From positions 1 through 58,617 of the IMG/VR virus record IMGVR_UViG_3300020455_000016: 58,617 nucleotides of DNA, one strand, 5' to 3'. A program made the position numbers and the translations under genes. Of the stretch, positions 1-58,617 are shown one piece after another. The notes under the pieces are model-generated. The model saw only the letters and a program-made list of their open reading frames with translations. It ran no database searches and was not told the DNA's origin. Origin of the DNA: a virus. Position 1 is the stretch's first letter. Every line of letters starts with the position of its first letter.

Positions 1-506
1 AAATACTCGTGTGATTTAGTACATCTATCCTTCACACTTTCAGGCATTGGATTAGGTTTATGCCATATAATATCTTGTCTTAAATACCATCCATCTGCCC
101 TCAATGCAAACGCTAACATCCATGGAATACCTATGAGATCTTTCTCTTTTAGTCCTTCTAATTTGTTTGCTCTTTTAGCACATTTATCAGGTAAATCTTG
201 TTTATTATTTGATACAGTTTGTTGTACTAATGCTTGTCCTTTTCCAGGACGATAGTTATAATAACTGTCACCAATATTCAACCATAATGTACCATCATCA
301 GTCAATACATTCTTAACTTGTCTGAATACTTCAACTAATTGTTGTATGTATTCTTCAGGACTTTGTTCTTGTCCTATTTGATTATCTTCTCCACCATAGT
401 CTCTTAAACCGTAATATGGTGGAGATGTGACACACATTCTTGCTGAATTGGGTAAGAAACCACACAAGGTCTCTCTACAATCACCATATAAAATTGTGTC
501 TCTCAT
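1..506 (-). CDS. DNA methyltransferase (N4-cytosine/N6-adenine type), 3' part cut by window edge
   Basis: Read by hand on the minus strand; the frame is open through position 1, so the C-terminus is missing. From ATG at 506 it reads MRDTILYGDCRETL, then the catalytic motif TSPPYYGLRDYG, and further on KPNPMPESVKDR and TKSHEY. These are hallmarks of site-specific DNA methyltransferases that use AdoMet to methylate an exocyclic amino group; SPPY favours N4-cytosine but does not settle the base. In phages such enzymes protect DNA from host restriction. The frame stays open upstream of 506 as far as a TAA near 588, and the residues there look protein-like (GDVDLLYHNTYDD), so the true N-terminus probably lies upstream in the other frame (see the 503-676 entry). 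ATG at 521 is an alternative start. Confidence 0.8.
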   Translation of the reverse strand, partial: MRDTILYGDCRETLCGFLPNSARMCVTSPPYYGLRDYGGEDNQIGQEQSPEEYIQQLVEVFRQVKNVLTDDGTLWLNIGDSYYNYRPGKGQALVQQTVSNNKQDLPDKCAKRANKLEGLKEKDLIGIPWMLAFALRADGWYLRQDIIWHKPNPMPESVKDRCTKSHEY

Positions 507-676
507 TTGATTATATCCCATATCATTCTCACTATCATCATAGGTATTATGATATAGTAAATCCACATCACCCACATACCAAATTGATTATAGGCACTAC
601 CACGTTTATAGTTACTGACTGGTGGAATATTTCTTTTCCACACATCACTTGACATATAATCTTGTTCTTTAATCAT
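503..676 (-). pseudogene. Probable frameshifted N-terminus of the methyltransferase
   Basis: A 57-codon frame starts at ATG 676, coupled by a TAATG overlap to the stop of the preceding gene. It reads MIKEQDYMSSDVWKRN, IPPVSNYKRGSAYNQFGMW, then becomes an improbable hydrophobic string and stops near 503. Adding one G to the GGG run at 571-573 would join QFGMW directly to GDVDLLYHN in the methyltransferase frame and give one continuous protein. This points to a one-base deletion, either a real lesion or a sequencing/assembly error. It could instead be an independent small gene. Confidence 0.5.
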
Positions 677-825
677 TAGAATTGTTTAGGGTGAGTAACA
701 ACATCACCATGAATCTCTCCAATGTCATCTATATGAGCATGGTCAATCGATTCAATGTGTAAATGTTCTAATGCTTGTGCTATTCTTTCAAGACTACTTG
801 CAATTCTATGAAATTCATCACTCAT
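676..825 (-). CDS. Small unknown protein (49 aa)
   Basis: Starts MSDEFHRIASSLERIAQALE and ends HGDVVTHPKQF. The N-terminal half is a likely amphipathic or coiled-coil helix (SSLERIAQALEHL), followed by a His/Asp-rich tail. Its ATG overlaps the end of the 818-1060 gene by 8 nt and its TAA overlaps the next ATG (TAATG), so it sits in a coupled operon. Function unknown. Confidence 0.65.
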   Translation of the reverse strand: MSDEFHRIASSLERIAQALEHLHIESIDHAHIDDIGEIHGDVVTHPKQF

Positions 826-1060
826 AATAATCACCTTTAGTATAACATGGTACACCTGCTGGATCTAACCATTTTGTGTACTCTAAATCCTCAATTGCAA
901 TACCAAATTGTACTTGATTATCACACAAGTACATATCTTTATAACTGTGTTTGTATTCATCAAACTTTTGAATACGACAATCAGCAGTATTATTCTCTAG
1001 TGTACCATTGGTAACAAAACGATATGGATACCGTTCATGTATAACAACTGTGTTACTCAT
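818..1060 (-). CDS. Small unknown protein (80 aa)
   Basis: Begins MSNTVVIHERYPYRFVTNGT and ends GVPCYTKGDYYE. Mixed polar/aromatic composition with two cysteine-containing stretches (TADCRIQ, MYLCDNQ); no recognised domain. Coupled upstream through an ATGA overlap at 1057-1060 and downstream by an 8-nt overlap with the 676-825 gene. Confidence 0.7.
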   Translation of the reverse strand: MSNTVVIHERYPYRFVTNGTLENNTADCRIQKFDEYKHSYKDMYLCDNQVQFGIAIEDLEYTKWLDPAGVPCYTKGDYYE

Positions 1061-1287
1061 TGTCTTGCCTCATTGTAAATATCTTCTAATTCATCCTCAC
1101 AATAGTAACCAAGTACATCTTCATTCAATTCAATTTCAGGATTTAACCACTCAAAGAATTCATCTGCAATTGCCATTGCATCATCTATTCTATCATTTCT
1201 CATTAGATACCTGAATCTACGGTGTCTGTTCTTCATAATAGTATCAAATTGTCTTGATACACTTGTTTGTTCACTAATAGCACTCAT
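1057..1287 (-). CDS. Small unknown acidic protein (76 aa)
   Basis: Begins MSAISEQTSVSRQFDTIMKN, with a basic patch (KNRHRRFRYLMRNDR) followed by an acidic C-terminal half (NEDVLGYYCEDELEDIY). The basic-then-acidic layout could suit protein or nucleic-acid binding, but no family is recognised. It overlaps both neighbours by 4 nt (ATGA). Confidence 0.7.
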   Translation of the reverse strand: MSAISEQTSVSRQFDTIMKNRHRRFRYLMRNDRIDDAMAIADEFFEWLNPEIELNEDVLGYYCEDELEDIYNEARQ

Positions 1288-1526
1288 TTGATCTTTACCT
1301 CCAATTTGTTATTTAAATGGTCGTAAGATATGAATTCATACTTATCTGGTAATGCTTTTGCTACACCTCTTGCGAAGTCATTAGCAAAATAACCATGATA
1401 TTTCCAAAACAATTGTAACTCTCTGGTAGAGATACTTTGCTTTGGTTTGACCTTTAAATTGTCATCAATTGGTTCAAGTAGTTCAAGCACATGCTCGGCA
1501 ACTACATTGTAACGTGATCTGCTCAT
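1284..1526 (-). CDS. Small unknown protein (80 aa), first gene of the left-most operon
   Basis: Begins MSRSRYNVVAEHVLELLEPI and ends NKLEVKIK. Contains a helix-rich middle (TRELQLFWKYHGYFANDFARG) that could be a small alpha-helical fold. It follows a sigma-70-like promoter at 1591-1619 and leads the operon that runs to the methyltransferase. No family recognised. Confidence 0.7.
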   Translation of the reverse strand: MSRSRYNVVAEHVLELLEPIDDNLKVKPKQSISTRELQLFWKYHGYFANDFARGVAKALPDKYEFISYDHLNNKLEVKIK

Positions 1527-1590
1527 TGTGTTTTAGTGAATGAAAATGGATTTAACACTATTTAATATGAGACTTCTATCTTACTGTGTT

Positions 1591-1619
1591 ATTATAACAC
1601 TAAATGAATGATTTGTAAA
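1591..1619 (-). promoter_or_regulatory. Sigma-70-like early promoter
   Basis: On the minus strand TTTACA (1614-1619), a 17-bp spacer, then TATAAT (1591-1596). It overlaps the 3' end of the 1600-2013 gene and precedes the 1284-1526 gene, so it probably drives the operon ending in the methyltransferase. Sequence inference only. Confidence 0.6.
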
Positions 1620-2013
1620 GATAACCTCCAGTCCATTCAGCATATTTTAAACAATCATTTCGAGATTGTTCATCTAATAGGTTATAACGTACACCTTTTG
1701 CTGGTGACTTATAACTTGCTGGTTTGAATACATCACCAGTCTCTTTATCAACAAAAGCATGAGTAGATTGATCTCCACGAGAATCTATTTCTAGGATCTT
1801 GTGATACTTTCTACCAGTCTCAAAGATAAATGACACTTTAGTGATGCCTAACTTGAGCATCTCAAGTCTTTCTTTGGTAGATTTACTATCAGGTCTTGAT
1901 ATGAGTGTTTGCTCACTCAACCTGATAGAATGATGTATGTAATGGTCTACAAGTGCGTTACAAAGCAATGCAGTGTACTTTAACACAGTAACCTTATTGG
2001 ATAGTTCAGTCAT
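1600..2013 (-). CDS. Conserved phage protein of unknown function (137 aa)
   Basis: I start at ATG 2013 (MTELSNKVTVLKYTALLCN) because it overlaps the stop of the upstream 43-aa gene by 8 nt. The in-frame upstream extension to 2034 would start MSKLSLK. The segment THAFVDKETGDVFKPASYKS followed by PAKGVRYNLLDE resembles a conserved phage family recalled from other T4-like phages, with no known function. One of the longest proteins in this early array. Confidence 0.7.
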   Translation of the reverse strand: MTELSNKVTVLKYTALLCNALVDHYIHHSIRLSEQTLISRPDSKSTKERLEMLKLGITKVSFIFETGRKYHKILEIDSRGDQSTHAFVDKETGDVFKPASYKSPAKGVRYNLLDEQSRNDCLKYAEWTGGYLYKSFI

Positions 2014-2137
2014 TTTTAAACTCAACTTGCTCAACTGCTACAACTTCACGAGTCTTATCAAAATGAGCATCAGCAATTGCCACTGCTTCATCATATGATT
2101 TTGTGAACTTGCATGGTTGCGTGAAAACAATAAACAT
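2006..2137 (-). CDS. Small unknown protein (43 aa)
   Basis: Reads MFIVFTQPCKFTKSYDEAVA and ends VAVEQVEFKND. It is first in its operon: a promoter-like TATACT lies just upstream at 2162-2167 and its stop overlaps the next ATG. The central segment (EAVAIADAHFDKTRE) resembles DEAIAxAD-type helices seen in other small proteins of this array (e.g. DDAMAIADEFFEW in 1057-1287), so they may be paralogues. Confidence 0.6.
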   Translation of the reverse strand: MFIVFTQPCKFTKSYDEAVAIADAHFDKTREVVAVEQVEFKND

Positions 2138-2195
2138 AGTAAATGAATTGTGAACTCTTATAGTATAACCACAAAGAGGGGGTTATGTACTATTT

Positions 2196-2219
2196 GGTGG
2201 ACACTTTGATTAGTGGCAC
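2196..2219. repeat. Early-region palindromic element, copy 1
   Basis: GTGGACACT-TTGATT-AGTGGCAC: imperfect inverted repeat of the family also found at 5083, 5341, 7508, 7817 and 8151. It lies between the 3' end of the 2252-2392 gene and the promoter-like TATACT at 2162-2167. Confidence 0.6.
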
Positions 2220-2220
2220 A

Positions 2221-2248
2221 CACAGACCCTCCTAGGGGTCTCTCTGTG
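2221..2248. terminator. Strong hairpin downstream of 2252-2392, possible terminator
   Basis: CACAGACCC-TCCTA-GGGGTCT...CTGTG forms a GC-rich hairpin immediately after the stop of the 2252-2392 gene (minus strand). No U-tract follows in either direction, so termination is uncertain; it may stabilise the mRNA 3' end. Confidence 0.4.
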
Positions 2249-2251
2249 CTA

Positions 2252-2392
2252 TTAATAAACATCTAACTCCTGTGGGAGATATTCTTCAGCATCATACAAT
2301 AACTCATTGGATGCTGATCTAATAATTGATTCTCTGTAATTGGGATCATCAAATACATCAATTACATTTGATCCTTCATAGTCTGGGTTCAT
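2252..2392 (-). CDS. Small unknown acidic protein (46 aa)
   Basis: Reads MNPDYEGSNVIDVFDDPNYR and ends YLPQELDVY. Strongly acidic, no domain recognised. Coupled to the upstream gene by an ATGA overlap (2389-2392); last gene of its operon, followed by a hairpin and palindromic element copy 1. Confidence 0.65.
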   Translation of the reverse strand: MNPDYEGSNVIDVFDDPNYRESIIRSASNELLYDAEEYLPQELDVY

Positions 2393-2598
2393 GTAGAATG
2401 GTGGCGGTGGTTTCCAGTTAGTAGTTCAATTTCATCAAATCTTATGTTAGGTACTACTATCCTAACTTCTCTTCTTCTCTCACTTGAGTTGGGATTGTGT
2501 ATTCTTATAGTAACACAATCATCACAACTAAATGCTATCTCTCCTATGTCATCTCTGTATTTAACCTTCAGACCTACGGGCAACGTATTGTTCGGCAT
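2389..2598 (-). CDS. Small unknown protein (69 aa)
   Basis: I prefer ATG 2598 (MPNNTLPVGLKVKYRDDIGE); a longer in-frame start exists at 2661 but would overlap the neighbour by about 100 nt. The body (VKYRDDIGEIAFSCDDCVTI) looks like a small beta-barrel with a CDDC pair. It overlaps the 2561-2836 gene by 38 nt and the next gene by 4 nt. Function unknown. Confidence 0.55.
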   Translation of the reverse strand: MPNNTLPVGLKVKYRDDIGEIAFSCDDCVTIRIHNPNSSERRREVRIVVPNIRFDEIELLTGNHRHHST

Positions 2599-2836
2599 TA
2601 ACTCTTTTAACTTCTGTGACGGTTGCTTCAGGGTAGAGTCTTGAGACAATGAATCTGGCATGGTCGTCTGTATCTGCTATTATGTAGGTATCAACGGATA
2701 TATTACCATATCCTATCGGTTCCCAGTCGTAGTCTTGTAGTAATGTTACAACGAAACAATTACCTTTTTCTACATGATAATGTAGATCATGTATCATATC
2801 AGACTTAACAGTCGTAGCATTTGTTGTGCTGGTCAT
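2561..2836 (-). CDS. Small unknown protein (91 aa)
   Basis: Begins MTSTTNATTVKSDMIHDLHY. The middle (YGNISVDTYIIADTDDHARF) and EATVTEVKRVNAEQYV give an alternating strand/helix pattern typical of a small alpha-beta protein. Overlaps the 54-aa coiled-coil gene upstream by 32 nt. No family recognised. Confidence 0.65.
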   Translation of the reverse strand: MTSTTNATTVKSDMIHDLHYHVEKGNCFVVTLLQDYDWEPIGYGNISVDTYIIADTDDHARFIVSRLYPEATVTEVKRVNAEQYVARRSEG

Positions 2837-2969
2837 TGACTTGTTGATTTAATGATGTAATAGTTTGAAGCATCACAGTTTCTTTCTTCTTAAGTCTCTC
2901 TACTTGAAATTGTAGATCAGCAATAAGATCTTGATATTCTGTGATTAGTGCTTGTTCAGTAGAAGACAT
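2805..2969 (-). CDS. Small coiled-coil protein (54 aa)
   Basis: Reads MSSTEQALITEYQDLIADLQ, then FQVERLKKKETVMLQTITSL and NQQVNDQHNKCYDC. Leucine/isoleucine heptad spacing through residues 8-45 predicts a coiled coil, and the C-terminal CYDC could bind metal or form a disulfide. Function unknown. Confidence 0.6.
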   Translation of the reverse strand: MSSTEQALITEYQDLIADLQFQVERLKKKETVMLQTITSLNQQVNDQHNKCYDC

Positions 2970-3007
2970 AATTGCCTACTATTTGAATGGACAAGATATA
3001 TGTATAA

Positions 3008-3202
3008 CTACATAAATTCTGCCATATAATAGTCAACTGTCACTTCTTTCTCTGCTGCGAGATCTTCAATTGCTAGTTCAAAACAATCATCAATTGATAG
3101 TTTACTCTTATCACTCTCTGATAAGTTGTCTCTGTCGATTTCTTGTGCCATGATGGAAAATAGTTTGTTGAGGTGTTCATCAGTAACATTAATCATTATC
3201 AT
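3008..3202 (-). CDS. Small unknown acidic protein (64 aa)
   Basis: Begins MIMINVTDEHLNKLFSIMAQ and ends VDYYMAEFM; the in-frame ATG at 3196 is an alternative start. Mostly helical and acidic (RDNLSESDKSKLSIDDCFEL). Its start overlaps the stop of 3189-3392. Function unknown. Confidence 0.65.
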   Translation of the reverse strand: MIMINVTDEHLNKLFSIMAQEIDRDNLSESDKSKLSIDDCFELAIEDLAAEKEVTVDYYMAEFM

Positions 3203-3392
3203 CCTCCTCTACATCTTCACCTATCTTAATGGTATCAAGTGAGCGTAAGGCATACATCATTTGTTTGATGTCTCTTACTCTATAACTCAATGACTCTTGA
3301 TCTTGTATTCTTGTCCTTGCGAGTTGAGATGTATCTCCTAACTCTAGGTTGATAATCTCATCAGTATAGAGATGAATCATTTCAAGTTTCAT
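3189..3392 (-). CDS. Small unknown protein (67 aa)
   Basis: Begins MKLEMIHLYTDEIINLELGD; a central helix (YRVRDIKQMMYALRSLDTIK) and an acidic tail (GEDVEEDDND). Coupled by ATGA at 3389-3392. No family recognised. Confidence 0.65.
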   Translation of the reverse strand: MKLEMIHLYTDEIINLELGDTSQLARTRIQDQESLSYRVRDIKQMMYALRSLDTIKIGEDVEEDDND

Positions 3393-3685
3393 AGTTTACC
3401 TTTTAGATTAAGAAAGTCACCTTGACGTTTGAATCCCCACTTGTCATAGACTACGGGAAATGTCTCTGCTTTGTATCGTAACTCATAGAACTCTTCATCT
3501 GATAGTTCCCAGTCTAATATCTTACGAACATTAGATGCGTTACGACACTTGCGAGACTTGAATAGTTTCATCTTCCATTTCTCTTCAGTCTCTTGAAATG
3601 TTGGGGGAAACTCTTTATATAATGCTTGAGCATTGATACTATTGTATCGCTGATTGTCGTAGTGTTGTGAATAGAATTTGGTCAC
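3389..3685 (-). CDS. Unknown basic protein (98 aa)
   Basis: Begins MTKFYSQHYDNQRYNSINAQ. Basic central region (KWKMKLFKSRKCRNASNVRK) followed by DWELSDEEFYELRYKAETFP; the charge pattern would suit nucleic-acid binding but no family is recognised. ATGA overlaps on both sides. Confidence 0.65.
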   Translation of the reverse strand: MTKFYSQHYDNQRYNSINAQALYKEFPPTFQETEEKWKMKLFKSRKCRNASNVRKILDWELSDEEFYELRYKAETFPVVYDKWGFKRQGDFLNLKGKL

Positions 3686-3888
3686 TTGTTTGCCTCCTCC
3701 TCTTTCTTTGCATAATAATTATCAGTCACAGACTCTAATTCAGCAAAGATCATATCAATATCTTCTCTAAATTCAGGGTCGTAAGAGTAATCATCTGAAG
3801 GGTTAATGTATCCCTCCATGACATACAGTATAGTGGAGATCTGTCCACCTGTCAAGTTTAATCGGTGAGTTGTGTTTTCGTAAGTCAT
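3682..3888 (-). CDS. Small unknown acidic protein (68 aa)
   Basis: Begins MTYENTTHRLNLTGGQISTI; predicted helix ISTILYVMEGYI, an acidic tyrosine-rich loop, then a charged C-terminal helix (YYAKKEEEANK). ATGA-coupled on both sides. Function unknown. Confidence 0.65.
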   Translation of the reverse strand: MTYENTTHRLNLTGGQISTILYVMEGYINPSDDYSYDPEFREDIDMIFAELESVTDNYYAKKEEEANK

Positions 3889-4151
3889 TCTTTTACCTCA
3901 AGACCTTTTGATGTGAGTAGGAAATCGTATTTGCGTGTGACTAATGCTTGAATAACATCAAGTAGTCTAGGTACTAATGTTTCGTTTGTACCTTCATCTT
4001 GATAATAATCATCCCACTCTGATACATAACCAACACAATCTTCATCATATCCACCATCAATATATGAGGGTGCATACATTAGACTGTTGTCATCATCAAA
4101 GAAGAATGTCATACCAAAGAATTCAGAATTAACTGTGACTGTTGGTTTCAT
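3885..4151 (-). CDS. Small unknown acidic protein (88 aa)
   Basis: Start chosen at ATG 4151 (MKPTVTVNSEFFGMTFFFDD) because it sits directly after the stop of the upstream 48-aa gene (TAAAATG); an in-frame extension to 4178 would overlap that gene. Acidic loop GYVSEWDDYYQDEG, then a helical C-terminus. Unknown function. Confidence 0.6.
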   Translation of the reverse strand: MKPTVTVNSEFFGMTFFFDDDNSLMYAPSYIDGGYDEDCVGYVSEWDDYYQDEGTNETLVPRLLDVIQALVTRKYDFLLTSKGLEVKE

Positions 4152-4152
4152 T

Positions 4153-4299
4153 TTAATCAAATGCAAAGGTAACTTCAAAGAAATCAGTAAAATCCTGATA
4201 GTTTGTTATTTTAAGTGGACATTCATTTAACCACTCCTGAAACTCTGAATAAAGTTCTTCTTGTTCAGTTCCAGTTAAGGTAGCATCAAAATCAATCAT
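4153..4299 (-). CDS. Small unknown acidic protein (48 aa)
   Basis: Reads MIDFDATLTGTEQEELYSEF, QEWLNECPLK, and ends FFEVTFAFD. Starts by ATGA overlap with the upstream gene. Acidic and helical; no family recognised. Confidence 0.6.
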   Translation of the reverse strand: MIDFDATLTGTEQEELYSEFQEWLNECPLKITNYQDFTDFFEVTFAFD

Positions 4300-4469
4300 T
4301 CAACCTCCTCAATTTCGTAAACATCATAATCATCATCATCAATAAATTGCCAGTCAATACCTGATGATCTGGAGATTGACTCTGCTTCAATCTTGTCGTA
4401 TGCTTCAATGTAAGCAACGTAGTTTGTTACTCTTGAAGCAACAATTCTGTATTCTTTTAGTTCAGTCAT
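4296..4469 (-). CDS. Small unknown acidic protein (57 aa)
   Basis: Reads MTELKEYRIVASRVTNYVAY, IEAYDKIEAESISRSSG and ends in an acidic run (IDDDDYDVYEIEEVE). The N-terminal beta strand, helix, strand pattern with 'AYDKIEAESI' resembles the small phage fold also seen at 6079-6288 (GAENKTEAKRIA). Overlaps both neighbours. Confidence 0.65.
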   Translation of the reverse strand: MTELKEYRIVASRVTNYVAYIEAYDKIEAESISRSSGIDWQFIDDDDYDVYEIEEVE

Positions 4470-4659
4470 TGGCAATAGTGTCCCATACTGAAATGTACAA
4501 TCTTAACCAGTCTCTCTGGTAATCAGATAATGCTGGTTCATCATCTACAGTAGCAGTGTATAATATATCATCTGCACTTGCCAATGGTAAATCATGTAAA
4601 GTGCAGAAATCAGTTAATACTTCTGATAGTAGATCTAGTCTGTCATTAATAACGGACAT
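4462..4659 (-). CDS. Small unknown acidic protein (65 aa)
   Basis: Begins MSVINDRLDLLSEVLTDFCT and ends YISVWDTIAND. All-helical appearance, acidic. Overlaps neighbours by 8-14 nt. Function unknown. Confidence 0.65.
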   Translation of the reverse strand: MSVINDRLDLLSEVLTDFCTLHDLPLASADDILYTATVDDEPALSDYQRDWLRLYISVWDTIAND

Positions 4660-4828
4660 TGTGTAATTTGCGGTGGAGATCGTATGTAGTATAATTTGTT
4701 ATATCTCTCTCATACTCATCCAATCTATCCCAATTCTTTGCTAGATTCTTCTGAAATGTATTCAATCGGTCATCAATGATCGCTTTGAGTACATCAAATT
4801 CATGCTGCTCTAGTGATAGTTTTCTCAT
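4646..4828 (-). CDS. Small unknown helical protein (60 aa)
   Basis: Begins MRKLSLEQHEFDVLKAIIDD and continues NTFQKNLAKNWDRLDEYERD. Helical, mixed charge. ATGA overlap with the upstream gene at 4825-4828. Function unknown. Confidence 0.65.
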   Translation of the reverse strand: MRKLSLEQHEFDVLKAIIDDRLNTFQKNLAKNWDRLDEYERDITNYTTYDLHRKLHNVRY

Positions 4829-4959
4829 ACTACTACCTCTGATTTAACATTGATCTTCTTGAAAGTCTCAATACATGTAAGTGCTTGAGCGTAAGTCCTG
4901 AATGAGATCTTTCTTGCGAATTGCTCATCTGGGAACCAATAGCGAAGTGTTGTGTTCAT
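4825..4959 (-). CDS. Small unknown protein (44 aa)
   Basis: Start set at ATG 4959 (MNTTLRYWFPDEQFARKISF) because the preceding TTTCTTCTTTATT closely matches the bases before the 6644-7102 start, and because the extension to 5025 falls in what looks like a structured leader. Residues RTYAQALTCIETFKKIN form a helix. First gene of its operon. The longer 66-aa version cannot be excluded. Confidence 0.5.
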   Translation of the reverse strand: MNTTLRYWFPDEQFARKISFRTYAQALTCIETFKKINVKSEVVV

Positions 4960-5040
4960 AATAAAGAAGAAAGACCTAGGGGATGTTAGTTCTTTTATCG
5001 GTTGCGAACCGAGAGGCACATCCATCTCCTCGTTTCCATA
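4960..5040 (-). promoter_or_regulatory. Structured leader with possible 8-codon leader peptide
   Basis: Between the promoter at 5046-5073 and ATG 4959. It contains GAGGAG four bases before an ATG that opens a tiny frame, MCLSVRNR-stop, whose 3' half is the perfect hairpin CGGTT-CGC-AACCG (about 4996-5008). An outer GGATGT/ACATCC stem could close the structure. Attenuation is only a possibility. Confidence 0.35.
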
Positions 5041-5045
5041 CTGTT

Positions 5046-5073
5046 AGTATAACAGATTTGAATGGTCTGTAAA
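5046..5073 (-). promoter_or_regulatory. Sigma-70-like early promoter
   Basis: Minus strand TTTACA (5068-5073), 16-bp spacer, TATACT (5046-5051). Lies about 10 bp downstream of palindromic element copy 2 and drives the run of small genes from 4959 leftwards. Confidence 0.5.
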
Positions 5074-5082
5074 CCAGTTAGG

Positions 5083-5102
5083 GGACAGTTTGTTTACTGT
5101 CC
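5083..5102. repeat. Early-region palindromic element, copy 2 (perfect)
   Basis: GGACAGT-TTGTTT-ACTGTCC, a perfect 7-bp inverted repeat with a 6-base loop. It overlaps the end of the 5094-5279 gene and directly precedes the promoter at 5046-5073. Confidence 0.65.
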
Positions 5103-5279
5103 TCCATTAGTGAGTGAATACCCACCATTAGTGTAAGATCCCATCACAGTGTCACCATGACGTACTTCAGCATAACCATACTCTTCAGATAGGTCAAGAC
5201 ATAAACCCCAGCAGTCATCAAGATCAACAAATGAACTGTTCTCAAATGATGCTGAAGGGCAATGAACTGAATACCTCAT
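5094..5279 (-). CDS. Small unknown protein (61 aa)
   Basis: Begins MRYSVHCPSASFENSSFVDL and ends GGYSLTNGGQ. Three cysteines (CPSA, CWGL, CLDL); looks like a small beta protein. Preceded by the promoter at 5305-5332. Function unknown. Confidence 0.65.
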   Translation of the reverse strand: MRYSVHCPSASFENSSFVDLDDCWGLCLDLSEEYGYAEVRHGDTVMGSYTNGGYSLTNGGQ

Positions 5280-5304
5280 GGACTCCTTTGTTGTTTACTA
5301 TTCT

Positions 5305-5332
5305 ATTATAATGCGTCTAGGTCACTGTGCAA
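5305..5332 (-). promoter_or_regulatory. Sigma-70-like early promoter inside the end of 5306-5545
   Basis: Minus strand TTGCAC (5327-5332), 16-bp spacer, TATAAT (5305-5310). The -10 box coincides with the stop codon of the upstream gene. Drives 5094-5279. Confidence 0.5.
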
Positions 5333-5545
5333 CTTTCTATGTGCCACTTTGTTGACTGTCACACCCTCTGTGAGAGGATAGCACAATTTATCGTACAATT
5401 CACTGCACTTACCATATTGTTCTTCAATAATGGTCTGTTCATCCTTACCTAGTGCCATTAAAGCACTGGTAAGGATACGCAATTCATTCTCTGATAGTAC
5501 CATTGAATAATGATAACCTTTATCATCTATTAGTATATCATCCAT
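5306..5545 (-). CDS. Small unknown protein (79 aa)
   Basis: Begins MDDILIDDKGYHYSMVLSEN and ends RKLHSDLDAL. Helical core (ELRILTSALMALGKDEQTII). Overlaps the upstream gene by 8 nt. Its 3' end carries palindromic element copy 3 and a promoter for the next gene within coding sequence. Confidence 0.65.
   Translation of the reverse strand: MDDILIDDKGYHYSMVLSENELRILTSALMALGKDEQTIIEEQYGKCSELYDKLCYPLTEGVTVNKVAHRKLHSDLDAL
5341..5362. repeat. Early-region palindromic element, copy 3 (inside a coding 3' end)
   Basis: GTGCCACTTTGTTGACTGTCAC matches the element family although it lies within the coding end of 5306-5545 (residues TVNKVAH). It is 9 bp upstream of the -35 box at 5327-5332, the same arrangement as copy 2. 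Confidence 0.5.
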
Positions 5546-5903
5546 ATATTACCTCACCATGTATTGCAGTTTGTACAAACCAGTCTGCCATATCAGCATC
5601 ACATACATTATTCTCTGGGTTGATTATATACTCATACACCATTGCTCTTCGATCATCAGATAGACCAACTTCATTAACAGTTTTTGCACCAGCAATCTTT
5701 ACAATTGCTCTTTCAAGACAATCTTTAGTGAAGTCAAACTCTGACTCTTCTTCAGCATCATGTATGGTAGCAACCAACTTACCATCTACTGTCTTGTAAT
5801 CTAATTCATCTGCCCAGTAGTTACAACCGTAACCTGCCATCTCTAAAATACCATCTAACTCTTCATCAGATAGTGTGTATTCAATTGTCAATGTTTGAGT
5901 CAT
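5538..5903 (-). CDS. Conserved phage-type protein of unknown function (121 aa)
   Basis: Begins MTQTLTIEYTLSDEELDGIL. The segment EMAGYGCNYWADEL, followed by an acidic region and ERAIVKIAG, matches a small conserved protein I recall from many phages (signature GYGCNYW); its role is unknown. Ends DWFVQTAIHGEVIYG. Starts by ATGA overlap (5900-5903). Confidence 0.7.
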   Translation of the reverse strand: MTQTLTIEYTLSDEELDGILEMAGYGCNYWADELDYKTVDGKLVATIHDAEEESEFDFTKDCLERAIVKIAGAKTVNEVGLSDDRRAMVYEYIINPENNVCDADMADWFVQTAIHGEVIYG

Positions 5904-6082
5904 GTGTTTGCAAGGATAAGAAGTTTACCTAATAGTCTAGCATTTAATTGTGCCGTATCATCATCTATATATGTCTCACATTCATTTCTCATCAATCTAA
6001 TGAGTGTCTCCCACTCATCAGACATCAGATTTGTTGCTGGAAGTGGGAGTGCATGACCCCACGCATATTGATCGTTTTTCAT
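5900..6082 (-). CDS. Small unknown protein (60 aa)
   Basis: Start at ATG 6082 (MKNDQYAWGHALPLPATNLM), coupled by ATGA to the upstream stop; a GTG three codons earlier is the alternative. Helical (SDEWETLIRLMRNECETYID). Function unknown. Confidence 0.6.
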   Translation of the reverse strand: MKNDQYAWGHALPLPATNLMSDEWETLIRLMRNECETYIDDDTAQLNARLLGKLLILANT

Positions 6083-6288
6083 TTTAACCACTTTTCATCA
6101 GTTGTTTCTAATAGTTTACCTACCTTATACTCATATCCATCACATCTTTCAACCTCTTCATAATGTTGGCAATGTTCAAAATCAGATGCAATTCTCTTTG
6201 CTTCAGTTTTATTTTCTGCACCAACTGTTACTGAATAATATACAACTTTCTTTGCTTCAAATGTGTAAGCATTTAATAGATCAGACAT
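6079..6288 (-). CDS. Small unknown protein (69 aa)
   Basis: Begins MSDLLNAYTFEAKKVVYYSV. The strand-helix pattern VVYYSVTVGAENKTEAKRIA, then DGYEYKVGKL, suggests a small alpha-beta fold like 4296-4469. Function unknown. Confidence 0.65.
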   Translation of the reverse strand: MSDLLNAYTFEAKKVVYYSVTVGAENKTEAKRIASDFEHCQHYEEVERCDGYEYKVGKLLETTDEKWLK

Positions 6289-6293
6289 TAGAA

Positions 6294-6644
6294 TTAACCT
6301 CCAAATTGATTGAGTTGTTTAGGGTATTGTTGGGTTACATTATCAACTAACTCATCCCATAATTCTTCATCTTGGTTATCAATCTCATCCTTTAGTTCTT
6401 CTACTGAACCTTCATGGTAGTATGCAGATAGTTGATCTGTTGCATAAGCAACAAGAGTTTTCATATCCATACCGTCAACAACTAACTCAACATACTGTTC
6501 AATTACTTGTTCTTTAATTTCTTGTGTAATATTATCCAATGGATCATCTATCTCATCAGCAAATTTATAGTCATTAAATATGACTTGCTTTGCATCTAAT
6601 TCACTATTAGTTGCATCAGAATTAGCGTTTCTTATGAAAGACAT
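6294..6644 (-). CDS. Unknown acidic helical protein (116 aa)
   Basis: Start taken at ATG 6644 (MSFIRNANSDATNSELDAKQ): GGAGG lies 8 nt upstream, and the ATG overlaps the TAA of the ArdA-like gene (TAATG). Acidic throughout (VEELKDEIDNQDEELWDEL), ending QYPKQLNQFGG. The high negative charge near an ArdA-like gene could mean DNA mimicry, but that is a guess. Confidence 0.65.
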   Translation of the reverse strand: MSFIRNANSDATNSELDAKQVIFNDYKFADEIDDPLDNITQEIKEQVIEQYVELVVDGMDMKTLVAYATDQLSAYYHEGSVEELKDEIDNQDEELWDELVDNVTQQYPKQLNQFGG

Positions 6645-7102
6645 TAAAAGTTCCTCCATATATGTACACCATGATTAAATTCTATCTCTTCAAAATCATA
6701 TCCTAGTCCACTATCCCATGTTCTTTGATAATCTATACAAACCCATGATGGAATATCATCTCCACTGGAGTCTAGGTATTCTTGTACAAACTCTTCCACA
6801 CCTTCATAGTATCCATAATATGCTTCAGCACAATTCTCTACATTCTCTACATAATTATTCTCACACCATAAATCTACTGCCTCTTGTTCAGTTCCTTCAG
6901 TAGTATAGATGTCATCAATTGCTTGCCAATAGTCCTCAATATATTCTACTTTATGCTCACCATATTTGTCGATAAAGTCAAGTGCTTTATCCCAATCGAA
7001 GTCATTAATAAGACTATCTTCAATTATTTCTTCTATATGCTCAACCGTTGCAGGTTTTAAAGATTCTTTTGTCACTGGGTGTACGGGTGTCGAAGTGGTC
7101 AT
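6644..7102 (-). CDS. ardA-like: ArdA-like antirestriction protein
   Basis: 152 aa, very acidic. Residues ENVENCAEAYYGYYEGVEEF and VQEYLDSSGDDIP, ending with an EFNHGVHIWRNF-type C-terminus, correspond to the C-terminal half of ArdA proteins (EAYxGxYxSxEDFAxxxV ... DYEAxxRDL...GYVFR). ArdA is an elongated dimer that mimics about 40 bp of DNA and blocks type I restriction-modification. The N-terminal domain is not recognisable, so this may be a shortened ArdA. Its location with a DNA methyltransferase in the early array fits a restriction-evasion role. Assignment by eye. Confidence 0.5.
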   Translation of the reverse strand: MTTSTPVHPVTKESLKPATVEHIEEIIEDSLINDFDWDKALDFIDKYGEHKVEYIEDYWQAIDDIYTTEGTEQEAVDLWCENNYVENVENCAEAYYGYYEGVEEFVQEYLDSSGDDIPSWVCIDYQRTWDSGLGYDFEEIEFNHGVHIWRNF

Positions 7103-7227
7103 AATAAAGAAAAATCAGTGGGTTAAAAGTAAAGTAGTGGGCATGGTCAAGAGGTGCTTCACCCTATCCTAACCAGTCGTGCCAGTATAATTAAAGGTAC
7201 TAACTCATGCCCACTATGTTATGTAAA
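7103..7227. ncRNA. Structured leader RNA upstream of the ArdA-like gene
   Basis: TAGTGGGCATG (7135-7145) pairs perfectly with CATGCCCACTA (7206-7216), 11 bp enclosing about 60 nt. Inside is a second hairpin, GGTG-CTT-CACC. The element precedes the 6644-7102 gene and has a counterpart at 8046-8111. It is not a tRNA. Either strand could be the functional RNA; the minus strand matches surrounding transcription. Confidence 0.5.
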
Positions 7228-7335
7228 CTAACCTACTCTCTGGACTAACACCTCTAGCACTGCTAGAATGTCATTTCCAGTCTCACAATCAGCAAAAGTC
7301 TCAAGTAGAGTTGCATAATTTGTTTCAACAGTCAT
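7228..7335 (-). CDS. Very small unknown protein (35 aa)
   Basis: Reads MTVETNYATLLETFADCETG and ends VLEVLVQRVG. A short amphipathic helical peptide between two untranslated stretches. No strong ribosome site; kept because composition resembles the neighbouring small proteins. Confidence 0.45.
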   Translation of the reverse strand: MTVETNYATLLETFADCETGNDILAVLEVLVQRVG

Positions 7336-7504
7336 TTTAAAAAAGTAGGTAAATGGTTTACAGTGTGTTAAGAGACTAGGGTAAGTAAATTACTCTGACA
7401 TCATGTGACTACTTCTCACCAAAAATGGAATTGTTAGTCTAGTCAGAAACCTAGTGATCCCTCAACAATATGTACTATACATCAGATTGAGTATAGTGGG
7501 GAGA
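7336..7504. other. Untranslated interval with inverted repeats
   Basis: No open frame of note. Contains ACTAGG (about 7375) and CCTAGT (about 7450) in inverted orientation, a short AGTAAATTACT palindrome, and promoter-like TATACT (7490-7495 on the minus strand). Probably a long leader for the 35-aa gene. Confidence 0.35.
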
Positions 7505-7756
7505 TTAGTGGACACTTTGTGAAGTGGCATACTCTAACCTCTGTGTCATGTGCAGATCATTTAAGGTGGCAATACAATTGTTTACCACTCTACGGATGAC
7601 CTGACGAGTCGGTGTACTCGCAAACTGTTCAGTGTATGGAGCGTACTCCTCAATGATACGGTTGACGCAAATTGATACATCACTTGTGCCTATCTCATCC
7701 TCATAACCATTGGTGAACATATAGTCCACATTGTCCTGAATGATTTCAAAAAGCAT
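7505..7756 (-). CDS. Small unknown protein (83 aa)
   Basis: Begins MLFEIIQDNVDYMFTNGYED and ends MTQRLEYATSQSVH. Mostly helical. Its last codons are part of palindromic element copy 4. A TGC-TATTAT extended -10 promoter lies upstream at 7784-7792. Function unknown. Confidence 0.65.
   Translation of the reverse strand: MLFEIIQDNVDYMFTNGYEDEIGTSDVSICVNRIIEEYAPYTEQFASTPTRQVIRRVVNNCIATLNDLHMTQRLEYATSQSVH
7508..7529. repeat. Early-region palindromic element, copy 4
   Basis: GTGGACACTTTGTGAAGTGGCA: CACTT-TGTG-AAGTG inverted repeat, overlapping the stop region of 7505-7756. Confidence 0.55.
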
Positions 7757-7783
7757 GGATGCCTCGATTTGTTTGACTCTTTA

Positions 7784-7792
7784 ATAATAGCA
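7784..7792 (-). promoter_or_regulatory. Extended -10 promoter
   Basis: Minus strand TGC-TATTAT, with no recognisable -35 box. The same TTGCTAT(A/T)(A/T)T signature occurs upstream of the 7843-8022 gene. It sits immediately after the terminator at 7793-7815. Confidence 0.4.
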
Positions 7793-7815
7793 AAAAATCC
7801 CCACTGTGGGGGATT
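7793..7815 (-). terminator. Rho-independent terminator
   Basis: Minus strand AAATCCCC-CACAGT-GGGGATTTTTT: an 8-bp GC-rich stem followed by a U-tract, downstream of the 7843-8022 gene. Confidence 0.75.
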
Positions 7816-7816
7816 T

Positions 7817-7840
7817 GGTGGACAGTTTGTGAACTGTCAC
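7817..7840. repeat. Early-region palindromic element, copy 5
   Basis: GTGGACAGTT-TGTG-AACTGTCAC, an 8-bp near-perfect inverted repeat two bases after the stop of 7843-8022 and just before the terminator and promoter. Confidence 0.6.
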
Positions 7841-7842
7841 AT

Positions 7843-8022
7843 CTAGTTGAACAATGGACGCATGTAATCCTTGAACTCTTCACACATTGCTCTTGCTAGG
7901 ATTTCTAACTGCTTTGGATCAGAATTGTTACCGTCAGCAACCAATTCATCATAGCAAGCACTGGTAATACCAGCGTCAGTGATGTCATAGTCATGGAGTT
8001 GAACGTGATTGAAAAATGACAT
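7843..8022 (-). CDS. Small unknown protein (59 aa)
   Basis: Reads MSFFNHVQLHDYDITDAGIT, SACYDELVADGNNSDPKQLE and ends RAMCEEFKDYMRPLFN. Helical and acidic; unknown function. Transcribed alone: structured leader at 8046-8111 upstream, terminator downstream. Confidence 0.65.
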   Translation of the reverse strand: MSFFNHVQLHDYDITDAGITSACYDELVADGNNSDPKQLEILARAMCEEFKDYMRPLFN

Positions 8023-8045
8023 AGATGCCTATTATAGGGTGAATT

Positions 8046-8111
8046 GTGGAAGATGGGTCACAGATCGATCTGACCAGCATTGCTGGCGTTACCCTGTAGT
8101 ATCTCTTCCAC
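8046..8111 (-). ncRNA. Structured leader RNA (branched)
   Basis: Outer stem GTGGAAGA (8046-8053) with TCTTCCAC (8104-8111); an inner GGGT/ACCC pair; two hairpins in the interior, the palindrome CAGATCGATCTG and CCAGCA-TT-GCTGG. That is a three-way-junction-like arrangement in the leader of the 7843-8022 gene. The interior partly resembles the 7103-7227 element. Riboregulator, attenuator or processed RNA are all possible. Confidence 0.55.
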
Positions 8112-8117
8112 CCTTTT

Positions 8118-8126
8118 AATATAGCA
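8118..8126 (-). promoter_or_regulatory. Extended -10 promoter
   Basis: Minus strand TGC-TATATT, matching the element at 7784-7792, upstream of the structured leader at 8046-8111. Confidence 0.4.
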
Positions 8127-8150
8127 ACAAAAATGACCATTGGGTGAAAT

Positions 8151-8172
8151 GGTGGACACTTTGTTGACTGTC
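8151..8172. repeat. Early-region palindromic element, copy 6
   Basis: GGTGGACACT-TTGTTG-ACTGTCC, lying directly after the stop of 8173-8298 and upstream of the promoter at 8118-8126. Confidence 0.6.
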
Positions 8173-8298
8173 CTAATCAGCATACTCATATTCCAGCATG
8201 ACCATACTACAAGCATGTGCCTCTATAATACTGTCATCTTCATCAGGATGCTCATCATAATATTTTAACTCGTTAGCAATATATTCTTCCCAAGTCAT
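8173..8298 (-). CDS. Small unknown acidic protein (41 aa)
   Basis: Reads MTWEEYIANELKYYDEHPDE and ends SMVMLEYEYAD. Highly acidic helix; unknown function. Followed directly by palindromic element copy 6. Confidence 0.6.
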   Translation of the reverse strand: MTWEEYIANELKYYDEHPDEDDSIIEAHACSMVMLEYEYAD

Positions 8299-8366
8299 AA
8301 TGAACACCTTTGAAGTACAATACTATTTTATCATACTTATTGTGTTTTATTAAGAAATCTTAACAA

Positions 8367-8603
8367 TTAATCAATAATGTCATCACCTAGTTTCCACCCA
8401 AAACGCCCTGAACTGCCTTCTTCTCTGTTCTCCATAGTTTCAAGTAGATCATGGACACTTATCAGATTGTCTATGTTGTGCATCATTTTACCAATGTGCA
8501 TGTTAATATATGGTTTCTCGGATCTGGCAGCAAACGCTAACGCATTTCTTAAACTCTCTTGTGCCTCTCTTAATGAGGTCTCAACTTGTTCTGATAGTGC
8601 CAT
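8367..8603 (-). CDS. Small unknown helical protein (78 aa)
   Basis: Begins MALSEQVETSLREAQESLRN and ends FGWKLGDDIID. Long amphipathic helix (residues 1-28), then HIGKMMHNIDNLISVHDLLE: probably a helical hairpin. Preceded by the consensus promoter at 8627-8655. Confidence 0.65.
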   Translation of the reverse strand: MALSEQVETSLREAQESLRNALAFAARSEKPYINMHIGKMMHNIDNLISVHDLLETMENREEGSSGRFGWKLGDDIID

Positions 8604-8626
8604 TAGATATATTTTAATTATATAAT

Positions 8627-8655
8627 ATTATACCATCAATTCACATTGATGTCAA
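8627..8655 (-). promoter_or_regulatory. Consensus sigma-70 promoter with palindromic spacer
   Basis: Minus strand TTGACA (8650-8655), 17-bp spacer, TATAAT (8627-8632). The spacer region carries the palindrome CATCAAT-TCAC-ATTGATG (8634-8651), which could be a repressor site or the end hairpin of the upstream gene. Drives 8367-8603. Confidence 0.7.
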
Positions 8656-8817
8656 TTAGCGTGTAGTATAATATTCTTCTACTAATTCTATTATGTTAGA
8701 TGATATTGTACTTGCTGAATCATCATCCCAGTCACTCTCACCTAGAGTGTGACCCATACTGTAAACTTCATACAATTTCTGGTTGATATTATCAACCAAC
8801 ATGTCGTAATTTTGCAT
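8656..8817 (-). CDS. Small unknown acidic protein (53 aa)
   Basis: Reads MQNYDMLVDNINQKLYEVYS, MGHTLGESDWDDDSAST and ends VEEYYTTR. Coupled to the upstream membrane protein by TAATG. Its stop adjoins the -35 box at 8650-8655. Function unknown. Confidence 0.65.
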   Translation of the reverse strand: MQNYDMLVDNINQKLYEVYSMGHTLGESDWDDDSASTISSNIIELVEEYYTTR

Positions 8818-9008
8818 TATTTTATACTAGCGTGTACCTCGTTGAGATTATACTTATCAACAATCTTTTCAATAGTATGTAGCAACTTGTGAATACGATT
8901 TCGCTTTCTCCATTGTTTCCATGCTTCAATACTCATCATAGATCTCCACATAGGGTCACTAATAATGAGAAATAATAATATTGCTGCTATGTCAATTGTT
9001 ATGAGCAT
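8817..9008 (-). CDS. Small single-pass membrane protein (63 aa)
   Basis: Begins MLITIDIAAILLFLIISDPM, a clear transmembrane segment at residues 2-18, then a basic cytoplasmic-type helix (KQWRKRNRIHKLLHTIEKIV). The positive charge after the segment suggests N-out/C-in topology. Function unknown. Confidence 0.65.
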   Translation of the reverse strand: MLITIDIAAILLFLIISDPMWRSMMSIEAWKQWRKRNRIHKLLHTIEKIVDKYNLNEVHASIK

Positions 9009-9047
9009 TGATCTCTTTTTTTAACTATCTATATGTTTAATGTTTGC

Positions 9048-9254
9048 TTAATCATTATTTGGGTATGACATATTGTATGCTAAATCAACAATAGTATCAC
9101 GAATTTCCATTAATTCATTATAACATTTCTGATTATGTGCACAACTTCGTAGATGATTATCGGGTTTAATTAGCGACTCTATAAATATCGCTTTGGCACG
9201 ATTCCATCTCTCTAATTGTGATTCATTTTCTTCTAAAGTATTCTGATCTTTCAT
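9048..9254 (-). CDS. Small unknown protein (68 aa)
   Basis: Begins MKDQNTLEENESQLERWNRA, then KAIFIESLIKPDNHLRSCAH and ends YNMSYPNND. Helical; two cysteines (SCAHNQKC) in a CxxxxxC arrangement. First gene of the early array behind an extended -10 at 9297-9305. Confidence 0.65.
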   Translation of the reverse strand: MKDQNTLEENESQLERWNRAKAIFIESLIKPDNHLRSCAHNQKCYNELMEIRDTIVDLAYNMSYPNND

Positions 9255-9408
9255 AATTTGAGGTAAATCTTATTATATAGGAGACATAATATCAATATTA
9301 TATCACATTTTTCCATTCATTTTCTTATATAATCATTAAACAAATAGAACCAAATTAGAAATAATATCATTATACTAAATATTCTAATATTTTCCCAATT
9401 AATAACAA
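9255..9408. other. Intergenic interval between early array and late region
   Basis: AT-rich. Contains an extended -10 (TGA-TATAAT, 9297-9305, minus strand) for the 9048-9254 gene. A 17-codon hydrophobic frame at 9317-9370 (MILFLIWFYLFNDYIRK) is too short to call. Confidence 0.45.
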
Positions 9409-9567
9409 TCACAACAAAATAACACCAATTATTAATCCTTTAGCAAATGAAATACAAAGTAATTGATAATCGGTTAGATTAAACTTCTTCTGGAATTTAG
9501 AAACGAGATTTCTATCCCATGCGACAACCTTATCAAAGATTTCCTGTGTTTTATCGGGCAATCCCAT
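9409..9567 (-). CDS. Small membrane protein (52 aa)
   Basis: Reads MGLPDKTQEIFDKVVAWDRN, LVSKFQKKFNLTDYQ and ends with the hydrophobic segment LLCISFAKGLIIGVILL. An amphipathic N-terminus plus one C-terminal membrane segment; similar small proteins follow structural genes in cyanomyoviruses (from memory). A late-type AATAAATA motif lies 23 nt upstream, so it is probably a late gene. Confidence 0.6.
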   Translation of the reverse strand: MGLPDKTQEIFDKVVAWDRNLVSKFQKKFNLTDYQLLCISFAKGLIIGVILL

Positions 9568-9589
9568 TTTTCTGAAAAAGTGAAAAAAC

Positions 9590-9597
9590 TATTTATT
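9590..9597 (-). promoter_or_regulatory. T4-type late promoter motif
   Basis: AATAAATA on the minus strand, 23 nt upstream of ATG 9567. Preceded by TTGAAAAAGTTG, which resembles the sequence before the motif at 46152-46159. Confidence 0.5.
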
Positions 9598-9629
9598 CAA
9601 CTTTTTCAAAAAGCAAGAAAACTTAAAAA

Positions 9630-10640
9630 TCAAGTTTTATAACTTAATCCAGTTTCTGTGTATTCAGCATATACTATAGTTGTTTCTCTCAAATCTACTT
9701 CGTCTTTGACGAATGTTCTGTCTTCTTCGCAGTGTTCGAATTTGTCATAGCATATCCTGCTACAAATAATGTCAACGAGAGTACCGTCGCTAGAGAATAC
9801 ATACTGCAAGTTAATTTTGAAATCAGCACTGGGTCTTCCTATTGATTGGTAGATGTTATCTATTATATAATTACTCTGCTCGGATGTCAACAAATTGTAA
9901 CGATCAAACCCAAACAAATGTCTCTTCACACCCTGATAGAATGATGGTTTGATCTTATTCATCATCATATCCTCACCAGTCATCTCCTTAAATGCTGTCT
10001 TCTCGTATTGTTTCATACCACTAATGATTCGTGGATATTTCAAATCCATATCATATATCACCTTGTCAGGACAGATAGTTAACTGACTACCTACATGCAT
10101 CTTATTTCTTGTGCTATAATCATTCAATTCTAATAAGAGTGAACTATTGTATGATGATAGATCATATGTCTTGGCAACAACAGTAATACCATTTGCTGTA
10201 CCATACTGGTCATGGGTCATACCACGCAAACGTGTACCAGTTGGTCCCCTTTCGTTGACACTCACAGCATTTTCTATTTTTTCCCACACATCATTCAAAT
10301 GTTTTGTGTTTGTTCCTTTGATATAATGTGACTTCTCTCTACGTAGTATGTCATATGAGAGATCGAACCTACTAACGTATGATTTTATTGCATTTTCATT
10401 TGTATGGATGATACCAAGTCTCTTGTACTCATTTTTAATTGTGTCCCTAGACTTCATTGTGTACTGCCAATCAAGCACTTTGTTCAAATTCTGCTTGGTA
10501 ACAGTGGATATTGTACTAGGATTGTATTGTGTATCAACCAATGGTGTATATAACCACGGCATTTCAGAATACTCATCCAACTCTGTTTGAGTAAGAAGAC
10601 TATATCTCTTATGAAATGTATAGGTGTCAGAGAATATCAT
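9630..10640 (-). CDS. Unknown protein, probably virion or tail-fibre associated (336 aa)
   Basis: Begins MIFSDTYTFHKRYSLLTQTE. No catalytic motif recognised. The N-terminal third is helical and basic (DTIKNEYKRLGIIHTNENAI); the rest alternates strands. It is the last gene of the tail-fibre operon and overlaps the upstream gene by 4 nt, so a structural or assembly role is inferred from position only. Confidence 0.6.
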   Translation of the reverse strand: MIFSDTYTFHKRYSLLTQTELDEYSEMPWLYTPLVDTQYNPSTISTVTKQNLNKVLDWQYTMKSRDTIKNEYKRLGIIHTNENAIKSYVSRFDLSYDILRREKSHYIKGTNTKHLNDVWEKIENAVSVNERGPTGTRLRGMTHDQYGTANGITVVAKTYDLSSYNSSLLLELNDYSTRNKMHVGSQLTICPDKVIYDMDLKYPRIISGMKQYEKTAFKEMTGEDMMMNKIKPSFYQGVKRHLFGFDRYNLLTSEQSNYIIDNIYQSIGRPSADFKINLQYVFSSDGTLVDIICSRICYDKFEHCEEDRTFVKDEVDLRETTIVYAEYTETGLSYKT

Positions 10641-10993
10641 TCGTTAGAATCTATAACTTGTCCTTGATCATTAAACAATGCATAATATATGTACATCTCT
10701 GGATCATCAGCAACTTGTGCTTGTGATTCAGGAAATGTATCAGTAAGAAACTGTTGAATGTCACTCAACTCATCCAACACAGTAACATGCCACTCACCAG
10801 TAATCAGTTGATCATACATGTCTGTTGGGACAGTATTAATATAAATTGCTCTTGATGCATTTATCTTATCAACATCATTACTATTACTCCACCCAGTAGT
10901 ACGAAGGAATAATACAGGTTGTTGTATACTTGCAGCATACCTACCAATAGCAGTCTCTAGATCATATACTTGATAGTTTGTACTAATAGTCAT
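10637..10993 (-). CDS. Unknown protein in the tail-fibre operon (118 aa)
   Basis: Begins MTISTNYQVYDLETAIGRYA and ends LFNDQGQVIDSNE. Compact alpha-beta appearance (ASIQQPVLFLRTTGW; HVTVLDELSDIQQFLTDTFP). ATGA overlap with 9630-10640. A tail-fibre accessory or chaperone role is possible by position. Confidence 0.6.
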   Translation of the reverse strand: MTISTNYQVYDLETAIGRYAASIQQPVLFLRTTGWSNSNDVDKINASRAIYINTVPTDMYDQLITGEWHVTVLDELSDIQQFLTDTFPESQAQVADDPEMYIYYALFNDQGQVIDSNE

Positions 10994-10995
10994 AG

Positions 10996-11967
10996 TTATT
11001 CTCCAAGATTATCAAATTCTTCTTGAGTATAAAGTTTACTATAATCTATACCACCAGCAACCATATCCTCTAGTTTCATTTTTTTCATAAATGTTCTCAA
11101 TTCTGCAGTAACAATCTGTGAACTATCCTTGTACCTTTCACGTAATTCATTCATAGCAAGTAATCTATTGTTCCAAACATCTGTTGCTGCTTCATTTGGA
11201 GTTTCTACCCACTGCTTTGTATCATCTGCTTTAAGATATTCAACAGCATTACCACCAGCATCTTGACCGTTAGGATATTCTGTGCGATATGTTTTAGGAT
11301 CAATTGGCCACTTCATTGTACATACATCTTTAAAGAAATCCATTGGTGTAGTAAACTCTTGTGGTTTCTTTATCAGTAATGATCTTACCTCTGCTCTATA
11401 TTTCTTCCACTCATCCTTCTCACCAGTATAACTATCATCTATGTCAGGTAAAACTCTCCAATCACATGCCTGTAACATCTGTTCTTTCTGTCTTTTCTTC
11501 TTACCATAAGTTTGATCAAAGAATAATAGTTCTTCATCAACTTTATTGGTCATCTGGATAGTTTCTACCTCCTCGATCCACTTTAGTGTATCAAGAAACA
11601 TAGTTATATTGTTCCTAAACTCAAGTATTTCATCTTGACCTGGAGCAGTAAATTGATATGACTCATAATAATTTGATTTAGTTTCAAAACTATACTTCAA
11701 TTTCCTACGTTGTGCAAAGCATGAATTATCAGTATAAAATATAACTGTTTCTAATTCATCCTTACCAGGATCATGCCAGTATGAACCAGCAACATCTGTT
11801 AAGAACTTTTCTTTCATACCAGTTTTAAAGGTATACTTCGGCACATGATATCTAACTATTTTAGTATTTGTGCTTGGTGCTGGAAGGAGAAACATCTTAT
11901 TGTGACATATTGCTATCTCATTGATGAAGTCAACTTCAAGCATTGATTCTCTTGTTACTACTGCCAT
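10996..11967 (-). CDS. Tail-fibre assembly chaperone-like protein (323 aa)
   Basis: Begins MAVVTRESMLEVDFINEIAI. Around residues 165-205 it reads QMLQACDWRVLPDIDDSY followed by EWKKYRAEVRSLL, which matches the phage tail assembly chaperone domain (pattern 'LLxxSDWTQLPDxxxxxxxEWAxYRQALR'). Such proteins assist folding or trimerisation of tail fibres. It lies directly downstream of the fibre genes and the oxygenase. The N-terminal 150 residues look beta-rich and may themselves be structural. Confidence 0.65.
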   Translation of the reverse strand: MAVVTRESMLEVDFINEIAICHNKMFLLPAPSTNTKIVRYHVPKYTFKTGMKEKFLTDVAGSYWHDPGKDELETVIFYTDNSCFAQRRKLKYSFETKSNYYESYQFTAPGQDEILEFRNNITMFLDTLKWIEEVETIQMTNKVDEELLFFDQTYGKKKRQKEQMLQACDWRVLPDIDDSYTGEKDEWKKYRAEVRSLLIKKPQEFTTPMDFFKDVCTMKWPIDPKTYRTEYPNGQDAGGNAVEYLKADDTKQWVETPNEAATDVWNNRLLAMNELRERYKDSSQIVTAELRTFMKKMKLEDMVAGGIDYSKLYTQEEFDNLGE

Positions 11968-12666
11968 CTATTTCTCTCCAGATTTAATATACCATCCTGT
12001 CAATATATATTTATCTTTGTCGCCACATAGTAATCCACCTCTATGTGTATGAGTAAAACCAGCAGGCCAAACAACTACAGTACCTTGTGTTGGTTTAATT
12101 CTTCTCTTTTGATATAGAAATTCGGTCTCCCCTCCATCATCCACATCATTTAAATATATCATCCATACTATATCTCTTTGATGAAAATAGTATGATCCAT
12201 TCTCGTGATGCCATACATGATACCCACCACCAGGTTTTGTTCTTTGTAACTTAATATCTGATGATAAGAAACCTATCTTTGCTAATACACTATAATAATC
12301 AATATAATGTGTCACACATGATTTAAGAAATTGATTGGTTTGTGTAGTCCAACCAGAATCAGTATAATTTAATAGAAATGATTCATCTTCACGATTATGC
12401 TTACCATTGTACATAGATGCACCATTCATGTACATCACTTCATTACTTTGATCAGTTGCAACTGGCAGTACATCAGTAATTTGTGGATCTATCTTATCAG
12501 ATAATTTCTGATCAAGCATAGCATCACCATATTTTATTATATTATCACACCATGGTTTAGGTACAAAACCTTCCCATACACCAATAAAGTCATCAAAAGA
12601 TGCTTTAGTCAACTTATCATCCTTCATCAAGTTGAGAGGACGATAAGGTGTCAATTTTTCTGTCAT
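11968..12666 (-). CDS. 2-oxoglutarate/Fe(II)-dependent oxygenase
   Basis: 232 aa. Reads GGGYHVWHHENGSYYFHQRD then VWMIYLNDVDDGGETEFLY and VVVWPAGFTHTHRGG: the double-stranded beta-helix pattern of prolyl-4-hydroxylase-type enzymes, with an H-x-E facial pair (His153/Glu155), distal His (206 or 208) and a basic residue near 219 for 2OG. These enzymes hydroxylate protein or small-molecule substrates. Homologues are common in cyanomyoviruses. Position between fibre genes and an assembly chaperone suggests the substrate could be a fibre protein, unproven. Confidence 0.8.
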   Translation of the reverse strand: MTEKLTPYRPLNLMKDDKLTKASFDDFIGVWEGFVPKPWCDNIIKYGDAMLDQKLSDKIDPQITDVLPVATDQSNEVMYMNGASMYNGKHNREDESFLLNYTDSGWTTQTNQFLKSCVTHYIDYYSVLAKIGFLSSDIKLQRTKPGGGYHVWHHENGSYYFHQRDIVWMIYLNDVDDGGETEFLYQKRRIKPTQGTVVVWPAGFTHTHRGGLLCGDKDKYILTGWYIKSGEK

Positions 12667-12668
12667 AA

Positions 12669-15600
12669 TTAAAATGCTTTAATAATATATTTTACTTTAT
12701 GGAATTTATTAACTAACTCAACCTTTCTGTTAGGATGGAATGCTACATTAGGTGCAGGTAGTTTCGTACCCTTATTTAGGGTGAAAGTACCAGTGTTTAA
12801 TTCTATATTTACATCCGATTGAGTGAATGTAACTGGTCTAGTTGTAGCAGCAGCAGTACCAAGTCCTTGCTTATGTCCTGCACCACCTATATTACCATAA
12901 CCATAATCAGTTGTTGGATCTGTTAATGGGAAATCAGACAAGTAATGACTATGCTTCTCAACTGTTGAAGTTGTATCCTCAAGCATTACAGGTGGTTCAT
13001 ATGGTGATATTCTAAATGTAGATGATTCTGTATCAATACAAGCAACTACTTTAGCATTCCATACACTATATGGGAATGATTGATTTACCGAGTTTTCTGT
13101 TGTAGTACCTGCAGTACCTGTTAGTAATCCCTGTGCTGCTGTCTGCTGTGAATAAACTGCAGTTAAATTATTAGAATCTAAATTGGTAAAGTATTCATCT
13201 TTAACAGAGTCACCTGGATTAACCCACCATGTATTTGCTTTTAAAGTTGCACCTACAAATCTATTATTATTCTCATCTATTGGTGCTATCATATCATCTA
13301 CGATTTGTTCAAGAGTATCAATACTAGTACTGAATATTTTATCCCATTCTGTTTCGAAATTCGGCATCGCAGCTCCGAGATACTGCAACCACTTGTCCCT
13401 CTGCTCCTCTTTATACTCTTGTGATGAATCTCCAATATCTTCAGTAGAGTCAGGATCATTATAATACAGGTTGTTATACACCTGACCAATATCCCATGGA
13501 TATGGCAACTCTGTTGGATATGCATGACGACCTAATGTATCACCTATCCATTGGTTAACAGAACTCTCATTATTTTCGAACTTATACGGAGTATAACCAA
13601 ATAATGCTTTCTGATTCCATGCAATTAAAGGTTCACCCCCAAAAGCATCTGAAACAGCAGCAACATAAAAATGACTGTGTGCTGGTACATTTACCTGCAC
13701 ATCAGACAATGGTCCAACTGTTGCAGTAACATCACCAACAATCTCAAATTCTATATCTACAACAATATCTTCATTTGTTATAGTTCTTACTGTACCAAAG
13801 TTAAAAAAGTCACTGCTTATACCTGATGATCCACCTTCATCACCTACTATCTGCTGATATGGATTGGGGTCACCTGCAGTTACATCAACATCATCAACAT
13901 ACCAATATCCACCAATACCACCTGCTTCTCTAGCATTAAATGTTTTACTAGGATGTATTCCAGTATCTATTGGTAATATAGTTGATGATCCTTTATTACC
14001 ATCTACCTGACCAGGACCAACCATCCTTCTATTTCTATAATCTGGTACTCTAAACTTACCAGAATATACTTTAGTAGTGTTATCCCATGCACCAAATGTA
14101 GATGTATCATCACCAGTTTTAGCATAGTTATTCTTAATAACCCACCATAAATCAGGGAAGTCAGCAACATTATACTCTGAACCATCACAATCCAAATAAC
14201 CAGGATACTTTGCATCTAACCTACCTTTAACAGTAGATCCTTTCAGTTCACCATACTGTTTCATTGGATCTTGATCACTTGCATCAGTTGGATCTTTTAA
14301 TATTGGTAGAACTGTACCAATAGCATATCCATCCTCTTTACTCTGTCTAATGACACCTTGACCACCGCCTGACATGTCAACAAATGCAGTCTTCTTACTG
14401 TACCATGCTCCCTTAAGTTCTGGTGGTGGTGGAACAACAGCATAATTTGTAGCACCCCATGTGAATGGATTATTTGTACTACCAGTACCAACTGTTACAG
14501 TTGTTGTTGTTTGTCCTGATAAACCACCAGCAGTTGTTAATTGTAATTGGAAGGAACTATTTTGTGTAGGATCAAATGTTACTGGTCCTGCTACAAATGC
14601 ACCAAAATCAACAGATATCTTTGCATAATTAGTAGCATTGATAGTAATAGGTCTATTAATACTACCTTGTAATATTGGTACGATACTACTAACAACAGGA
14701 GTATTTGGAGCAGTATTTGTTAAACTCTGTGGTGGTGTGAAACTAGCATCAGTATCTGGTCCAGTATTCGTAGTAATAGTCCATGGTATTATCTCTCTAG
14801 TACCTACCTTAATGGTAGTAGAAACCACACCACTAAATGTAGCACTAGATTTATTTCTTATTTGTATCTTATCACCAAGTACAACTGATGCAGGAAATAT
14901 TCCCCAACTAGACCACGCACCATCATGTTGTATTCTAACACCTGGTTCTGAACCAGTTGTATCTAATAAGATAACATCAACTGATACATCAGTACCAAGA
15001 TCAGTAATACCACTAGGAGGTTGTTGATCAGATTCAATTAAAAAATCTTCTATCTGATTAATTTTATTGGAAAATATAAAATTAGCAGGAGTTTCTGATG
15101 GTAAATCACCTGTCTCAACTCTCCATGGAACTGGCAAGTTACCAGCACCACTACCAATGGTAACTTGATTTGTAATAGCAGTATTAGCAGTTGGTGATGT
15201 TGTCACCATCAACTGTATCCATTGACCATTAGTAATAGTAGGATTAGTTGAAGAATCAACAAATGTTACTCCAGATAATACACTAAACCCATCATCATTT
15301 GTACTATAAGCACCAGTAGTTGATATACCAATCTTTGCACCATTATCAGTAGATACTATTCCAAAATCAGACATACCCTGAATCAATACTCTATTACTAT
15401 AAACATCAGTATCTAATGGTTGATCTTCTAAAATACCATAATCTGGTTCTGGATTAGGGTAATTTGGTGGTGGAACTTTAGTATTAATAGTCCACTTCTC
15501 TGTCCTTGTACCAACTCTTAAATCAGCATAATAACTCAACCCTCCATTAGGGTTAGACTTTAATCTTAATTGTAATTGATCAGTATTTTGTACCAACCAA

Positions 15601-16025
15601 CCACTTGGTATAGACCAAGCACTCCACAACATCTCACCAGGTACCTGCCCCCCTAATCTTGGTCTCTTACGTCTTACTGATACCTCACTAGCAGTTGGAT
15701 TTGTATGCGAAGATGTTAATGCTACTCCAACTTCTGTGTCATCTGTCAGACCACTAACAGTAACAATAGTTTCTCCTACCCTATTACCATCACCATATGT
15801 GTAAAGAGTATCTGGATCTGCGTCATCTAATGTTGTGAATGGAAATGGATTTGGAGCAAAGTCTGCAGGAACTGTGCTGATATACCATACAGTATTTTGT
15901 AGACCAATTAGAACATTTACACTTGTAGTACTATCCCACGCTGAAGGTGCCTTAAACCTAAAGCGAACGGTCTGTCCCTCGCTGACATATACTGGTGAAT
16001 TTCCAAATTGATACGAATTAGTCAT
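12669..16025 (-). CDS. Tail fibre-like protein with repeated beta-sandwich modules and collar domain (1,118 aa)
   Basis: The N-terminal ~540 residues contain about four tandem modules of roughly 100 residues, each ending in a similar strand (GTRTEKWTINT, GNLPVPWRVETG, GTREIIPWTITT, STNNPFTWGATN). Around residues 595-670 lies a tail-collar-type domain (GYLDCDGSEYNVADFPDLWW ... KFRVPDYRNRRMVGPG), as in T4 gp12-like short tail fibres. The C-terminus (KVELVNKFHKVKYIIKAF) resembles fibre ends that match those of 18454-19371 and 19371-20873 (YIIK/YIIR). Late-type promoter motif 24 nt upstream. Probably host-recognition fibre. Confidence 0.75.
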   Translation of the reverse strand: MTNSYQFGNSPVYVSEGQTVRFRFKAPSAWDSTTSVNVLIGLQNTVWYISTVPADFAPNPFPFTTLDDADPDTLYTYGDGNRVGETIVTVSGLTDDTEVGVALTSSHTNPTASEVSVRRKRPRLGGQVPGEMLWSAWSIPSGWLVQNTDQLQLRLKSNPNGGLSYYADLRVGTRTEKWTINTKVPPPNYPNPEPDYGILEDQPLDTDVYSNRVLIQGMSDFGIVSTDNGAKIGISTTGAYSTNDDGFSVLSGVTFVDSSTNPTITNGQWIQLMVTTSPTANTAITNQVTIGSGAGNLPVPWRVETGDLPSETPANFIFSNKINQIEDFLIESDQQPPSGITDLGTDVSVDVILLDTTGSEPGVRIQHDGAWSSWGIFPASVVLGDKIQIRNKSSATFSGVVSTTIKVGTREIIPWTITTNTGPDTDASFTPPQSLTNTAPNTPVVSSIVPILQGSINRPITINATNYAKISVDFGAFVAGPVTFDPTQNSSFQLQLTTAGGLSGQTTTTVTVGTGSTNNPFTWGATNYAVVPPPPELKGAWYSKKTAFVDMSGGGQGVIRQSKEDGYAIGTVLPILKDPTDASDQDPMKQYGELKGSTVKGRLDAKYPGYLDCDGSEYNVADFPDLWWVIKNNYAKTGDDTSTFGAWDNTTKVYSGKFRVPDYRNRRMVGPGQVDGNKGSSTILPIDTGIHPSKTFNAREAGGIGGYWYVDDVDVTAGDPNPYQQIVGDEGGSSGISSDFFNFGTVRTITNEDIVVDIEFEIVGDVTATVGPLSDVQVNVPAHSHFYVAAVSDAFGGEPLIAWNQKALFGYTPYKFENNESSVNQWIGDTLGRHAYPTELPYPWDIGQVYNNLYYNDPDSTEDIGDSSQEYKEEQRDKWLQYLGAAMPNFETEWDKIFSTSIDTLEQIVDDMIAPIDENNNRFVGATLKANTWWVNPGDSVKDEYFTNLDSNNLTAVYSQQTAAQGLLTGTAGTTTENSVNQSFPYSVWNAKVVACIDTESSTFRISPYEPPVMLEDTTSTVEKHSHYLSDFPLTDPTTDYGYGNIGGAGHKQGLGTAAATTRPVTFTQSDVNIELNTGTFTLNKGTKLPAPNVAFHPNRKVELVNKFHKVKYIIKAF

Positions 16026-16048
16026 TTCTTATCTATTAGTATCGTATC

Positions 16049-16056
16049 TATTTATG
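16049..16056 (-). promoter_or_regulatory. T4-type late promoter motif
   Basis: CATAAATA on the minus strand, 24 nt upstream of ATG 16025. Confidence 0.6.
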
Positions 16057-18441
16057 TTAGACATCTGCAGTTCCTGTTCCAGGAAATGCTCTACCTGGAC
16101 CCCATATAATTCTCACCACACCTTTACCACCATTACCACCAAGGTTAGTAGAAGTGTTTTGCGGTCCAGTACCTACACCACCTCCACCTCCACCATATTC
16201 TCCACCAGGACCACCAGTCACAGCGTCATAATAATTAGTACCATCATTTTGTGGAGTTGTTCCATTTGTTCCATTATTTCCACCTGATCCTCCTCCACCA
16301 CCAAGCATGGTTCCACCATAAGTGTTATTAATTGGTGAATTAGAACCACTACCACTTATACCATAATCACCTACTCCACCACCACCTGCACCACCACCAA
16401 CTAAACCATTAGCAGAACCCGATCCACCAGCACCACCAGTTTCGCTATTACCATCTCCAGAATATCCACCAGCTCCACCACCACCACCGTATGATACAGC
16501 AGCACCTCCATTACCACCACCATCTCCAACAAAATCACCACCAGCTCCACCGTTACCTGTTCCTCTTTTACCACCACCACCTTTAACAGTAGTCGCATTT
16601 ACAAAATATGAATCTCCACCATCAGTTCCACCAGAATTATTACCTTGTCCAGCAGCACCAACTACTACAGTATAAGATTGACCTGGTGTTACAGAAATAC
16701 CATTCTTCCATCCAAGGCCACCGCCTCCACCACCTTTATGATCATCACCATCACCACCACCACCGCCACCAACTGCGACAACAGCAACATCATAAACATT
16801 ATTAGGTGCTGTCCAATTATATGTTCCTGCTGTATTATATACTTGTTGACCACTGGTTGTTGTACTACCACCGCTTCCTCCAGAAGGACCACTTCCTGTG
16901 TCAATCTCACGAACATCCTGCCAGTTACCATCCCCATCAATTTCAACTTTAATTGGAGCATTTGCTCTGATTTCAATTGGTACATCAATATCATCAACCA
17001 ACAATGCACTTGTTGTTACAACTGGTGATATTACTGGTTCTTCATCTCTTTCTAAATTATCTGATGGTGGAATAGTAATAAGATCAGGCATCTGATCTTG
17101 TGCTACAGAAATTACAGCACTTTGATCACTACCAGTAGTAACTCCATTGCTTGCTGAAATTGTATACTGCACTGCATTTAATGTTGGATCAAACATATCA
17201 TCATAATCAGTCCAAGTAATTGTGTCTGTTACAGTACCACTTTGGTTTACAGGAAGAGATGTTGTCAACATTTGCTGCTGGGTATTATCAATAGTATAAT
17301 ACCTGTATAAATTGACAGTATTAGCATTAGAACTACTATAATTTATTGTTACATTACTTCCAAATGGTAATGGATTTGGTGAAGCAGTAATACTAGCAGA
17401 TGGTGGTGGTAAAACATTAAGAGTAACTTGAGCACTATCACTACCACCAGACCCACTGACACTAATAGTATATGTGGTTGTAGATGTTGGATTTACTGTA
17501 GTAGTTGAACTTAATGGTACTGACCCAACACCTTGGTTAATATTAGCAGAACTAGCATCTCCACTTGTACTCCACGACAATGTTGCACTACCTCCTTGAG
17601 CAATAGTGGTTGGTGATACCGATATATTAACATTGGGTGGAACATAAACCGTTACAGTTGTAGTAGCAGTTGCACTAGTTCCACCATATCCACCAAGAGA
17701 AATACTATATGTTGTAGTTGTACTAGGATAAACAACTTTAGAACCACTGCTTACTGGTGATAGAGTATATCCTATTGTTGTTATTTGACCAGATATAGCA
17801 TCTTGTGTATTCCACGACAATGTAGAAGATTGTCCTTGTATTATTGAAGTTGGATTTCTAGTGAAAGAAACAGTTGGTGTATCATACGTACACCCTTGGT
17901 TAATATTAGCATTGGGATTATAGTTGTTGGCATTACCATCCATGCAACCATATACGTCGTATGTACATGATCCATCATCATAATATGCATTAGGGTCGTG
18001 GTTAGTGGCAGCAGGATCTGTACACCCATAATTATATGTACAAGATCCATCATCTACTGTTGCACTATAATTAGTATTATTTGCATTAGGATCAGTACAA
18101 CCATAAATGGGACAACCACCATATGACATGTTTGTATGCCTTCCATAGGAAGCAACTGCTGCTCTTTCACTAGCACCACCGTTATAGATGAATACAAAAA
18201 GGGACGTGTAGTATGTACTTGCTGCAGCAGAGCTACCATACACAGGCATGTTGCTTGGAGCAGTAAAGGTACCTTTCCAATATCCAGCACCACCAGCTTC
18301 AGCATACCTACCAAAGAAATACATGTACCAATTGCTTATCTCATCATAAACCCAGTCACTACCATCAGGAAACCAATAAGTATTTGGTTGGCAGTTGTTA
18401 GGGTTGCCATGAGCAAAAAAGTGACCGTAAGAAAATCCCAT
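16057..18441 (-). CDS. Chimeric tail adhesin with Cys-Asp repeats, Ig-like modules and polyglycine C-terminus (794 aa)
   Basis: Domains in order: residues ~30-95 resemble DUF4214 (EISNWYMYFFGRYAEAGGAG); residues ~115-185 hold repeats of YGCTDPNANNTNY...DDGSCTY, a Cys-Asp motif typical of secreted calcium-binding-like repeats (three full plus one variant); residues ~185-450 are three Ig-like modules (SxTLSWxT signatures); residues ~530-794 are extremely glycine-rich (runs of 5-6 Gly), like the glycine-rich receptor-binding domains of some T4-like adhesins that form polyglycine-II packing. Likely displays the receptor-binding tip. The composition is unlike the neighbours, suggesting modular acquisition. 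Confidence 0.75.
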   Translation of the reverse strand: MGFSYGHFFAHGNPNNCQPNTYWFPDGSDWVYDEISNWYMYFFGRYAEAGGAGYWKGTFTAPSNMPVYGSSAAASTYYTSLFVFIYNGGASERAAVASYGRHTNMSYGGCPIYGCTDPNANNTNYSATVDDGSCTYNYGCTDPAATNHDPNAYYDDGSCTYDVYGCMDGNANNYNPNANINQGCTYDTPTVSFTRNPTSIIQGQSSTLSWNTQDAISGQITTIGYTLSPVSSGSKVVYPSTTTTYSISLGGYGGTSATATTTVTVYVPPNVNISVSPTTIAQGGSATLSWSTSGDASSANINQGVGSVPLSSTTTVNPTSTTTYTISVSGSGGSDSAQVTLNVLPPPSASITASPNPLPFGSNVTINYSSSNANTVNLYRYYTIDNTQQQMLTTSLPVNQSGTVTDTITWTDYDDMFDPTLNAVQYTISASNGVTTGSDQSAVISVAQDQMPDLITIPPSDNLERDEEPVISPVVTTSALLVDDIDVPIEIRANAPIKVEIDGDGNWQDVREIDTGSGPSGGSGGSTTTSGQQVYNTAGTYNWTAPNNVYDVAVVAVGGGGGGDGDDHKGGGGGGLGWKNGISVTPGQSYTVVVGAAGQGNNSGGTDGGDSYFVNATTVKGGGGKRGTGNGGAGGDFVGDGGGNGGAAVSYGGGGGAGGYSGDGNSETGGAGGSGSANGLVGGGAGGGGVGDYGISGSGSNSPINNTYGGTMLGGGGGSGGNNGTNGTTPQNDGTNYYDAVTGGPGGEYGGGGGGVGTGPQNTSTNLGGNGGKGVVRIIWGPGRAFPGTGTADV

Positions 18442-18453
18442 TTGATATCTTTG

Positions 18454-19371
18454 TTAAAATTTGATTATATAATGAACCATAACAAATGGTGTTACTACTT
18501 GATTTAGAACATCCAAATTTGATATATCTACATCGATATATGATTGCATCTCATCCAAATTAACTTGTGTAGTACTATATTTGTATGTAAAATTATGAGC
18601 GTATTCTGTTGGTCTAGTTAGATTATGGAGGTGTCCAGATGTTAAATTGCTGGTAGGATTCATAGATGTCTCTTCAAGTACATTACCACCAAAAGCATTA
18701 ACATCTGCAAAGGGATTTTCGTCACCTGCATTAGTAGTTTTACCATCACCATCAATTTTAGCATTTCCAGTATAATTCAACACCTTCTTATTTGGTGTTT
18801 CGTGAGAATGTGCCTGAAATTCTTCAATATCCATACCGTGAAGACTAGTCTTCCTAATCATATTATACTTAATATTTCCATTAAAATTGATAGTTGGTTC
18901 AGGATCTATTTGCATATACCCATTATAATTGCAATTAACTCTAGTACCAACATTACTACTTGCTTCTACCTCAACACCAACTCTATTAAGATTTGGTTTA
19001 TCTTCTTTAGTTAAACCAGTATATGATCCAGTACCTCTACCACCAACCATGACTTTAGATCCCAAATCTGGTACTTGAAACTGACCTAAATCACCTGTTT
19101 CTAAATCTGGATTTCTTAATGTTACACCATCTTTTTTAAATCTACACTCATCACCAACACCAAGAGTTTGTGCTAAACAATAATAATCTTTAACATTATA
19201 TACTCGACCATCACACGCTAAAAATCCTGCAGGAAAATTTTCCTTGAATATGGGATTTGTAGGATCTTTATCTAATAAAACACCTTCTATAGCATTCTGT
19301 TGAATAGTCCCAACTATTCCACCATAATGTGCCTTCTGTCTAGCGTAATTAGTAGATTGTGATTTTGCCAT
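18454..19371 (-). CDS. Tail-collar-domain fibre protein (305 aa)
   Basis: Begins MAKSQSTNYARQKAHYGGIV. Residues ~45-125 give a collar domain (GFLACDGRVYNVKDYYCLAQ ... GQFQVPDLGSKVMVGG). The C-terminal part contains histidine-bearing strands (EEFQAHSHETPN, TSGHLHNLTRP) and ends in FVMVHYIIKF, typical of trimeric phage fibres where His coordinates a metal. Overlaps the next fibre gene by one base. Confidence 0.75.
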   Translation of the reverse strand: MAKSQSTNYARQKAHYGGIVGTIQQNAIEGVLLDKDPTNPIFKENFPAGFLACDGRVYNVKDYYCLAQTLGVGDECRFKKDGVTLRNPDLETGDLGQFQVPDLGSKVMVGGRGTGSYTGLTKEDKPNLNRVGVEVEASSNVGTRVNCNYNGYMQIDPEPTINFNGNIKYNMIRKTSLHGMDIEEFQAHSHETPNKKVLNYTGNAKIDGDGKTTNAGDENPFADVNAFGGNVLEETSMNPTSNLTSGHLHNLTRPTEYAHNFTYKYSTTQVNLDEMQSYIDVDISNLDVLNQVVTPFVMVHYIIKF

Positions 19372-20873
19372 TAGTATGCTCTGATGATGTAAACACAGGT
19401 CATTTGTGGTTGTGATACATTAAAATCTATTTGTAGGGCATTTGTATTATCAGCATTACCCAAAAAATCTGTTTGTGTTGGTATATTTACGTTAGCAACA
19501 AGACTACTTCTTTGTTTTAATCTTGTACTATCAAATTCAATATCAAAATCATCATGTGTATGTGTCCGAATTACATCATTTGCTACATTTGTTGTGAAAT
19601 TATATCCAGGATGCTCCATAAGAGTACCACGGATTAAAGCATCAGTATCAGGAAATACGTCTATACCTGGTTGATATGGTAATGCTCCTAGTGTATTTAC
19701 ATTAGCAGCATCAGCATCTATATAATAATTTCTATAACCATTAGGAATCGTAAGGAAACCACCTCCATCAGCAAATTTTACAGTCTGATTTGAATCTATT
19801 CTAGGTCCATTAGGATGTTCATCTGTTATAAGAAATCTATCTGACATTGGAGTATCAGTAACTCCCACTGGTGTCAATTCATATGGTGGTGGTGTAGATT
19901 CAACTTTTGCCAAAATACACCCAAAAGAACCGTTATCAATACCAACAGGAACATCAGTTACACTAGCATCAGGCCACCATAATTGATACAAATTAGTTTG
20001 CGAACCATATGGTCCATTTGTATATGCTCCTGGTTGTGCAGATGATGGGAACCAGTTGTACGTACCTGCATTACCAGGAGCACCAGAAGCTGTCACAGCT
20101 TGCGTCTCACCAACACTTATAGCAGGAGCAGTAAATCTACTCGCATAGGTATTATCAGCACCAACAATATCATCAGTCCAACCCCAATAATATGTATCAC
20201 CTTTATCATCACCTGATCGGTTGTCAATAGCTTGCATTCTTATACTATATTCTACTTCACCAAAAGGTATAACACCTTCACCTGGTTGTGTTCTACTAAA
20301 ATCTGATATGGTCTCGTGTGATCCAGGATGTGTATGCCTCTTAATATGCTTTCTACCAAGTTTTCTTGGTGCTACGTATACTGTATGGAACCCTTCACCA
20401 TCTATTTTAGTATTACCTGTAATCTTTCCAGCATATCCTGTAGCATCAGTAGCAGGAAGAGTGAATACTATATCAGTGAAAACATCAGTAAATGATGTAA
20501 CAATAGATTGACTCTCATGTGTACCTATCTTTGATGATAATAATGTTCTTGCATCAGTATCCTCATCAGCAACTCTACCAGTAGGTGAACCACCACCAGT
20601 AAAATATGCCTCCTCTACATCCATCAGTGCTTTGTCATTAAGATTTGGCATCTTAAGTGTACCTGAATATGCTGGAAAACTACCAGTCAAAGAACTAGTA
20701 CCAGTATTATATGTGTCACCAATAGTTTGAGTTAATAAAGGATAATCCCCAGCATTTACAAACTGTCCATCACATACAATCCAACCTTTAGGGATGGAAG
20801 TTATACCTCCACCCCATGGCATAATTGTACCAATAGCTGCTGCTTTAGCAGTTTTAGATTCTTGATAAAACAT
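19371..20873 (-). CDS. Tail-collar-domain fibre protein (500 aa)
   Basis: Begins MFYQESKTAKAAAIGTIMPW; the collar domain is at residues ~10-100 (IPKGWIVCDGQFVNAGDYPL ... LKMPNLNDKALM). Histidine motifs (RKHIKRHTHPGSHET; IRTHTHDDF) resemble metal-binding fibre stems, and it ends TCVYIIRAY. Same architecture as 18454-19371, suggesting old duplication and divergence within the fibre operon. Confidence 0.75.
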   Translation of the reverse strand: MFYQESKTAKAAAIGTIMPWGGGITSIPKGWIVCDGQFVNAGDYPLLTQTIGDTYNTGTSSLTGSFPAYSGTLKMPNLNDKALMDVEEAYFTGGGSPTGRVADEDTDARTLLSSKIGTHESQSIVTSFTDVFTDIVFTLPATDATGYAGKITGNTKIDGEGFHTVYVAPRKLGRKHIKRHTHPGSHETISDFSRTQPGEGVIPFGEVEYSIRMQAIDNRSGDDKGDTYYWGWTDDIVGADNTYASRFTAPAISVGETQAVTASGAPGNAGTYNWFPSSAQPGAYTNGPYGSQTNLYQLWWPDASVTDVPVGIDNGSFGCILAKVESTPPPYELTPVGVTDTPMSDRFLITDEHPNGPRIDSNQTVKFADGGGFLTIPNGYRNYYIDADAANVNTLGALPYQPGIDVFPDTDALIRGTLMEHPGYNFTTNVANDVIRTHTHDDFDIEFDSTRLKQRSSLVANVNIPTQTDFLGNADNTNALQIDFNVSQPQMTCVYIIRAY

Positions 20874-23800
20874 TTATACTTCTATTAGATACCAACCAGT
20901 TTTGGATGTAGGAGCAGCAGTACCACCATCAGGTGTACTATTTCCTACGTATAACAATGCAAACCCAGCAAATGGAGTTTGAACAACTAATTCACCACCT
21001 TGATAAGCACTTAAGTCAGCAGTATTACCTGACAACATTGCAGTTCCTGTATTATCACTAGCGTTTTGTACCTTAACATTTGTTGCTGCTCTAATAACCA
21101 ATGACATGTTGTATGTTAAGAGTCCACCTATATCTATGATACGAATCATATCACCAATTAATGGATTCTGTGGTAGTTTAACAACTGTATTCTGTGAAAC
21201 ATCCAACACATAATTTGTATTGACTGCTGCATTAATTTCAAAGTCAGCAGAGTATTCCCACTTCCTACCACCTGTCTGGGTGAAGTAGTTAGATATACCA
21301 GCAATATTAACAGCACCGTCATTCTCAACACTGAAGATTTTATTTCCTCCAGAATTAATTGTTAAATCACCACCATTAATAGTTGCATCTTTAGTTACAA
21401 CTAGGTCACCACCAAATGTACTTGTACCTGTACCTAGAGCAGAGAATGAACCATATGATGTAAAGTCACCAGAAGAATTAACAAATTTCAATCTTGGTGT
21501 AGTGCCATCATCACCAAAGATATCAATATCACCACCATTGATGGTTAAATCACCAGTTGCAGTATCTACTTCTAATGTAGTTCTCTTTGTGATGGTATTA
21601 GATCCACCATTAGTTAATCTAAACCACTCTGTCTCCTCTACTACTGAACCGTTAAGAGTAAATGAATCCTCAATGGTTAGTTTACCAGCGATAGTGGTAT
21701 CACCAGTAACAGCATTAACAGTTAATTTATTATATCCTTGACCAACACCCAAGTCACCTTGTAGTTTGGTATTTCCTGTTAGTGATTGTACTTCAAAGGT
21801 TCTATTCTCTGGATCTCCACCATCAGTTACAATTAGAGATTTAATCTCTGTACTGATAAGATCTACAACCTTAACTATCTCTGTATCAGATAGTAAGAGA
21901 TAATCAAATTCCGTTAAGACTCCACCAAATTCTGCAACACCTATCCTTACATTTTGATCATCATCAATAAGATTAGAAGCACTCTTGACTCTAATCTCTG
22001 CTTCTGTTGGTTCATTATCCCAAAGTACTGTACCAGCAGCAAGATTACCTCCTATCTTAACTGTACATGATGTACCAGTAGGAGTTAAACCACTCTGCAC
22101 AATCCACTCACCATTTAATTCTGATGTTGTACTACCACTAATAGCGATAGACTCACCATAATCAATACTCAAATCAGCATTAGTCTTACTGTTACCCCAG
22201 TTGATAGTTAGAATGTCATTTCCAGTAGAAACCAGAGTTGTACCAGCAATATCTGTATTAGATAACAGGAGACTTGATATAGGATCTATCTCATCATCAA
22301 GATCAAGGTCAAATCCTGTAATGTATGTTGCGTTAACTTGCTTATCAAGTTTAGCAATGACACAATCATCTGGGTGATCAGTTCTCTTTGTAGTACCATC
22401 AAGTCCACGACTAACTGCTAATCTATAACCATCTGGATCATTACCATTAGTAATGTTAATTAATCCTTCAACTCTAACTATCTCATTCTGATTCTCATTC
22501 TTGGTAAGTGTTGTACCATTTGGATTCAAACCATTAGGAGAACTTGCATGACCTCTTTCAATTAGTAGTAAGTCACCAATCTTAAAGTCAGTAACAGAAG
22601 GTTGTGTTATTGGTAAAACATATAAAGAACCAGATGCATTAACACCTTGAACTTTAAATGTAATATCATCACCACTTGGATTACCTAAAGAAGCAGCAGA
22701 TATTGTAAGATCATCATTATCTACGTAATTAGATCCTGGAGCAACTACCTCAATAGTAGCATTTCCACTAGCGTCAACAATGACTGTGAATAATGCTCCT
22801 GTACCCTGTCCACCTGTAACTTCTACGAATGAGTATGTAGTATTAGCAACCCATGTAGAACTCTGTGATGGAGAAATAGTATCGATATTAACAATTTGAC
22901 CTGATGAAACTAGATATGAATCTCCACCCCAAGGTCCAACACCCTGTGTATCAATCAACTTACCTGTATTACTATACTTAAGGAAGTCTACGTTAGGATT
23001 TTCAAGAGAACCTACAACATGTGTTGATCTTCCTGCACCAAACCTATCTCTTTCTATTTCAATAATACCTGCTTTCTGTCCACCAACCAATTTGATGTCA
23101 GAATTACCAGTTGTACTTGCAAGAATGTTAAGACTATTCCTTACGGTAGTGCTACCACCAAGAGATGCAATCTCAACTTTAGAAGAGTTAAGACCTAATG
23201 TTAGATGAGTAGTATCAGTACCATCAAATACATTAACCTTACCTGCTTGAGTAAAGATACGTGTTTCGGATGTACCAGCAAAAGAACCGATCTCTAATGT
23301 ACCAGCAGTCTTTGTCTGATATGTACCAATCAGTGTTGAACTAGCAGGATTTGCAGCAGCACCACCAAGAGTGATAGTACAACTACTTGTTACCTGATCA
23401 GTAGCACTACCAATATCTACGATAGAACTACTAGTTCCTTTGTGTATCTCAAGTATACTATTACCAGCAGAAGCACCCATTCTAAATGTATGGGTTTGAC
23501 CAACAGCAACGTTGTTACCAACGTTTATTTGTTGTGACTGTGTGGTATTATTACCAAGAACGATAGACTCTGCATTGTTTAGACCAATGAAGAAGTCTGT
23601 ATCAGTATTAACGAAATTGAATGTTCCAGCAGTACTGTTAATGTCTCCACCATCAACACTTAAATCTTCAGTTATTTGAACATTTCCTGTAAATCTTGCA
23701 TCACCAACAACAACCAAGTTTTTATCTAATTCATTCTCTGCTGCTAAACCAATGGTAGTGTTAATACCAACACGTCCACCGTTAGCAGTAGAAACACGTA

Positions 23801-26800
23801 ATGTAGCAGCATTATTTGGAGTGGCACTATCACCACCAACCAAGAATGCATTTGTTACATCGAAGTATGTTTTGTTATTTGATGGTTCAGATAGATAATT
23901 ATTTGCTGTAACATCACCATTAGCGTCATAAGTAACAAGAGACTTACCAGAGATGAATGCTGTACCAACAACATCTAGGTTAGCACGAGGTTCTGTATCC
24001 TCATTTACATGACCAGTTAAAGCACCCTCAATTGCCATTCTAGCAATTGTGTTAACACCTAACTGAAGATCGCCTGGTACCTGTGTCTCTGTACGTAGTA
24101 CTTCAGCACCGATTACACCTAGTTCCTTCCAACTAGAATTAGATACCTCTAGTTTAGCACCAGCACCTTGTGAGTCCCAGTCATATACTTCAGCACCAAT
24201 TGTGTTGTATACTACAATCTTACACTTATTATTATCAACACCTGCCTGATCTGCCTCGGTAATAGTCCAGATACCATTTATAAATGTATTGCTAAAGTTA
24301 GAAATACGTAATAAATTACCTACCTGAACACCAAGTCCAGCATTATCACTACCAACTTGCCACTCAATCTCTACTGTTGTAGTATTATCAGCAGTTACCT
24401 TAAGGATATTAGAATCAGTAATCTCTGTATAGTAGTTTGCATAGATCCATCCCCATGAACCAGACTTACCTACTTCCTTACCTTTAAGAAGAATATCTCC
24501 ATCTACTGGTGTATTAGAAGAACCATATGTAATAGTCTGTTCAGCATAGAATGAATTGCCACCACTAGCAACTAATGCAGTCTGATTAGGTGTAGTATTT
24601 GATGGTTTACCACCTGTATAATGTGTCTTTATAGTATAAACCTGACCTGGATCAGAGAGATTACCTCTTGGGTTAAATGCAAATACAGCAGCATTAACTT
24701 GGTTCTCGGTTAGAACAATATCACCAGACTTATTATTAATGAAACTTTGACGTGAAAGTGTTGGATCGCCAGTTGAAGCATCAATTAAACTTTGTACACG
24801 TAAAGAATCACCAACAGAAGGATCAACAGTAATGGTTACAGGATTCTGGAAGAATGCCTCACCTTCAACAGTAATCTTATCATTGAATGTAACAGCAGTA
24901 TCAAATGTTGTTACTAATACACCAATCTTGTCATCATCATCCTCTGTCTCAAGAAGTAATGCTTGTTCAAGGAAGGTTTCTTCGCCTGTAATAGCGTTGA
25001 TCTTCTTGTTACCTATATAAAGGTCTCCGTTGGAGTTTAGACCTGTGTAGAAGACTATACCGCCATCTTCACGTTTTGCTTGAGCATAGAAGTCTTGCTT
25101 GTCTGAAAGAACAACTTCCTGACGTACAGGGAAACCAGTTGAATAGTTACCTGGACCAAAACCAAGATATTCAAACGTATGGTTACCAGATCTAGCAATA
25201 GATGGTCTTCTTAATTCAACATAGAATCTACCTTCTAATGGATATGCAGAGTCACCAGCAATAGATATCTGTCTGTTCTCTGAACCTATAGAGGCATTAC
25301 CAGACTGTGCTTGAATTCTATTATCAATAATATTACTTGCTAAATCAGATGTACTATTAGTATATTCATATGGTGCTAAAGGATCAGTCTCTAATAGATC
25401 AACCACTGCTTCTTTAGTCTCACTGAACTTACTATCGTTTAGGGTTACATAACCGTGGATGTAGTTGTGAGCAGCAGCAACTGATGATGGTGGATCAAGT
25501 TTAGTTGTATCTCTAGATCCATCTACCTGAACTTGGAACCATAAGGGGTCATTCTTAAAGTTTAAAGGATATAGATTAGAAATTGGTTGTGAGAACTTAT
25601 AGTTCTGGAAATTATTACCTACACCAGCACCTGTTGGGAATGGTGAGATATTACCACGTACACATGTTAAGTAGTAGATACCTTCCTGTTGGTTAGGAAT
25701 AACTTCTTGAATTGTTTCACTATTAAAGATGTAGAATGTATCTTCGATTTCAGGTACGTCTGATAGTCCAGCAATCGTATAAGTATGACCTGTTGGTGTA
25801 GTTACCTTATCACCAGGAGTTACTGTATATACATTAGCACCTGCTACTCTATAAAGATAATTAGAAAGACTAGATCTTGACTTATCATCAGTTGTTCCAG
25901 CAGCATCTGGATTACCATTTAGTAACCAGAACGTTCCATTAGATTGTGTAAATGTTGTAGTAAGACTCGCATCATATTCAAGTTTTCCTGTTGTATTCTT
26001 AAGTATGACATAATCATCTGATGATATAGGATCTGTATAATATCCATGAACATAACCAGTACCTGTGTTATTACCAGTCCATGTTACAAAGTTAGTTTCA
26101 GTGTTATTAAGTAGATCTGTTTGTATGCCAGCACCTTGAGGTGGTGTAATCTTAATAATTACAAATTGCTCATTCTTGAGTAATGCATTGTCAACAGTAT
26201 GATCAAATACAGTTAGTTCTAATCTATCATCAGATAAGTTATTTTGAACTGTCTTTGCACTTTGAATTGTTACCTTAACTTTACTATCAAATTCAATTTG
26301 TAATCCATTATTATATGCATCATAGAATAGATTATCGTTGTCTAAATCAGTAACACCTGCAGTATCAAGATCTGTTAGAGATAAACCTAACTGTTCAGTA
26401 GGACGTGCTGGGTTACTAAATTCAGCAACATCTGGAGCACCATTACTAAATGGTTCTAGATAGAATTTCTGTGGTCTTAATTTTCTTCTATCATCTGTTC
26501 TTGTCTTAATGACATAACCATTAAGTGGTTCTCTTACGTTCTGTAAATATTGTGGAATAACATAACGTAAACGATAGATACGATCATCAGGAGTTCTCTC
26601 ATCCTCTAGTCTCTCAAACCATGTATCAGGTGAAAAGAGATTACCAGTACCATCTAGGAAGTCAGCAGCATGGAATCTAGTCAGAATATTATTTGGATCA
26701 GCACCACCAACAGAATCTGGTTTAACATTTAAGTACCAACGTTGATATACTTCTGCATCATATTTTAAAGGACTGGTTATTTTATCACCATATGCTAGGA

Positions 26801-29800
26801 AGTCACTACCACTGTTAGCAGTAAATACTACTGCATTAACACCTGCTCTAGCATCTGACTCTGATGTATGAACACTAAACTTGGTCTTCGTTACCCATCT
26901 TGGATAGTAATAAGTATTAGAATCTACTACACCACCACCAGCAATAGTTGGTAGTTGAGAACTAGCATCAGCAGAAGTCTTAAAGAATATTTTCTGTACA
27001 GATACAGAATCCAATGGCATATCAAATACGTGTGGAATATCTGTTTCGATATTAGTACCACTTACGTTACAAATATAACGATGTAGATCATACTTATCAT
27101 CTAGTACATACTGTTGAATCTCTACATCTACACCAGTATCAACGTAATCTGTTTCTGGAGAGAAGATGTATATACCAGCAGCAGCATTCTCTTTAGATGC
27201 AGCAAGCATTAATTTTGTAGAATTTGTTCTATCAAATTCTTTTCCTGCTCCATGCCATGTCTTTGGATATGTTTCTCTACCTGGAGCAATTACATAATAG
27301 ATTTGGTTAGTAGCAAATCCTACTGGAAGTCTTACAAGTCTCTTGTCCAAAGCATAATTTGCTTTTGGTACAAGTCTTACAGGTGTACCAGTTGTCCATC
27401 CATGTGGGTCAGATTGACCACCACCAGTAGCAATAGTGAATATTGTAGCACGACCAGACAATGAAGAAGAATTGATGATTGCTTCTACTCTTGTTATTGA
27501 TGATGCATTACCTGATAAAATAAGATTAAAAGTATCGTAGTAACCTTGTATTGCACTAGCAATATTTGTACACTCTGGATACTGTGTATCAATAGTAATG
27601 GTCTCATCTGTATACTGGGATTCAGTAGCATAAGTGGCTGTATTCTTAAAGTACAACCAAGCAGTTGATGTACCAGCAGATGTAACAGTATATGGACTAC
27701 CAGTACTTCTATCCTTTATACTAATTGTTGTAGCATTAATAACCTGATCAATAACAAGATTAGATCCAGGAATATTATTTACAACTGCACTTGTAGCAGT
27801 TGTATCAACGTATCCTTCAGTAAAATCAGACTGAAGATATTCAGTAACTGTCATTCCTGATACTAGTCCAGAAGTATCACCAACAATTACATTGGAACTA
27901 TTTTGTGTAAAGGTACAATTCTTAATTAGAAGTGTAAAGTTACGCATTGCACCAAACATCAATCGTTTGGCGTGATCCATAGCATCTAATGTTTCTGATA
28001 ACTCATTGGTAATATAGTTAACAGTATTGCCTTGGATGTATGATTCACCAGCATTAATACTATTGATGTTACCACCAACACGTAAATCCTTGATAACAGC
28101 ATCAACAAAGTATCCAATATCTCTTGCACACTTGGTGATAGTGATAGCAGGATTAGTTACAAGTGCTGGATATTTTGCTGTAATATAACCATATGTTTCA
28201 GATGCAATCCAATCCTTATTCCTTTCAATAAGAGTTGCAGCATCTTGAGCAGTGTTGAAATCATCAGTTGCATCACCACCAATTTCAAATGAAGTATTGA
28301 AATCAGCAGGTTTTAATGTTGATAGTGAAGCAGTGTATGATGTCCATCCACTTGGTGATAGTTCAGCATGATATGTTTGCTTACCACCAGCACCAACTGA
28401 TTGTAACTTAACATAGAGTTCCTCTCCTGACTTGGCACCTATTCTATATCCACCAATATTAGCAGCAGGTCTATCTGCAGGACTTTGATTATTATCACCA
28501 GAAAGGAATAGTTTTGTGTGGTTTGACTGATCATTAGACTTTTCGATATCTAATGTATAGTACTGTTGCTTAACAGTTGCAGTAGCAGAAGTATTAACTA
28601 CTTTAGGTGGAATAATAGCATCAATATATCCACCTTTATCTTGATTAAAGGCAAATCCCTTAAATCCTTTGGAGTGGAGTGAAGTATTACCAAAGTTACT
28701 GTTAGAGTTGGTGATACTCATATCACCACCAGACTCTAGTAAGAAGTGGTTGTGGAATCCAACAGCGAATACTGAAACTGCCTGTATAAATGCATCATCA
28801 GTACATTTGATATGGAAGTTTCTCCAGTCATCCTTCCAGAATGCATCACCTTTAGTATGATATGGAACAGTAGCAAATGCATCAGATAATGATGCTTGAT
28901 TCCATGTGTTATTAAATCTATCGTAACGGATGAATGCTCTATCGTCTTTCTGTAGAGATACACCAGTGTATTGGGCAACAACCATAGACTTGAATCCAGT
29001 TACCATGGATCCATCTGCCCACATACCACAAATACCCCATGTAGATCTGATGGAACAGTTGAATACGTATGGTGATGCAGATTCAACAGAGTCAATTTCT
29101 GCTTGTATAAGAGCACCAGATCCTAATTGACCTGCTGCAGCAGTGTAAGTAGCACCAGATACTAATCCAAGACCAGCAGCATTAGTTGGTATCTCATATG
29201 TGAATAATTTATCGTTAGTTGAATCAATTGTAGTTACTTTCCATGTACCATTAATTTCATTAGATAGTCCAGTGTTAAGTACAGCAACGTACTGTCCTAC
29301 GAAATAACCATGGTCAATCTTGGTTGTAACAGATAATGTAGAAGATGATCCACCAGCATTATCTTCAATTTTAATACTCTCGATTGATCTAGTATCAGAT
29401 AGAGGACCAACAATTCTGGTTTCTTGTACAAGAGCATCAAATTCTCCATCATCTATAGTAGGTTGGAACTGTGCAAATGCTTTTCCTACCTTTGTATAGT
29501 AGAGATCTAGTTCATCATTACCAGCATAAGTCATCACAGTGAGCTTATGGTGAGAATATTCAGGAACTGATAGTGATGAGAAATCACCTTTCTTATTATA
29601 AACCTTACCTACATTATCAGCAGCATCATAAAGAGGTGAATTTGTAGATAAATCACCATCCTTAATAGTAAACTGCCATAAGTAGCAACCACCAGTTAAA
29701 TTAAAGACAGAAGACCTAGGTTGATCTCCATCTATACAATCAGGAACATATAGTGGTCTAACAATTGTTCTACGTAGGTCATAACCTATTAGTGAACAAC

Positions 29801-32800
29801 CTCTAGGTACGATAGTACCACCAGTAGAAGCGTTGAACTTATAAAGAACGTTGTCTGGGTTAGAAAGATCTAGAATACTATCATCTTGCCACTCTTCTAA
29901 TGCTGAATTATAATTGAAGATAGGTACTGTACCTGTAACCTGTACAGAAGCAAGGTTATTAAGATTAGCAGCACTGATAGTACTTGTTAAAATATTTGTT
30001 AATGTAATGATGCTAGATTGTACATCAGAACATGCCTGTGGATTACCAGATAAACCATAGTCAATATCTGGTGCACCTTGAGTACCAGCAACTGCTGGTC
30101 CTGGACTAACATCTAAATTTTTCGCATATAATTGGTTGCTGACTGCTTTTGTCATTGCATCACGAGCACCATTAAATGCAGTAACAGACTCGGCAACCTC
30201 ACCTGTTAATCCATTAACGATTGGATTACCATCACGATCAAAATATGTCTTTGTATTAGAAATGGTATTACTATTACCACCATTTTTCAAGTCAGATACA
30301 ACAGCATCAATAAAATACCCAATATCTCTCTTGCATTTTTCTTCTCCTGCAGGAATCTTTGCAGAAACTGATTCTACAGGTAGATTAGTTAGATTACCAT
30401 CAGTAATTGTTGATGTAACAAGAGCAGTTAAGTTTCCAATAAATGACTGAATATCAGCACAAAGGTTAACATTCTCTCTATTATTCTGGTTATCAGCAAA
30501 TGTTACTGAATTTTCAGTAGATTCTACAAACGTATGACCATAATTACCACCAGTAATCAATGCTCCAGAAATTGCATCATGGAATGTATGAGCAGTAACG
30601 TTAGAAGATGTACCGACATTAAGTTTTATCTTACCATCTTGTCTTGTTAAACTATTAGCAACTGAACTTTCCCATGTATGATTATAGTTACCACCAGCAG
30701 TTACTGCACCAGGATCTGAACCAACATATTGGTGTACAGAGGTATCAGGAGAAATACCAATATCAACTGTAACTGTTGTACCAGTTGTAGATATAATTGG
30801 AAGTAACGAATTGTATGCTGGATCACTAGTACGAGGATATGAGTGAATACTCTGATTACTATCATATCCACATGTGAAATCTATAGTATTAGCACCAATC
30901 TTGATTGAATCACCTGCTTTTACTATTCCTGAAGGAGTTGCAGAAACCCACTCATGAGCATATGCACCACCAGTCTTAACTGCATCAGCAACTGCTTCTG
31001 AAAATGTGTGTAAGTAGTTACCACCACTAATTACTGCACCACTATTTGCTGTTACAAATGTATGAACAGATTGATCAGATGAAACACCAACATTAACTGA
31101 AATTTTACCAGTCTGTTTCTTCATTCCACCTGCTACAGAACCTTGGAATGTATGTTGTGAAGTATTATATGATGTTCCTACCTGAACTGTAAAATTGTCA
31201 TCTGTTACATTACTAATTTGCAACCATCTTCCTACTACAGGATCTGTAGCTCTAGGATATGTGTGTTGAGTAGCATTGCTATCCTTCTCACAAGTAAATA
31301 TTAAAGAATTTGGTTCAAAACTAACTCTATCGCCACTATTAAATCCATGACCTGTTAACTTAACAGTTAATTCTCCAGTAATTGGATTATAAGCACTACC
31401 AATTTCTGGTTGATGAGAAGTTACTGCAACATTAGTAATAGTAACAGCAGTATCGTATGCTGGATCATCAGCAGTTGCACCACCTTGACCAGTTGCACGA
31501 GGATATAAATGCTGGGTTTGATCACTATCAGCAGCACATGTAAAGATAATTGATTCGTTCTCTAACTTAATGCTAGATCCTTCAATTAAATCATGCTGTC
31601 CAATATCTAATACAAGATTACCTGTAGAAGGAGTATAATCTGCATCAGAAACGTTATAATTTACAATAGGAGATGAACCTACATTAATAGTAATATCTCC
31701 ATTTTGCTTCTTAAGACCAAAATCAGTAGCACTAACAAAAATATGTTGTGATATATCTTCTGATACACCAACAGTAACATCAAACGTTTGGAAATTAGTC
31801 CCCTGAATGTTTACACTCGCTACATTACTTATAGTTAACCACTGACCACTAACAGGATCAGTAGAACGAGGATAAGGATGGTTAGATTGGTTATTATCTC
31901 TAGCACAAGTAAATGTTATAGACTCATCTGCAAGCATTATTTTGTCACCATTCTGGAATCCAGTTCCAGAAGTGGTTATTGACAATACACCAGCAACAGG
32001 ATCATATTCAGCAGTATTTACAGTAAAATCTGTTGTACCAACAGATGTGATAGCAGTTGGTTCATGTGAAACAGGATCTGTTGCACGAGGATAAGTCTTA
32101 ATAGAACTATTACCATCCATCTCACAAGTAAACTTGAGAGAATCCTGATTTATCATCAAGTTGGTTCCTGATTTTAAATCATGAGATCCAACAGTTAATG
32201 TTAAATCACCATTTGCAGGGTTATATGTAGCACCTGTAGGTGTATAATTTACAGTAGGAGTTGCACCAACATTAACTTTGAATGAATCATTAGCAATGTC
32301 AGTAATTGGTAAGAATTTACCACTTGCAGGGTCAGTAGATCTTGGATATGCATGCTCGGAATTCTTTCCGTCCATATCACAAATGAATACTAATGATCCA
32401 TCTTCTATCTTAATTCTATCACCATCAGTATATCCATGATTATTAATGCTAATTACTAGATCACCAGTAACAGGATCAAAAGTAGCACCTTCTGCTGTTT
32501 TATTAGTAGGTCCACTAAAAGAATGAGTACCAATCTCAAGTTCCAACAAACCTGTTGTTGGAGTATAGTCAGCATCACTAACATTATATGCTACATCAGG
32601 TGAAATACCAACATTAACTTCAAATGATGTTGCATCTACATTAGAAATCGGCAACCACTGCTTACTAGCAGGGTCTGTAGGACGTGGATATGCATGATCA
32701 GTAGAATAACCATCTTTTGCACACTTAAAGGTTATAGCACCATCATCCAACTTAATGAAATCACCATTTTGGAAAGTATGAGCTCCAATATCAATTGTTA

Positions 32801-34124
32801 AAATACCAGTAGTTGCATTATACTTTGTCTCTGAAGTAGGAGTATATGTAGTACCAACACTAGTAATTTGTAATGCTGCGTTGTATGCTGGGTCAGTAGT
32901 ACGAGGATATGGATGAGTAGTAGCACCACCATCTTCATCACACTTGAATATGATTGATTCTCCTGCTAATTTAACAGTTTCACCTTTTCCAAGTGTATGA
33001 GCACCAATATCAAGTATTAATTCACCAGTTGTAGGATCATACTCTGCACCTGTTGGTGTGTAGTTAACGATAGGTGTAGCACCAACATTAACTTCTATGT
33101 GGTTAGCATCTGCTACATTTACGATCTCTAGGTACTTACCAGCAGCAGGGTCACTTAATCGTGGATATGTATGATTAGATACATTATTATCCTGATCACA
33201 AGTAAATGTAAGTGAATTTGCCTCAATATTGATGTGATCACCAACTGATAACTGGTGATTTGTAATTTCTAATATTAACTTACCATCAGCAGGAGTGTAA
33301 TCAACATCAGATGGTTTAAATTGCTTTGTTACAGAACCATAATCAGATCCTGGTGCATTATCAGCAGTAATTGTTAGATCTTGTGCTGATAACTGGTTAG
33401 CAATAGCAAGGAACATATTGTCTCTTGCTTTATTAAATCCAAAAATTGCTTCTGCTTCTTCGCCTTGTAAACTACCATTCAACCATGTCTGTCCAGATTC
33501 ATTAAAGAATGTCTGAAGGAATTTACGTGTGTATTGATTACCATCTGCTTGAGCAACATCAAGTGATATTGCATCAATAAAGAGACCTAAATCTCTTTTA
33601 CACTTATCTTCATATTGCCCATGAGTAGAATATTGAGCAAGAGTAGCATTCCAAGAATTATTAATAATTTCTTGACGGTTTAATTGAGAAAGTCTAAATG
33701 CGTCCTTATATCTTGAGTAGTCTTCAGTTTGATTATCTGTAGGGTAGAAAAAGTCAGGGTGATTTATAGCAATTTCAGCAGCACCACGATCAATAATTGT
33801 CTGCCTATTTGCAATAATTAGATTAGCACCATCAAAATATCTTGCTTCAGGATTAGCAGCCTCAACTAATCCAGGTCTGTTATCAATATAGTGATTACCA
33901 GGCATCAACATGATGCTAAACTGGTCGAATCTATCGTTATCCTTACCTGGAAGATAAGAATACCTAGAAACCTCTATAAAAGCTCTCTGAATCGTCTTGA
34001 ATGGACGTAGAGGTGAATTACCTCTGTTATCTAACTCATCAGTCGCATTAAAATCATCTGGCGACACATATAGGTACTTACCTGTTTTACTTGAATATAG
34101 GTTATCAAGTCTTGTTAAGGGCAT
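20874..34124 (-). CDS. Giant repeat-containing virion/tail-fibre protein (4,416 aa)
   Basis: Begins MPLTRLDNLYSSKTGKYLYV and NRGNSPLRPFKTIQRAFIEV, a start I recall from large cyanomyovirus structural proteins. Residues ~290-1190 hold nine tandem modules of 70-110 residues, each with the core C-x2-D...YPR-x2-DP (e.g. KCAKDGYSTDHAYPRPTDP) followed by an FxVNVG-type strand. Two CKRDxGYFIDA/CARDIGYFVDA segments and one CKRDLGLFIDA recur later and earlier. The C-terminal third is Gly/Asn/Thr-rich beta-structure ending GWYLIEV. A TATAAATA late motif lies 33 nt upstream of ATG. One of the largest phage proteins; probably a long tail fibre or baseplate-attached fibre. Confidence 0.75.
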   Translation of the reverse strand: MPLTRLDNLYSSKTGKYLYVSPDDFNATDELDNRGNSPLRPFKTIQRAFIEVSRYSYLPGKDNDRFDQFSIMLMPGNHYIDNRPGLVEAANPEARYFDGANLIIANRQTIIDRGAAEIAINHPDFFYPTDNQTEDYSRYKDAFRLSQLNRQEIINNSWNATLAQYSTHGQYEDKCKRDLGLFIDAISLDVAQADGNQYTRKFLQTFFNESGQTWLNGSLQGEEAEAIFGFNKARDNMFLAIANQLSAQDLTITADNAPGSDYGSVTKQFKPSDVDYTPADGKLILEITNHQLSVGDHINIEANSLTFTCDQDNNVSNHTYPRLSDPAAGKYLEIVNVADANHIEVNVGATPIVNYTPTGAEYDPTTGELILDIGAHTLGKGETVKLAGESIIFKCDEDGGATTHPYPRTTDPAYNAALQITSVGTTYTPTSETKYNATTGILTIDIGAHTFQNGDFIKLDDGAITFKCAKDGYSTDHAYPRPTDPASKQWLPISNVDATSFEVNVGISPDVAYNVSDADYTPTTGLLELEIGTHSFSGPTNKTAEGATFDPVTGDLVISINNHGYTDGDRIKIEDGSLVFICDMDGKNSEHAYPRSTDPASGKFLPITDIANDSFKVNVGATPTVNYTPTGATYNPANGDLTLTVGSHDLKSGTNLMINQDSLKFTCEMDGNSSIKTYPRATDPVSHEPTAITSVGTTDFTVNTAEYDPVAGVLSITTSGTGFQNGDKIMLADESITFTCARDNNQSNHPYPRSTDPVSGQWLTISNVASVNIQGTNFQTFDVTVGVSEDISQHIFVSATDFGLKKQNGDITINVGSSPIVNYNVSDADYTPSTGNLVLDIGQHDLIEGSSIKLENESIIFTCAADSDQTQHLYPRATGQGGATADDPAYDTAVTITNVAVTSHQPEIGSAYNPITGELTVKLTGHGFNSGDRVSFEPNSLIFTCEKDSNATQHTYPRATDPVVGRWLQISNVTDDNFTVQVGTSYNTSQHTFQGSVAGGMKKQTGKISVNVGVSSDQSVHTFVTANSGAVISGGNYLHTFSEAVADAVKTGGAYAHEWVSATPSGIVKAGDSIKIGANTIDFTCGYDSNQSIHSYPRTSDPAYNSLLPIISTTGTTVTVDIGISPDTSVHQYVGSDPGAVTAGGNYNHTWESSVANSLTRQDGKIKLNVGTSSNVTAHTFHDAISGALITGGNYGHTFVESTENSVTFADNQNNRENVNLCADIQSFIGNLTALVTSTITDGNLTNLPVESVSAKIPAGEEKCKRDIGYFIDAVVSDLKNGGNSNTISNTKTYFDRDGNPIVNGLTGEVAESVTAFNGARDAMTKAVSNQLYAKNLDVSPGPAVAGTQGAPDIDYGLSGNPQACSDVQSSIITLTNILTSTISAANLNNLASVQVTGTVPIFNYNSALEEWQDDSILDLSNPDNVLYKFNASTGGTIVPRGCSLIGYDLRRTIVRPLYVPDCIDGDQPRSSVFNLTGGCYLWQFTIKDGDLSTNSPLYDAADNVGKVYNKKGDFSSLSVPEYSHHKLTVMTYAGNDELDLYYTKVGKAFAQFQPTIDDGEFDALVQETRIVGPLSDTRSIESIKIEDNAGGSSSTLSVTTKIDHGYFVGQYVAVLNTGLSNEINGTWKVTTIDSTNDKLFTYEIPTNAAGLGLVSGATYTAAAGQLGSGALIQAEIDSVESASPYVFNCSIRSTWGICGMWADGSMVTGFKSMVVAQYTGVSLQKDDRAFIRYDRFNNTWNQASLSDAFATVPYHTKGDAFWKDDWRNFHIKCTDDAFIQAVSVFAVGFHNHFLLESGGDMSITNSNSNFGNTSLHSKGFKGFAFNQDKGGYIDAIIPPKVVNTSATATVKQQYYTLDIEKSNDQSNHTKLFLSGDNNQSPADRPAANIGGYRIGAKSGEELYVKLQSVGAGGKQTYHAELSPSGWTSYTASLSTLKPADFNTSFEIGGDATDDFNTAQDAATLIERNKDWIASETYGYITAKYPALVTNPAITITKCARDIGYFVDAVIKDLRVGGNINSINAGESYIQGNTVNYITNELSETLDAMDHAKRLMFGAMRNFTLLIKNCTFTQNSSNVIVGDTSGLVSGMTVTEYLQSDFTEGYVDTTATSAVVNNIPGSNLVIDQVINATTISIKDRSTGSPYTVTSAGTSTAWLYFKNTATYATESQYTDETITIDTQYPECTNIASAIQGYYDTFNLILSGNASSITRVEAIINSSSLSGRATIFTIATGGGQSDPHGWTTGTPVRLVPKANYALDKRLVRLPVGFATNQIYYVIAPGRETYPKTWHGAGKEFDRTNSTKLMLAASKENAAAGIYIFSPETDYVDTGVDVEIQQYVLDDKYDLHRYICNVSGTNIETDIPHVFDMPLDSVSVQKIFFKTSADASSQLPTIAGGGVVDSNTYYYPRWVTKTKFSVHTSESDARAGVNAVVFTANSGSDFLAYGDKITSPLKYDAEVYQRWYLNVKPDSVGGADPNNILTRFHAADFLDGTGNLFSPDTWFERLEDERTPDDRIYRLRYVIPQYLQNVREPLNGYVIKTRTDDRRKLRPQKFYLEPFSNGAPDVAEFSNPARPTEQLGLSLTDLDTAGVTDLDNDNLFYDAYNNGLQIEFDSKVKVTIQSAKTVQNNLSDDRLELTVFDHTVDNALLKNEQFVIIKITPPQGAGIQTDLLNNTETNFVTWTGNNTGTGYVHGYYTDPISSDDYVILKNTTGKLEYDASLTTTFTQSNGTFWLLNGNPDAAGTTDDKSRSSLSNYLYRVAGANVYTVTPGDKVTTPTGHTYTIAGLSDVPEIEDTFYIFNSETIQEVIPNQQEGIYYLTCVRGNISPFPTGAGVGNNFQNYKFSQPISNLYPLNFKNDPLWFQVQVDGSRDTTKLDPPSSVAAAHNYIHGYVTLNDSKFSETKEAVVDLLETDPLAPYEYTNSTSDLASNIIDNRIQAQSGNASIGSENRQISIAGDSAYPLEGRFYVELRRPSIARSGNHTFEYLGFGPGNYSTGFPVRQEVVLSDKQDFYAQAKREDGGIVFYTGLNSNGDLYIGNKKINAITGEETFLEQALLLETEDDDDKIGVLVTTFDTAVTFNDKITVEGEAFFQNPVTITVDPSVGDSLRVQSLIDASTGDPTLSRQSFINNKSGDIVLTENQVNAAVFAFNPRGNLSDPGQVYTIKTHYTGGKPSNTTPNQTALVASGGNSFYAEQTITYGSSNTPVDGDILLKGKEVGKSGSWGWIYANYYTEITDSNILKVTADNTTTVEIEWQVGSDNAGLGVQVGNLLRISNFSNTFINGIWTITEADQAGVDNNKCKIVVYNTIGAEVYDWDSQGAGAKLEVSNSSWKELGVIGAEVLRTETQVPGDLQLGVNTIARMAIEGALTGHVNEDTEPRANLDVVGTAFISGKSLVTYDANGDVTANNYLSEPSNNKTYFDVTNAFLVGGDSATPNNAATLRVSTANGGRVGINTTIGLAAENELDKNLVVVGDARFTGNVQITEDLSVDGGDINSTAGTFNFVNTDTDFFIGLNNAESIVLGNNTTQSQQINVGNNVAVGQTHTFRMGASAGNSILEIHKGTSSSIVDIGSATDQVTSSCTITLGGAAANPASSTLIGTYQTKTAGTLEIGSFAGTSETRIFTQAGKVNVFDGTDTTHLTLGLNSSKVEIASLGGSTTVRNSLNILASTTGNSDIKLVGGQKAGIIEIERDRFGAGRSTHVVGSLENPNVDFLKYSNTGKLIDTQGVGPWGGDSYLVSSGQIVNIDTISPSQSSTWVANTTYSFVEVTGGQGTGALFTVIVDASGNATIEVVAPGSNYVDNDDLTISAASLGNPSGDDITFKVQGVNASGSLYVLPITQPSVTDFKIGDLLLIERGHASSPNGLNPNGTTLTKNENQNEIVRVEGLINITNGNDPDGYRLAVSRGLDGTTKRTDHPDDCVIAKLDKQVNATYITGFDLDLDDEIDPISSLLLSNTDIAGTTLVSTGNDILTINWGNSKTNADLSIDYGESIAISGSTTSELNGEWIVQSGLTPTGTSCTVKIGGNLAAGTVLWDNEPTEAEIRVKSASNLIDDDQNVRIGVAEFGGVLTEFDYLLLSDTEIVKVVDLISTEIKSLIVTDGGDPENRTFEVQSLTGNTKLQGDLGVGQGYNKLTVNAVTGDTTIAGKLTIEDSFTLNGSVVEETEWFRLTNGGSNTITKRTTLEVDTATGDLTINGGDIDIFGDDGTTPRLKFVNSSGDFTSYGSFSALGTGTSTFGGDLVVTKDATINGGDLTINSGGNKIFSVENDGAVNIAGISNYFTQTGGRKWEYSADFEINAAVNTNYVLDVSQNTVVKLPQNPLIGDMIRIIDIGGLLTYNMSLVIRAATNVKVQNASDNTGTAMLSGNTADLSAYQGGELVVQTPFAGFALLYVGNSTPDGGTAAPTSKTGWYLIEV
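30500..33330 (-). repeat. Nine-copy coding repeat (CxxD...YPRxxDP modules)
   Basis: At the DNA level the copies keep phrases such as 'cgaggatat...tgatca...' but have diverged at synonymous positions, so selection appears to act on the protein. All copies stay in frame. Boundaries are approximate. Confidence 0.7.
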
Positions 34125-34156
34125 AACTAACCGAACCGTGCTACTTCTACTTGTTG

Positions 34157-34164
34157 TATTTATA
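34157..34164 (-). promoter_or_regulatory. T4-type late promoter (exact TATAAATA)
   Basis: Exact TATAAATA on the minus strand, 33 nt upstream of the giant fibre gene at 34124. Confidence 0.7.
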
Positions 34165-34184
34165 CTATGAAATCCACAATGACA

Positions 34185-34697
34185 TTATGATGGCGATATT
34201 TTCTTAAATTCGAAACTACCATGCTTCGAACCCCATATTTGTTCTGCTGTTCCCACTTTAAAACCTCTATCTACAACATTATAATAATCTTTACCTAAAA
34301 CCACATCAGTTTGTAAATATGTCATTTCATTTTTCCATGGAACAAGACAGTCACAATGATTATTACTTCCTCTAAATTCTCTTCCATTAAAAGTGCATAT
34401 ATTATCACATTCAGGTTTAGGGGTTAATTCCAAAGATTCCAAATCTTTGAAACCCCTATGCTTTGGTTTGTCGAACGTAAAGTTCTTAATTCTTATATTA
34501 TCTCCCTCTTCTACTGGTTCTATAACAAATGTCCTATACGGGGAATTTAACTGATAGTTATATGCTTGTTCCCCGTAAAAATAGTTTCCTACCCGTTTAT
34601 GAATAATCCTGACCATAGCAAATCTGGCAGGATATGTAAACGCTTGTACTTTATTCTCCCATGTTCCTTCAAACCATTCACGAAATTTATCAATCAT
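34185..34697 (-). CDS. cpeT: CpeT-like phycobilin lyase
   Basis: 170 aa from ATG 34697 (MIDKFREWFEGTWENKVQAF); this start overlaps the upstream stop by 8 nt, whereas the longer in-frame version uses TTG. CpcT/CpeT signatures in order: W-F-x-G-x-W/F-x-N, PARFAMVRIIHKRV, YGEQAYNYQLNSPYR, RIKNFTFDKP, and a C-terminal VVDRGFKVGTAEQIWGSKHG...F. Host CpeT acts on phycoerythrin chromophore attachment; phage versions are known accessory metabolism genes. Here it is last in a four-gene cassette behind a consensus sigma-70 promoter. Confidence 0.85.
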   Translation of the reverse strand: MIDKFREWFEGTWENKVQAFTYPARFAMVRIIHKRVGNYFYGEQAYNYQLNSPYRTFVIEPVEEGDNIRIKNFTFDKPKHRGFKDLESLELTPKPECDNICTFNGREFRGSNNHCDCLVPWKNEMTYLQTDVVLGKDYYNVVDRGFKVGTAEQIWGSKHGSFEFKKISPS

Positions 34698-35004
34698 CTT
34701 TTGGCAATAATTCAGGATCATTAACTGGTAATTCAAAACAGAGTGGATGGCATTCTTCCTCCATTAGGTACGAATGCCAACGATACAACTGTTCATCATA
34801 ATATTCTTCACTTTCTAATGCTTCAGTATGAACTGAAGGATGATCTTGTATAATCTGTGGTAATTCGTCGAAGGTGTAAGGAATACCCTGAATGAAATAC
34901 ATCCTTACCACATTACCCATATAAAAGACATACTTTTGTGAAAGTACGTACTCCATATCACTCGTCGTATACTCTACATTCGAATGCATCGGGATGATTG
35001 TCAC
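34690..35004 (-). CDS. Unknown protein between CP12-like and CpeT-like genes (104 aa)
   Basis: Begins MTIIPMHSNVEYTTSDMEYV; ATG at 34956 (MEYVLSQKYVFYMGN) is an alternative start that avoids the 47-nt overlap with the CP12-like gene. Acidic, with YDEQLYRWHSYLMEEECHPL near the C-terminus. It may act with the pigment/carbon cassette but has no recognised domain. Confidence 0.6.
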   Translation of the reverse strand: MTIIPMHSNVEYTTSDMEYVLSQKYVFYMGNVVRMYFIQGIPYTFDELPQIIQDHPSVHTEALESEEYYDEQLYRWHSYLMEEECHPLCFELPVNDPELLPKDD

Positions 35005-35224
35005 AATAGACTTCTAGATGCTGATCCTCATGTCTTGTATGATAATCATTAATCTTACCCTCATTAGTATTTACTTCATCACCTTTATGGTATTCATCAT
35101 ACTCTGCATGAACATCCTTGAGATCTGCTTCACTATATTCCAACATACCATGATTGATATGCTCTTTCTTATCTTTAGGATCGATATAGACCTCGTGATC
35201 TAAATCGTGCTTTGGAGTTGTCAT
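34958..35224 (-). CDS. cp12: CP12-like protein (Calvin cycle inhibitor C-terminal module)
   Basis: 88 aa, acidic. The C-terminus HLEVYCDNHPDAFECRVYDE matches the C-terminal CP12 signature with the cysteine pair spaced C-x8-C (Cys74/Cys83), the redox loop that binds GAPDH. The N-terminal AWD_VEEL motif and cysteine pair that bind PRK are absent; the first ~65 residues are His/Asp/Glu-rich instead. Host CP12 joins GAPDH and PRK into an inactive complex in the dark; phage cp12 is thought to divert carbon to the pentose phosphate pathway. Starts by ATGA overlap with the small upstream gene. Confidence 0.7.
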   Translation of the reverse strand: MTTPKHDLDHEVYIDPKDKKEHINHGMLEYSEADLKDVHAEYDEYHKGDEVNTNEGKINDYHTRHEDQHLEVYCDNHPDAFECRVYDE

Positions 35225-35355
35225 ACTTTATCCTGTACAAGTTGTTCAGTTTTACGGAGATTTTCCAGTGCAGCTAGGAGTTCTGGAGTTTCTTCCCACT
35301 CCCACGTTTCTTCACGTCCCTTTTTGGTAGTACGTTTTAATGTCTTTTTGGTCAT
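35221..35355 (-). CDS. Small basic protein, first gene of the cp12-cpeT cassette (44 aa)
   Basis: Reads MTKKTLKRTTKKGREETWEW and ends RKTEQLVQDKV. GGAG lies 5 nt before ATG 35355; an in-frame ATG at 35364 is less likely. Lysine/arginine-rich N-terminus, then an acidic helical tail. Function unknown. Ends by ATGA overlap with the CP12-like gene. Confidence 0.65.
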   Translation of the reverse strand: MTKKTLKRTTKKGREETWEWEETPELLAALENLRKTEQLVQDKV

Positions 35356-35371
35356 ATTCTCCATTCGAACT

Positions 35372-35405
35372 TATTTATTATAGTCTTATATAGTTTTTGT
35401 GTCAA
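35372..35405 (-). promoter_or_regulatory. Overlapping consensus sigma-70 promoter and late promoter motif
   Basis: Minus strand TTGACA (35400-35405), exactly 17 bp, TATAAT (35377-35382), and overlapping it AATAAATA (35372-35379). Both motifs point at the small-gene/cp12/cpeT cassette, allowing host-polymerase transcription early and phage-directed transcription late. Confidence 0.7.
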
Positions 35406-35460
35406 GCTCGACTTTTTTGAGCAAATTTTGACGGAGAAAAAATTGCCAAATTCATACAAT

Positions 35461-36525
35461 TCAATTAAGGTATATCTGGGCACCTTTGATAGTGATAGGT
35501 CCTTTTGATTCTATGTCTGTTTTACCCACAAATTTAAGGATATTAATTCCTCCTTTAAATTTTGCATCTATTCCCATAGTCGAGTTAATTTTTAACCCAG
35601 TTTTCTTTGCTGCTGCTATCTTAATCTCCCATGCAGTTGAGGCAACTGCATTAGGAATAGTTGGTTGTGCCTTAATCTCTGTATATCTTATTCCATCAAT
35701 TTGTTCATTTAATTTACCTTTCAACTTTAAACTAGCACCACCAATTCTTGATTTAAATAATAAATTTCCTTTACCATCTATTTCATATTTTCCACCAACT
35801 TTAAACCTATAATTTGCATCAGCAACTGCATTAATACTTCCTGCAGTATTAAATGCAACCTTTGATCCTGGCATTTTTTGGTTAATAGTATATTCACCAT
35901 CAATTTCTGAATGATGACCTTTTGATACTTCTTTATAAAATCCAGTAGCAACTGTATACTTTGCTGTTGTTACATTAACTTGTCCATTACCATCACCTGC
36001 TTCCAAGTTGATAGCATCACCTGCTTTTAAAGTAAGTGTCTTTCTTGCTTGTATAGTAACATTATCACCTAAAATATTTACATCACCACCAATAGATTCT
36101 ATAGCAGTCTCACCTGTAACATGAAGAGAATATGCTGGCATTTCTTCAGTCTTACCTTCCTTCGCTCTTTCCTGACTAGAACCAGTAAATTGTCCAGCAT
36201 AACTATGTCCTTTATCAAGGAAATCTGTACATATACGAACTATTTTACCTCCACAACCAGTATCTCCTGGTTTTCCTGTTGAGGTCTTACAATTACCATT
36301 CTCATCAAATAAAAGAGCACTAACACCATTTGTTAATGCATACCCACCTGGACCACCATTCTCACCTCTCCATGTCATTATAGTCCAACCATCTTGGGTT
36401 ACAGCAGTAGGACATGTCTTGATGAATTTACCATCATCATCTTTTCTACCACTTGCAGGTTCAGCAACAACGTTGACTGCTACACCTTTACCGTGTACTT
36501 TATCGTAATTATTAGTAGGATTCAT
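35461..36525 (-). CDS. Baseplate spike-tip-like protein (354 aa)
   Basis: Start ATG 36525 (MNPTNNYDKVHGKGVAVNVV) overlaps the gp5 stop as ATGA; the longer version needs TTG. The C-terminal ~200 residues are a beta-helix-like array (AIESIGGDVNILGDNVTIQA, KTLTLKAGDAINLEAGDGNG, TDIESKGPITIKGAQIYL), like the C-terminal needles of gp5/VgrG spikes. Coupled directly behind gp5, so it likely extends or tips the central spike. Exact family not recognised. Confidence 0.6.
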   Translation of the reverse strand: MNPTNNYDKVHGKGVAVNVVAEPASGRKDDDGKFIKTCPTAVTQDGWTIMTWRGENGGPGGYALTNGVSALLFDENGNCKTSTGKPGDTGCGGKIVRICTDFLDKGHSYAGQFTGSSQERAKEGKTEEMPAYSLHVTGETAIESIGGDVNILGDNVTIQARKTLTLKAGDAINLEAGDGNGQVNVTTAKYTVATGFYKEVSKGHHSEIDGEYTINQKMPGSKVAFNTAGSINAVADANYRFKVGGKYEIDGKGNLLFKSRIGGASLKLKGKLNEQIDGIRYTEIKAQPTIPNAVASTAWEIKIAAAKKTGLKINSTMGIDAKFKGGINILKFVGKTDIESKGPITIKGAQIYLN

Positions 36526-39500
36526 GGGCAATCAATATATGTACCAGTACCGATCTTAACAGCACCTCTTGTCTTCAAATCTTCCTCATCTAAACATACC
36601 ATGCTAGGCATAGCAACAGCACCTGCTCCACCACCACCAATAAATTGTACGCTAGGTGTCTTACTATATGTCTTTGTTCTATCTAATACTTTAACACTAA
36701 CAACATATCCACGATCATCAATCTCTGCTTTCGCAACCAATAATTCACCATCAACATAGACATCTGGTGGAGATGTATACCTAATACCTGGTGATATAAG
36801 GGTAAATGAATCTATAATACAACGTACATTACTATTTGCAGGTGTATTTAATTTATAATTCAAACCAGACCTAGTAACTCTTATTTCAGACACATATCCT
36901 TGTGCATCTAATAATGCAATACCAGTAGCACCAAATCCATTACCTGTTATTATAACATCAGGTGCTTCTTCATATGGATCACCTGGATCACTAATAGGTA
37001 TTTCAATTATACCACCGTCATCATCAGTAATAGGATTACCAGTAGTTGGTTTATCTATCTTTGGTGTCTCTTCTGGTACTGTAGTTTCAGGTACAAGAGT
37101 TCCATTAATAATAACAGACGTAGCAGCATCAACACCAACTAAAGTAATATAAAGACTTTCATCAACTTCATCCTCTATATCTTCAGCGATACCAATGATT
37201 AACTTGGCACTATTATTTTTGATAGTAATACTACCAGTCATATCACCAATAAGATCTGCCTGTTCAATGTCACCATATATTGTATAGTCAACTCTAGTAT
37301 TATCATCAACATTAGCAGTAGTGATGGTAAATGTTATGTCTTCTCCCTCATTATACTTCTCTTTATCTGCAACAATCTCATAGGTAGGAACTGGAGTAGT
37401 ATCAAACTCATCATCTGGATATAATACTTGCTCAAGATCAGCAAGTACTAATGTCTCTACACTATCATGATCAATACTACCAATTTCTGTAGTATTATCA
37501 TTGTTATCATATATCTGTTGTACTGTACACAATACAAGTTGTTGTGCTGTTGCTATTTGTATATCATCAGAAAATGTCACAGAGAATGTTGATTTACCTA
37601 TAGGAACATCAACATCTGTTCCATTACCATCACTATCATATGCTGTAGCAGTCTCTATTCTATCTAATAAGACTTCAAATGTACCTACAAGTCCTCCAAC
37701 AACATCAGTATCAGTAAATGAATTTGGACCTGACAATGTATATTGTAGTATAGCACCTGCTGGTACATGTCCTGTATGTACAGTATATACTACAGTATCA
37801 CCATTAACTACAGTTGGAGAATCTGCAGTTATCTCATAGAAAGGAGTTCCAGTCTCATCTAGAGGTACTGGATCATAATCGTCGTCATCATCCTCTTCAT
37901 CATCAAAGATGATATCATCAATATCATCATCATCGTCGTCGTCATCATCATCGTCATCGTCTTCATCTCCTGGATCTATATCTGGATCTGGGAAGAAAGG
38001 ATTAGTACCATCATCATCACCTGGAGGAGTAGAGTCATCTACAATTGGTACAGGATACTCTGGAATACCACCAACAAATACAATATTAGTAGGTTTATCA
38101 TCTGGATAATCTTTAGCTTCATCACATGTAAATCTTTCTCCACTATCACCACCTTCAATCTGATCTAATAATGTATCCAACCAATCATCTTCTTCATCAC
38201 TACCACAATCACTACATATCTTTGTTTTTGTAGCACACTTACCACTAGGTCCACTACAGTTGATACCAAGGAAAGACATTACCTTGCTTAAAGCAGAAGA
38301 TACCATGTCTATACCACCACCTATAATAGACAGGATACTTTGCAACGGTCCCATAATCTTTGCAATAAGACCATCAACAACAGATATGATCTGATTGATA
38401 ATACCGTCTACAAGATTTTGGATAAGGCAAACAGCAGGTGAAAATGCTTCCATGATCATATTGAATAGCATATTAGTCAACCATTTAACTAACCTATCAA
38501 TAGCATCTTCCATAGCACATCCTAATGCTGATAGGATTTTATCAATAACCTTCTTGATTCTCTTAAGAATATTACCTTCCTTCCTAACACTCCTATGATC
38601 ATTTTTAGGATCTTTTGGTACTTTATCTTTAGCGTCCTTACCAGCATTCAATCCAAGAACTGAATTGACTAAAGTATCTACTCCCTTTCTGATACCCTTA
38701 ATCATTTCGGATTGAATCCTGCCCATAAGTGCTCTTACGAGACGTGTCACTCGACCTACGTGATATCTGGCAATGTTTACTTTATCGTAAAGAAAACCAT
38801 TTACCTTACTCACATAATAACTACCCAACTGTCCACCAGACCGTTGGTTTGCTGCTAACAAATCTCCTATAATATTGGTTACACTTTGTTTAAAAGTACT
38901 CTCCGAACCACATTTAGGGTTAGCAATTTCTACACAAACCTCTCCTCCTATTGGGTTTGTTTCACATGCAAATCCACGTAATGATGTTAGGACAGGAGTT
39001 GGATCTACATGTGCATTTGCTACTTTAGCTGTTCCACCTTCATCATCAGTACCATCCTTCCTTTTACCATCCTGTGTTTCTAAACCTCTATTTTGAGATG
39101 GATTTACTTTAGGATCTACAAATTTAGTAAACCCATAACCTAACCCATTGCTATTATTTGGGTTAGGATCCTGATTCTTTTCTATAGTAGAACCAGGAAC
39201 ATGACCAATGGAACCCATTATAATAGGTTGCTGCCTTGCTGCATCAAGGAAGAATCCAATAACCCAGTTACCCATCTCAAGGTTAACACTACCACCAGTG
39301 ACACCACCATCAGAATATGGATGTGTTGCTGGCATCATCACATGTGCCCATGGTAATTCAGATGTAGGTGTAAGTTGTCCCTCTTGTAAATGAACACCAA
39401 CTATTCTTACACGATATCTACCTCCTGCCTTTGGGTCACCACCTTCTGCTTCAGGATCCTTTGGTGATTCAATCTGACCTACCCACCACGACATACCATC

Positions 39501-39548
39501 AGAACCAATCTGATTAGTAGGATATAATGATGAGAGTACTGGATCCAT
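36522..39548 (-). CDS. 5: Baseplate central spike/hub protein gp5-like (1,008 aa)
   Basis: Residues ~20-120 carry the gp5/VgrG OB-fold (GRYRVRIVGVHLQEGQL, PWAHVMMPATHPYSDGG, MGNWVIGFFLDAARQQP). Residues ~330-430 form several hydrophobic amphipathic helices followed by a Cys-rich stretch (KCATKTKICSDCG). Residues ~524-563 are an Asp-rich tract with 13 consecutive Asp. Two Calx-beta-like modules (YEITADSPTV..., YEIVADKEKYNEGEDITFTI) and a C-terminal beta module follow. The T4 gp5 lysozyme domain is not evident; a lysozyme-like domain sits in 40996-43335 instead. Late motif 19 nt upstream. Confidence 0.8.
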   Translation of the reverse strand: MDPVLSSLYPTNQIGSDGMSWWVGQIESPKDPEAEGGDPKAGGRYRVRIVGVHLQEGQLTPTSELPWAHVMMPATHPYSDGGVTGGSVNLEMGNWVIGFFLDAARQQPIIMGSIGHVPGSTIEKNQDPNPNNSNGLGYGFTKFVDPKVNPSQNRGLETQDGKRKDGTDDEGGTAKVANAHVDPTPVLTSLRGFACETNPIGGEVCVEIANPKCGSESTFKQSVTNIIGDLLAANQRSGGQLGSYYVSKVNGFLYDKVNIARYHVGRVTRLVRALMGRIQSEMIKGIRKGVDTLVNSVLGLNAGKDAKDKVPKDPKNDHRSVRKEGNILKRIKKVIDKILSALGCAMEDAIDRLVKWLTNMLFNMIMEAFSPAVCLIQNLVDGIINQIISVVDGLIAKIMGPLQSILSIIGGGIDMVSSALSKVMSFLGINCSGPSGKCATKTKICSDCGSDEEDDWLDTLLDQIEGGDSGERFTCDEAKDYPDDKPTNIVFVGGIPEYPVPIVDDSTPPGDDDGTNPFFPDPDIDPGDEDDDDDDDDDDDDDIDDIIFDDEEDDDDDYDPVPLDETGTPFYEITADSPTVVNGDTVVYTVHTGHVPAGAILQYTLSGPNSFTDTDVVGGLVGTFEVLLDRIETATAYDSDGNGTDVDVPIGKSTFSVTFSDDIQIATAQQLVLCTVQQIYDNNDNTTEIGSIDHDSVETLVLADLEQVLYPDDEFDTTPVPTYEIVADKEKYNEGEDITFTITTANVDDNTRVDYTIYGDIEQADLIGDMTGSITIKNNSAKLIIGIAEDIEDEVDESLYITLVGVDAATSVIINGTLVPETTVPEETPKIDKPTTGNPITDDDGGIIEIPISDPGDPYEEAPDVIITGNGFGATGIALLDAQGYVSEIRVTRSGLNYKLNTPANSNVRCIIDSFTLISPGIRYTSPPDVYVDGELLVAKAEIDDRGYVVSVKVLDRTKTYSKTPSVQFIGGGGAGAVAMPSMVCLDEEDLKTRGAVKIGTGTYIDCP

Positions 39549-39566
39549 ATTAAATACTATCTGATA

Positions 39567-39574
39567 TATTTATG
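39567..39574 (-). promoter_or_regulatory. T4-type late promoter motif
   Basis: CATAAATA on the minus strand, about 19 nt upstream of ATG 39548 and overlapping the stop of 39570-41003. Confidence 0.55.
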
Positions 39575-41003
39575 AGGCAGTTTTAACTTTTGTTATCTTG
39601 TCTCCATAAACATCTCGTACTAGAGTAAGAAATGTTTCGGTCATAGGGGTTGCCAAGGATGGAAGAAAAGCATGATTTAATTTTGAAATAAGATAAGAAC
39701 CACTATGTTCTGAATCAAACCTTTTTCCACTGTCATCTTTATCTGATGATTGATTCATAATTTTAACATCAATAATGTCACCAACCTTTAATGTAGGATT
39801 ACCTGGTACTTTTATTTGTAACTGTTGATTATTGAATGAATTAAACCTTGCTATAGACTGTGATGTAAAAAATTTCTGCCAATCAGGAAATTCTGCAGTA
39901 TCTTTACCACCACCATCTTTCTTCTCTGGTGATGCTGGTGTTGATTCATCATGCCATGTCTCATGGTCTAATAAAACTGACATTATTCTAGTAGGAAATC
40001 TAGAGAAAAATTCTTGTTTTACTGGTACTCCCTGTTGTGGTCCCAAATGTTTCATCTCTTTAAACTGATCATCTAATGAGTATGAATACTCTTCATAAGA
40101 TCCTGTACTAAAATTATAGTAACAAATGACAGATGAATAAGCACCATGCCTCAATTTATCTAACAAATCAATTTCATTTTCAAATTCTACGTTAGATATA
40201 ACAAACCTCGGATCAGCACCACTTTGTATGTTCAGTTGATTATATGTAGCAACAGATTTATTCTTTTTCTTATCATATAATTGATCCATTGATCTAAAAT
40301 TATATCCTGCTTTGTTCTCCCAAAATAAGTAACCAGCACTTCCCTTCATTTTCTTCTCATGCCCATCAATAGTTCCAACACCACCACTCTGAACTTCTTT
40401 ATTTGTTGATGATGACGAATTCATTCCAGTCATCACTACACTAGTACCTTCTTCACAGATAGTTTTCATCTTCAATGTGTCTATGATACTAAATGGTGTC
40501 TTCTTTCCTGGTTGGAACTTTATCTTATTCAGTGCTTTATCCACAAACACTTCCTTCTTTGTACCTATATTCTCTTTCAACATATTAACAACTATGTCAT
40601 TGGGTAATCCTTTCAAAATCACACCCATTCTAACCATCTCATTTGTTAATGCTTCTTCTGATATTAGACCTAATGTATATGTCTGAAATCTATCAGTAAC
40701 ATACCTAGAATATATCTTATAAATTACAAACTGATATGTATGCTCTTTTTCATCTACTGCTGTTTTTACTTTAATTTCTACTCGTTCACCACCCTGCAAA
40801 GGTATATCAGATATCATACTATTCATAGACTCTTCACCTATCACCAATGATGCAAAAATAGTAGGTGCTTCTATGTCCTCAAAATAATCAAATCTTACTA
40901 CACCATTAGTTGCATCAAATGGATCATTACTTGTAGTACCTTGTATCAGACAAGATTTAAGTTCAACACTACTAGCAAATACACTTTTAGTCTGATCAGA
41001 CAT
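39570..41003 (-). CDS. Baseplate hub protein, gp27-like (477 aa)
   Basis: Begins MSDQTKSVFASSVELKSCLI. Residues 30-110 (VVRFDYFEDIEAPTIFASLV, PLQGGERVEIKVKT) and the C-terminal strand TLKVGDIIDVKIMN resemble gp27/gpD-like hub proteins that form the trimer holding gp5. The gene lies directly upstream of gp5 and downstream of the tail-lysozyme/tape-measure genes, as expected for a hub. Assignment mainly from fold cues and position. Confidence 0.65.
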   Translation of the reverse strand: MSDQTKSVFASSVELKSCLIQGTTSNDPFDATNGVVRFDYFEDIEAPTIFASLVIGEESMNSMISDIPLQGGERVEIKVKTAVDEKEHTYQFVIYKIYSRYVTDRFQTYTLGLISEEALTNEMVRMGVILKGLPNDIVVNMLKENIGTKKEVFVDKALNKIKFQPGKKTPFSIIDTLKMKTICEEGTSVVMTGMNSSSSTNKEVQSGGVGTIDGHEKKMKGSAGYLFWENKAGYNFRSMDQLYDKKKNKSVATYNQLNIQSGADPRFVISNVEFENEIDLLDKLRHGAYSSVICYYNFSTGSYEEYSYSLDDQFKEMKHLGPQQGVPVKQEFFSRFPTRIMSVLLDHETWHDESTPASPEKKDGGGKDTAEFPDWQKFFTSQSIARFNSFNNQQLQIKVPGNPTLKVGDIIDVKIMNQSSDKDDSGKRFDSEHSGSYLISKLNHAFLPSLATPMTETFLTLVRDVYGDKITKVKTAS

Positions 41004-43335
41004 GATTAAGTCCTCTATTGAAGTAATATGATTCTATACCAAGAGAATCACGTGAACCTTCTTGCATGGTGTCTCTACCAGAAGGTTGTGAATCAGTAAA
41101 ACCTGAAGAAGGTGAAACCGAACCATCAATACCCAAATCAAGGTAAGCAATTTCTGTTGTTTGTTTAGCACTACCTAGATTTAAATTCTCAAGTATATCA
41201 TTTGATGACACTTCATTCGTAGATAATGATTGGAGACTAGATGTATCTAGTTGAACACCAAGAGTCTTCATTATATACCTCAATGCATTTTCTGATCTAT
41301 CTAAAGGTATAGATTCAGCATACACAAAGTATGCATCTTTAAATAATTGTCTTACTCTATCCTGTTCTTCTTTACTCAAATTAGGTTTCTTTAATAGTGC
41401 CATCAACTCGACATTACCCCCTCCTCTATTAGCAATCTCTTCCACAAGGAAAGAAGCATTTCCCCTAATTCCTTTCTCACCACTGTTTGCAATATCATCT
41501 TTATTAATACCAAGTTTTTTAAGATGAGCGAACAATGCATCCTCTCTTCCACCTTGCCACGAACCTGCACCAAATGCTTCTACACCACCATCATCATGTG
41601 ATCCTAATATAAGACCCTGATCTAAACCAGTCTCTCTCATCAACTCTGCTGCTGCTAATTGAGCACCAGTTTGAGAAAAACCTTGTTTTTTAAACTCATC
41701 AACTAACATAACAGCAATCTCATTTTTATTAAATTCTTTTTTATTTCTACCAAAAATATTATTGACTGCATTTCCTATAAAAGATTTACCAGAATTAATA
41801 AGATTACCAGTTTTTTCAGTTATATTACCAATAAAATTCTTAATTCCATCATACCATTTGCCATCATCTTTAGACTCCTGTTTATCTAATGATGCCCTAA
41901 CCCTAGAATTTGCTTCACTTGATGCTTTAGAAGATGCTATATCTTCTGATGATAGTCCAAACGCATTGGCAACAATATTCATTATATTACTTAATTTCCC
42001 ATCAGCAGCAGGACTTACTGCACCAAGTCTATTTCTTATATCACCTGTTATCTTTATTATAGATGCTCCAACTGCTTTAAATGGCAATTCCAGTGCATTT
42101 ATCATACTTTGACCCCCACCCGAACTACTAGCAGAAGATGAAAAAGTGTTAACTGCTTTAGGTAGATTTAATCCAGAAAGTGCAGATGATGACTTAAAAT
42201 CTGGTAGGTGATCTAATGGAGGCAGAGGTGGTGGTGGCAATAACATACCCTGCTCTGCTGCAAGATCTCCACCACCAGTTACCTCGTTACCTTGAATACC
42301 ATCAGTTGCATAATTATCTAATGGAACAATAGCAGTCCTACCTCTACCTATAGGTTTAACTAATTCTGTACCATGTGCTTCTATAGGTACACCACCTATA
42401 TTAACATTATATCCTTCTTTTGGACCATCAATGATAGCACCCTTCTCTGCTGTTCCCCACGGATCTGGTGGTCTATTCTGATCTATCTCTTCAGATGTAC
42501 TTAACTCTTTACTTTCATCAGTTTTAGTACTTAATATATTAACACTATCAGTAGTTGCTACATCATTCTTCCCCTCCAATCTAGTTTCAGTTTTATCTAC
42601 TTCGGCAGATTCTTTTGCTCTTTTTAAAAATTCAGTTTGTTGATTAACTGCTGCTGCTATTGCTTCTAGTTTATCAGTTACCCTATCTGTTCTATGACTT
42701 ATCTCAACTACAATATTCTTTTGTGTTGAAACAATACCAGATGCTATACCAGTATTCTGATCAACAGCATTATTAATAGACTGTGCAGTACTTTGTAATG
42801 ACTTTGCAATTTCAGTTACTGCTACTAAAAAATCTTGTTTAGTTTTTGGTCCAGCACTAGATCCAGATGCTGCTTTAGCAACTTTTTTAGATGAATCTTC
42901 TAATACTGTAGAGGATTCATCACCCTCTAATTTATAATTAAATTTTTTCCTAAAACTAGCAGCACGTTTACTATCAACACTAGCAAATCTAGTATTATCT
43001 CTTAAGAAATTTACAGCAGTAACATATATTTTCTTTTTAGACTTTAAAATCCTTCTAACAGAAAGTAATTTCTTTAAATTATTTTTCTTCTTGTCTATAA
43101 AAGCACCACCAAATTCATGTTGTAGTGCTTTTTTAAAGAAATACCCCTTATCTATACCAAAATCTTCGAGAGAAAGGTGAGGTGCTTGCTTGAATAATTC
43201 TTTTTCTGCGTATCTTCTTTCGTCTGATGCTAATTGTCTAGCTTCAAGAATTTTTCCAATGGCTTTACCTAAATGTTCAGTACCTTTACCTGCTCCACCT
43301 GATACATCGTCAAATCCTTCTGTAAATGCTGCCAT
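40996..43335 (-). CDS. Tape-measure/hub protein with tail-lysozyme-like domain (779 aa)
   Basis: Strong AGGAGG ribosome site and CATAAATA late motif upstream. N-terminus basic and helical (KKNNLKKLLSVRRILKSKKK), then coiled-coil-like and low-complexity regions with a proline run (LLPPPPLPPLDHLP). Residues ~545-690 (GAQLAAAELMRETGLDQGLI, FGAGSWQGGREDALFAHLKK) match the phage tail lysozyme fold, with Glu in AAELMRE as likely catalytic acid and SWQGGRxDAL replacing the usual QWTGxRxxAL. Predicted role: local peptidoglycan digestion during injection. Overlaps the gp27-like gene by 8 nt. Confidence 0.65.
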   Translation of the reverse strand: MAAFTEGFDDVSGGAGKGTEHLGKAIGKILEARQLASDERRYAEKELFKQAPHLSLEDFGIDKGYFFKKALQHEFGGAFIDKKKNNLKKLLSVRRILKSKKKIYVTAVNFLRDNTRFASVDSKRAASFRKKFNYKLEGDESSTVLEDSSKKVAKAASGSSAGPKTKQDFLVAVTEIAKSLQSTAQSINNAVDQNTGIASGIVSTQKNIVVEISHRTDRVTDKLEAIAAAVNQQTEFLKRAKESAEVDKTETRLEGKNDVATTDSVNILSTKTDESKELSTSEEIDQNRPPDPWGTAEKGAIIDGPKEGYNVNIGGVPIEAHGTELVKPIGRGRTAIVPLDNYATDGIQGNEVTGGGDLAAEQGMLLPPPPLPPLDHLPDFKSSSALSGLNLPKAVNTFSSSASSSGGGQSMINALELPFKAVGASIIKITGDIRNRLGAVSPAADGKLSNIMNIVANAFGLSSEDIASSKASSEANSRVRASLDKQESKDDGKWYDGIKNFIGNITEKTGNLINSGKSFIGNAVNNIFGRNKKEFNKNEIAVMLVDEFKKQGFSQTGAQLAAAELMRETGLDQGLILGSHDDGGVEAFGAGSWQGGREDALFAHLKKLGINKDDIANSGEKGIRGNASFLVEEIANRGGGNVELMALLKKPNLSKEEQDRVRQLFKDAYFVYAESIPLDRSENALRYIMKTLGVQLDTSSLQSLSTNEVSSNDILENLNLGSAKQTTEIAYLDLGIDGSVSPSSGFTDSQPSGRDTMQEGSRDSLGIESYYFNRGLNHV

Positions 43336-43354
43336 TAGTTATACCTCCTTCTAT

Positions 43355-43362
43355 TATTTATG
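43355..43362 (-). promoter_or_regulatory. T4-type late promoter motif
   Basis: CATAAATA on the minus strand, 20 nt upstream of ATG 43335, with AGGAGG between. Confidence 0.6.
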
Positions 43363-45235
43363 AAGCAAGTATCAACCTAGACAACTTATGATTGTCCTTC
43401 TTGACTTGATTAACTATAATGGTTCCACCAGCAACAACCTGACTACTACCTGATGCTACTGTTCTAGTTACATATATTATTTTAGTTTTACCTATTGGAT
43501 CCATTTCAACAGAAATATTATCTGATATATTATTAGTTTGTGTAACAGGAGTTATATTTGATACATTATTAACATTACTAGTAGAACTAATTGTCATACC
43601 TGACTTATCGTACAGTCTTAATCTTTCAAAATTCTTATATAACGTTGATCCCTCTTTAAATGGATTAGGTTGTTCTGTTCCTTCTGGATGATCTGATTTA
43701 TATCTCAATTGTTCAATATTATCACTTGGTTTCTTCCAATTGAAAGCAATATCACCATCCTTACTTTCTGAAGTATCATTACTATCATTAAGGTTAGATA
43801 TACTTTTCTCTCTTTCTTGTTTATCCTCTGATTGTACCTCATCTTTACTAACAGGTTGTGATCCTGCTAATGGAGATAGCGTCACAACACCAGTAGATTC
43901 GTGTGTAGGGAATTCATTACGTAATTTACTATCATTCAAATTTACTCCATATACATTTGCAATCAATGATGCAGCATTAACTATATGTCCTATATCTGAA
44001 GATCCACTACCTCCTATCACAGCACCTTTTTCTGCTGGTGTTAATATAGGTGGTGCTTGTATCACACCACCATGTTCAAATCCTGTGTCTCCAAACGCAC
44101 CAGAATCTCTAGCAACATCTATTGCTGCAACACCCCACCCAGCAACAGGTATAGCACTTCCCAATGATAATAGACCACCAATAGTATCACCTTGTTTAAA
44201 TCTATAAGCAGCAGAAGCCAAGTCCCAGAAGTTTCCAACAAGAGGAATGGCACCCATTCCTTTACTAGCAACTTTTTGTGTTATTTTCTTTGATGCTTTT
44301 TTACTTATTGTTTCTGCAATTTCAGATTTTCCCTTATTACCAAAAAATTTCGTTATTCCACCCATTGGATCCTTCGTAAAGTTTCCAATAGCATTCCTTG
44401 CTGGTCTAATTAATGGTCCAAGAATATTCTTTGTTTTCTTAACCAAAGGTGTATTATTCAACCATTTAGTACCCTTCTGTAGCATATTTGGTTTTTTTGT
44501 CGCAACATTTGCAGCATCGTCAAATAAATCCAACTGTTTTACGTTAGGTTTCAAACCTTTAGTTCCACCCATCCATTTTGGTAGGATACTACGAAGAGTT
44601 CCAGCTAATCCTTTTTTGGTTAATAAAGGTAATAATCCAGGTGCAAATTTCTTAAGTAATGGTCGTAGTATGTACTTGTTAAATATAGTCTTACTTACTT
44701 TGGAAATTAATTTACTAATATTTGTACCTATTATACTTTCACCACGCTTACTAACATCATTAAATCCAAAACTACTTGCAGCATCTCTCATTCCTTCAGA
44801 TCTATTTTCCGAATCATCACGTTTTTGGTCTTCCTCCTTCTCTATCATAAATTCATTCTGCATTTGCAGTGCTTGAAGCACTGAATCAAGTTTACCTGTA
44901 AGTAAACTATCATTATATTCTAAATTACCTATAGAACTAGCAGTAAGTCCTAGATTTGCACGTAATAAGTCATTTTGTGCTTGCAACCTACTATTAACAA
45001 TAACAAGTTCCCCATTAATCTTCGATAAACTGGATGTAATATCTAATAATATCTTATTTTTACTAATTCGTTCTTTCTTTGGTATTTCTAAATTAGTCTT
45101 ATTTCTTTTATTAATAGTCTTAACTAAAGAACCAGCAAGGGCAGGAAACTCTTTGACAAGCTCATCCACTATGTTACTTTTTGAATCTGATGCAGATTCA
45201 TCTAGAACTTTAATTGCCTGTTCTTCTAGAGTCAT
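43358..45235 (-). CDS. Tape-measure-like tail/baseplate protein (625 aa)
   Basis: Begins MTLEEQAIKVLDESASDSKS. Residues ~75-155 are coiled coil (SRLQAQNDLLRANLGLTASS; LDSVLQALQMQNEFMIEKEE). The middle is basic (TKKGLAGTLRSILPKWMGGT) with hydrophobic segments near residues 340-380 (QGDTIGGLLSLGSAIPVAGW). It shares the phrase AEKGAVIGG with AEKGAIIDG in the adjacent 779-aa protein, suggesting related or interacting segments. Probably part of the gp29-like tape measure. Confidence 0.6.
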   Translation of the reverse strand: MTLEEQAIKVLDESASDSKSNIVDELVKEFPALAGSLVKTINKRNKTNLEIPKKERISKNKILLDITSSLSKINGELVIVNSRLQAQNDLLRANLGLTASSIGNLEYNDSLLTGKLDSVLQALQMQNEFMIEKEEDQKRDDSENRSEGMRDAASSFGFNDVSKRGESIIGTNISKLISKVSKTIFNKYILRPLLKKFAPGLLPLLTKKGLAGTLRSILPKWMGGTKGLKPNVKQLDLFDDAANVATKKPNMLQKGTKWLNNTPLVKKTKNILGPLIRPARNAIGNFTKDPMGGITKFFGNKGKSEIAETISKKASKKITQKVASKGMGAIPLVGNFWDLASAAYRFKQGDTIGGLLSLGSAIPVAGWGVAAIDVARDSGAFGDTGFEHGGVIQAPPILTPAEKGAVIGGSGSSDIGHIVNAASLIANVYGVNLNDSKLRNEFPTHESTGVVTLSPLAGSQPVSKDEVQSEDKQEREKSISNLNDSNDTSESKDGDIAFNWKKPSDNIEQLRYKSDHPEGTEQPNPFKEGSTLYKNFERLRLYDKSGMTISSTSNVNNVSNITPVTQTNNISDNISVEMDPIGKTKIIYVTRTVASGSSQVVAGGTIIVNQVKKDNHKLSRLILAS

Positions 45236-45366
45236 GATTTCTGTTTAGCTGCCTCTGCTTTCTTCTTTTCTTCCTGAATATATTGAACAAGAAGAGAAAG
45301 ATATACTTCTCGTTCCCAGGGCATCATATTTTCTAATTCAGTCAAACTATATTTATGATACTGCAT
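45232..45366 (-). CDS. 51: gp51-like baseplate hub assembly protein
   Basis: Minimal ATG version is 44 aa: MQYHKYSLTELENMMPWERE then VYLSLLVQYIQEEKKKAEAA. The same frame is open upstream to about 45444 and encodes plausible sequence (AKFFRIAVFQNSLEGYYKTN FALMQ), with no ATG or GTG; ATT at 45438 or an internal TTG could be the real start, giving up to 68 aa. The 'LTELENMxPWERExYLxLLxQY' pattern follows T4 gp51/small hub-assembly proteins and the position between gp26 and the tape measure agrees. Confidence 0.65.
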   Translation of the reverse strand: MQYHKYSLTELENMMPWEREVYLSLLVQYIQEEKKKAEAAKQKS

Positions 45367-45416
45367 CAAGGCAAAGTTAGTCTTATAATAGCCTTCCAAA
45401 CTGTTCTGGAAGACCG

Positions 45417-46130
45417 CTATGCGAAAAAACTTTGCAATCCCTCAAGCGTATAATTACATTCAACTTCAGTATTAGGATTAACCACACTAAATGAATGAGT
45501 TAGTTTAGGCATAGTCTCGTAAAATGTCTGAATTGCTTCAAACTGTTTGCTAGTCAAACCTTCAACAAATGTACGAAATTCTTTGGGTGTTGTAGTAGTT
45601 TTATCAAATACTTCTTCACCTTGAAAAATTTGATCGATATTATCTGAAATAAAGTTAAAAACTTCTTCAGTTTTAATATCTTTACTCAAAAATTGTGATT
45701 CTATAAATCTATCCATACTAGGATACTTCATCACAATACCTGTGCTCTCATCTAACATAATTTTGTTAGAATGATCTTTAGACTTCTCAACTTCTATTTC
45801 TGATATATCTATAGATGCCGTAGTAGTTGTTTCATTATCATCAGTGCATGTAACTGTCAATTCAATTACTTCACCAACAGATGCTGCACGTATCCTCAAA
45901 AAGATGTATTCTAAATCAAATGATGGTAGATTATCTACTTTTAATCTAGATGTAATGCAATTCTTTAAAAGTGTCTTCACAGCAGAAACTATTTCCTTCT
46001 CCTCTCCCGATTCCATTGCAAGTAAAAGCAATTTCTCTTCTTTTACAAGAAAAGGTCTATACTTAACAGTTTTTCCAGTTGAAGGTAAAATCAGTTCATA
46101 GGTAGGTACACCTAATTTTGGTAATGCCAT
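45417..46130 (-). CDS. 26: Baseplate hub subunit gp26-like
   Basis: 237 aa, begins MALPKLGVPTYELILPSTGK and KYRPFLVKEEKLLLLAMESG, the N-terminal signature of the T4 gp26 family. Later VGEVIELTVTCTDDNETTTT and MKYPSMDRFIESQF also fit. gp26 takes part in hub assembly with gp51, gp27, gp5 and gp29. A late-type motif at 46152-46159 precedes it. Confidence 0.85.
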   Translation of the reverse strand: MALPKLGVPTYELILPSTGKTVKYRPFLVKEEKLLLLAMESGEEKEIVSAVKTLLKNCITSRLKVDNLPSFDLEYIFLRIRAASVGEVIELTVTCTDDNETTTTASIDISEIEVEKSKDHSNKIMLDESTGIVMKYPSMDRFIESQFLSKDIKTEEVFNFISDNIDQIFQGEEVFDKTTTTPKEFRTFVEGLTSKQFEAIQTFYETMPKLTHSFSVVNPNTEVECNYTLEGLQSFFA

Positions 46131-46151
46131 TAAAAATTAATTCAATTCGTA

Positions 46152-46159
46152 TATTTATT
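46152..46159 (-). promoter_or_regulatory. T4-type late promoter motif
   Basis: AATAAATA on the minus strand, 22 nt upstream of ATG 46130, preceded by CTCAAAAAGTCGAGCT, which recurs near 35405-35422. Confidence 0.5.
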
Positions 46160-46223
46160 TAGCTCGACTTTTTGAGGTTAAAATGGTCGGAGATTTTTTT
46201 GGTGAATTGATGGAATCAAAAAG

Positions 46224-46982
46224 TCAAATTTGCCCTTGTGTCTCAACTTCTTGTCCATTTATTGACATCGTAACCACTCCTTCGTTATTAGAACCAGAAG
46301 AATTAAGAGTTTGATCTTGATATACCACACTATGACTCTTATAATAAAAGTTAGCAGAAACTCTAGTCAATTGTGATGTACCATAAGATAAAGGAACTGT
46401 GTCAATTGAATATGGATAACATTCTTCCATAATGTATGAAATTCCTGCTCTCTGGTTAGGTGCTAATGGTCCTTGATCTGTCTTTGTAATTCTTGCTGTA
46501 CAAGCATATTCTTTCGGATATTTCAATCTAATTGCTCTGTTAAACAACCTAGCATTCTCATTTTTAATCCCAGTCAAGGATTTAGCGGTATTTTTAATAG
46601 GAGCATTGTTATCTGATCCATCAAATATAAAGTTATGCCATCCTGTTAAAAACTTCAATGGTGTCATATTTACATCACACATCCATGATAAAGAAAAGTC
46701 AGTAAAGAATCTAGCATAAGGATAATTCATTTGGTTCTCACCAAGATATCTTCCTTGTAATTGTCCTGTTGCTGCTTGAGTATTAGGTAGTTGTGCTTCA
46801 TCACATAGCAACTTAACCAATCCACCAACATTAGATGGATCAGTTGAAAGGACATTGCTTAATTGAAATTCATCTAGATATCCCTTCAAATCTTGAGTTA
46901 ATTCAAACTGTACCTCATATCCATTTGACATGGACATGTTGCCACCTTTGGCAATTGCATTGATGAATGTATTAATCGACAC
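46224..46982 (-). CDS. 54: Baseplate tail-tube initiator, gp54-like
   Basis: 252 aa with GTG start (SINTFINAIAKGGNMSMSNG); an internal ATG fourteen codons later is possible. Segments RYLGENQMNYPYARFFTDFS, SWMCDVNMTPLKFLTGWHNF and RAGISYIMEECYPYSIDTVP match the tail-tube fold shared by gp19, gp48 and gp54. Because gp48 is encoded nearby, the gp54-type initiator is the best fit. Transcribed divergently from 47015. Confidence 0.7.
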   Translation of the reverse strand: MSINTFINAIAKGGNMSMSNGYEVQFELTQDLKGYLDEFQLSNVLSTDPSNVGGLVKLLCDEAQLPNTQAATGQLQGRYLGENQMNYPYARFFTDFSLSWMCDVNMTPLKFLTGWHNFIFDGSDNNAPIKNTAKSLTGIKNENARLFNRAIRLKYPKEYACTARITKTDQGPLAPNQRAGISYIMEECYPYSIDTVPLSYGTSQLTRVSANFYYKSHSVVYQDQTLNSSGSNNEGVVTMSINGQEVETQGQI

Positions 46983-47014
46983 GCTAAATAAAAACGGAAG
47001 GTTTAATAATAATT

Positions 47015-47476
47015 ATGTCATACTCTGGAACTTACAAACCAACTAATCCACGTAAGTATAAAGGTAATCCCACTAACGTTATTTATAGGTCATTATGGGA
47101 AAGAAAATTTATGCACTTCTGTGATCATACAAGTACTATAGTTGAGTGGGGAAGTGAGGAAGTGGTAATCCCTTACAAGTCCCCTATTGATGGGAGATCT
47201 CACCGTTACTACCCTGACTTCTACATCAAAGTAAGAACTAAAACTGCTGGTATGAAGAAGTATATTATAGAAGTAAAACCAAAGAAACAAGTACAAGGAC
47301 CAGTCGAAAAACCAAAACGAAAGACTACTGCTTGGAGAAGAGATGTGTTAACATTCATGAAAAATCGTGCCAAGTGGGATGCTGCAGAAGACTACTGTAA
47401 GGACAGGCAAATGAAATTTTTAATCCTTACTGAAGACCACCTAGCAATTAAGAAGAATGCCAAGCACCGTAGGTAA
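47015..47476 (+). CDS. 4: Head completion protein gp4-like
   Basis: 153 aa. MSYSGTYKPTNPRKYKGNPT then IYRSLWERKFMHFCDHTSTI, VEWGSEEVVIPYKSPIDGRS, HRYYPDFYIK and KYIIEVKPKKQVQGP. This is the T4 gp4 (50/65) family, a TnsA/PD-(D/E)XK-like fold in which E...PDF...EVKPK aligns with nuclease residues. gp4 completes filled heads before tail joining. First gene of the plus-strand block. Confidence 0.85.
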   Translation: MSYSGTYKPTNPRKYKGNPTNVIYRSLWERKFMHFCDHTSTIVEWGSEEVVIPYKSPIDGRSHRYYPDFYIKVRTKTAGMKKYIIEVKPKKQVQGPVEKPKRKTTAWRRDVLTFMKNRAKWDAAEDYCKDRQMKFLILTEDHLAIKKNAKHRR

Positions 47477-48113
47477 AGGGTTTGGATCAAGTTCAGAAGA
47501 TACTTCATCCTACCAAACAATATTCGAAAAAATAAAAGAAGAATCTGGCAGTCAACAAAGAAGCTTGAGTTGGTATAAAAATACTATCCATAGACTAACA
47601 GGTGAATACACAACTGATAATCTAGTTACTGCTGAAAAAAGAGACTCTTATGATGATAGTGAGGAACAGGATGGTAATGTATTACGAACTACAGTAAGAC
47701 AAGGACACTTATATCTTTTTGAATACAAAGCAAAGAGTAAATGGTTGCCTTACTATGATAAATTTCCTCTTGCATATGTATTTAAAAGAGATAGAGATGG
47801 ATTCTATGCAGCAAACTTTCATTACTTACAGTACAGGACTAGACTTAAGTCAATGAAAAAATTAGAAAGAGGCATGATTGACATACCTCGAAATATCATA
47901 CATAAATACTTGAATAGTAATGTAGAAAGTCTCTTCCTAGATTTACATAAAGATGAATGGGACACATCTATACTTCTACCTGTTGAGGATTTTGTTATGA
48001 CTAGTAGAAGAAATAGAACACAGTTCTCTTATGATAAAGAACTAGTGTGGGAAGAGATAAAAGAAAATGAAAATGATCGAGTAAAAGCAAAAGCAATCAT
48101 ACAGGATTACTAA
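47457..48113 (+). CDS. Unassigned virion assembly protein (218 aa)
   Basis: Begins MPSTVGKGFGSSSEDTSSYQ. Core signature HLYLFEYKAKSKWLPYYDKF, PLAYVFKRDRDGFYAANFHY, LQYRTRLKSM resembles a conserved T4-like family I cannot name with certainty. T4 places gp2 (DNA end protector) beside gp4, so gp2 is a candidate by position only. Overlaps gp4 by 20 nt. Confidence 0.6.
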   Translation: MPSTVGKGFGSSSEDTSSYQTIFEKIKEESGSQQRSLSWYKNTIHRLTGEYTTDNLVTAEKRDSYDDSEEQDGNVLRTTVRQGHLYLFEYKAKSKWLPYYDKFPLAYVFKRDRDGFYAANFHYLQYRTRLKSMKKLERGMIDIPRNIIHKYLNSNVESLFLDLHKDEWDTSILLPVEDFVMTSRRNRTQFSYDKELVWEEIKENENDRVKAKAIIQDY

Positions 48114-48114
48114 T

Positions 48115-49134
48115 ATGGCAATGGGAGTAACAGGTATTAAAAATACCGCAGCACAACAAGAAGCATTTAAAGCATTGAATAAAGGTAAGATTGTTGTTAA
48201 ATATGCAAGTCCTAGAGAAAATGATGGTAAGGTTGGTTCTGAATCAAATACGGTTAGATATCCTGCATCCTCTCCTATATCACCAGACACTGACTATGTT
48301 TCTATAGATTTCTTCAACTATATAAAACCATTTAGTGATAAAGCAATGGAGCAATCAAAAGGGACTGGGGGACTCTATCAGAACTATGGAGGGTTTAGTG
48401 AAGAGGCTCTAACCAAGGAAAGAGCAGAAGGATATAAATCTATACTACTATTCATGCCAGAGGATATTCAGGCACAGTATGGTGCTAACTGGGGTGGTGT
48501 AGGTGTAGGTGTAGGTCAAGCAAATGCTGCAAGTTTTATTGGTGGAAAGGCTGGATCAATTAGCGAAGCAATTGGGAATACATTTGAAACTACAACAGGT
48601 GGACTTAAACTGTTGGGTTATGATCTAGCAAAGCAAGCAATAAATAAAGGTCTGGGTGGATCATTGACAACGAACCAACTAATGGGTGGTGTGTCAGGAA
48701 CTATCGTTAACCCTAACGTGGAATTAATGTATGAAGCACCCGAATTGAGAGGATTTAATTTAAACTTTAAGATGATGCCAAGAAGTGAGACAGAAGCTAA
48801 AAATATTTTTACTATCTGTCAAACATTAAAGAAAGCAATGCTACCTTCATTTGGTGGTACAGTAGCAGATAAATTCACATCTGGTGCATTATTGACCATA
48901 CCAAAAATTGTCAGTGCTAAATTTATGACAGGTAATAAATTAAATAAATATGTTACTCAATTTAAACCATGTGCTATCACTAATGTTAATATAAACTACA
49001 CACCAGACGGTAGTTATGCAACCTACGAAGATGGTTCTCCTGTAGCAACATTGCTTTCAATACAATTTAAAGAACTCAAACTCATATTCGAAAACGAAAT
49101 ACTACTATCAGACGAACCCATAGCATCATATTGA
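48115..49134 (+). CDS. 48: Baseplate tail-tube cap gp48-like
   Basis: 339 aa. C-terminal half VNPNVELMYEAPELRGFNLN, FKMMPRSETEAKNIFTICQT and ITNVNINYTPDGSYATYEDG is characteristic of T4 gp48, the tail tube-associated baseplate protein. The N-terminal half is specific to cyanophage versions and includes glycine-rich NWGGVGVGVGQANAASFIGG. Sits immediately upstream of gp53. Confidence 0.85.
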   Translation: MAMGVTGIKNTAAQQEAFKALNKGKIVVKYASPRENDGKVGSESNTVRYPASSPISPDTDYVSIDFFNYIKPFSDKAMEQSKGTGGLYQNYGGFSEEALTKERAEGYKSILLFMPEDIQAQYGANWGGVGVGVGQANAASFIGGKAGSISEAIGNTFETTTGGLKLLGYDLAKQAINKGLGGSLTTNQLMGGVSGTIVNPNVELMYEAPELRGFNLNFKMMPRSETEAKNIFTICQTLKKAMLPSFGGTVADKFTSGALLTIPKIVSAKFMTGNKLNKYVTQFKPCAITNVNINYTPDGSYATYEDGSPVATLLSIQFKELKLIFENEILLSDEPIASY

Positions 49135-49135
49135 T

Positions 49136-49819
49136 ATGTTCTTCTCACTAATACCAGACATCGAGTATGATGTTAAACCAATCAAGTTTCCTTACACTAA
49201 ATCTGATTTCATAACTGCAAAGAATTTCTTCAGAAGATTTGAAATCAATGAGGATATATTCTCATACACTGCAACGTTTAATAAGTATGCAGTGATAGAT
49301 GGTGAAACACCTGAACAGGTAGCAAAAAAAGCATACGGTGATCCATTTCTTGACTGGGTGATACTAATAACTAACAATGTTATCAATCCTTTGTTTGATT
49401 GGGCAAGATCAGACAATGCTGTAAGAAAGTATTGTGAAAAGACTTACATCGATCCTTACAGTGAGATACTATACTATAAAACCCGTGAGATCAAGAGTGG
49501 TACTTCAATGACCACTGATCTTACGGGTAAAAATATAAAAATAAATGCTCTTGATGCTGGTCTCAAAGTAGATGAGAAGTTCTACAACACACCGTTCTCA
49601 TTCTTTGATGGCAGTCAAGTAATTACTATGGCAGGTTCAGAAGTATGTGATCCTGTTAATGCATACAATCATGAGGTAGAGGAAAATGAAAAGAGAAGAG
49701 AAATATATTTACTGAAGGGTAGATTCCTAGATGCATTCGTAACAGAATTCACAGAAAAAAATAGATATGAATCATCAACTGATTACATATCTCAAAGAAG
49801 TAAAAAGACAGGAGTATAA
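49136..49819 (+). CDS. 53: Baseplate wedge subunit gp53-like
   Basis: 227 aa. FNKYAVIDGETPEQVAKKAY followed by GDPFLDWVILITNNVINPLF matches gp53 (a LysM-like module with 'YGDPxLxWVIL' signature). gp53 joins wedges around the hub. Last gene of the plus-strand block, followed by a convergent terminator at 49808-49836. Confidence 0.9.
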   Translation: MFFSLIPDIEYDVKPIKFPYTKSDFITAKNFFRRFEINEDIFSYTATFNKYAVIDGETPEQVAKKAYGDPFLDWVILITNNVINPLFDWARSDNAVRKYCEKTYIDPYSEILYYKTREIKSGTSMTTDLTGKNIKINALDAGLKVDEKFYNTPFSFFDGSQVITMAGSEVCDPVNAYNHEVEENEKRREIYLLKGRFLDAFVTEFTEKNRYESSTDYISQRSKKTGV

Positions 49820-49836
49820 TTACTCCTGTTTTTCAT
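49808..49836 (+). terminator. Terminator for the plus-strand block
   Basis: ACAGGAGTA-TAAT-TACTCCTGT followed by TTTTC: a 9-bp stem plus U-tract. It overlaps the end of gp53 and the end of the convergent 49820-49963 gene. Confidence 0.7.
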
Positions 49837-49963
49837 CATGACTTTGTAGTGCTTCTAGTATCCTAGACATGTCAAGTGTCGTTAGTTCTCCGTCATCTGT
49901 CCACTTTAAAGTAGAGTATGACTCGGTTTGTCTATCGTTGTGAGTAAAGTAATCTCCTGACAT
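49820..49963 (-). CDS. Small unknown acidic protein (47 aa)
   Basis: Reads MSGDYFTHNDRQTESYSTLK, WTDDGELTTLDMSRILEALQ, ending SHDEKQE. Convergent with gp53 and separated from gp32 by that gene's terminator. Function unknown. Confidence 0.6.
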   Translation of the reverse strand: MSGDYFTHNDRQTESYSTLKWTDDGELTTLDMSRILEALQSHDEKQE

Positions 49964-50052
49964 TGTTTTGTGTTGGGTTCCTCATAATAATTTATCATAG
50001 TTTTCACACAAAACAGGGTTTTCTTTATAGTATCTTTCGGTTTCGTTTACAT

Positions 50053-50078
50053 AAAAAAAGACCCCCGAAGGGGTCTTT
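50053..50078 (-). terminator. Rho-independent terminator after gp32
   Basis: Minus strand AAAGACCCC-TTCG-GGGGTCTTT followed by further U, a stable tetraloop hairpin 5 nt after the gp32 stop. Confidence 0.85.
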
Positions 50079-50082
50079 AGAA

Positions 50083-50961
50083 TTATTCTTCTGCTAACTT
50101 TTGAAAGTACGAGAGAGCATCATCCTCCTCTGGTGTTGAGGTTGGAGTCGATGGGACTCTATCAACTCTATCAACCACCACAGGTGTTGGTTCATACTCT
50201 TCGTTTGCCTGTTCCTGTTGTACAGCAGGTGCTGTATTAAGTACAGCATTCAAACGTTGCTGAAGTTGTTCATATGTTTTGAACTGATCTGGTGCTGTGA
50301 ATGCTTCCAAACTGTAAGCAGTCTTCCAGATAGTTTCCATCTCTTCATCATCAGTTGATAGAGCAGCAGGTGCTGCAAATTCAGAACTATCATAGTTCCA
50401 GAAACCAGCAACTGTTTTGATCTTCAACTTGAAGTTAGCACCTTCCCAGAAATCAAATACATTTATAGGAGTCTCATCTTGAAACTCTGGTTGCATTGCA
50501 GCGAGGATCTTATCATGAATCTTCTTGCCATACTTGTACAAGAACACTTTACCCTCGTTCTCTGGGTGCTTTGGATCACTAACAACATAGATGTTAGAGT
50601 AGTAGGATAACTTACGCTTGCGTTGACGAGCGATATCCTTGTCAGATTCTACGCCACTGTTCCATAACTGATTGTTGGCAGCACTAACTGGATCGTTATT
50701 ACCCAATGTAGTTAGAGAGTTCTCTATGAACCAACCACCTGGTCCTTGGAATGCGTGAGCATATAACTTTGCCCATGGTAATGCTTCTCCATCAGGAGCA
50801 GGGAGAAAACGGATAACAGCATATCCATTACCTGTAGCGTCAAGTTCGGGCCTCCAGAGTCTCTCGTCGGCACCTGCTTTAGCATTGCTGGACTTCTCTA
50901 GTTCCTTTTGTAAGAACTGGAAATTTGTCTGGGACTTACGCTTTAAATCTGCGAATGTCAT
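50083..50961 (-). CDS. 32: Single-stranded DNA-binding protein gp32
   Basis: 292 aa. N-terminal basic LAST-like segment (MTFADLKRKSQTNFQFLQKE), core with GYAVIRFLPAPDGEALPWAK, HAFQGPGGWFIENSLTTLG and RKRKLSYYSNIYVVSDPKHP, and an acidic C-terminal tail (EEDDALSYFQKLAEE). The zinc-site cysteines of T4 gp32 (in the CPVC region) are missing; the segment reads LGNNDPVSAANNQLW. Binds single-stranded DNA in replication and recombination. AGAGG ribosome site; promoter at 51014-51042. Confidence 0.9.
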   Translation of the reverse strand: MTFADLKRKSQTNFQFLQKELEKSSNAKAGADERLWRPELDATGNGYAVIRFLPAPDGEALPWAKLYAHAFQGPGGWFIENSLTTLGNNDPVSAANNQLWNSGVESDKDIARQRKRKLSYYSNIYVVSDPKHPENEGKVFLYKYGKKIHDKILAAMQPEFQDETPINVFDFWEGANFKLKIKTVAGFWNYDSSEFAAPAALSTDDEEMETIWKTAYSLEAFTAPDQFKTYEQLQQRLNAVLNTAPAVQQEQANEEYEPTPVVVDRVDRVPSTPTSTPEEDDALSYFQKLAEE

Positions 50962-51013
50962 TTATTTTTTACCTCTTTAGATTTGGCTTGTACGACTCGA
51001 TGGTCATGTAAAC

Positions 51014-51042
51014 ATTATATCATAGGCAGAAGGTCGAGTCAA
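51014..51042 (-). promoter_or_regulatory. Sigma-70-like promoter for gp32 with flanking inverted repeat
   Basis: Minus strand TTGACT (51037-51042), 17-bp spacer, TATAAT (51014-51019). The -35 box overlaps the TGA stop of the DUF1825-like gene. A perfect 9-bp inverted repeat, GGCAGAAGG/CCTTCTGCC (51025-51033 and 51046-51054), brackets the -35 region. Confidence 0.7.
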
Positions 51043-51386
51043 CCCCCTTCTGCCTCTTTACGTGCTAGTTCAGTCATCATATCTATCCTTTCCAACAGTT
51101 CTTTGAACATGTTTTCAAGGTTATCATTGTCTTGAGCACCAAACATTACTGCTGCTGCTCTTAAGTTCTGTATCATTACCTTTGCTTGTGGATCATCAGA
51201 CAACTTAAGTCGTGCCCAAAAGATCTGTTGCTTTTCTATTAATGTTTTTAACTTAAAGAAATAATCTAATCTTTTTTTCGGTGACAGTGCTGGGAATGTG
51301 TTAACTGATCTGACACAAAACTGTTGTAGTTCTGTTATCTCTTGCAGTTCACCACGTACCATCTCTGACTTAAAAAAATCACTCAT
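51039..51386 (-). CDS. DUF1825-like protein (115 aa)
   Basis: Begins MSDFFKSEMVRGELQEITEL and is all helical; FPALSPKKRLDYFFKLKTLI, EKQQIFWARLKLSDDPQAKV and a C-terminal MFKELLERIDMMTELARKE. The layout (MxxFFxSExV...F...M..L..K..IF..R..LS.D..A) matches the cyanobacterial DUF1825 family, also carried by cyanophages next to gp33/gp32. Function unknown. ATGA overlap with gp33. Confidence 0.65.
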   Translation of the reverse strand: MSDFFKSEMVRGELQEITELQQFCVRSVNTFPALSPKKRLDYFFKLKTLIEKQQIFWARLKLSDDPQAKVMIQNLRAAAVMFGAQDNDNLENMFKELLERIDMMTELARKEAEGG

Positions 51387-51601
51387 ACTAGTATTAACTT
51401 TGCTCTTGATGTTTTCTTAATGAAGTTTAACTTCTGTGCATCATATTTAAGCTTTTCTTTGAGTGGTTTTGATATCAATTTTGATACGGATTCCACTTCA
51501 ATCTCTTTTGTTTCACAGTAATGTACAATGGCATCAATATAGTTCATAGTATGTTCTGATGCAATCTTCTCAACATCCTGCGAGAATTTCGCAGCAGTCA
51601 T
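51383..51601 (-). CDS. 33: Late transcription coactivator gp33-like
   Basis: Start ATG 51601 (MTAAKFSQDVEKIASEHTMN), chosen because GGAGG lies 8 nt upstream; longer frames would overlap the nuclease gene. 72 aa: NYIDAIVHYCETKEIEVESV, SKLISKPLKEKLKYDAQKLN matches gp33-type proteins, which bind the host RNA polymerase beta flap and, with gp55 and the sliding clamp, activate TATAAATA late promoters like those present here. Confidence 0.75.
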   Translation of the reverse strand: MTAAKFSQDVEKIASEHTMNYIDAIVHYCETKEIEVESVSKLISKPLKEKLKYDAQKLNFIKKTSRAKLILV

Positions 51602-51605
51602 AAAT

Positions 51606-52307
51606 TTATCCTCCAGTTTTATTTCGGGCATGTTTTTCGTTGTACTCCTGAATATATGATTGTAATCGTACAAGGTACTCCTTTTTAGGAGAAACAATTT
51701 TTACCTGTGTGTCTCCGTTTTCACAGGCAACTATTGTTACTAATTGTTCAACATCAAAACCATATAACTCCTTGAAACAACATGCATATGCTGTCTCTTG
51801 TACATAGTAATCGTACATATAGAGTTCTTCTTTAGGTCTTGCTGATGTCTTAAAGTCAATGATAGATAATTTTCCTTCGTACTCTGCTATACAATCTACT
51901 CTTCCTGCTATTTTTAAAACGTCTGAATAGAGTGCTGCTTCTTGAAGGTATATACTATTTATCTTATCAATAGTCTTCACTGATGAGTGAAACATCAACC
52001 ATGGCAATGGTTGTTCCTTGTTACCAGAGTCAAGAATGTTTAATTCTTTACCTGCCATATAATCTTCAACCAACTTATGATATCTAGTACCACGTCTAGC
52101 AGACTTGGCAGTAATTGCTGCTGCTTTCTTCTGTCCTACTCTCTTCCTCCATTTAGCAAGACCTGCTTGCTTCTTGGAATTGTTACTGATAACAGTAGTG
52201 ATAGAAGGATACCTCTCACCTGATGGTGACACATAATATCTTTTACCATCCACCATCTCGGTGTTGATATCAGTTATCTCTTTTATATCAGCAACACGTT
52301 CGAACAT
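51606..52307 (-). CDS. PD-(D/E)XK (RecB-type) exonuclease
   Basis: 233 aa. Motifs: SITTVISNNSKKQAGLAKWR, GTRYHKLVEDYM (motif I histidine), GRVDCIAEYEGKLSIIDFKT (catalytic D...D-x-K), ETAYACCFKELYG. This is the RecB/Cas4-like nuclease fold seen in cyanophage exonucleases and could degrade or process DNA ends for recombination or host-DNA recycling. It lies between PhoH-like and gp33. Confidence 0.8.
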   Translation of the reverse strand: MFERVADIKEITDINTEMVDGKRYYVSPSGERYPSITTVISNNSKKQAGLAKWRKRVGQKKAAAITAKSARRGTRYHKLVEDYMAGKELNILDSGNKEQPLPWLMFHSSVKTIDKINSIYLQEAALYSDVLKIAGRVDCIAEYEGKLSIIDFKTSARPKEELYMYDYYVQETAYACCFKELYGFDVEQLVTIVACENGDTQVKIVSPKKEYLVRLQSYIQEYNEKHARNKTGG

Positions 52308-52308
52308 A

Positions 52309-53061
52309 TTATATACCTAGGTTGATCTTTGCAATGATGTATGACTTGACAATACCAGACCTAACGATATCTTCAATGCCATATTCAATAAGAGAAAACT
52401 CATCCATAGTCTGTAAGATTCTTTGGAAATCTATGATACCAGTACGATCTGTTGCCTTTACAAGGTCAGATTGTGATGCATCACCACAGAATATGATTCT
52501 ACTATCCTGACCAACACGAGTCATGATAGTATCTAACTCATGGAAGTGTAGGTTCTGACTCTCATCAACAATTATAATAGCATTGTCAAGAGTTGTACCA
52601 CGTAAGAATGAGGTAGACCAGAAAGATATAGTCTCTTGATGTTTAAGATTCTCATAAAGCATATCAAATGATGCATCATCAGGCATCTCAAACATATATC
52701 TTACCATATTTTTGTATGGTATCTGATATATGTCTGCTTTATCTTCATGAGTACCAGGTAAGAACCCAATCTCTCTTGTAGCAACTAACGATCTAACAAT
52801 GTATACCTTGTCAACTGGTGAGTTCTCATCAAGAACGTCACGTAAAGCAAGGTACAATGCCATAAATGTTTTACCTGTACCAGCACAACCATAAGTAAAG
52901 AGATGCTTGCCACTATCATAGTCAGCAACCATCTTCTTTTGGTTATCTGTAATAGGTTCAACAGATACGAATGTAGAATTGTTAATAGGTTTTCTACGCT
53001 TCATTTGTTTAGGTGTCATCCCAACCAAATCAGGTGTATTTTGTCTTCTTTTTCTAGGCAT
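52309..53061 (-). CDS. phoH: PhoH-like ATPase
   Basis: 250 aa. Walker A GCAGTGKT at residues ~58-65, Walker B IIIVDESQN, and GQDSRIIFCGDASQSD, the PhoH family series. PhoH-like genes are widespread in marine phages; the role is unclear, possibly RNA-related or linked to phosphate stress. Residues 1-30 are basic (MPRKRRQNTPDLVG). Confidence 0.9.
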   Translation of the reverse strand: MPRKRRQNTPDLVGMTPKQMKRRKPINNSTFVSVEPITDNQKKMVADYDSGKHLFTYGCAGTGKTFMALYLALRDVLDENSPVDKVYIVRSLVATREIGFLPGTHEDKADIYQIPYKNMVRYMFEMPDDASFDMLYENLKHQETISFWSTSFLRGTTLDNAIIIVDESQNLHFHELDTIMTRVGQDSRIIFCGDASQSDLVKATDRTGIIDFQRILQTMDEFSLIEYGIEDIVRSGIVKSYIIAKINLGI

Positions 53062-53068
53062 AATTTAG

Positions 53069-53317
53069 TTACCACTCAATAGTATTACCAGGAATCTTTC
53101 TCGTTGCTTCTTTCATAAATGAGTTCCACTCTGGATGAGTCTTACTCATCTTATTCTTCCAGTTAATACCTTGAGAATCACATGCACCACCTACACCTGC
53201 TTGCCAGTCTTTATCCCAGTCTGGATTAGCATCCCTCCATTCGGAATACTCTTTCATGGTCATGGAGAGTTCTTTAGTCTCTCCAGTTTCTTTATGTTTT
53301 ACAGGGTATGTTGGCAT
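53069..53317 (-). CDS. Conserved cyanophage protein of unknown function (82 aa)
   Basis: Start ATG 53317 (MPTYPVKHKETGETKELSMT), overlapping the thyX stop as TAATG. Contains MKEYSEWRDANPDWDKDWQA and GGACDSQGINWKNKMSKTHP. The MPTYxxKHKETGE opening resembles FmdB-type regulators but the zinc-ribbon cysteines are missing. Function unknown. Confidence 0.7.
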   Translation of the reverse strand: MPTYPVKHKETGETKELSMTMKEYSEWRDANPDWDKDWQAGVGGACDSQGINWKNKMSKTHPEWNSFMKEATRKIPGNTIEW

Positions 53318-53955
53318 TAATTCCACTCCAGTGCTTGTGATACGATAGGAAACTGCTCTACAAATACCTTACGGCATGCTTCAGCAATCTCTTTGTGTTC
53401 TTGTTGTGTTCCATGTGCAGAACGTAGATCTATATAGTGGATCCAAGAACGACATGAACCTGTCATATAGATACGGGTTGGTGTAGCAAGAGGTAGTACA
53501 AACCGAGCACACTCCTTTGCTATACCTGCTTCAAGCATCTCTTTATATAAATGCATACTATTAACAAAGTGTCTTTGCATTTTAATTTCAAAGTCTTGTT
53601 GTGTTAATGGATCTATATCATCTATACTATTCTGTCTATTCTTATCATCCTGACGACGTAATGCTGGTAAAGGAATCTCTTTACCTAACAAACTACTATC
53701 AGCATACCTTTGAGAGAACTCTTGAAAAGTAAATGATCTATGTCTTAATACTTGTGCAGCAATACCCCTAGTAGTTTCAATCTCTACAGTCAGGTGTGCC
53801 TGTTCAAATACAGACCAATGGTTGTGCTTAATACAATACTTAAGTAACCCTGATACGTTAGGGTTCTCCTGATTGTTCGGGTTGCTCACCCTCGCTACAT
53901 AACCCATCGTCTCCTCCGCTTTCGGAGTCACCGAGATCAATTTCACGTTCGACAT
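53317..53955 (-). CDS. thyX: Flavin-dependent thymidylate synthase ThyX
   Basis: 212 aa from ATG 53955 (MSNVKLISVTPKAEETMGYV); a longer frame to 53997 would overlap the upstream gene further. Carries the ThyX signature RHRSFTFQEFSQR (RHR-x7-S) and the C-terminal ATPTRIYMTGSCRSWIHYID, LRSAHGTQQEHKEIAEACRK. It converts dUMP to dTMP using FAD and methylene-tetrahydrofolate, supplying thymidine for phage DNA in an AT-rich genome. Common in cyanophages. Confidence 0.92.
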   Translation of the reverse strand: MSNVKLISVTPKAEETMGYVARVSNPNNQENPNVSGLLKYCIKHNHWSVFEQAHLTVEIETTRGIAAQVLRHRSFTFQEFSQRYADSSLLGKEIPLPALRRQDDKNRQNSIDDIDPLTQQDFEIKMQRHFVNSMHLYKEMLEAGIAKECARFVLPLATPTRIYMTGSCRSWIHYIDLRSAHGTQQEHKEIAEACRKVFVEQFPIVSQALEWN

Positions 53956-54121
53956 ATCCAAATCCTTTTCTTTTGTATTTTTGTTTACGTATCTCATCCT
54001 GCACTAACTCATCATAAAAACCAGACATTAAATACTCATACTCTTTTGGAGAGTAGAGGTCTGGTTTGCGTAATGCTTTTTTAATGGCACGAAGTTTTCC
54101 TTTTCGCTTCATCTTTTTCAA
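53858..54121 (-). CDS. Basic protein overlapping thyX start (87 aa)
   Basis: Begins MKKMKRKGKLRAIKKALRKP, continues DLYSPKEYEYLMSGFYDELV and ends with a low-complexity acidic tail (GDSESGGDDGLCSEGEQPEQ). The first 60 residues look real; the last ~33 are read over the thyX N-terminus in another frame, a 98-nt overlap, which is unusual. First gene after the consensus promoter at 54184-54212. Confidence 0.55.
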   Translation of the reverse strand: MKKMKRKGKLRAIKKALRKPDLYSPKEYEYLMSGFYDELVQDEIRKQKYKRKGFGYVEREIDLGDSESGGDDGLCSEGEQPEQSGEP

Positions 54122-54180
54122 CGAATTTTTATCGGGAAAAATTTTTCCGAATTCATGGAATCAGAAAGTCAAATTTCCCT
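54117..54180. repeat. AT-rich dispersed intergenic repeat, copy near thyX
   Basis: Shares about 25 of 27 bases with 46201-46230 (GAATTCATGGAATC-type followed by AAAGTCAAATTT). A weaker relative is at 35403-35460. Function unknown. Confidence 0.45.
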
Positions 54181-54183
54181 CAT

Positions 54184-54212
54184 ATTATAACACTATATGA
54201 AGTTAATGTCAA
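54184..54212 (-). promoter_or_regulatory. Consensus sigma-70 promoter (thyX operon)
   Basis: Minus strand TTGACA (54207-54212), 17-bp spacer, TATAAT (54184-54189). The -35 box overlaps the TGA stop of 54209-54466. Confidence 0.75.
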
Positions 54213-54466
54213 CGAGTCTCACTAGATCTTCTGTCTACATCGGTCATAGTCTGACTTGATTTAAAATATTTGTTTACAACTTCTACTTGATCATCATACC
54301 TAGCAATCTTATCAAGTTCAACTTGAATTGCTTCAGTGATGTCTGAATGCTCTCCAATACCTGCTGGATGTTCTAGATATACTTCTACATTTGCTTTGTG
54401 TTTAGCAATCTCACCTTGAGCATGTGCGAGGACTGCTCGTAGTAATTGTTCTCTCATATGTAACAT
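54209..54466 (-). CDS. Conserved cyanophage protein of unknown function (85 aa)
   Basis: Begins MLHMREQLLRAVLAHAQGEI; GGAG seven bases before ATG 54466 supports this start. AKHKANVEVYLEHPAGIGEH followed by SDITEAIQVELDKIARYDD is a pattern I recall from many T4-like cyanophages, with unknown role. Helical. Confidence 0.75.
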   Translation of the reverse strand: MLHMREQLLRAVLAHAQGEIAKHKANVEVYLEHPAGIGEHSDITEAIQVELDKIARYDDQVEVVNKYFKSSQTMTDVDRRSSETR

Positions 54467-54486
54467 ACTTTATCTCCAATGTGTAT

Positions 54487-54530
54487 ATTATATAATAAAA
54501 AAAGACCCCTGTCAAGCAGAGGTCTTTAAG
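54487..54530 (-). terminator. Terminator overlapping a consensus sigma-70 promoter
   Basis: Minus strand AAAGACCTCTG-loop-CAGGGGTCTTTTTTT terminates the DUF4278 peptide gene. The loop and 3' arm contain TTGACA (54510-54515), and exactly 17 bp on is TATAAT (54487-54492), so the 3' half of the terminator doubles as the promoter for 54209-54466. Confidence 0.75.
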
Positions 54531-54547
54531 TTTAATTCGGATGAAAC

Positions 54548-54688
54548 TTAACTACAAGGAACTGCTTTAGTTACCTTGTGTCCACGATACATTAAATCGT
54601 GACGCTGACGTTTGGTTGCTTCATCAAGTACCATTCTACGATACTCTTCAGAGTCATAAGAGACTCCTCTGTAAGTGACTTGTGCCAT
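54548..54688 (-). CDS. DUF4278-type small peptide under riboswitch control (46 aa)
   Basis: Reads MAQVTYRGVSYDSEEYRRMV, LDEATKRQRHDLMYRGHKVT and ends KAVPCS. The YRGVSY opening and second YRG match the short DUF4278 cyanobacterial/cyanophage peptides. Two glutamine-riboswitch-like aptamers precede it. In cyanobacteria short proteins under glutamine riboswitches include GifB, which inhibits glutamine synthetase; a comparable job here is an inference. Basic, helical middle. Has its own promoter and terminator. Confidence 0.75.
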   Translation of the reverse strand: MAQVTYRGVSYDSEEYRRMVLDEATKRQRHDLMYRGHKVTKAVPCS

Positions 54689-54716
54689 TGGCTTGTCCTC
54701 TGGATAGGGTGGATGA

Positions 54717-54766
54717 CCCCGTTCCTTCAGTCCACATTTGCGTCCTCCGAAGAGGATGAACGATCC
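54717..54766 (-). ncRNA. Glutamine riboswitch-like aptamer, gene-proximal copy
   Basis: Minus strand: CGTTC (54762-54758), hairpin ATCCTC-TTCG-GAGGA, CGCAAATG, then GGAACG (54725-54720). The order CGTTCA / hairpin / (G)ACGCAA(G/A)T / GGAACG is that of the glnA and downstream-peptide RNAs, which bind L-glutamine. Directly upstream of the DUF4278 peptide. Confidence 0.75.
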
Positions 54767-54810
54767 GTTCCGTGTCGGCTTACTTGCGACCCTTTTGGGT
54801 TGAACGATGT
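54766..54810 (-). ncRNA. Glutamine riboswitch-like aptamer, promoter-proximal copy
   Basis: Minus strand: CGTTC (54806-54802), hairpin AACCC-AAAA-GGGT, CGCAAGTAAGCC, then GGAACG (54771-54766). Same arrangement as the gene-proximal copy; the two aptamers are separated by only a few bases. Confidence 0.75.
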
Positions 54811-54843
54811 GTTAATATTAACACAGGTATAGTATATAGTCAA
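54809..54843 (-). promoter_or_regulatory. Promoter of the riboswitch transcript with palindrome over the -10
   Basis: Minus strand TTGACT (54838-54843), 17-bp spacer, TAATAT (54815-54820). A perfect 16-bp palindrome, GTGTTAATATTAACAC (54809-54824), covers the -10 box, a plausible repressor site. Confidence 0.6.
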
Positions 54844-54856
54844 GTAGGTTTGTATC

Positions 54857-55036
54857 CTATGATACAGTTTTATAATCTTTTAACATTTGATCTCTGTACA
54901 CTCTTGCCTGTTCATATCTTTCACACAACTCATTCATCCAAATTCTTTCTTCTAATGTAACTGATACTCCATCAGTTGTAAGCATTCTACAGCAGATGTC
55001 AGTTAATTTTAGCATGGTTAAACTATTTGTTCTCAT
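54857..55036 (-). CDS. Small unknown protein after the nitrilase gene (59 aa)
   Basis: Reads MRTNSLTMLKLTDICCRMLT, TDGVSVTLEERIWMNELCER and ends RDQMLKDYKTVS. Start coupled to the nitrilase stop by ATGA (55033-55036). Helical with three cysteines; unknown function. Confidence 0.65.
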   Translation of the reverse strand: MRTNSLTMLKLTDICCRMLTTDGVSVTLEERIWMNELCERYEQARVYRDQMLKDYKTVS

Positions 55037-56013
55037 ATCGAATGTATTAAAGAATTATTAGCAGGAGGAATCATATTTTGAAGTGTACCATTATCCTGAT
55101 GATAAACAAGGTTATGATATTTTAGTTTAGCATTTACATCTAAATCATAGTAAAAATAATGTCTCCCATATCTTGGTGCTTGTACAACCCATTCACCTAA
55201 AGGATTTACTACACCACTTTGTGAAGATGTTTTGTATTTGTCAATAGTATTATCATTACCATCCCATCCCCATTCTACACAAGTATCAACTGTAAGAATA
55301 TGACAAATCCCAGAAAATGCAGTCATTTTTAACCACCCTTCATGCCATGTGTCATAAACATTATCTCTGATACTAGCAAGATGTTTTCCTGCTTTCTCAA
55401 TTGTCTCGTCAGGAAATTTATACCCATTAGTTGAATGGAAAATTAAATCTGGACAATCTTCACAAACATCTTCCATAATAGACTTAATTGATACCATACC
55501 AGGATGATTTCCATTCTTTCTACTGAAACTCCACATATCATTGCATATCATACCAATACAACGCATGTCAAATTTATGTAACTCAAAAATATGAGGAGGT
55601 TCAAAAGAAGCAACACAAGGTTGATCAAATCCAACTATTACCGTTTTATCAGTTATATTATACAAGTCTCCAAGTTTATTATAATACCTAATTTGATTAC
55701 GAGCAAGATTTCCACCTTCTTCTTCGGAAAGAATACAAGTTCCTAAATTTAATCCTACACCAACTTTCTTTTGATAATCTTGAACTTCTTTTAGAGCATC
55801 AGAAAGATTTATATCATCTCTCGCTTCTTCTGTTTTTCTATACAACCAATGATAAGGATCGTAACCAGAAAGACAAGCCTCTGGTGTTTGAATTATATCT
55901 ACATCATTATCTGCAGCCCAGTCTAAAGCTTTCTTAATTTCATTGAGATTATATGCAATGCTCACGTCATTGATTGGAATCTGTGCTCCAGCAATTCTAA
56001 TTGTATTACTCAT
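55033..56013 (-). CDS. Carbon-nitrogen hydrolase (nitrilase superfamily)
   Basis: 326 aa from ATG 56013 (MSNTIRIAGAQIPINDVSIA), just after the upstream stop; ATG 56034 is an alternative. The Glu-Lys-Cys triad is visible: Glu45 in QTPEACLSGYDP, Lys123 in YNITDKTVI, Cys157 in IGMICNDMWSF. Such enzymes hydrolyse nitriles, amides or carbamoyl compounds, releasing ammonia. The AGAQIP opening fits the amidase/nitrilase clans; substrate cannot be read. The adjoining glutamine-riboswitch cassette makes a nitrogen-scavenging role attractive. Confidence 0.8.
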   Translation of the reverse strand: MSNTIRIAGAQIPINDVSIAYNLNEIKKALDWAADNDVDIIQTPEACLSGYDPYHWLYRKTEEARDDINLSDALKEVQDYQKKVGVGLNLGTCILSEEEGGNLARNQIRYYNKLGDLYNITDKTVIVGFDQPCVASFEPPHIFELHKFDMRCIGMICNDMWSFSRKNGNHPGMVSIKSIMEDVCEDCPDLIFHSTNGYKFPDETIEKAGKHLASIRDNVYDTWHEGWLKMTAFSGICHILTVDTCVEWGWDGNDNTIDKYKTSSQSGVVNPLGEWVVQAPRYGRHYFYYDLDVNAKLKYHNLVYHQDNGTLQNMIPPANNSLIHSI

Positions 56014-56015
56014 AA

Positions 56016-56264
56016 TTATTTGGGTGTTCTCCATGTATCAGTTTGATCAATCAACCACTCATACTTATCAGTTTGCTCTTTACATGATGGGCAAGTAAGT
56101 GATGAGAATGACAGACGATATATCCTAGTTATACTCTCACAATTTGGACACTTAATATTCTTACCATTCTTACCAGCACGTGACCGTTTGCATATAAGTT
56201 GGTAGTCTTCAGTGACTTTTTGTTTGCCACCGTTGATTATAATTTTTTTAGTTGCTTGTATCAT
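56016..56264 (-). CDS. Zinc-ribbon protein (82 aa)
   Basis: Begins MIQATKKIIINGGKQKVTED. Two CPxC knuckles, KCPNCES and TCPSCKE, separated by 16 residues, make a C4 zinc ribbon; a basic segment (ICKRSRAGKNGKN) precedes them. Possibly nucleic-acid binding. Followed within 2 nt by the nitrilase. Confidence 0.7.
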   Translation of the reverse strand: MIQATKKIIINGGKQKVTEDYQLICKRSRAGKNGKNIKCPNCESITRIYRLSFSSLTCPSCKEQTDKYEWLIDQTDTWRTPK

Positions 56265-56415
56265 TTGTTAATTTATTATACCAATATAAAAAATCATTCT
56301 TGTCTTCAATGGTTACAATTTCTCCTGTACTATGGATGATCATGATACCTAGAGGTCCATCTTCATCTTCCATAGAAAGATAGTCTATGTCGGGTGTTAA
56401 CTTAACGCCCTTCAT
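56248..56415 (-). CDS. Small unknown acidic protein (55 aa)
   Basis: Reads MKGVKLTPDIDYLSMEDEDG, PLGIMIIHSTGEIVTIEDKN and ends YNKLTNDTSN. Starts by ATGA overlap with 56412-56732 and overlaps the zinc-ribbon gene by 17 nt. A small beta protein by appearance; function unknown. Confidence 0.65.
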   Translation of the reverse strand: MKGVKLTPDIDYLSMEDEDGPLGIMIIHSTGEIVTIEDKNDFLYWYNKLTNDTSN

Positions 56416-56732
56416 TCCTTGCCCTCCTCTGACTTTTTTTCTTTTACATCCTCCTCTTTTTTCTTTGCTCTCTTCCTTGTCTTTCTTTCTGGTTTCTTTA
56501 ACATACTAATGTCCCATCTGTTAGGATTAACTAGTCCTCCAGTGTTATCAATCTTCTTCAAATCCTGCTTATACTTGTCCCAATAGTAATCAAACAGTTC
56601 TGATTTTTTATCTCCAACAGAAACATCATACTGAACTTTCCCATCCTTCACATACTCTACAAGATATGAAGTGTAAGGTAGGGACGTATCACTAGCATCT
56701 TTTACTTGACAATTTTCATACAATATCTTCAT
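56412..56732 (-). CDS. Unknown protein with charged C-terminal tail (106 aa)
   Basis: Begins MKILYENCQVKDASDTSLPY; the middle (YYWDKYKQDLKKIDNTGGLV NPNRW) is a pattern I recall as conserved in cyanomyoviruses. The last 30 residues are Lys/Glu-rich (KKPERKTRKRAKKKEEDVKE), probably disordered. ATGA-coupled on both sides. Function unknown. Confidence 0.7.
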   Translation of the reverse strand: MKILYENCQVKDASDTSLPYTSYLVEYVKDGKVQYDVSVGDKKSELFDYYWDKYKQDLKKIDNTGGLVNPNRWDISMLKKPERKTRKRAKKKEEDVKEKKSEEGKE

Positions 56733-57160
56733 CCTCTATTACCCCATTCTATTGAAGGAAATGCAGTCTCTACACATGCACGAGTGACTCTGTATTTTTT
56801 ATTCAATGCCTTGTCTTTCACAAGTATTAAAAGTTCTGCCTCTTCTATAGATAGACCCTCTAACATCTGAATGAATAAATTCTCTCGTTGTGATTGCTTT
56901 ATAGATGAACCACCTTTAAAGAAAAGATATAACTTACGATACTCTTGTTCCAATACAGTATGTTCTGTACCTACAGGAGCATCGTTCTTCTCGAAAGGCA
57001 CATCACCTTCAGGTAACAATGATTGAACAGTTTCATCAAAGTTTGCAATCAATACTGAACGCAATGCATTAGTATTATTATCCTGTAGGATCTTTACCTT
57101 TTGTGCTTTTGTTTTGGCACTATGTACCTTCTGTAGTACTTCAGATATCAATAGTTTCAT
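56729..57160 (-). CDS. Conserved T4-like phage protein, DUF6433-like (143 aa)
   Basis: Begins MKLLISEVLQKVHSAKTKAQ and KVKILQDNNTNALRSVLIAN; later YRKLYLFFKGGSSIKQSQRE, FIQMLEGLSIEEAELLILVK and CVETAFPSIEWG. This matches a helical family common to T4-like cyanophages beside replication genes; I believe it is DUF6433. Role unknown. Confidence 0.7.
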   Translation of the reverse strand: MKLLISEVLQKVHSAKTKAQKVKILQDNNTNALRSVLIANFDETVQSLLPEGDVPFEKNDAPVGTEHTVLEQEYRKLYLFFKGGSSIKQSQRENLFIQMLEGLSIEEAELLILVKDKALNKKYRVTRACVETAFPSIEWGNRG

Positions 57161-57189
57161 TAGTCAAATAGAATAATATTTGTTAGTAT

Positions 57190-57420
57190 TTAGTCTTCGT
57201 CATCGTAAACTTCATCCTCATCTAGAAATCTAACTGTGAGAAGTTCTTCGTTCACCACCATACCATTGTCATCATACATCTCTGGATGTTCAGGTAAACT
57301 ACGCTTTGTATGCATGAAATCATAAAGGAAATCATTTGCTACCCAACCTATTAATACACCTAGGATAAGGGATAATATAATTGATGTACCTGAAAAGAAT
57401 AAAAATTCTGATGATGGCAT
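57190..57420 (-). CDS. Small membrane protein (76 aa)
   Basis: Start ATG 57420 (MPSSEFLFFSGTSIILSLIL) with AGAGGA upstream; the longer frame uses TTG. One transmembrane helix (SIILSLILGVLIGWVANDFL, residues ~12-31) and an acidic C-terminal tail ending DEDEVYDDED. Similar proteins occur in other cyanomyoviruses. Function unknown. Confidence 0.7.
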   Translation of the reverse strand: MPSSEFLFFSGTSIILSLILGVLIGWVANDFLYDFMHTKRSLPEHPEMYDDNGMVVNEELLTVRFLDEDEVYDDED

Positions 57421-57437
57421 GGTATCCTCTTGCAATG

Positions 57438-57617
57438 TTATTTTGTATCAACATCCTCCCAAGTGAATTCTATTCTAATAGAGAATAACTTTTTAAGGAG
57501 AACAAAAGTCTGCAATATTTTGAGACCCTTTGAGTTCTTTCTGGAAGCCCTCCTTAACATAAGTTCTACACCTTTATTTATGGTGGTCTCTGTAGAATTT
57601 TTACGTGGAGTATTCAT
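57438..57617 (-). CDS. Small basic protein (59 aa)
   Basis: Reads MNTPRKNSTETTINKGVELM, LRRASRKNSKGLKILQTFVL and ends IEFTWEDVDTK. Strongly basic centre, possibly nucleic-acid binding. Overlaps the glutaredoxin stop. Function unknown. Confidence 0.6.
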   Translation of the reverse strand: MNTPRKNSTETTINKGVELMLRRASRKNSKGLKILQTFVLLKKLFSIRIEFTWEDVDTK

Positions 57618-57871
57618 CTTTGCCTCAACTTCTTACCGTATCCTTTATCAACAAGGTACTTGGCAGTGTTTTGTAGTCCTCCGATTTCCTCACCATCTAT
57701 TATAACATGAGGAAATCCAACAGCATTAGGATACTCTATTTCGAACTGCGATTTAGTTAGGTCTGTACCTATAACAACCGATGAATAATCCTCATCAATT
57801 ATTCTAAACAACTCCTTAACCTTATCACAATAATGACAAGCAGGTATAGTATAGATTTTAATGTGGGTCAT
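57614..57871 (-). CDS. grx: Glutaredoxin
   Basis: 85 aa from ATG 57871 (MTHIKIYTIPACHYCDKVKE); the longer frame uses TTG. Dithiol active site C-H-Y-C (residues 12-15), cis-proline segment VGFPHVIIDGEEIGG and a C-terminal helix. It reduces disulfides with glutathione and in T4-like phages supports ribonucleotide reductase. Confidence 0.85.
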   Translation of the reverse strand: MTHIKIYTIPACHYCDKVKELFRIIDEDYSSVVIGTDLTKSQFEIEYPNAVGFPHVIIDGEEIGGLQNTAKYLVDKGYGKKLRQR

Positions 57872-57944
57872 AACGATGTATAACTGAAAATACAATTCCC
57901 GTTGAGATTAGTACAATAACAATGAGTGTTAATAATAAATGCAT
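57858..57944 (-). CDS. Very small single-pass membrane peptide (28 aa)
   Basis: Reads MHLLLTLIVIVLISTGIVFS then VIHRYDPH: almost entirely one transmembrane helix with a short basic/acidic tail. Its stop overlaps the glutaredoxin start by 14 nt. Plausible as a coupled mini-gene, but unproven. Confidence 0.45.
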   Translation of the reverse strand: MHLLLTLIVIVLISTGIVFSVIHRYDPH

Positions 57945-57950
57945 AATTAA

Positions 57951-58463
57951 TTAAATCCAATCGGGTTTTCTGGATGGGTCACGTAGATAATTAGATGCAA
58001 CCCAAGGTTTGCTGGCAATGTAAGTTTTGTAAGCAGTAAAAGTATCAATGCTTGTGTCATGTTTATACTCATCAGGCATAGCACGAGTAAATGATTCAGG
58101 TGGAGTTGGTTTCAATGATGGTAGTAGAAATCCTACTTCTAGTATAGTTTTCTCACAACTATGAATTTTATCATACCTATGTTTGTATTCCATACATAAT
58201 CCAATACCATGAGCAACTAACCATCGTGTATTAACAATTGATTCATTTGCCCACACAGTACAAGGATGATTACGAAAGGCACCCTTCTCTGTTTTGTATG
58301 GTGTACCATCTTTCTTGTGTATCTGACCGTAACCATGACCCCACTTGTCAGAACAAACAATAGAAAGCATTTGACATGTTTCTAAAGGCATCTTAACGAC
58401 ATGCTTATCTGGTAAGCATTGAGCAGACTTATAGGGTGACGGATCAGTCACAAATATATTCAT
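57951..58463 (-). CDS. Conserved cyanophage protein of unknown function (170 aa)
   Basis: Begins MNIFVTDPSPYKSAQCLPDK and HVVKMPLETCQMLSIVCSDK; then AFRNHPCTVWANESIVNTRW and KPWVASNYLRDPSRKPDW. A conserved cyanophage family I recall without a known function; His/Cys/Asp-rich N-terminus could bind metal. The ATG directly follows the terminator U-tract and has no visible ribosome site. Confidence 0.75.
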   Translation of the reverse strand: MNIFVTDPSPYKSAQCLPDKHVVKMPLETCQMLSIVCSDKWGHGYGQIHKKDGTPYKTEKGAFRNHPCTVWANESIVNTRWLVAHGIGLCMEYKHRYDKIHSCEKTILEVGFLLPSLKPTPPESFTRAMPDEYKHDTSIDTFTAYKTYIASKPWVASNYLRDPSRKPDWI

Positions 58464-58488
58464 AAAAAAAAGGGGTCGTGAGACCCCT
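58464..58488 (-). terminator. Rho-independent terminator downstream of psbA
   Basis: Minus strand AGGGGTC-TCAC-GACCCCT (58488-58471) followed by a run of eight T including the last arm base, up to the next ATG at 58463. Confidence 0.85.
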
Positions 58489-58490
58489 TA

Positions 58491-58519
58491 ATTATATCAG
58501 ATTGTCAGCAGTGTGTCAA
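58491..58519 (-). promoter_or_regulatory. Consensus sigma-70 promoter overlapping the psbA stop
   Basis: Minus strand TTGACA (58514-58519), 17-bp spacer, TATAAT (58491-58496). The psbA TGA stop is inside the -35 box. Expected start of transcription (about 58484) lies inside the 5' arm of the psbA terminator. Confidence 0.7.
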
Positions 58520-58617
58520 CCGATAGAAGGTGCAACAAGAGCAACTTCAGATGAACCAGCAGATGCTAGGTCAAGTGGGAAGTTGTGTGCATTTCTTTCG
58601 TGCATTACTTCCATACC
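58516..58617 (-). CDS. psbA: psbA, photosystem II D1 protein (C-terminus only)
   Basis: Partial; the gene continues beyond the right edge. The last 33 residues read [20 protein letters not shown] then [26 protein letters not shown] is the invariant D1 C-terminus containing His332, Glu333, His337, Asp342 and Ala344, ligands of the manganese cluster, with CtpA processing after LDLA. Phage psbA replaces damaged host D1 to keep photosynthesis going during infection. Confidence 0.97.

Follow-up and report, generated by a model that had tools for sequence, protein, structure and literature searches.

A probable interleaved double glutamine riboswitch preceding a DUF4278-type peptide gene in a marine cyanophage

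The IMG/VR virus record IMGVR_UViG_3300020455_000016 (58,617 bases, analysed over its whole length and hereafter called the window) carries an RNA element that is probably a single interleaved double glutamine riboswitch, serving the phage as a nitrogen-sensing ON switch with two coupled pockets. The element spans positions 54719-54806 of the minus strand, as delineated using covariation and a model built from its relatives, and contains two glutamine-aptamer motifs. The initial annotation took these motifs for two consecutive, complete aptamers; covariation indicates instead that the copies complete each other, and we therefore describe one interleaved RNA and not a tandem. Based on the covarying positions, the interleaved fold is very likely to be correct, and glutamine is highly probable as the ligand, whereas the ON direction, assigned by host precedent, is only slightly favored over its opposite. 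It is also fairly likely that the element belongs to an architecture of interleaved, permuted glutamine pockets whose hairpins act as cargo slots for small genes, with the start and stop codons of these genes forming part of the RNA that binds the ligand, the window representing the empty-slot form.

A promoter, the two motifs and a gene for a 46-aa peptide follow one another on the minus strand where they had originally been placed, and all window coordinates given below refer to that strand. Copy 1 (CGTTCA-ACCCAAAAGGGT-CGCAAGTAAGCCGACACGGAACG, 54806-54766) and copy 2 (CGTTCA-TCCTCTTCGGAGGA-CGCAAATGTGGACTGAAGGAACG, 54762-54720) are separated by the linker GAU (GAT in the DNA, 54763-54765). 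The covariance-model search suggested in the initial annotation did not leave both copies unmatched: copy 2 scored 37.8 bits against Rfam RF01739 (E = 1.2e-4 when all families were searched over the whole window), above the cut-off of 35 bits, in keeping with the proposed membership of the glutamine riboswitches, and copy 1 remained under the cut-off at 23.0 bits (E = 0.013 in a 501-base stretch and 3.5e-4 in a single-family search). Neither copy in the window reached the RF01704 cut-off of 33 bits in the Rfam search (29.0 bits for copy 2). Two relatives score 33.0-33.1 with RF01704, and the RF01704 alignment of the window leaves many positions unpaired in the pseudoknot P2 helix that would involve sequence 3' of GGAACGG. 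Model R2, which comprises 90 positions and was built from 43 relatives excluding the window and its 94% identical neighbor, recovered the whole element (54806-54719) with 94.7 bits and an E-value of 9.6e-22, so the element did not arise by chance. Comparison with solved structures returned no meaningful match.

Pattern scans of viral contigs and annotated phage records yielded 250 loci harboring both copies. Each copy belongs to one of two fixed types, and type A always precedes type B. The type A (first) core reads CGCAAGUA-AGUCG or AGCCGACn-CGGAACG and the type B (second) core reads CGCAnn-CGACU or nGnnGACU-(G/A)AAGGAACG. Copy 1 invariably lacks the E-loop strand GAAG, copy 2 invariably lacks AGUA, and the linker between them measures 3-6 nt in 250/250 loci. 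A scan of bacterial genomes with the tandem pattern returned scattered matches in unrelated phyla and no cyanobacterium, and is uninformative on host genomes.

In the proposed fold, all helices nest: the outer P1, P2A, P3, the inner P1 closed by the linker, and P2B. The outer pocket would be a three-way junction of the glutamine-I type, with an AGUA/GAA E-loop and P3, to which copy 1 contributes its 5' half (CGUUCA, P2A and CGCAAGUA) and copy 2 its 3' half (GAAGGAACG-G). Its P1 is predicted to pair the 5' strand CGUUC (54802-54806) with 54720-54724 and is followed by the P2A hairpin (ACCC-AAAA-GGGU, 54789-54800) and by the outer core CGCAAGUA (54781-54788), which provides the pocket nucleotide C54786 and the E-loop strand AGUA. 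The E-loop strand GAA(G) and the P1 3' strand GAACG (54720-54728, supported by covariation and by the RF01739 alignment) precede the second pocket nucleotide, G54719, which forms a long-range pair with C54786. P3 joins AGCCGACA (54773-54780) to UGUGGACU (54729-54736), a pairing identified by covariation. The inner pocket, for which copy 1 supplies its 3' end (GGAACG-G) and copy 2 its 5' half (CGUUCA, P2B and CGCA), would be a circularly permuted copy sitting at the far end of P3, with the linker closing a P1 formed by GAACG (54766-54770) and CGUUC (54758-54762), the latter assigned from pair probability, the alignment and RNAalifold. This inner junction comprises the P2B hairpin (UCCUC-UUCG-GAGGA, 54743-54756), has no E-loop and is provided with its own long-range pair, between G54765 of the linker and C54740. 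Both pockets would bind L-glutamine and may be coupled through P3, and glutamine binding would free the ribosome site of the DUF4278-type peptide, resulting in a translational ON switch.

Covariation establishes the outer pair, P3, P2A and P2B. The outer pocket pair, connecting nucleotide 3 of the copy 1 core to the nucleotide following copy 2, is C-G in 216 loci and G-C in 31, so that the pocket-closing long-range pair of the glutamine-I class is present in 247/247 loci with two identities, whereas the stand-alone alternative, in which the same copy 1 position pairs with a linker nucleotide, is broken in 30 loci. The 43-sequence alignment contains 36 CG and 7 GC pairs at the outer interleaved position and no broken one; each of the stand-alone pocket pairs fails in 6 rows. 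P3 joins the stretch between AAGUA and CGGAACG in type A to the complementary stretch preceding (G/A)AAGG in type B. Its closing pair is free of mismatches in 239 loci (G-C 113, U-A 98, A-U 26 and U-G 2), and its two strands covary in length, being 5-5 or 8-8 in 239 of the 250 loci. When changes were mapped on the downstream-peptide tree, the U-A closing pair of P3 yielded 13 supported independent contrasts (a mean of 12.6 concordant and 0 discordant, p = 0.0002) and the outer pair yielded only 5 supported independent contrasts, all of them concordant. The inner long-range pair swaps just once among the relatives (C-G 242, G-C 1).

Analyses of other kinds agree with the cross-copy pairing. In four relatives, the RF01739 model aligns across both copies, taking in P3 together with the 5' half of the first copy and the 3' half of the second, with scores of 41.0-43.6 bits that exceed those of single copies. 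The P1/P2/P3 junction and the AGUA/GAA E-loop of glutamine-I are accordingly found across the two copies and not inside either one. An unguided RNAalifold consensus recovered the outer P1, the inner P1, P2A and P2B, the P1 strand of copy 1 being paired with copy 2, and the predicted pair probability in the window is ~0.93 for the outer P1 versus ~0.03 for a stand-alone P1. All four P1 strands are invariant among the relatives and, as they never vary, are uninformative on the fold. P3 of the window has 6 Watson-Crick pairs out of 8, with two mismatches, and is absent from the predicted minimum-energy fold.

Two complete, independent glutamine aptamers arranged in series and acting alone would account for the P1, P2 and core order carried by both copies, for the ability of copy 2 alone to pass RF01739, and for the 157 glutamine doublets counted as pseudo-cooperative in the PMC9481103 survey. 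A stand-alone model also gives the window 100 bits, compared with 94.7 bits for the interleaved model. We discarded these bit scores as a test of the fold, since they do not discriminate and slightly favor the stand-alone arrangement; sequence conservation dominates both models. This arrangement is nevertheless very unlikely in view of the stand-alone pocket pairs broken in 6/43 rows against 0/43 for the interleaved pairs, the reciprocal absence of GAAG and AGUA, the joining of both copies by P3 and the narrow range of linker lengths. A related possibility is that the element toggles between a state with stand-alone P1 helices and an interleaved state. The outer and inner P1 indeed compete with the stand-alone P1s, and four invariant P1 strands would be expected if each had two partners, although this invariance could come from pocket constraints alone. 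The low predicted probability of the stand-alone P1 in the window and the lack of any variable position covarying in the stand-alone register make such toggling quite unlikely.

The direction in which the interleaved riboswitch would act bears on the ribosome site. A Shine-Dalgarno-like AGAGGA (54696-54701) is complementary to UCCUCU of P2B, and this pairing, which dominates the unconstrained predicted ensemble of the window (~0.58), would fit a Shine-Dalgarno sequence freed by the folded aptamer. Over 46 relatives, this complementarity is not general, which led us to reject P2B as a universal anti-Shine-Dalgarno, and simulated ribosome-site accessibility under constrained folding (0.33 to 0.35) indicated no clear direction. 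In other leaders, a CUU(C/U)AG motif beside the Shine-Dalgarno covaries one-directionally with the core CU(G/A)AAG: no A faces C (41 to 0), and G faces U in 42 cases and C in 24 (Fisher p = 1.7e-6). The motif is missing from the window and was dismissed as its anti-Shine-Dalgarno. A possible upstream ORF with its start codon at AAAUG in the core of copy 2 was also dismissed, the U of this AAAUG being the variable side of a covarying P3 pair. As the simulation gave no direction, the ON reading rests on weak anti-Shine-Dalgarno covariation and on host precedent, glutamine riboswitches of both types being known to activate expression in hosts and type 2 to activate DUF4278 genes (PMC6316151). The interleaved fold might conversely operate as a translational OFF switch, above all for ORFs nested in the hairpins of relatives, where the ATG is positioned 3-7 nt inside the arm of P2 and the P2 strands on either side of the ORF covary, so that a stabilized fold should block the start codon. 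The window has no nested ORF and host switches of types 1 and 2 are reported as ON (PMC6316151, PMC6698751), and we regard the OFF direction as unlikely.

Most relatives possess a short ORF inside one or both aptamer hairpins, with the start codon in the stem; the P2A position is a slot for ORFs of roughly 62-75 aa and the P2B position for ORFs of 49-66 aa. In a sample drawn without regard to hairpin state, 73 type B hairpins are open (long loop) and 36 closed, and both hairpins are closed, as in the window, at 24 loci. Long B loops have an ATG within the P2 arm, 3-6 nt past CGTTCA, in 185/186 cases and a stop codon at either of two fixed core positions in 176/186. Type B P2 retains 5.12 of 7 Watson-Crick pairs across the ORF, compared with 3.81 upon permutation (0/2000), with exchanges including CCCAUG/CAUGGG, CUUAUG/CAUAAG and CUCAUG/CAUGAG. 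Type A hairpins are long at 57/247 loci, 55 of these 57 having an ATG in the P2 arm, and their P2 receives weaker support (5.07 versus 4.59 permuted, 2/2000). Because an aptamer interrupted by a gene goes unreported in Rfam searches, several phages had seemed to be single-copy. The nested peptides tested belong to phrog_504 and phrog_6471, two families without known function; others look unrelated, and many have a hydrophobic N-terminus. Examples of nested ORFs include those of L261 (1244-1467), L252 (1295-1735) and L243 (1565-1970), among others; their stop codons lie in the core or in the P2 3' arm, and the slots are shared by several small proteins that seem unrelated to one another.

Upstream of the element, the annotated TTGACT-17-TAATAT promoter is present as described and matches the consensus at 9/12 positions, with the -35 hexamer at 54838-54843 and the -10 hexamer, 17 nt further, at 54815-54820. 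An NtcA-type box, GTATCATAGGATAC (GTA-N8-TAC, 54852-54865), lies 8 nt upstream of the -35 hexamer, which gives the window the sequence arrangement of an NtcA-regulated promoter. An exact GTAN8TAC is found upstream in 154 of 249 distinct relatives, where 4.1 are expected by shuffling, and 8 nt is also the commonest gap between the box and TTGAC among relatives. The box suggests that transcription is under host nitrogen control as well. NtcA sites are known in cyanophages, for which 2-oxoglutarate signaling through NtcA has been proposed (PMC3037559). The -10 hexamer is also the center of a perfect 18-bp palindrome, TGTGTTAATATTAACACA (54808-54825). A palindrome stem of at least 6 occurs in 158/236 relatives versus ~17 by shuffling, and the arms differ between phages (TGTGTTA, GGTCTA, GGTATG, TGTCATG) yet stay self-complementary with the -10 box central. 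As the predicted transcript would start after the palindrome, the latter may function at the DNA level or within a read-through transcript.

The downstream gene (54548-54688, ATG at 54688) encodes the 46-aa peptide, which had been annotated as DUF4278-type. Profile searches bear this out, with an E-value of 2.8e-21 for phrog_5049 and a DUF4278 (PF14105) score of 24.0 (E = 4.9e-5) that falls just under the Pfam gathering score of 25.3; the P-TIM68 peptide scores 26.0. Both YRG motifs are present, and among the relatives 233 of the 235 downstream genes carry the YRG motif. DUF4278 constitutes the N-terminal moiety of the glutamine synthetase inactivating factor IF17, in which it is dispensable for inhibition, and in Prochlorococcus an NtcA motif accompanies the glutamine riboswitch of a DUF4278 gene (PMC6316151). 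The phage peptide shares only the DUF4278 part with IF17 and may work as a mini-IF17 that targets nitrogen assimilation in the host. The conserved NtcA box and the link between DUF4278 and IF17 (PMC6316151) lend further support to the earlier suggestion that the phage reads the nitrogen state of its host.

The region matches marine cyanomyoviruses (Kyanoviridae), the best being AG-345-P14 (94% over 401 bases), followed by P-TIM68 (77%). The riboswitch unit is bordered by its own promoter and by an intrinsic terminator (54501-54527, an 11-pair stem and a T tail), and is flanked upstream by a CN-hydrolase-type gene with a small ORF and downstream by thyX/phoH-type genes. A perfect TTGACA-17-TATAAT promoter (54487-54515) overlaps the terminator and probably serves the next gene. 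The CN-hydrolase-family protein (333 aa, 55033-56034; phrog_36475, E = 4.8e-88) is a phage amidase-type enzyme that, near the riboswitch, could bear on nitrogen. In several cyanophages, a manA RNA (RF01745, 142-188 bits) directly follows the DUF4278 gene (L250 1956-2141, L245 2180-2377, L243 2179-2378 and L263 1703-1897) and is followed by talC in L250 and L263; an Rfam search of the whole window found no manA RNA. A related viral contig, L025, contains a PhotoRC-II RNA (1021-1116, 57.1 bits).

The element shares with glutamine-I (glnA RNA, RF01739) the CGUUC/GAACG P1, the P2 hairpin, the AGUA/GAA E-loop, P3 and the terminal long-range pair, but its P3 carries a second, circularly permuted pocket and the P2 loop of relatives can hold an ORF. 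Its CGUUCA-hairpin-CGCA...GGAACGG order and C19:G41-type pair are those of glutamine-II (Downstream-peptide RNA, RF01704), which also controls a DUF4278 gene in marine picocyanobacteria (PMC6316151), whereas no P2 helix is required here 3' of GGAACGG and the window scores below the RF01704 cut-off. The C19:G41 pair ends the pocket of the solved glutamine-II structure, and the same crystallographic study described two molecules that exchange domains and a functional form made of two pieces (PMC6698751), of which our element looks like an intramolecular version. Tandem glutamine riboswitches are known from Weinberg 2010 (PMC2864571) and the PMC9481103 survey; the accessible parts of both describe two motifs in a row as successive aptamers, and their doublet descriptions there mention neither interleaving nor hairpin ORFs. 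Additional File 1 of PMC2864571 reportedly hints at a mechanism involving conserved peptide residues. The tandem glycine riboswitch likewise combines a pair of homologous pockets within a single RNA, where coupling between them is expected (PMC9481103). The cis-regulatory glnA RNA of cyanophage S-CREM1 (PMC9964418), a 99-nt call spanning both halves, and the glutamine riboswitch of AG-345-P14 (PMC9004378), the closest relative of the window, correspond to the same element, and each was reported as a single Rfam hit without analysis of structure, tandem or ORF. In the accessible literature, we came across neither the interleaved fold nor ORFs lodged in aptamer hairpins, and priority is not certain.

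The glycine aptamers are complete and successive, whereas here helices are shared and one aptamer is permuted. Interleaving offers a structural explanation for the constant spacing of 3-6 nt and recasts the apparent tandem riboswitch as an allosteric RNA with two sites that can be tested. A sharper dose response from the doublet is plausible and would arise from two pockets sharing one helix. Since a glutamine element tallied as a doublet can be one interleaved sensor, such counts and the corresponding dose-response models need checking. The genes lodged in the aptamer hairpins of relatives would couple translation directly to aptamer folding. A single phage transcript would thereby receive two nitrogen signals, 2-oxoglutarate via NtcA and glutamine via the RNA, and the output of both would be a peptide related to a regulator of host glutamine synthetase.
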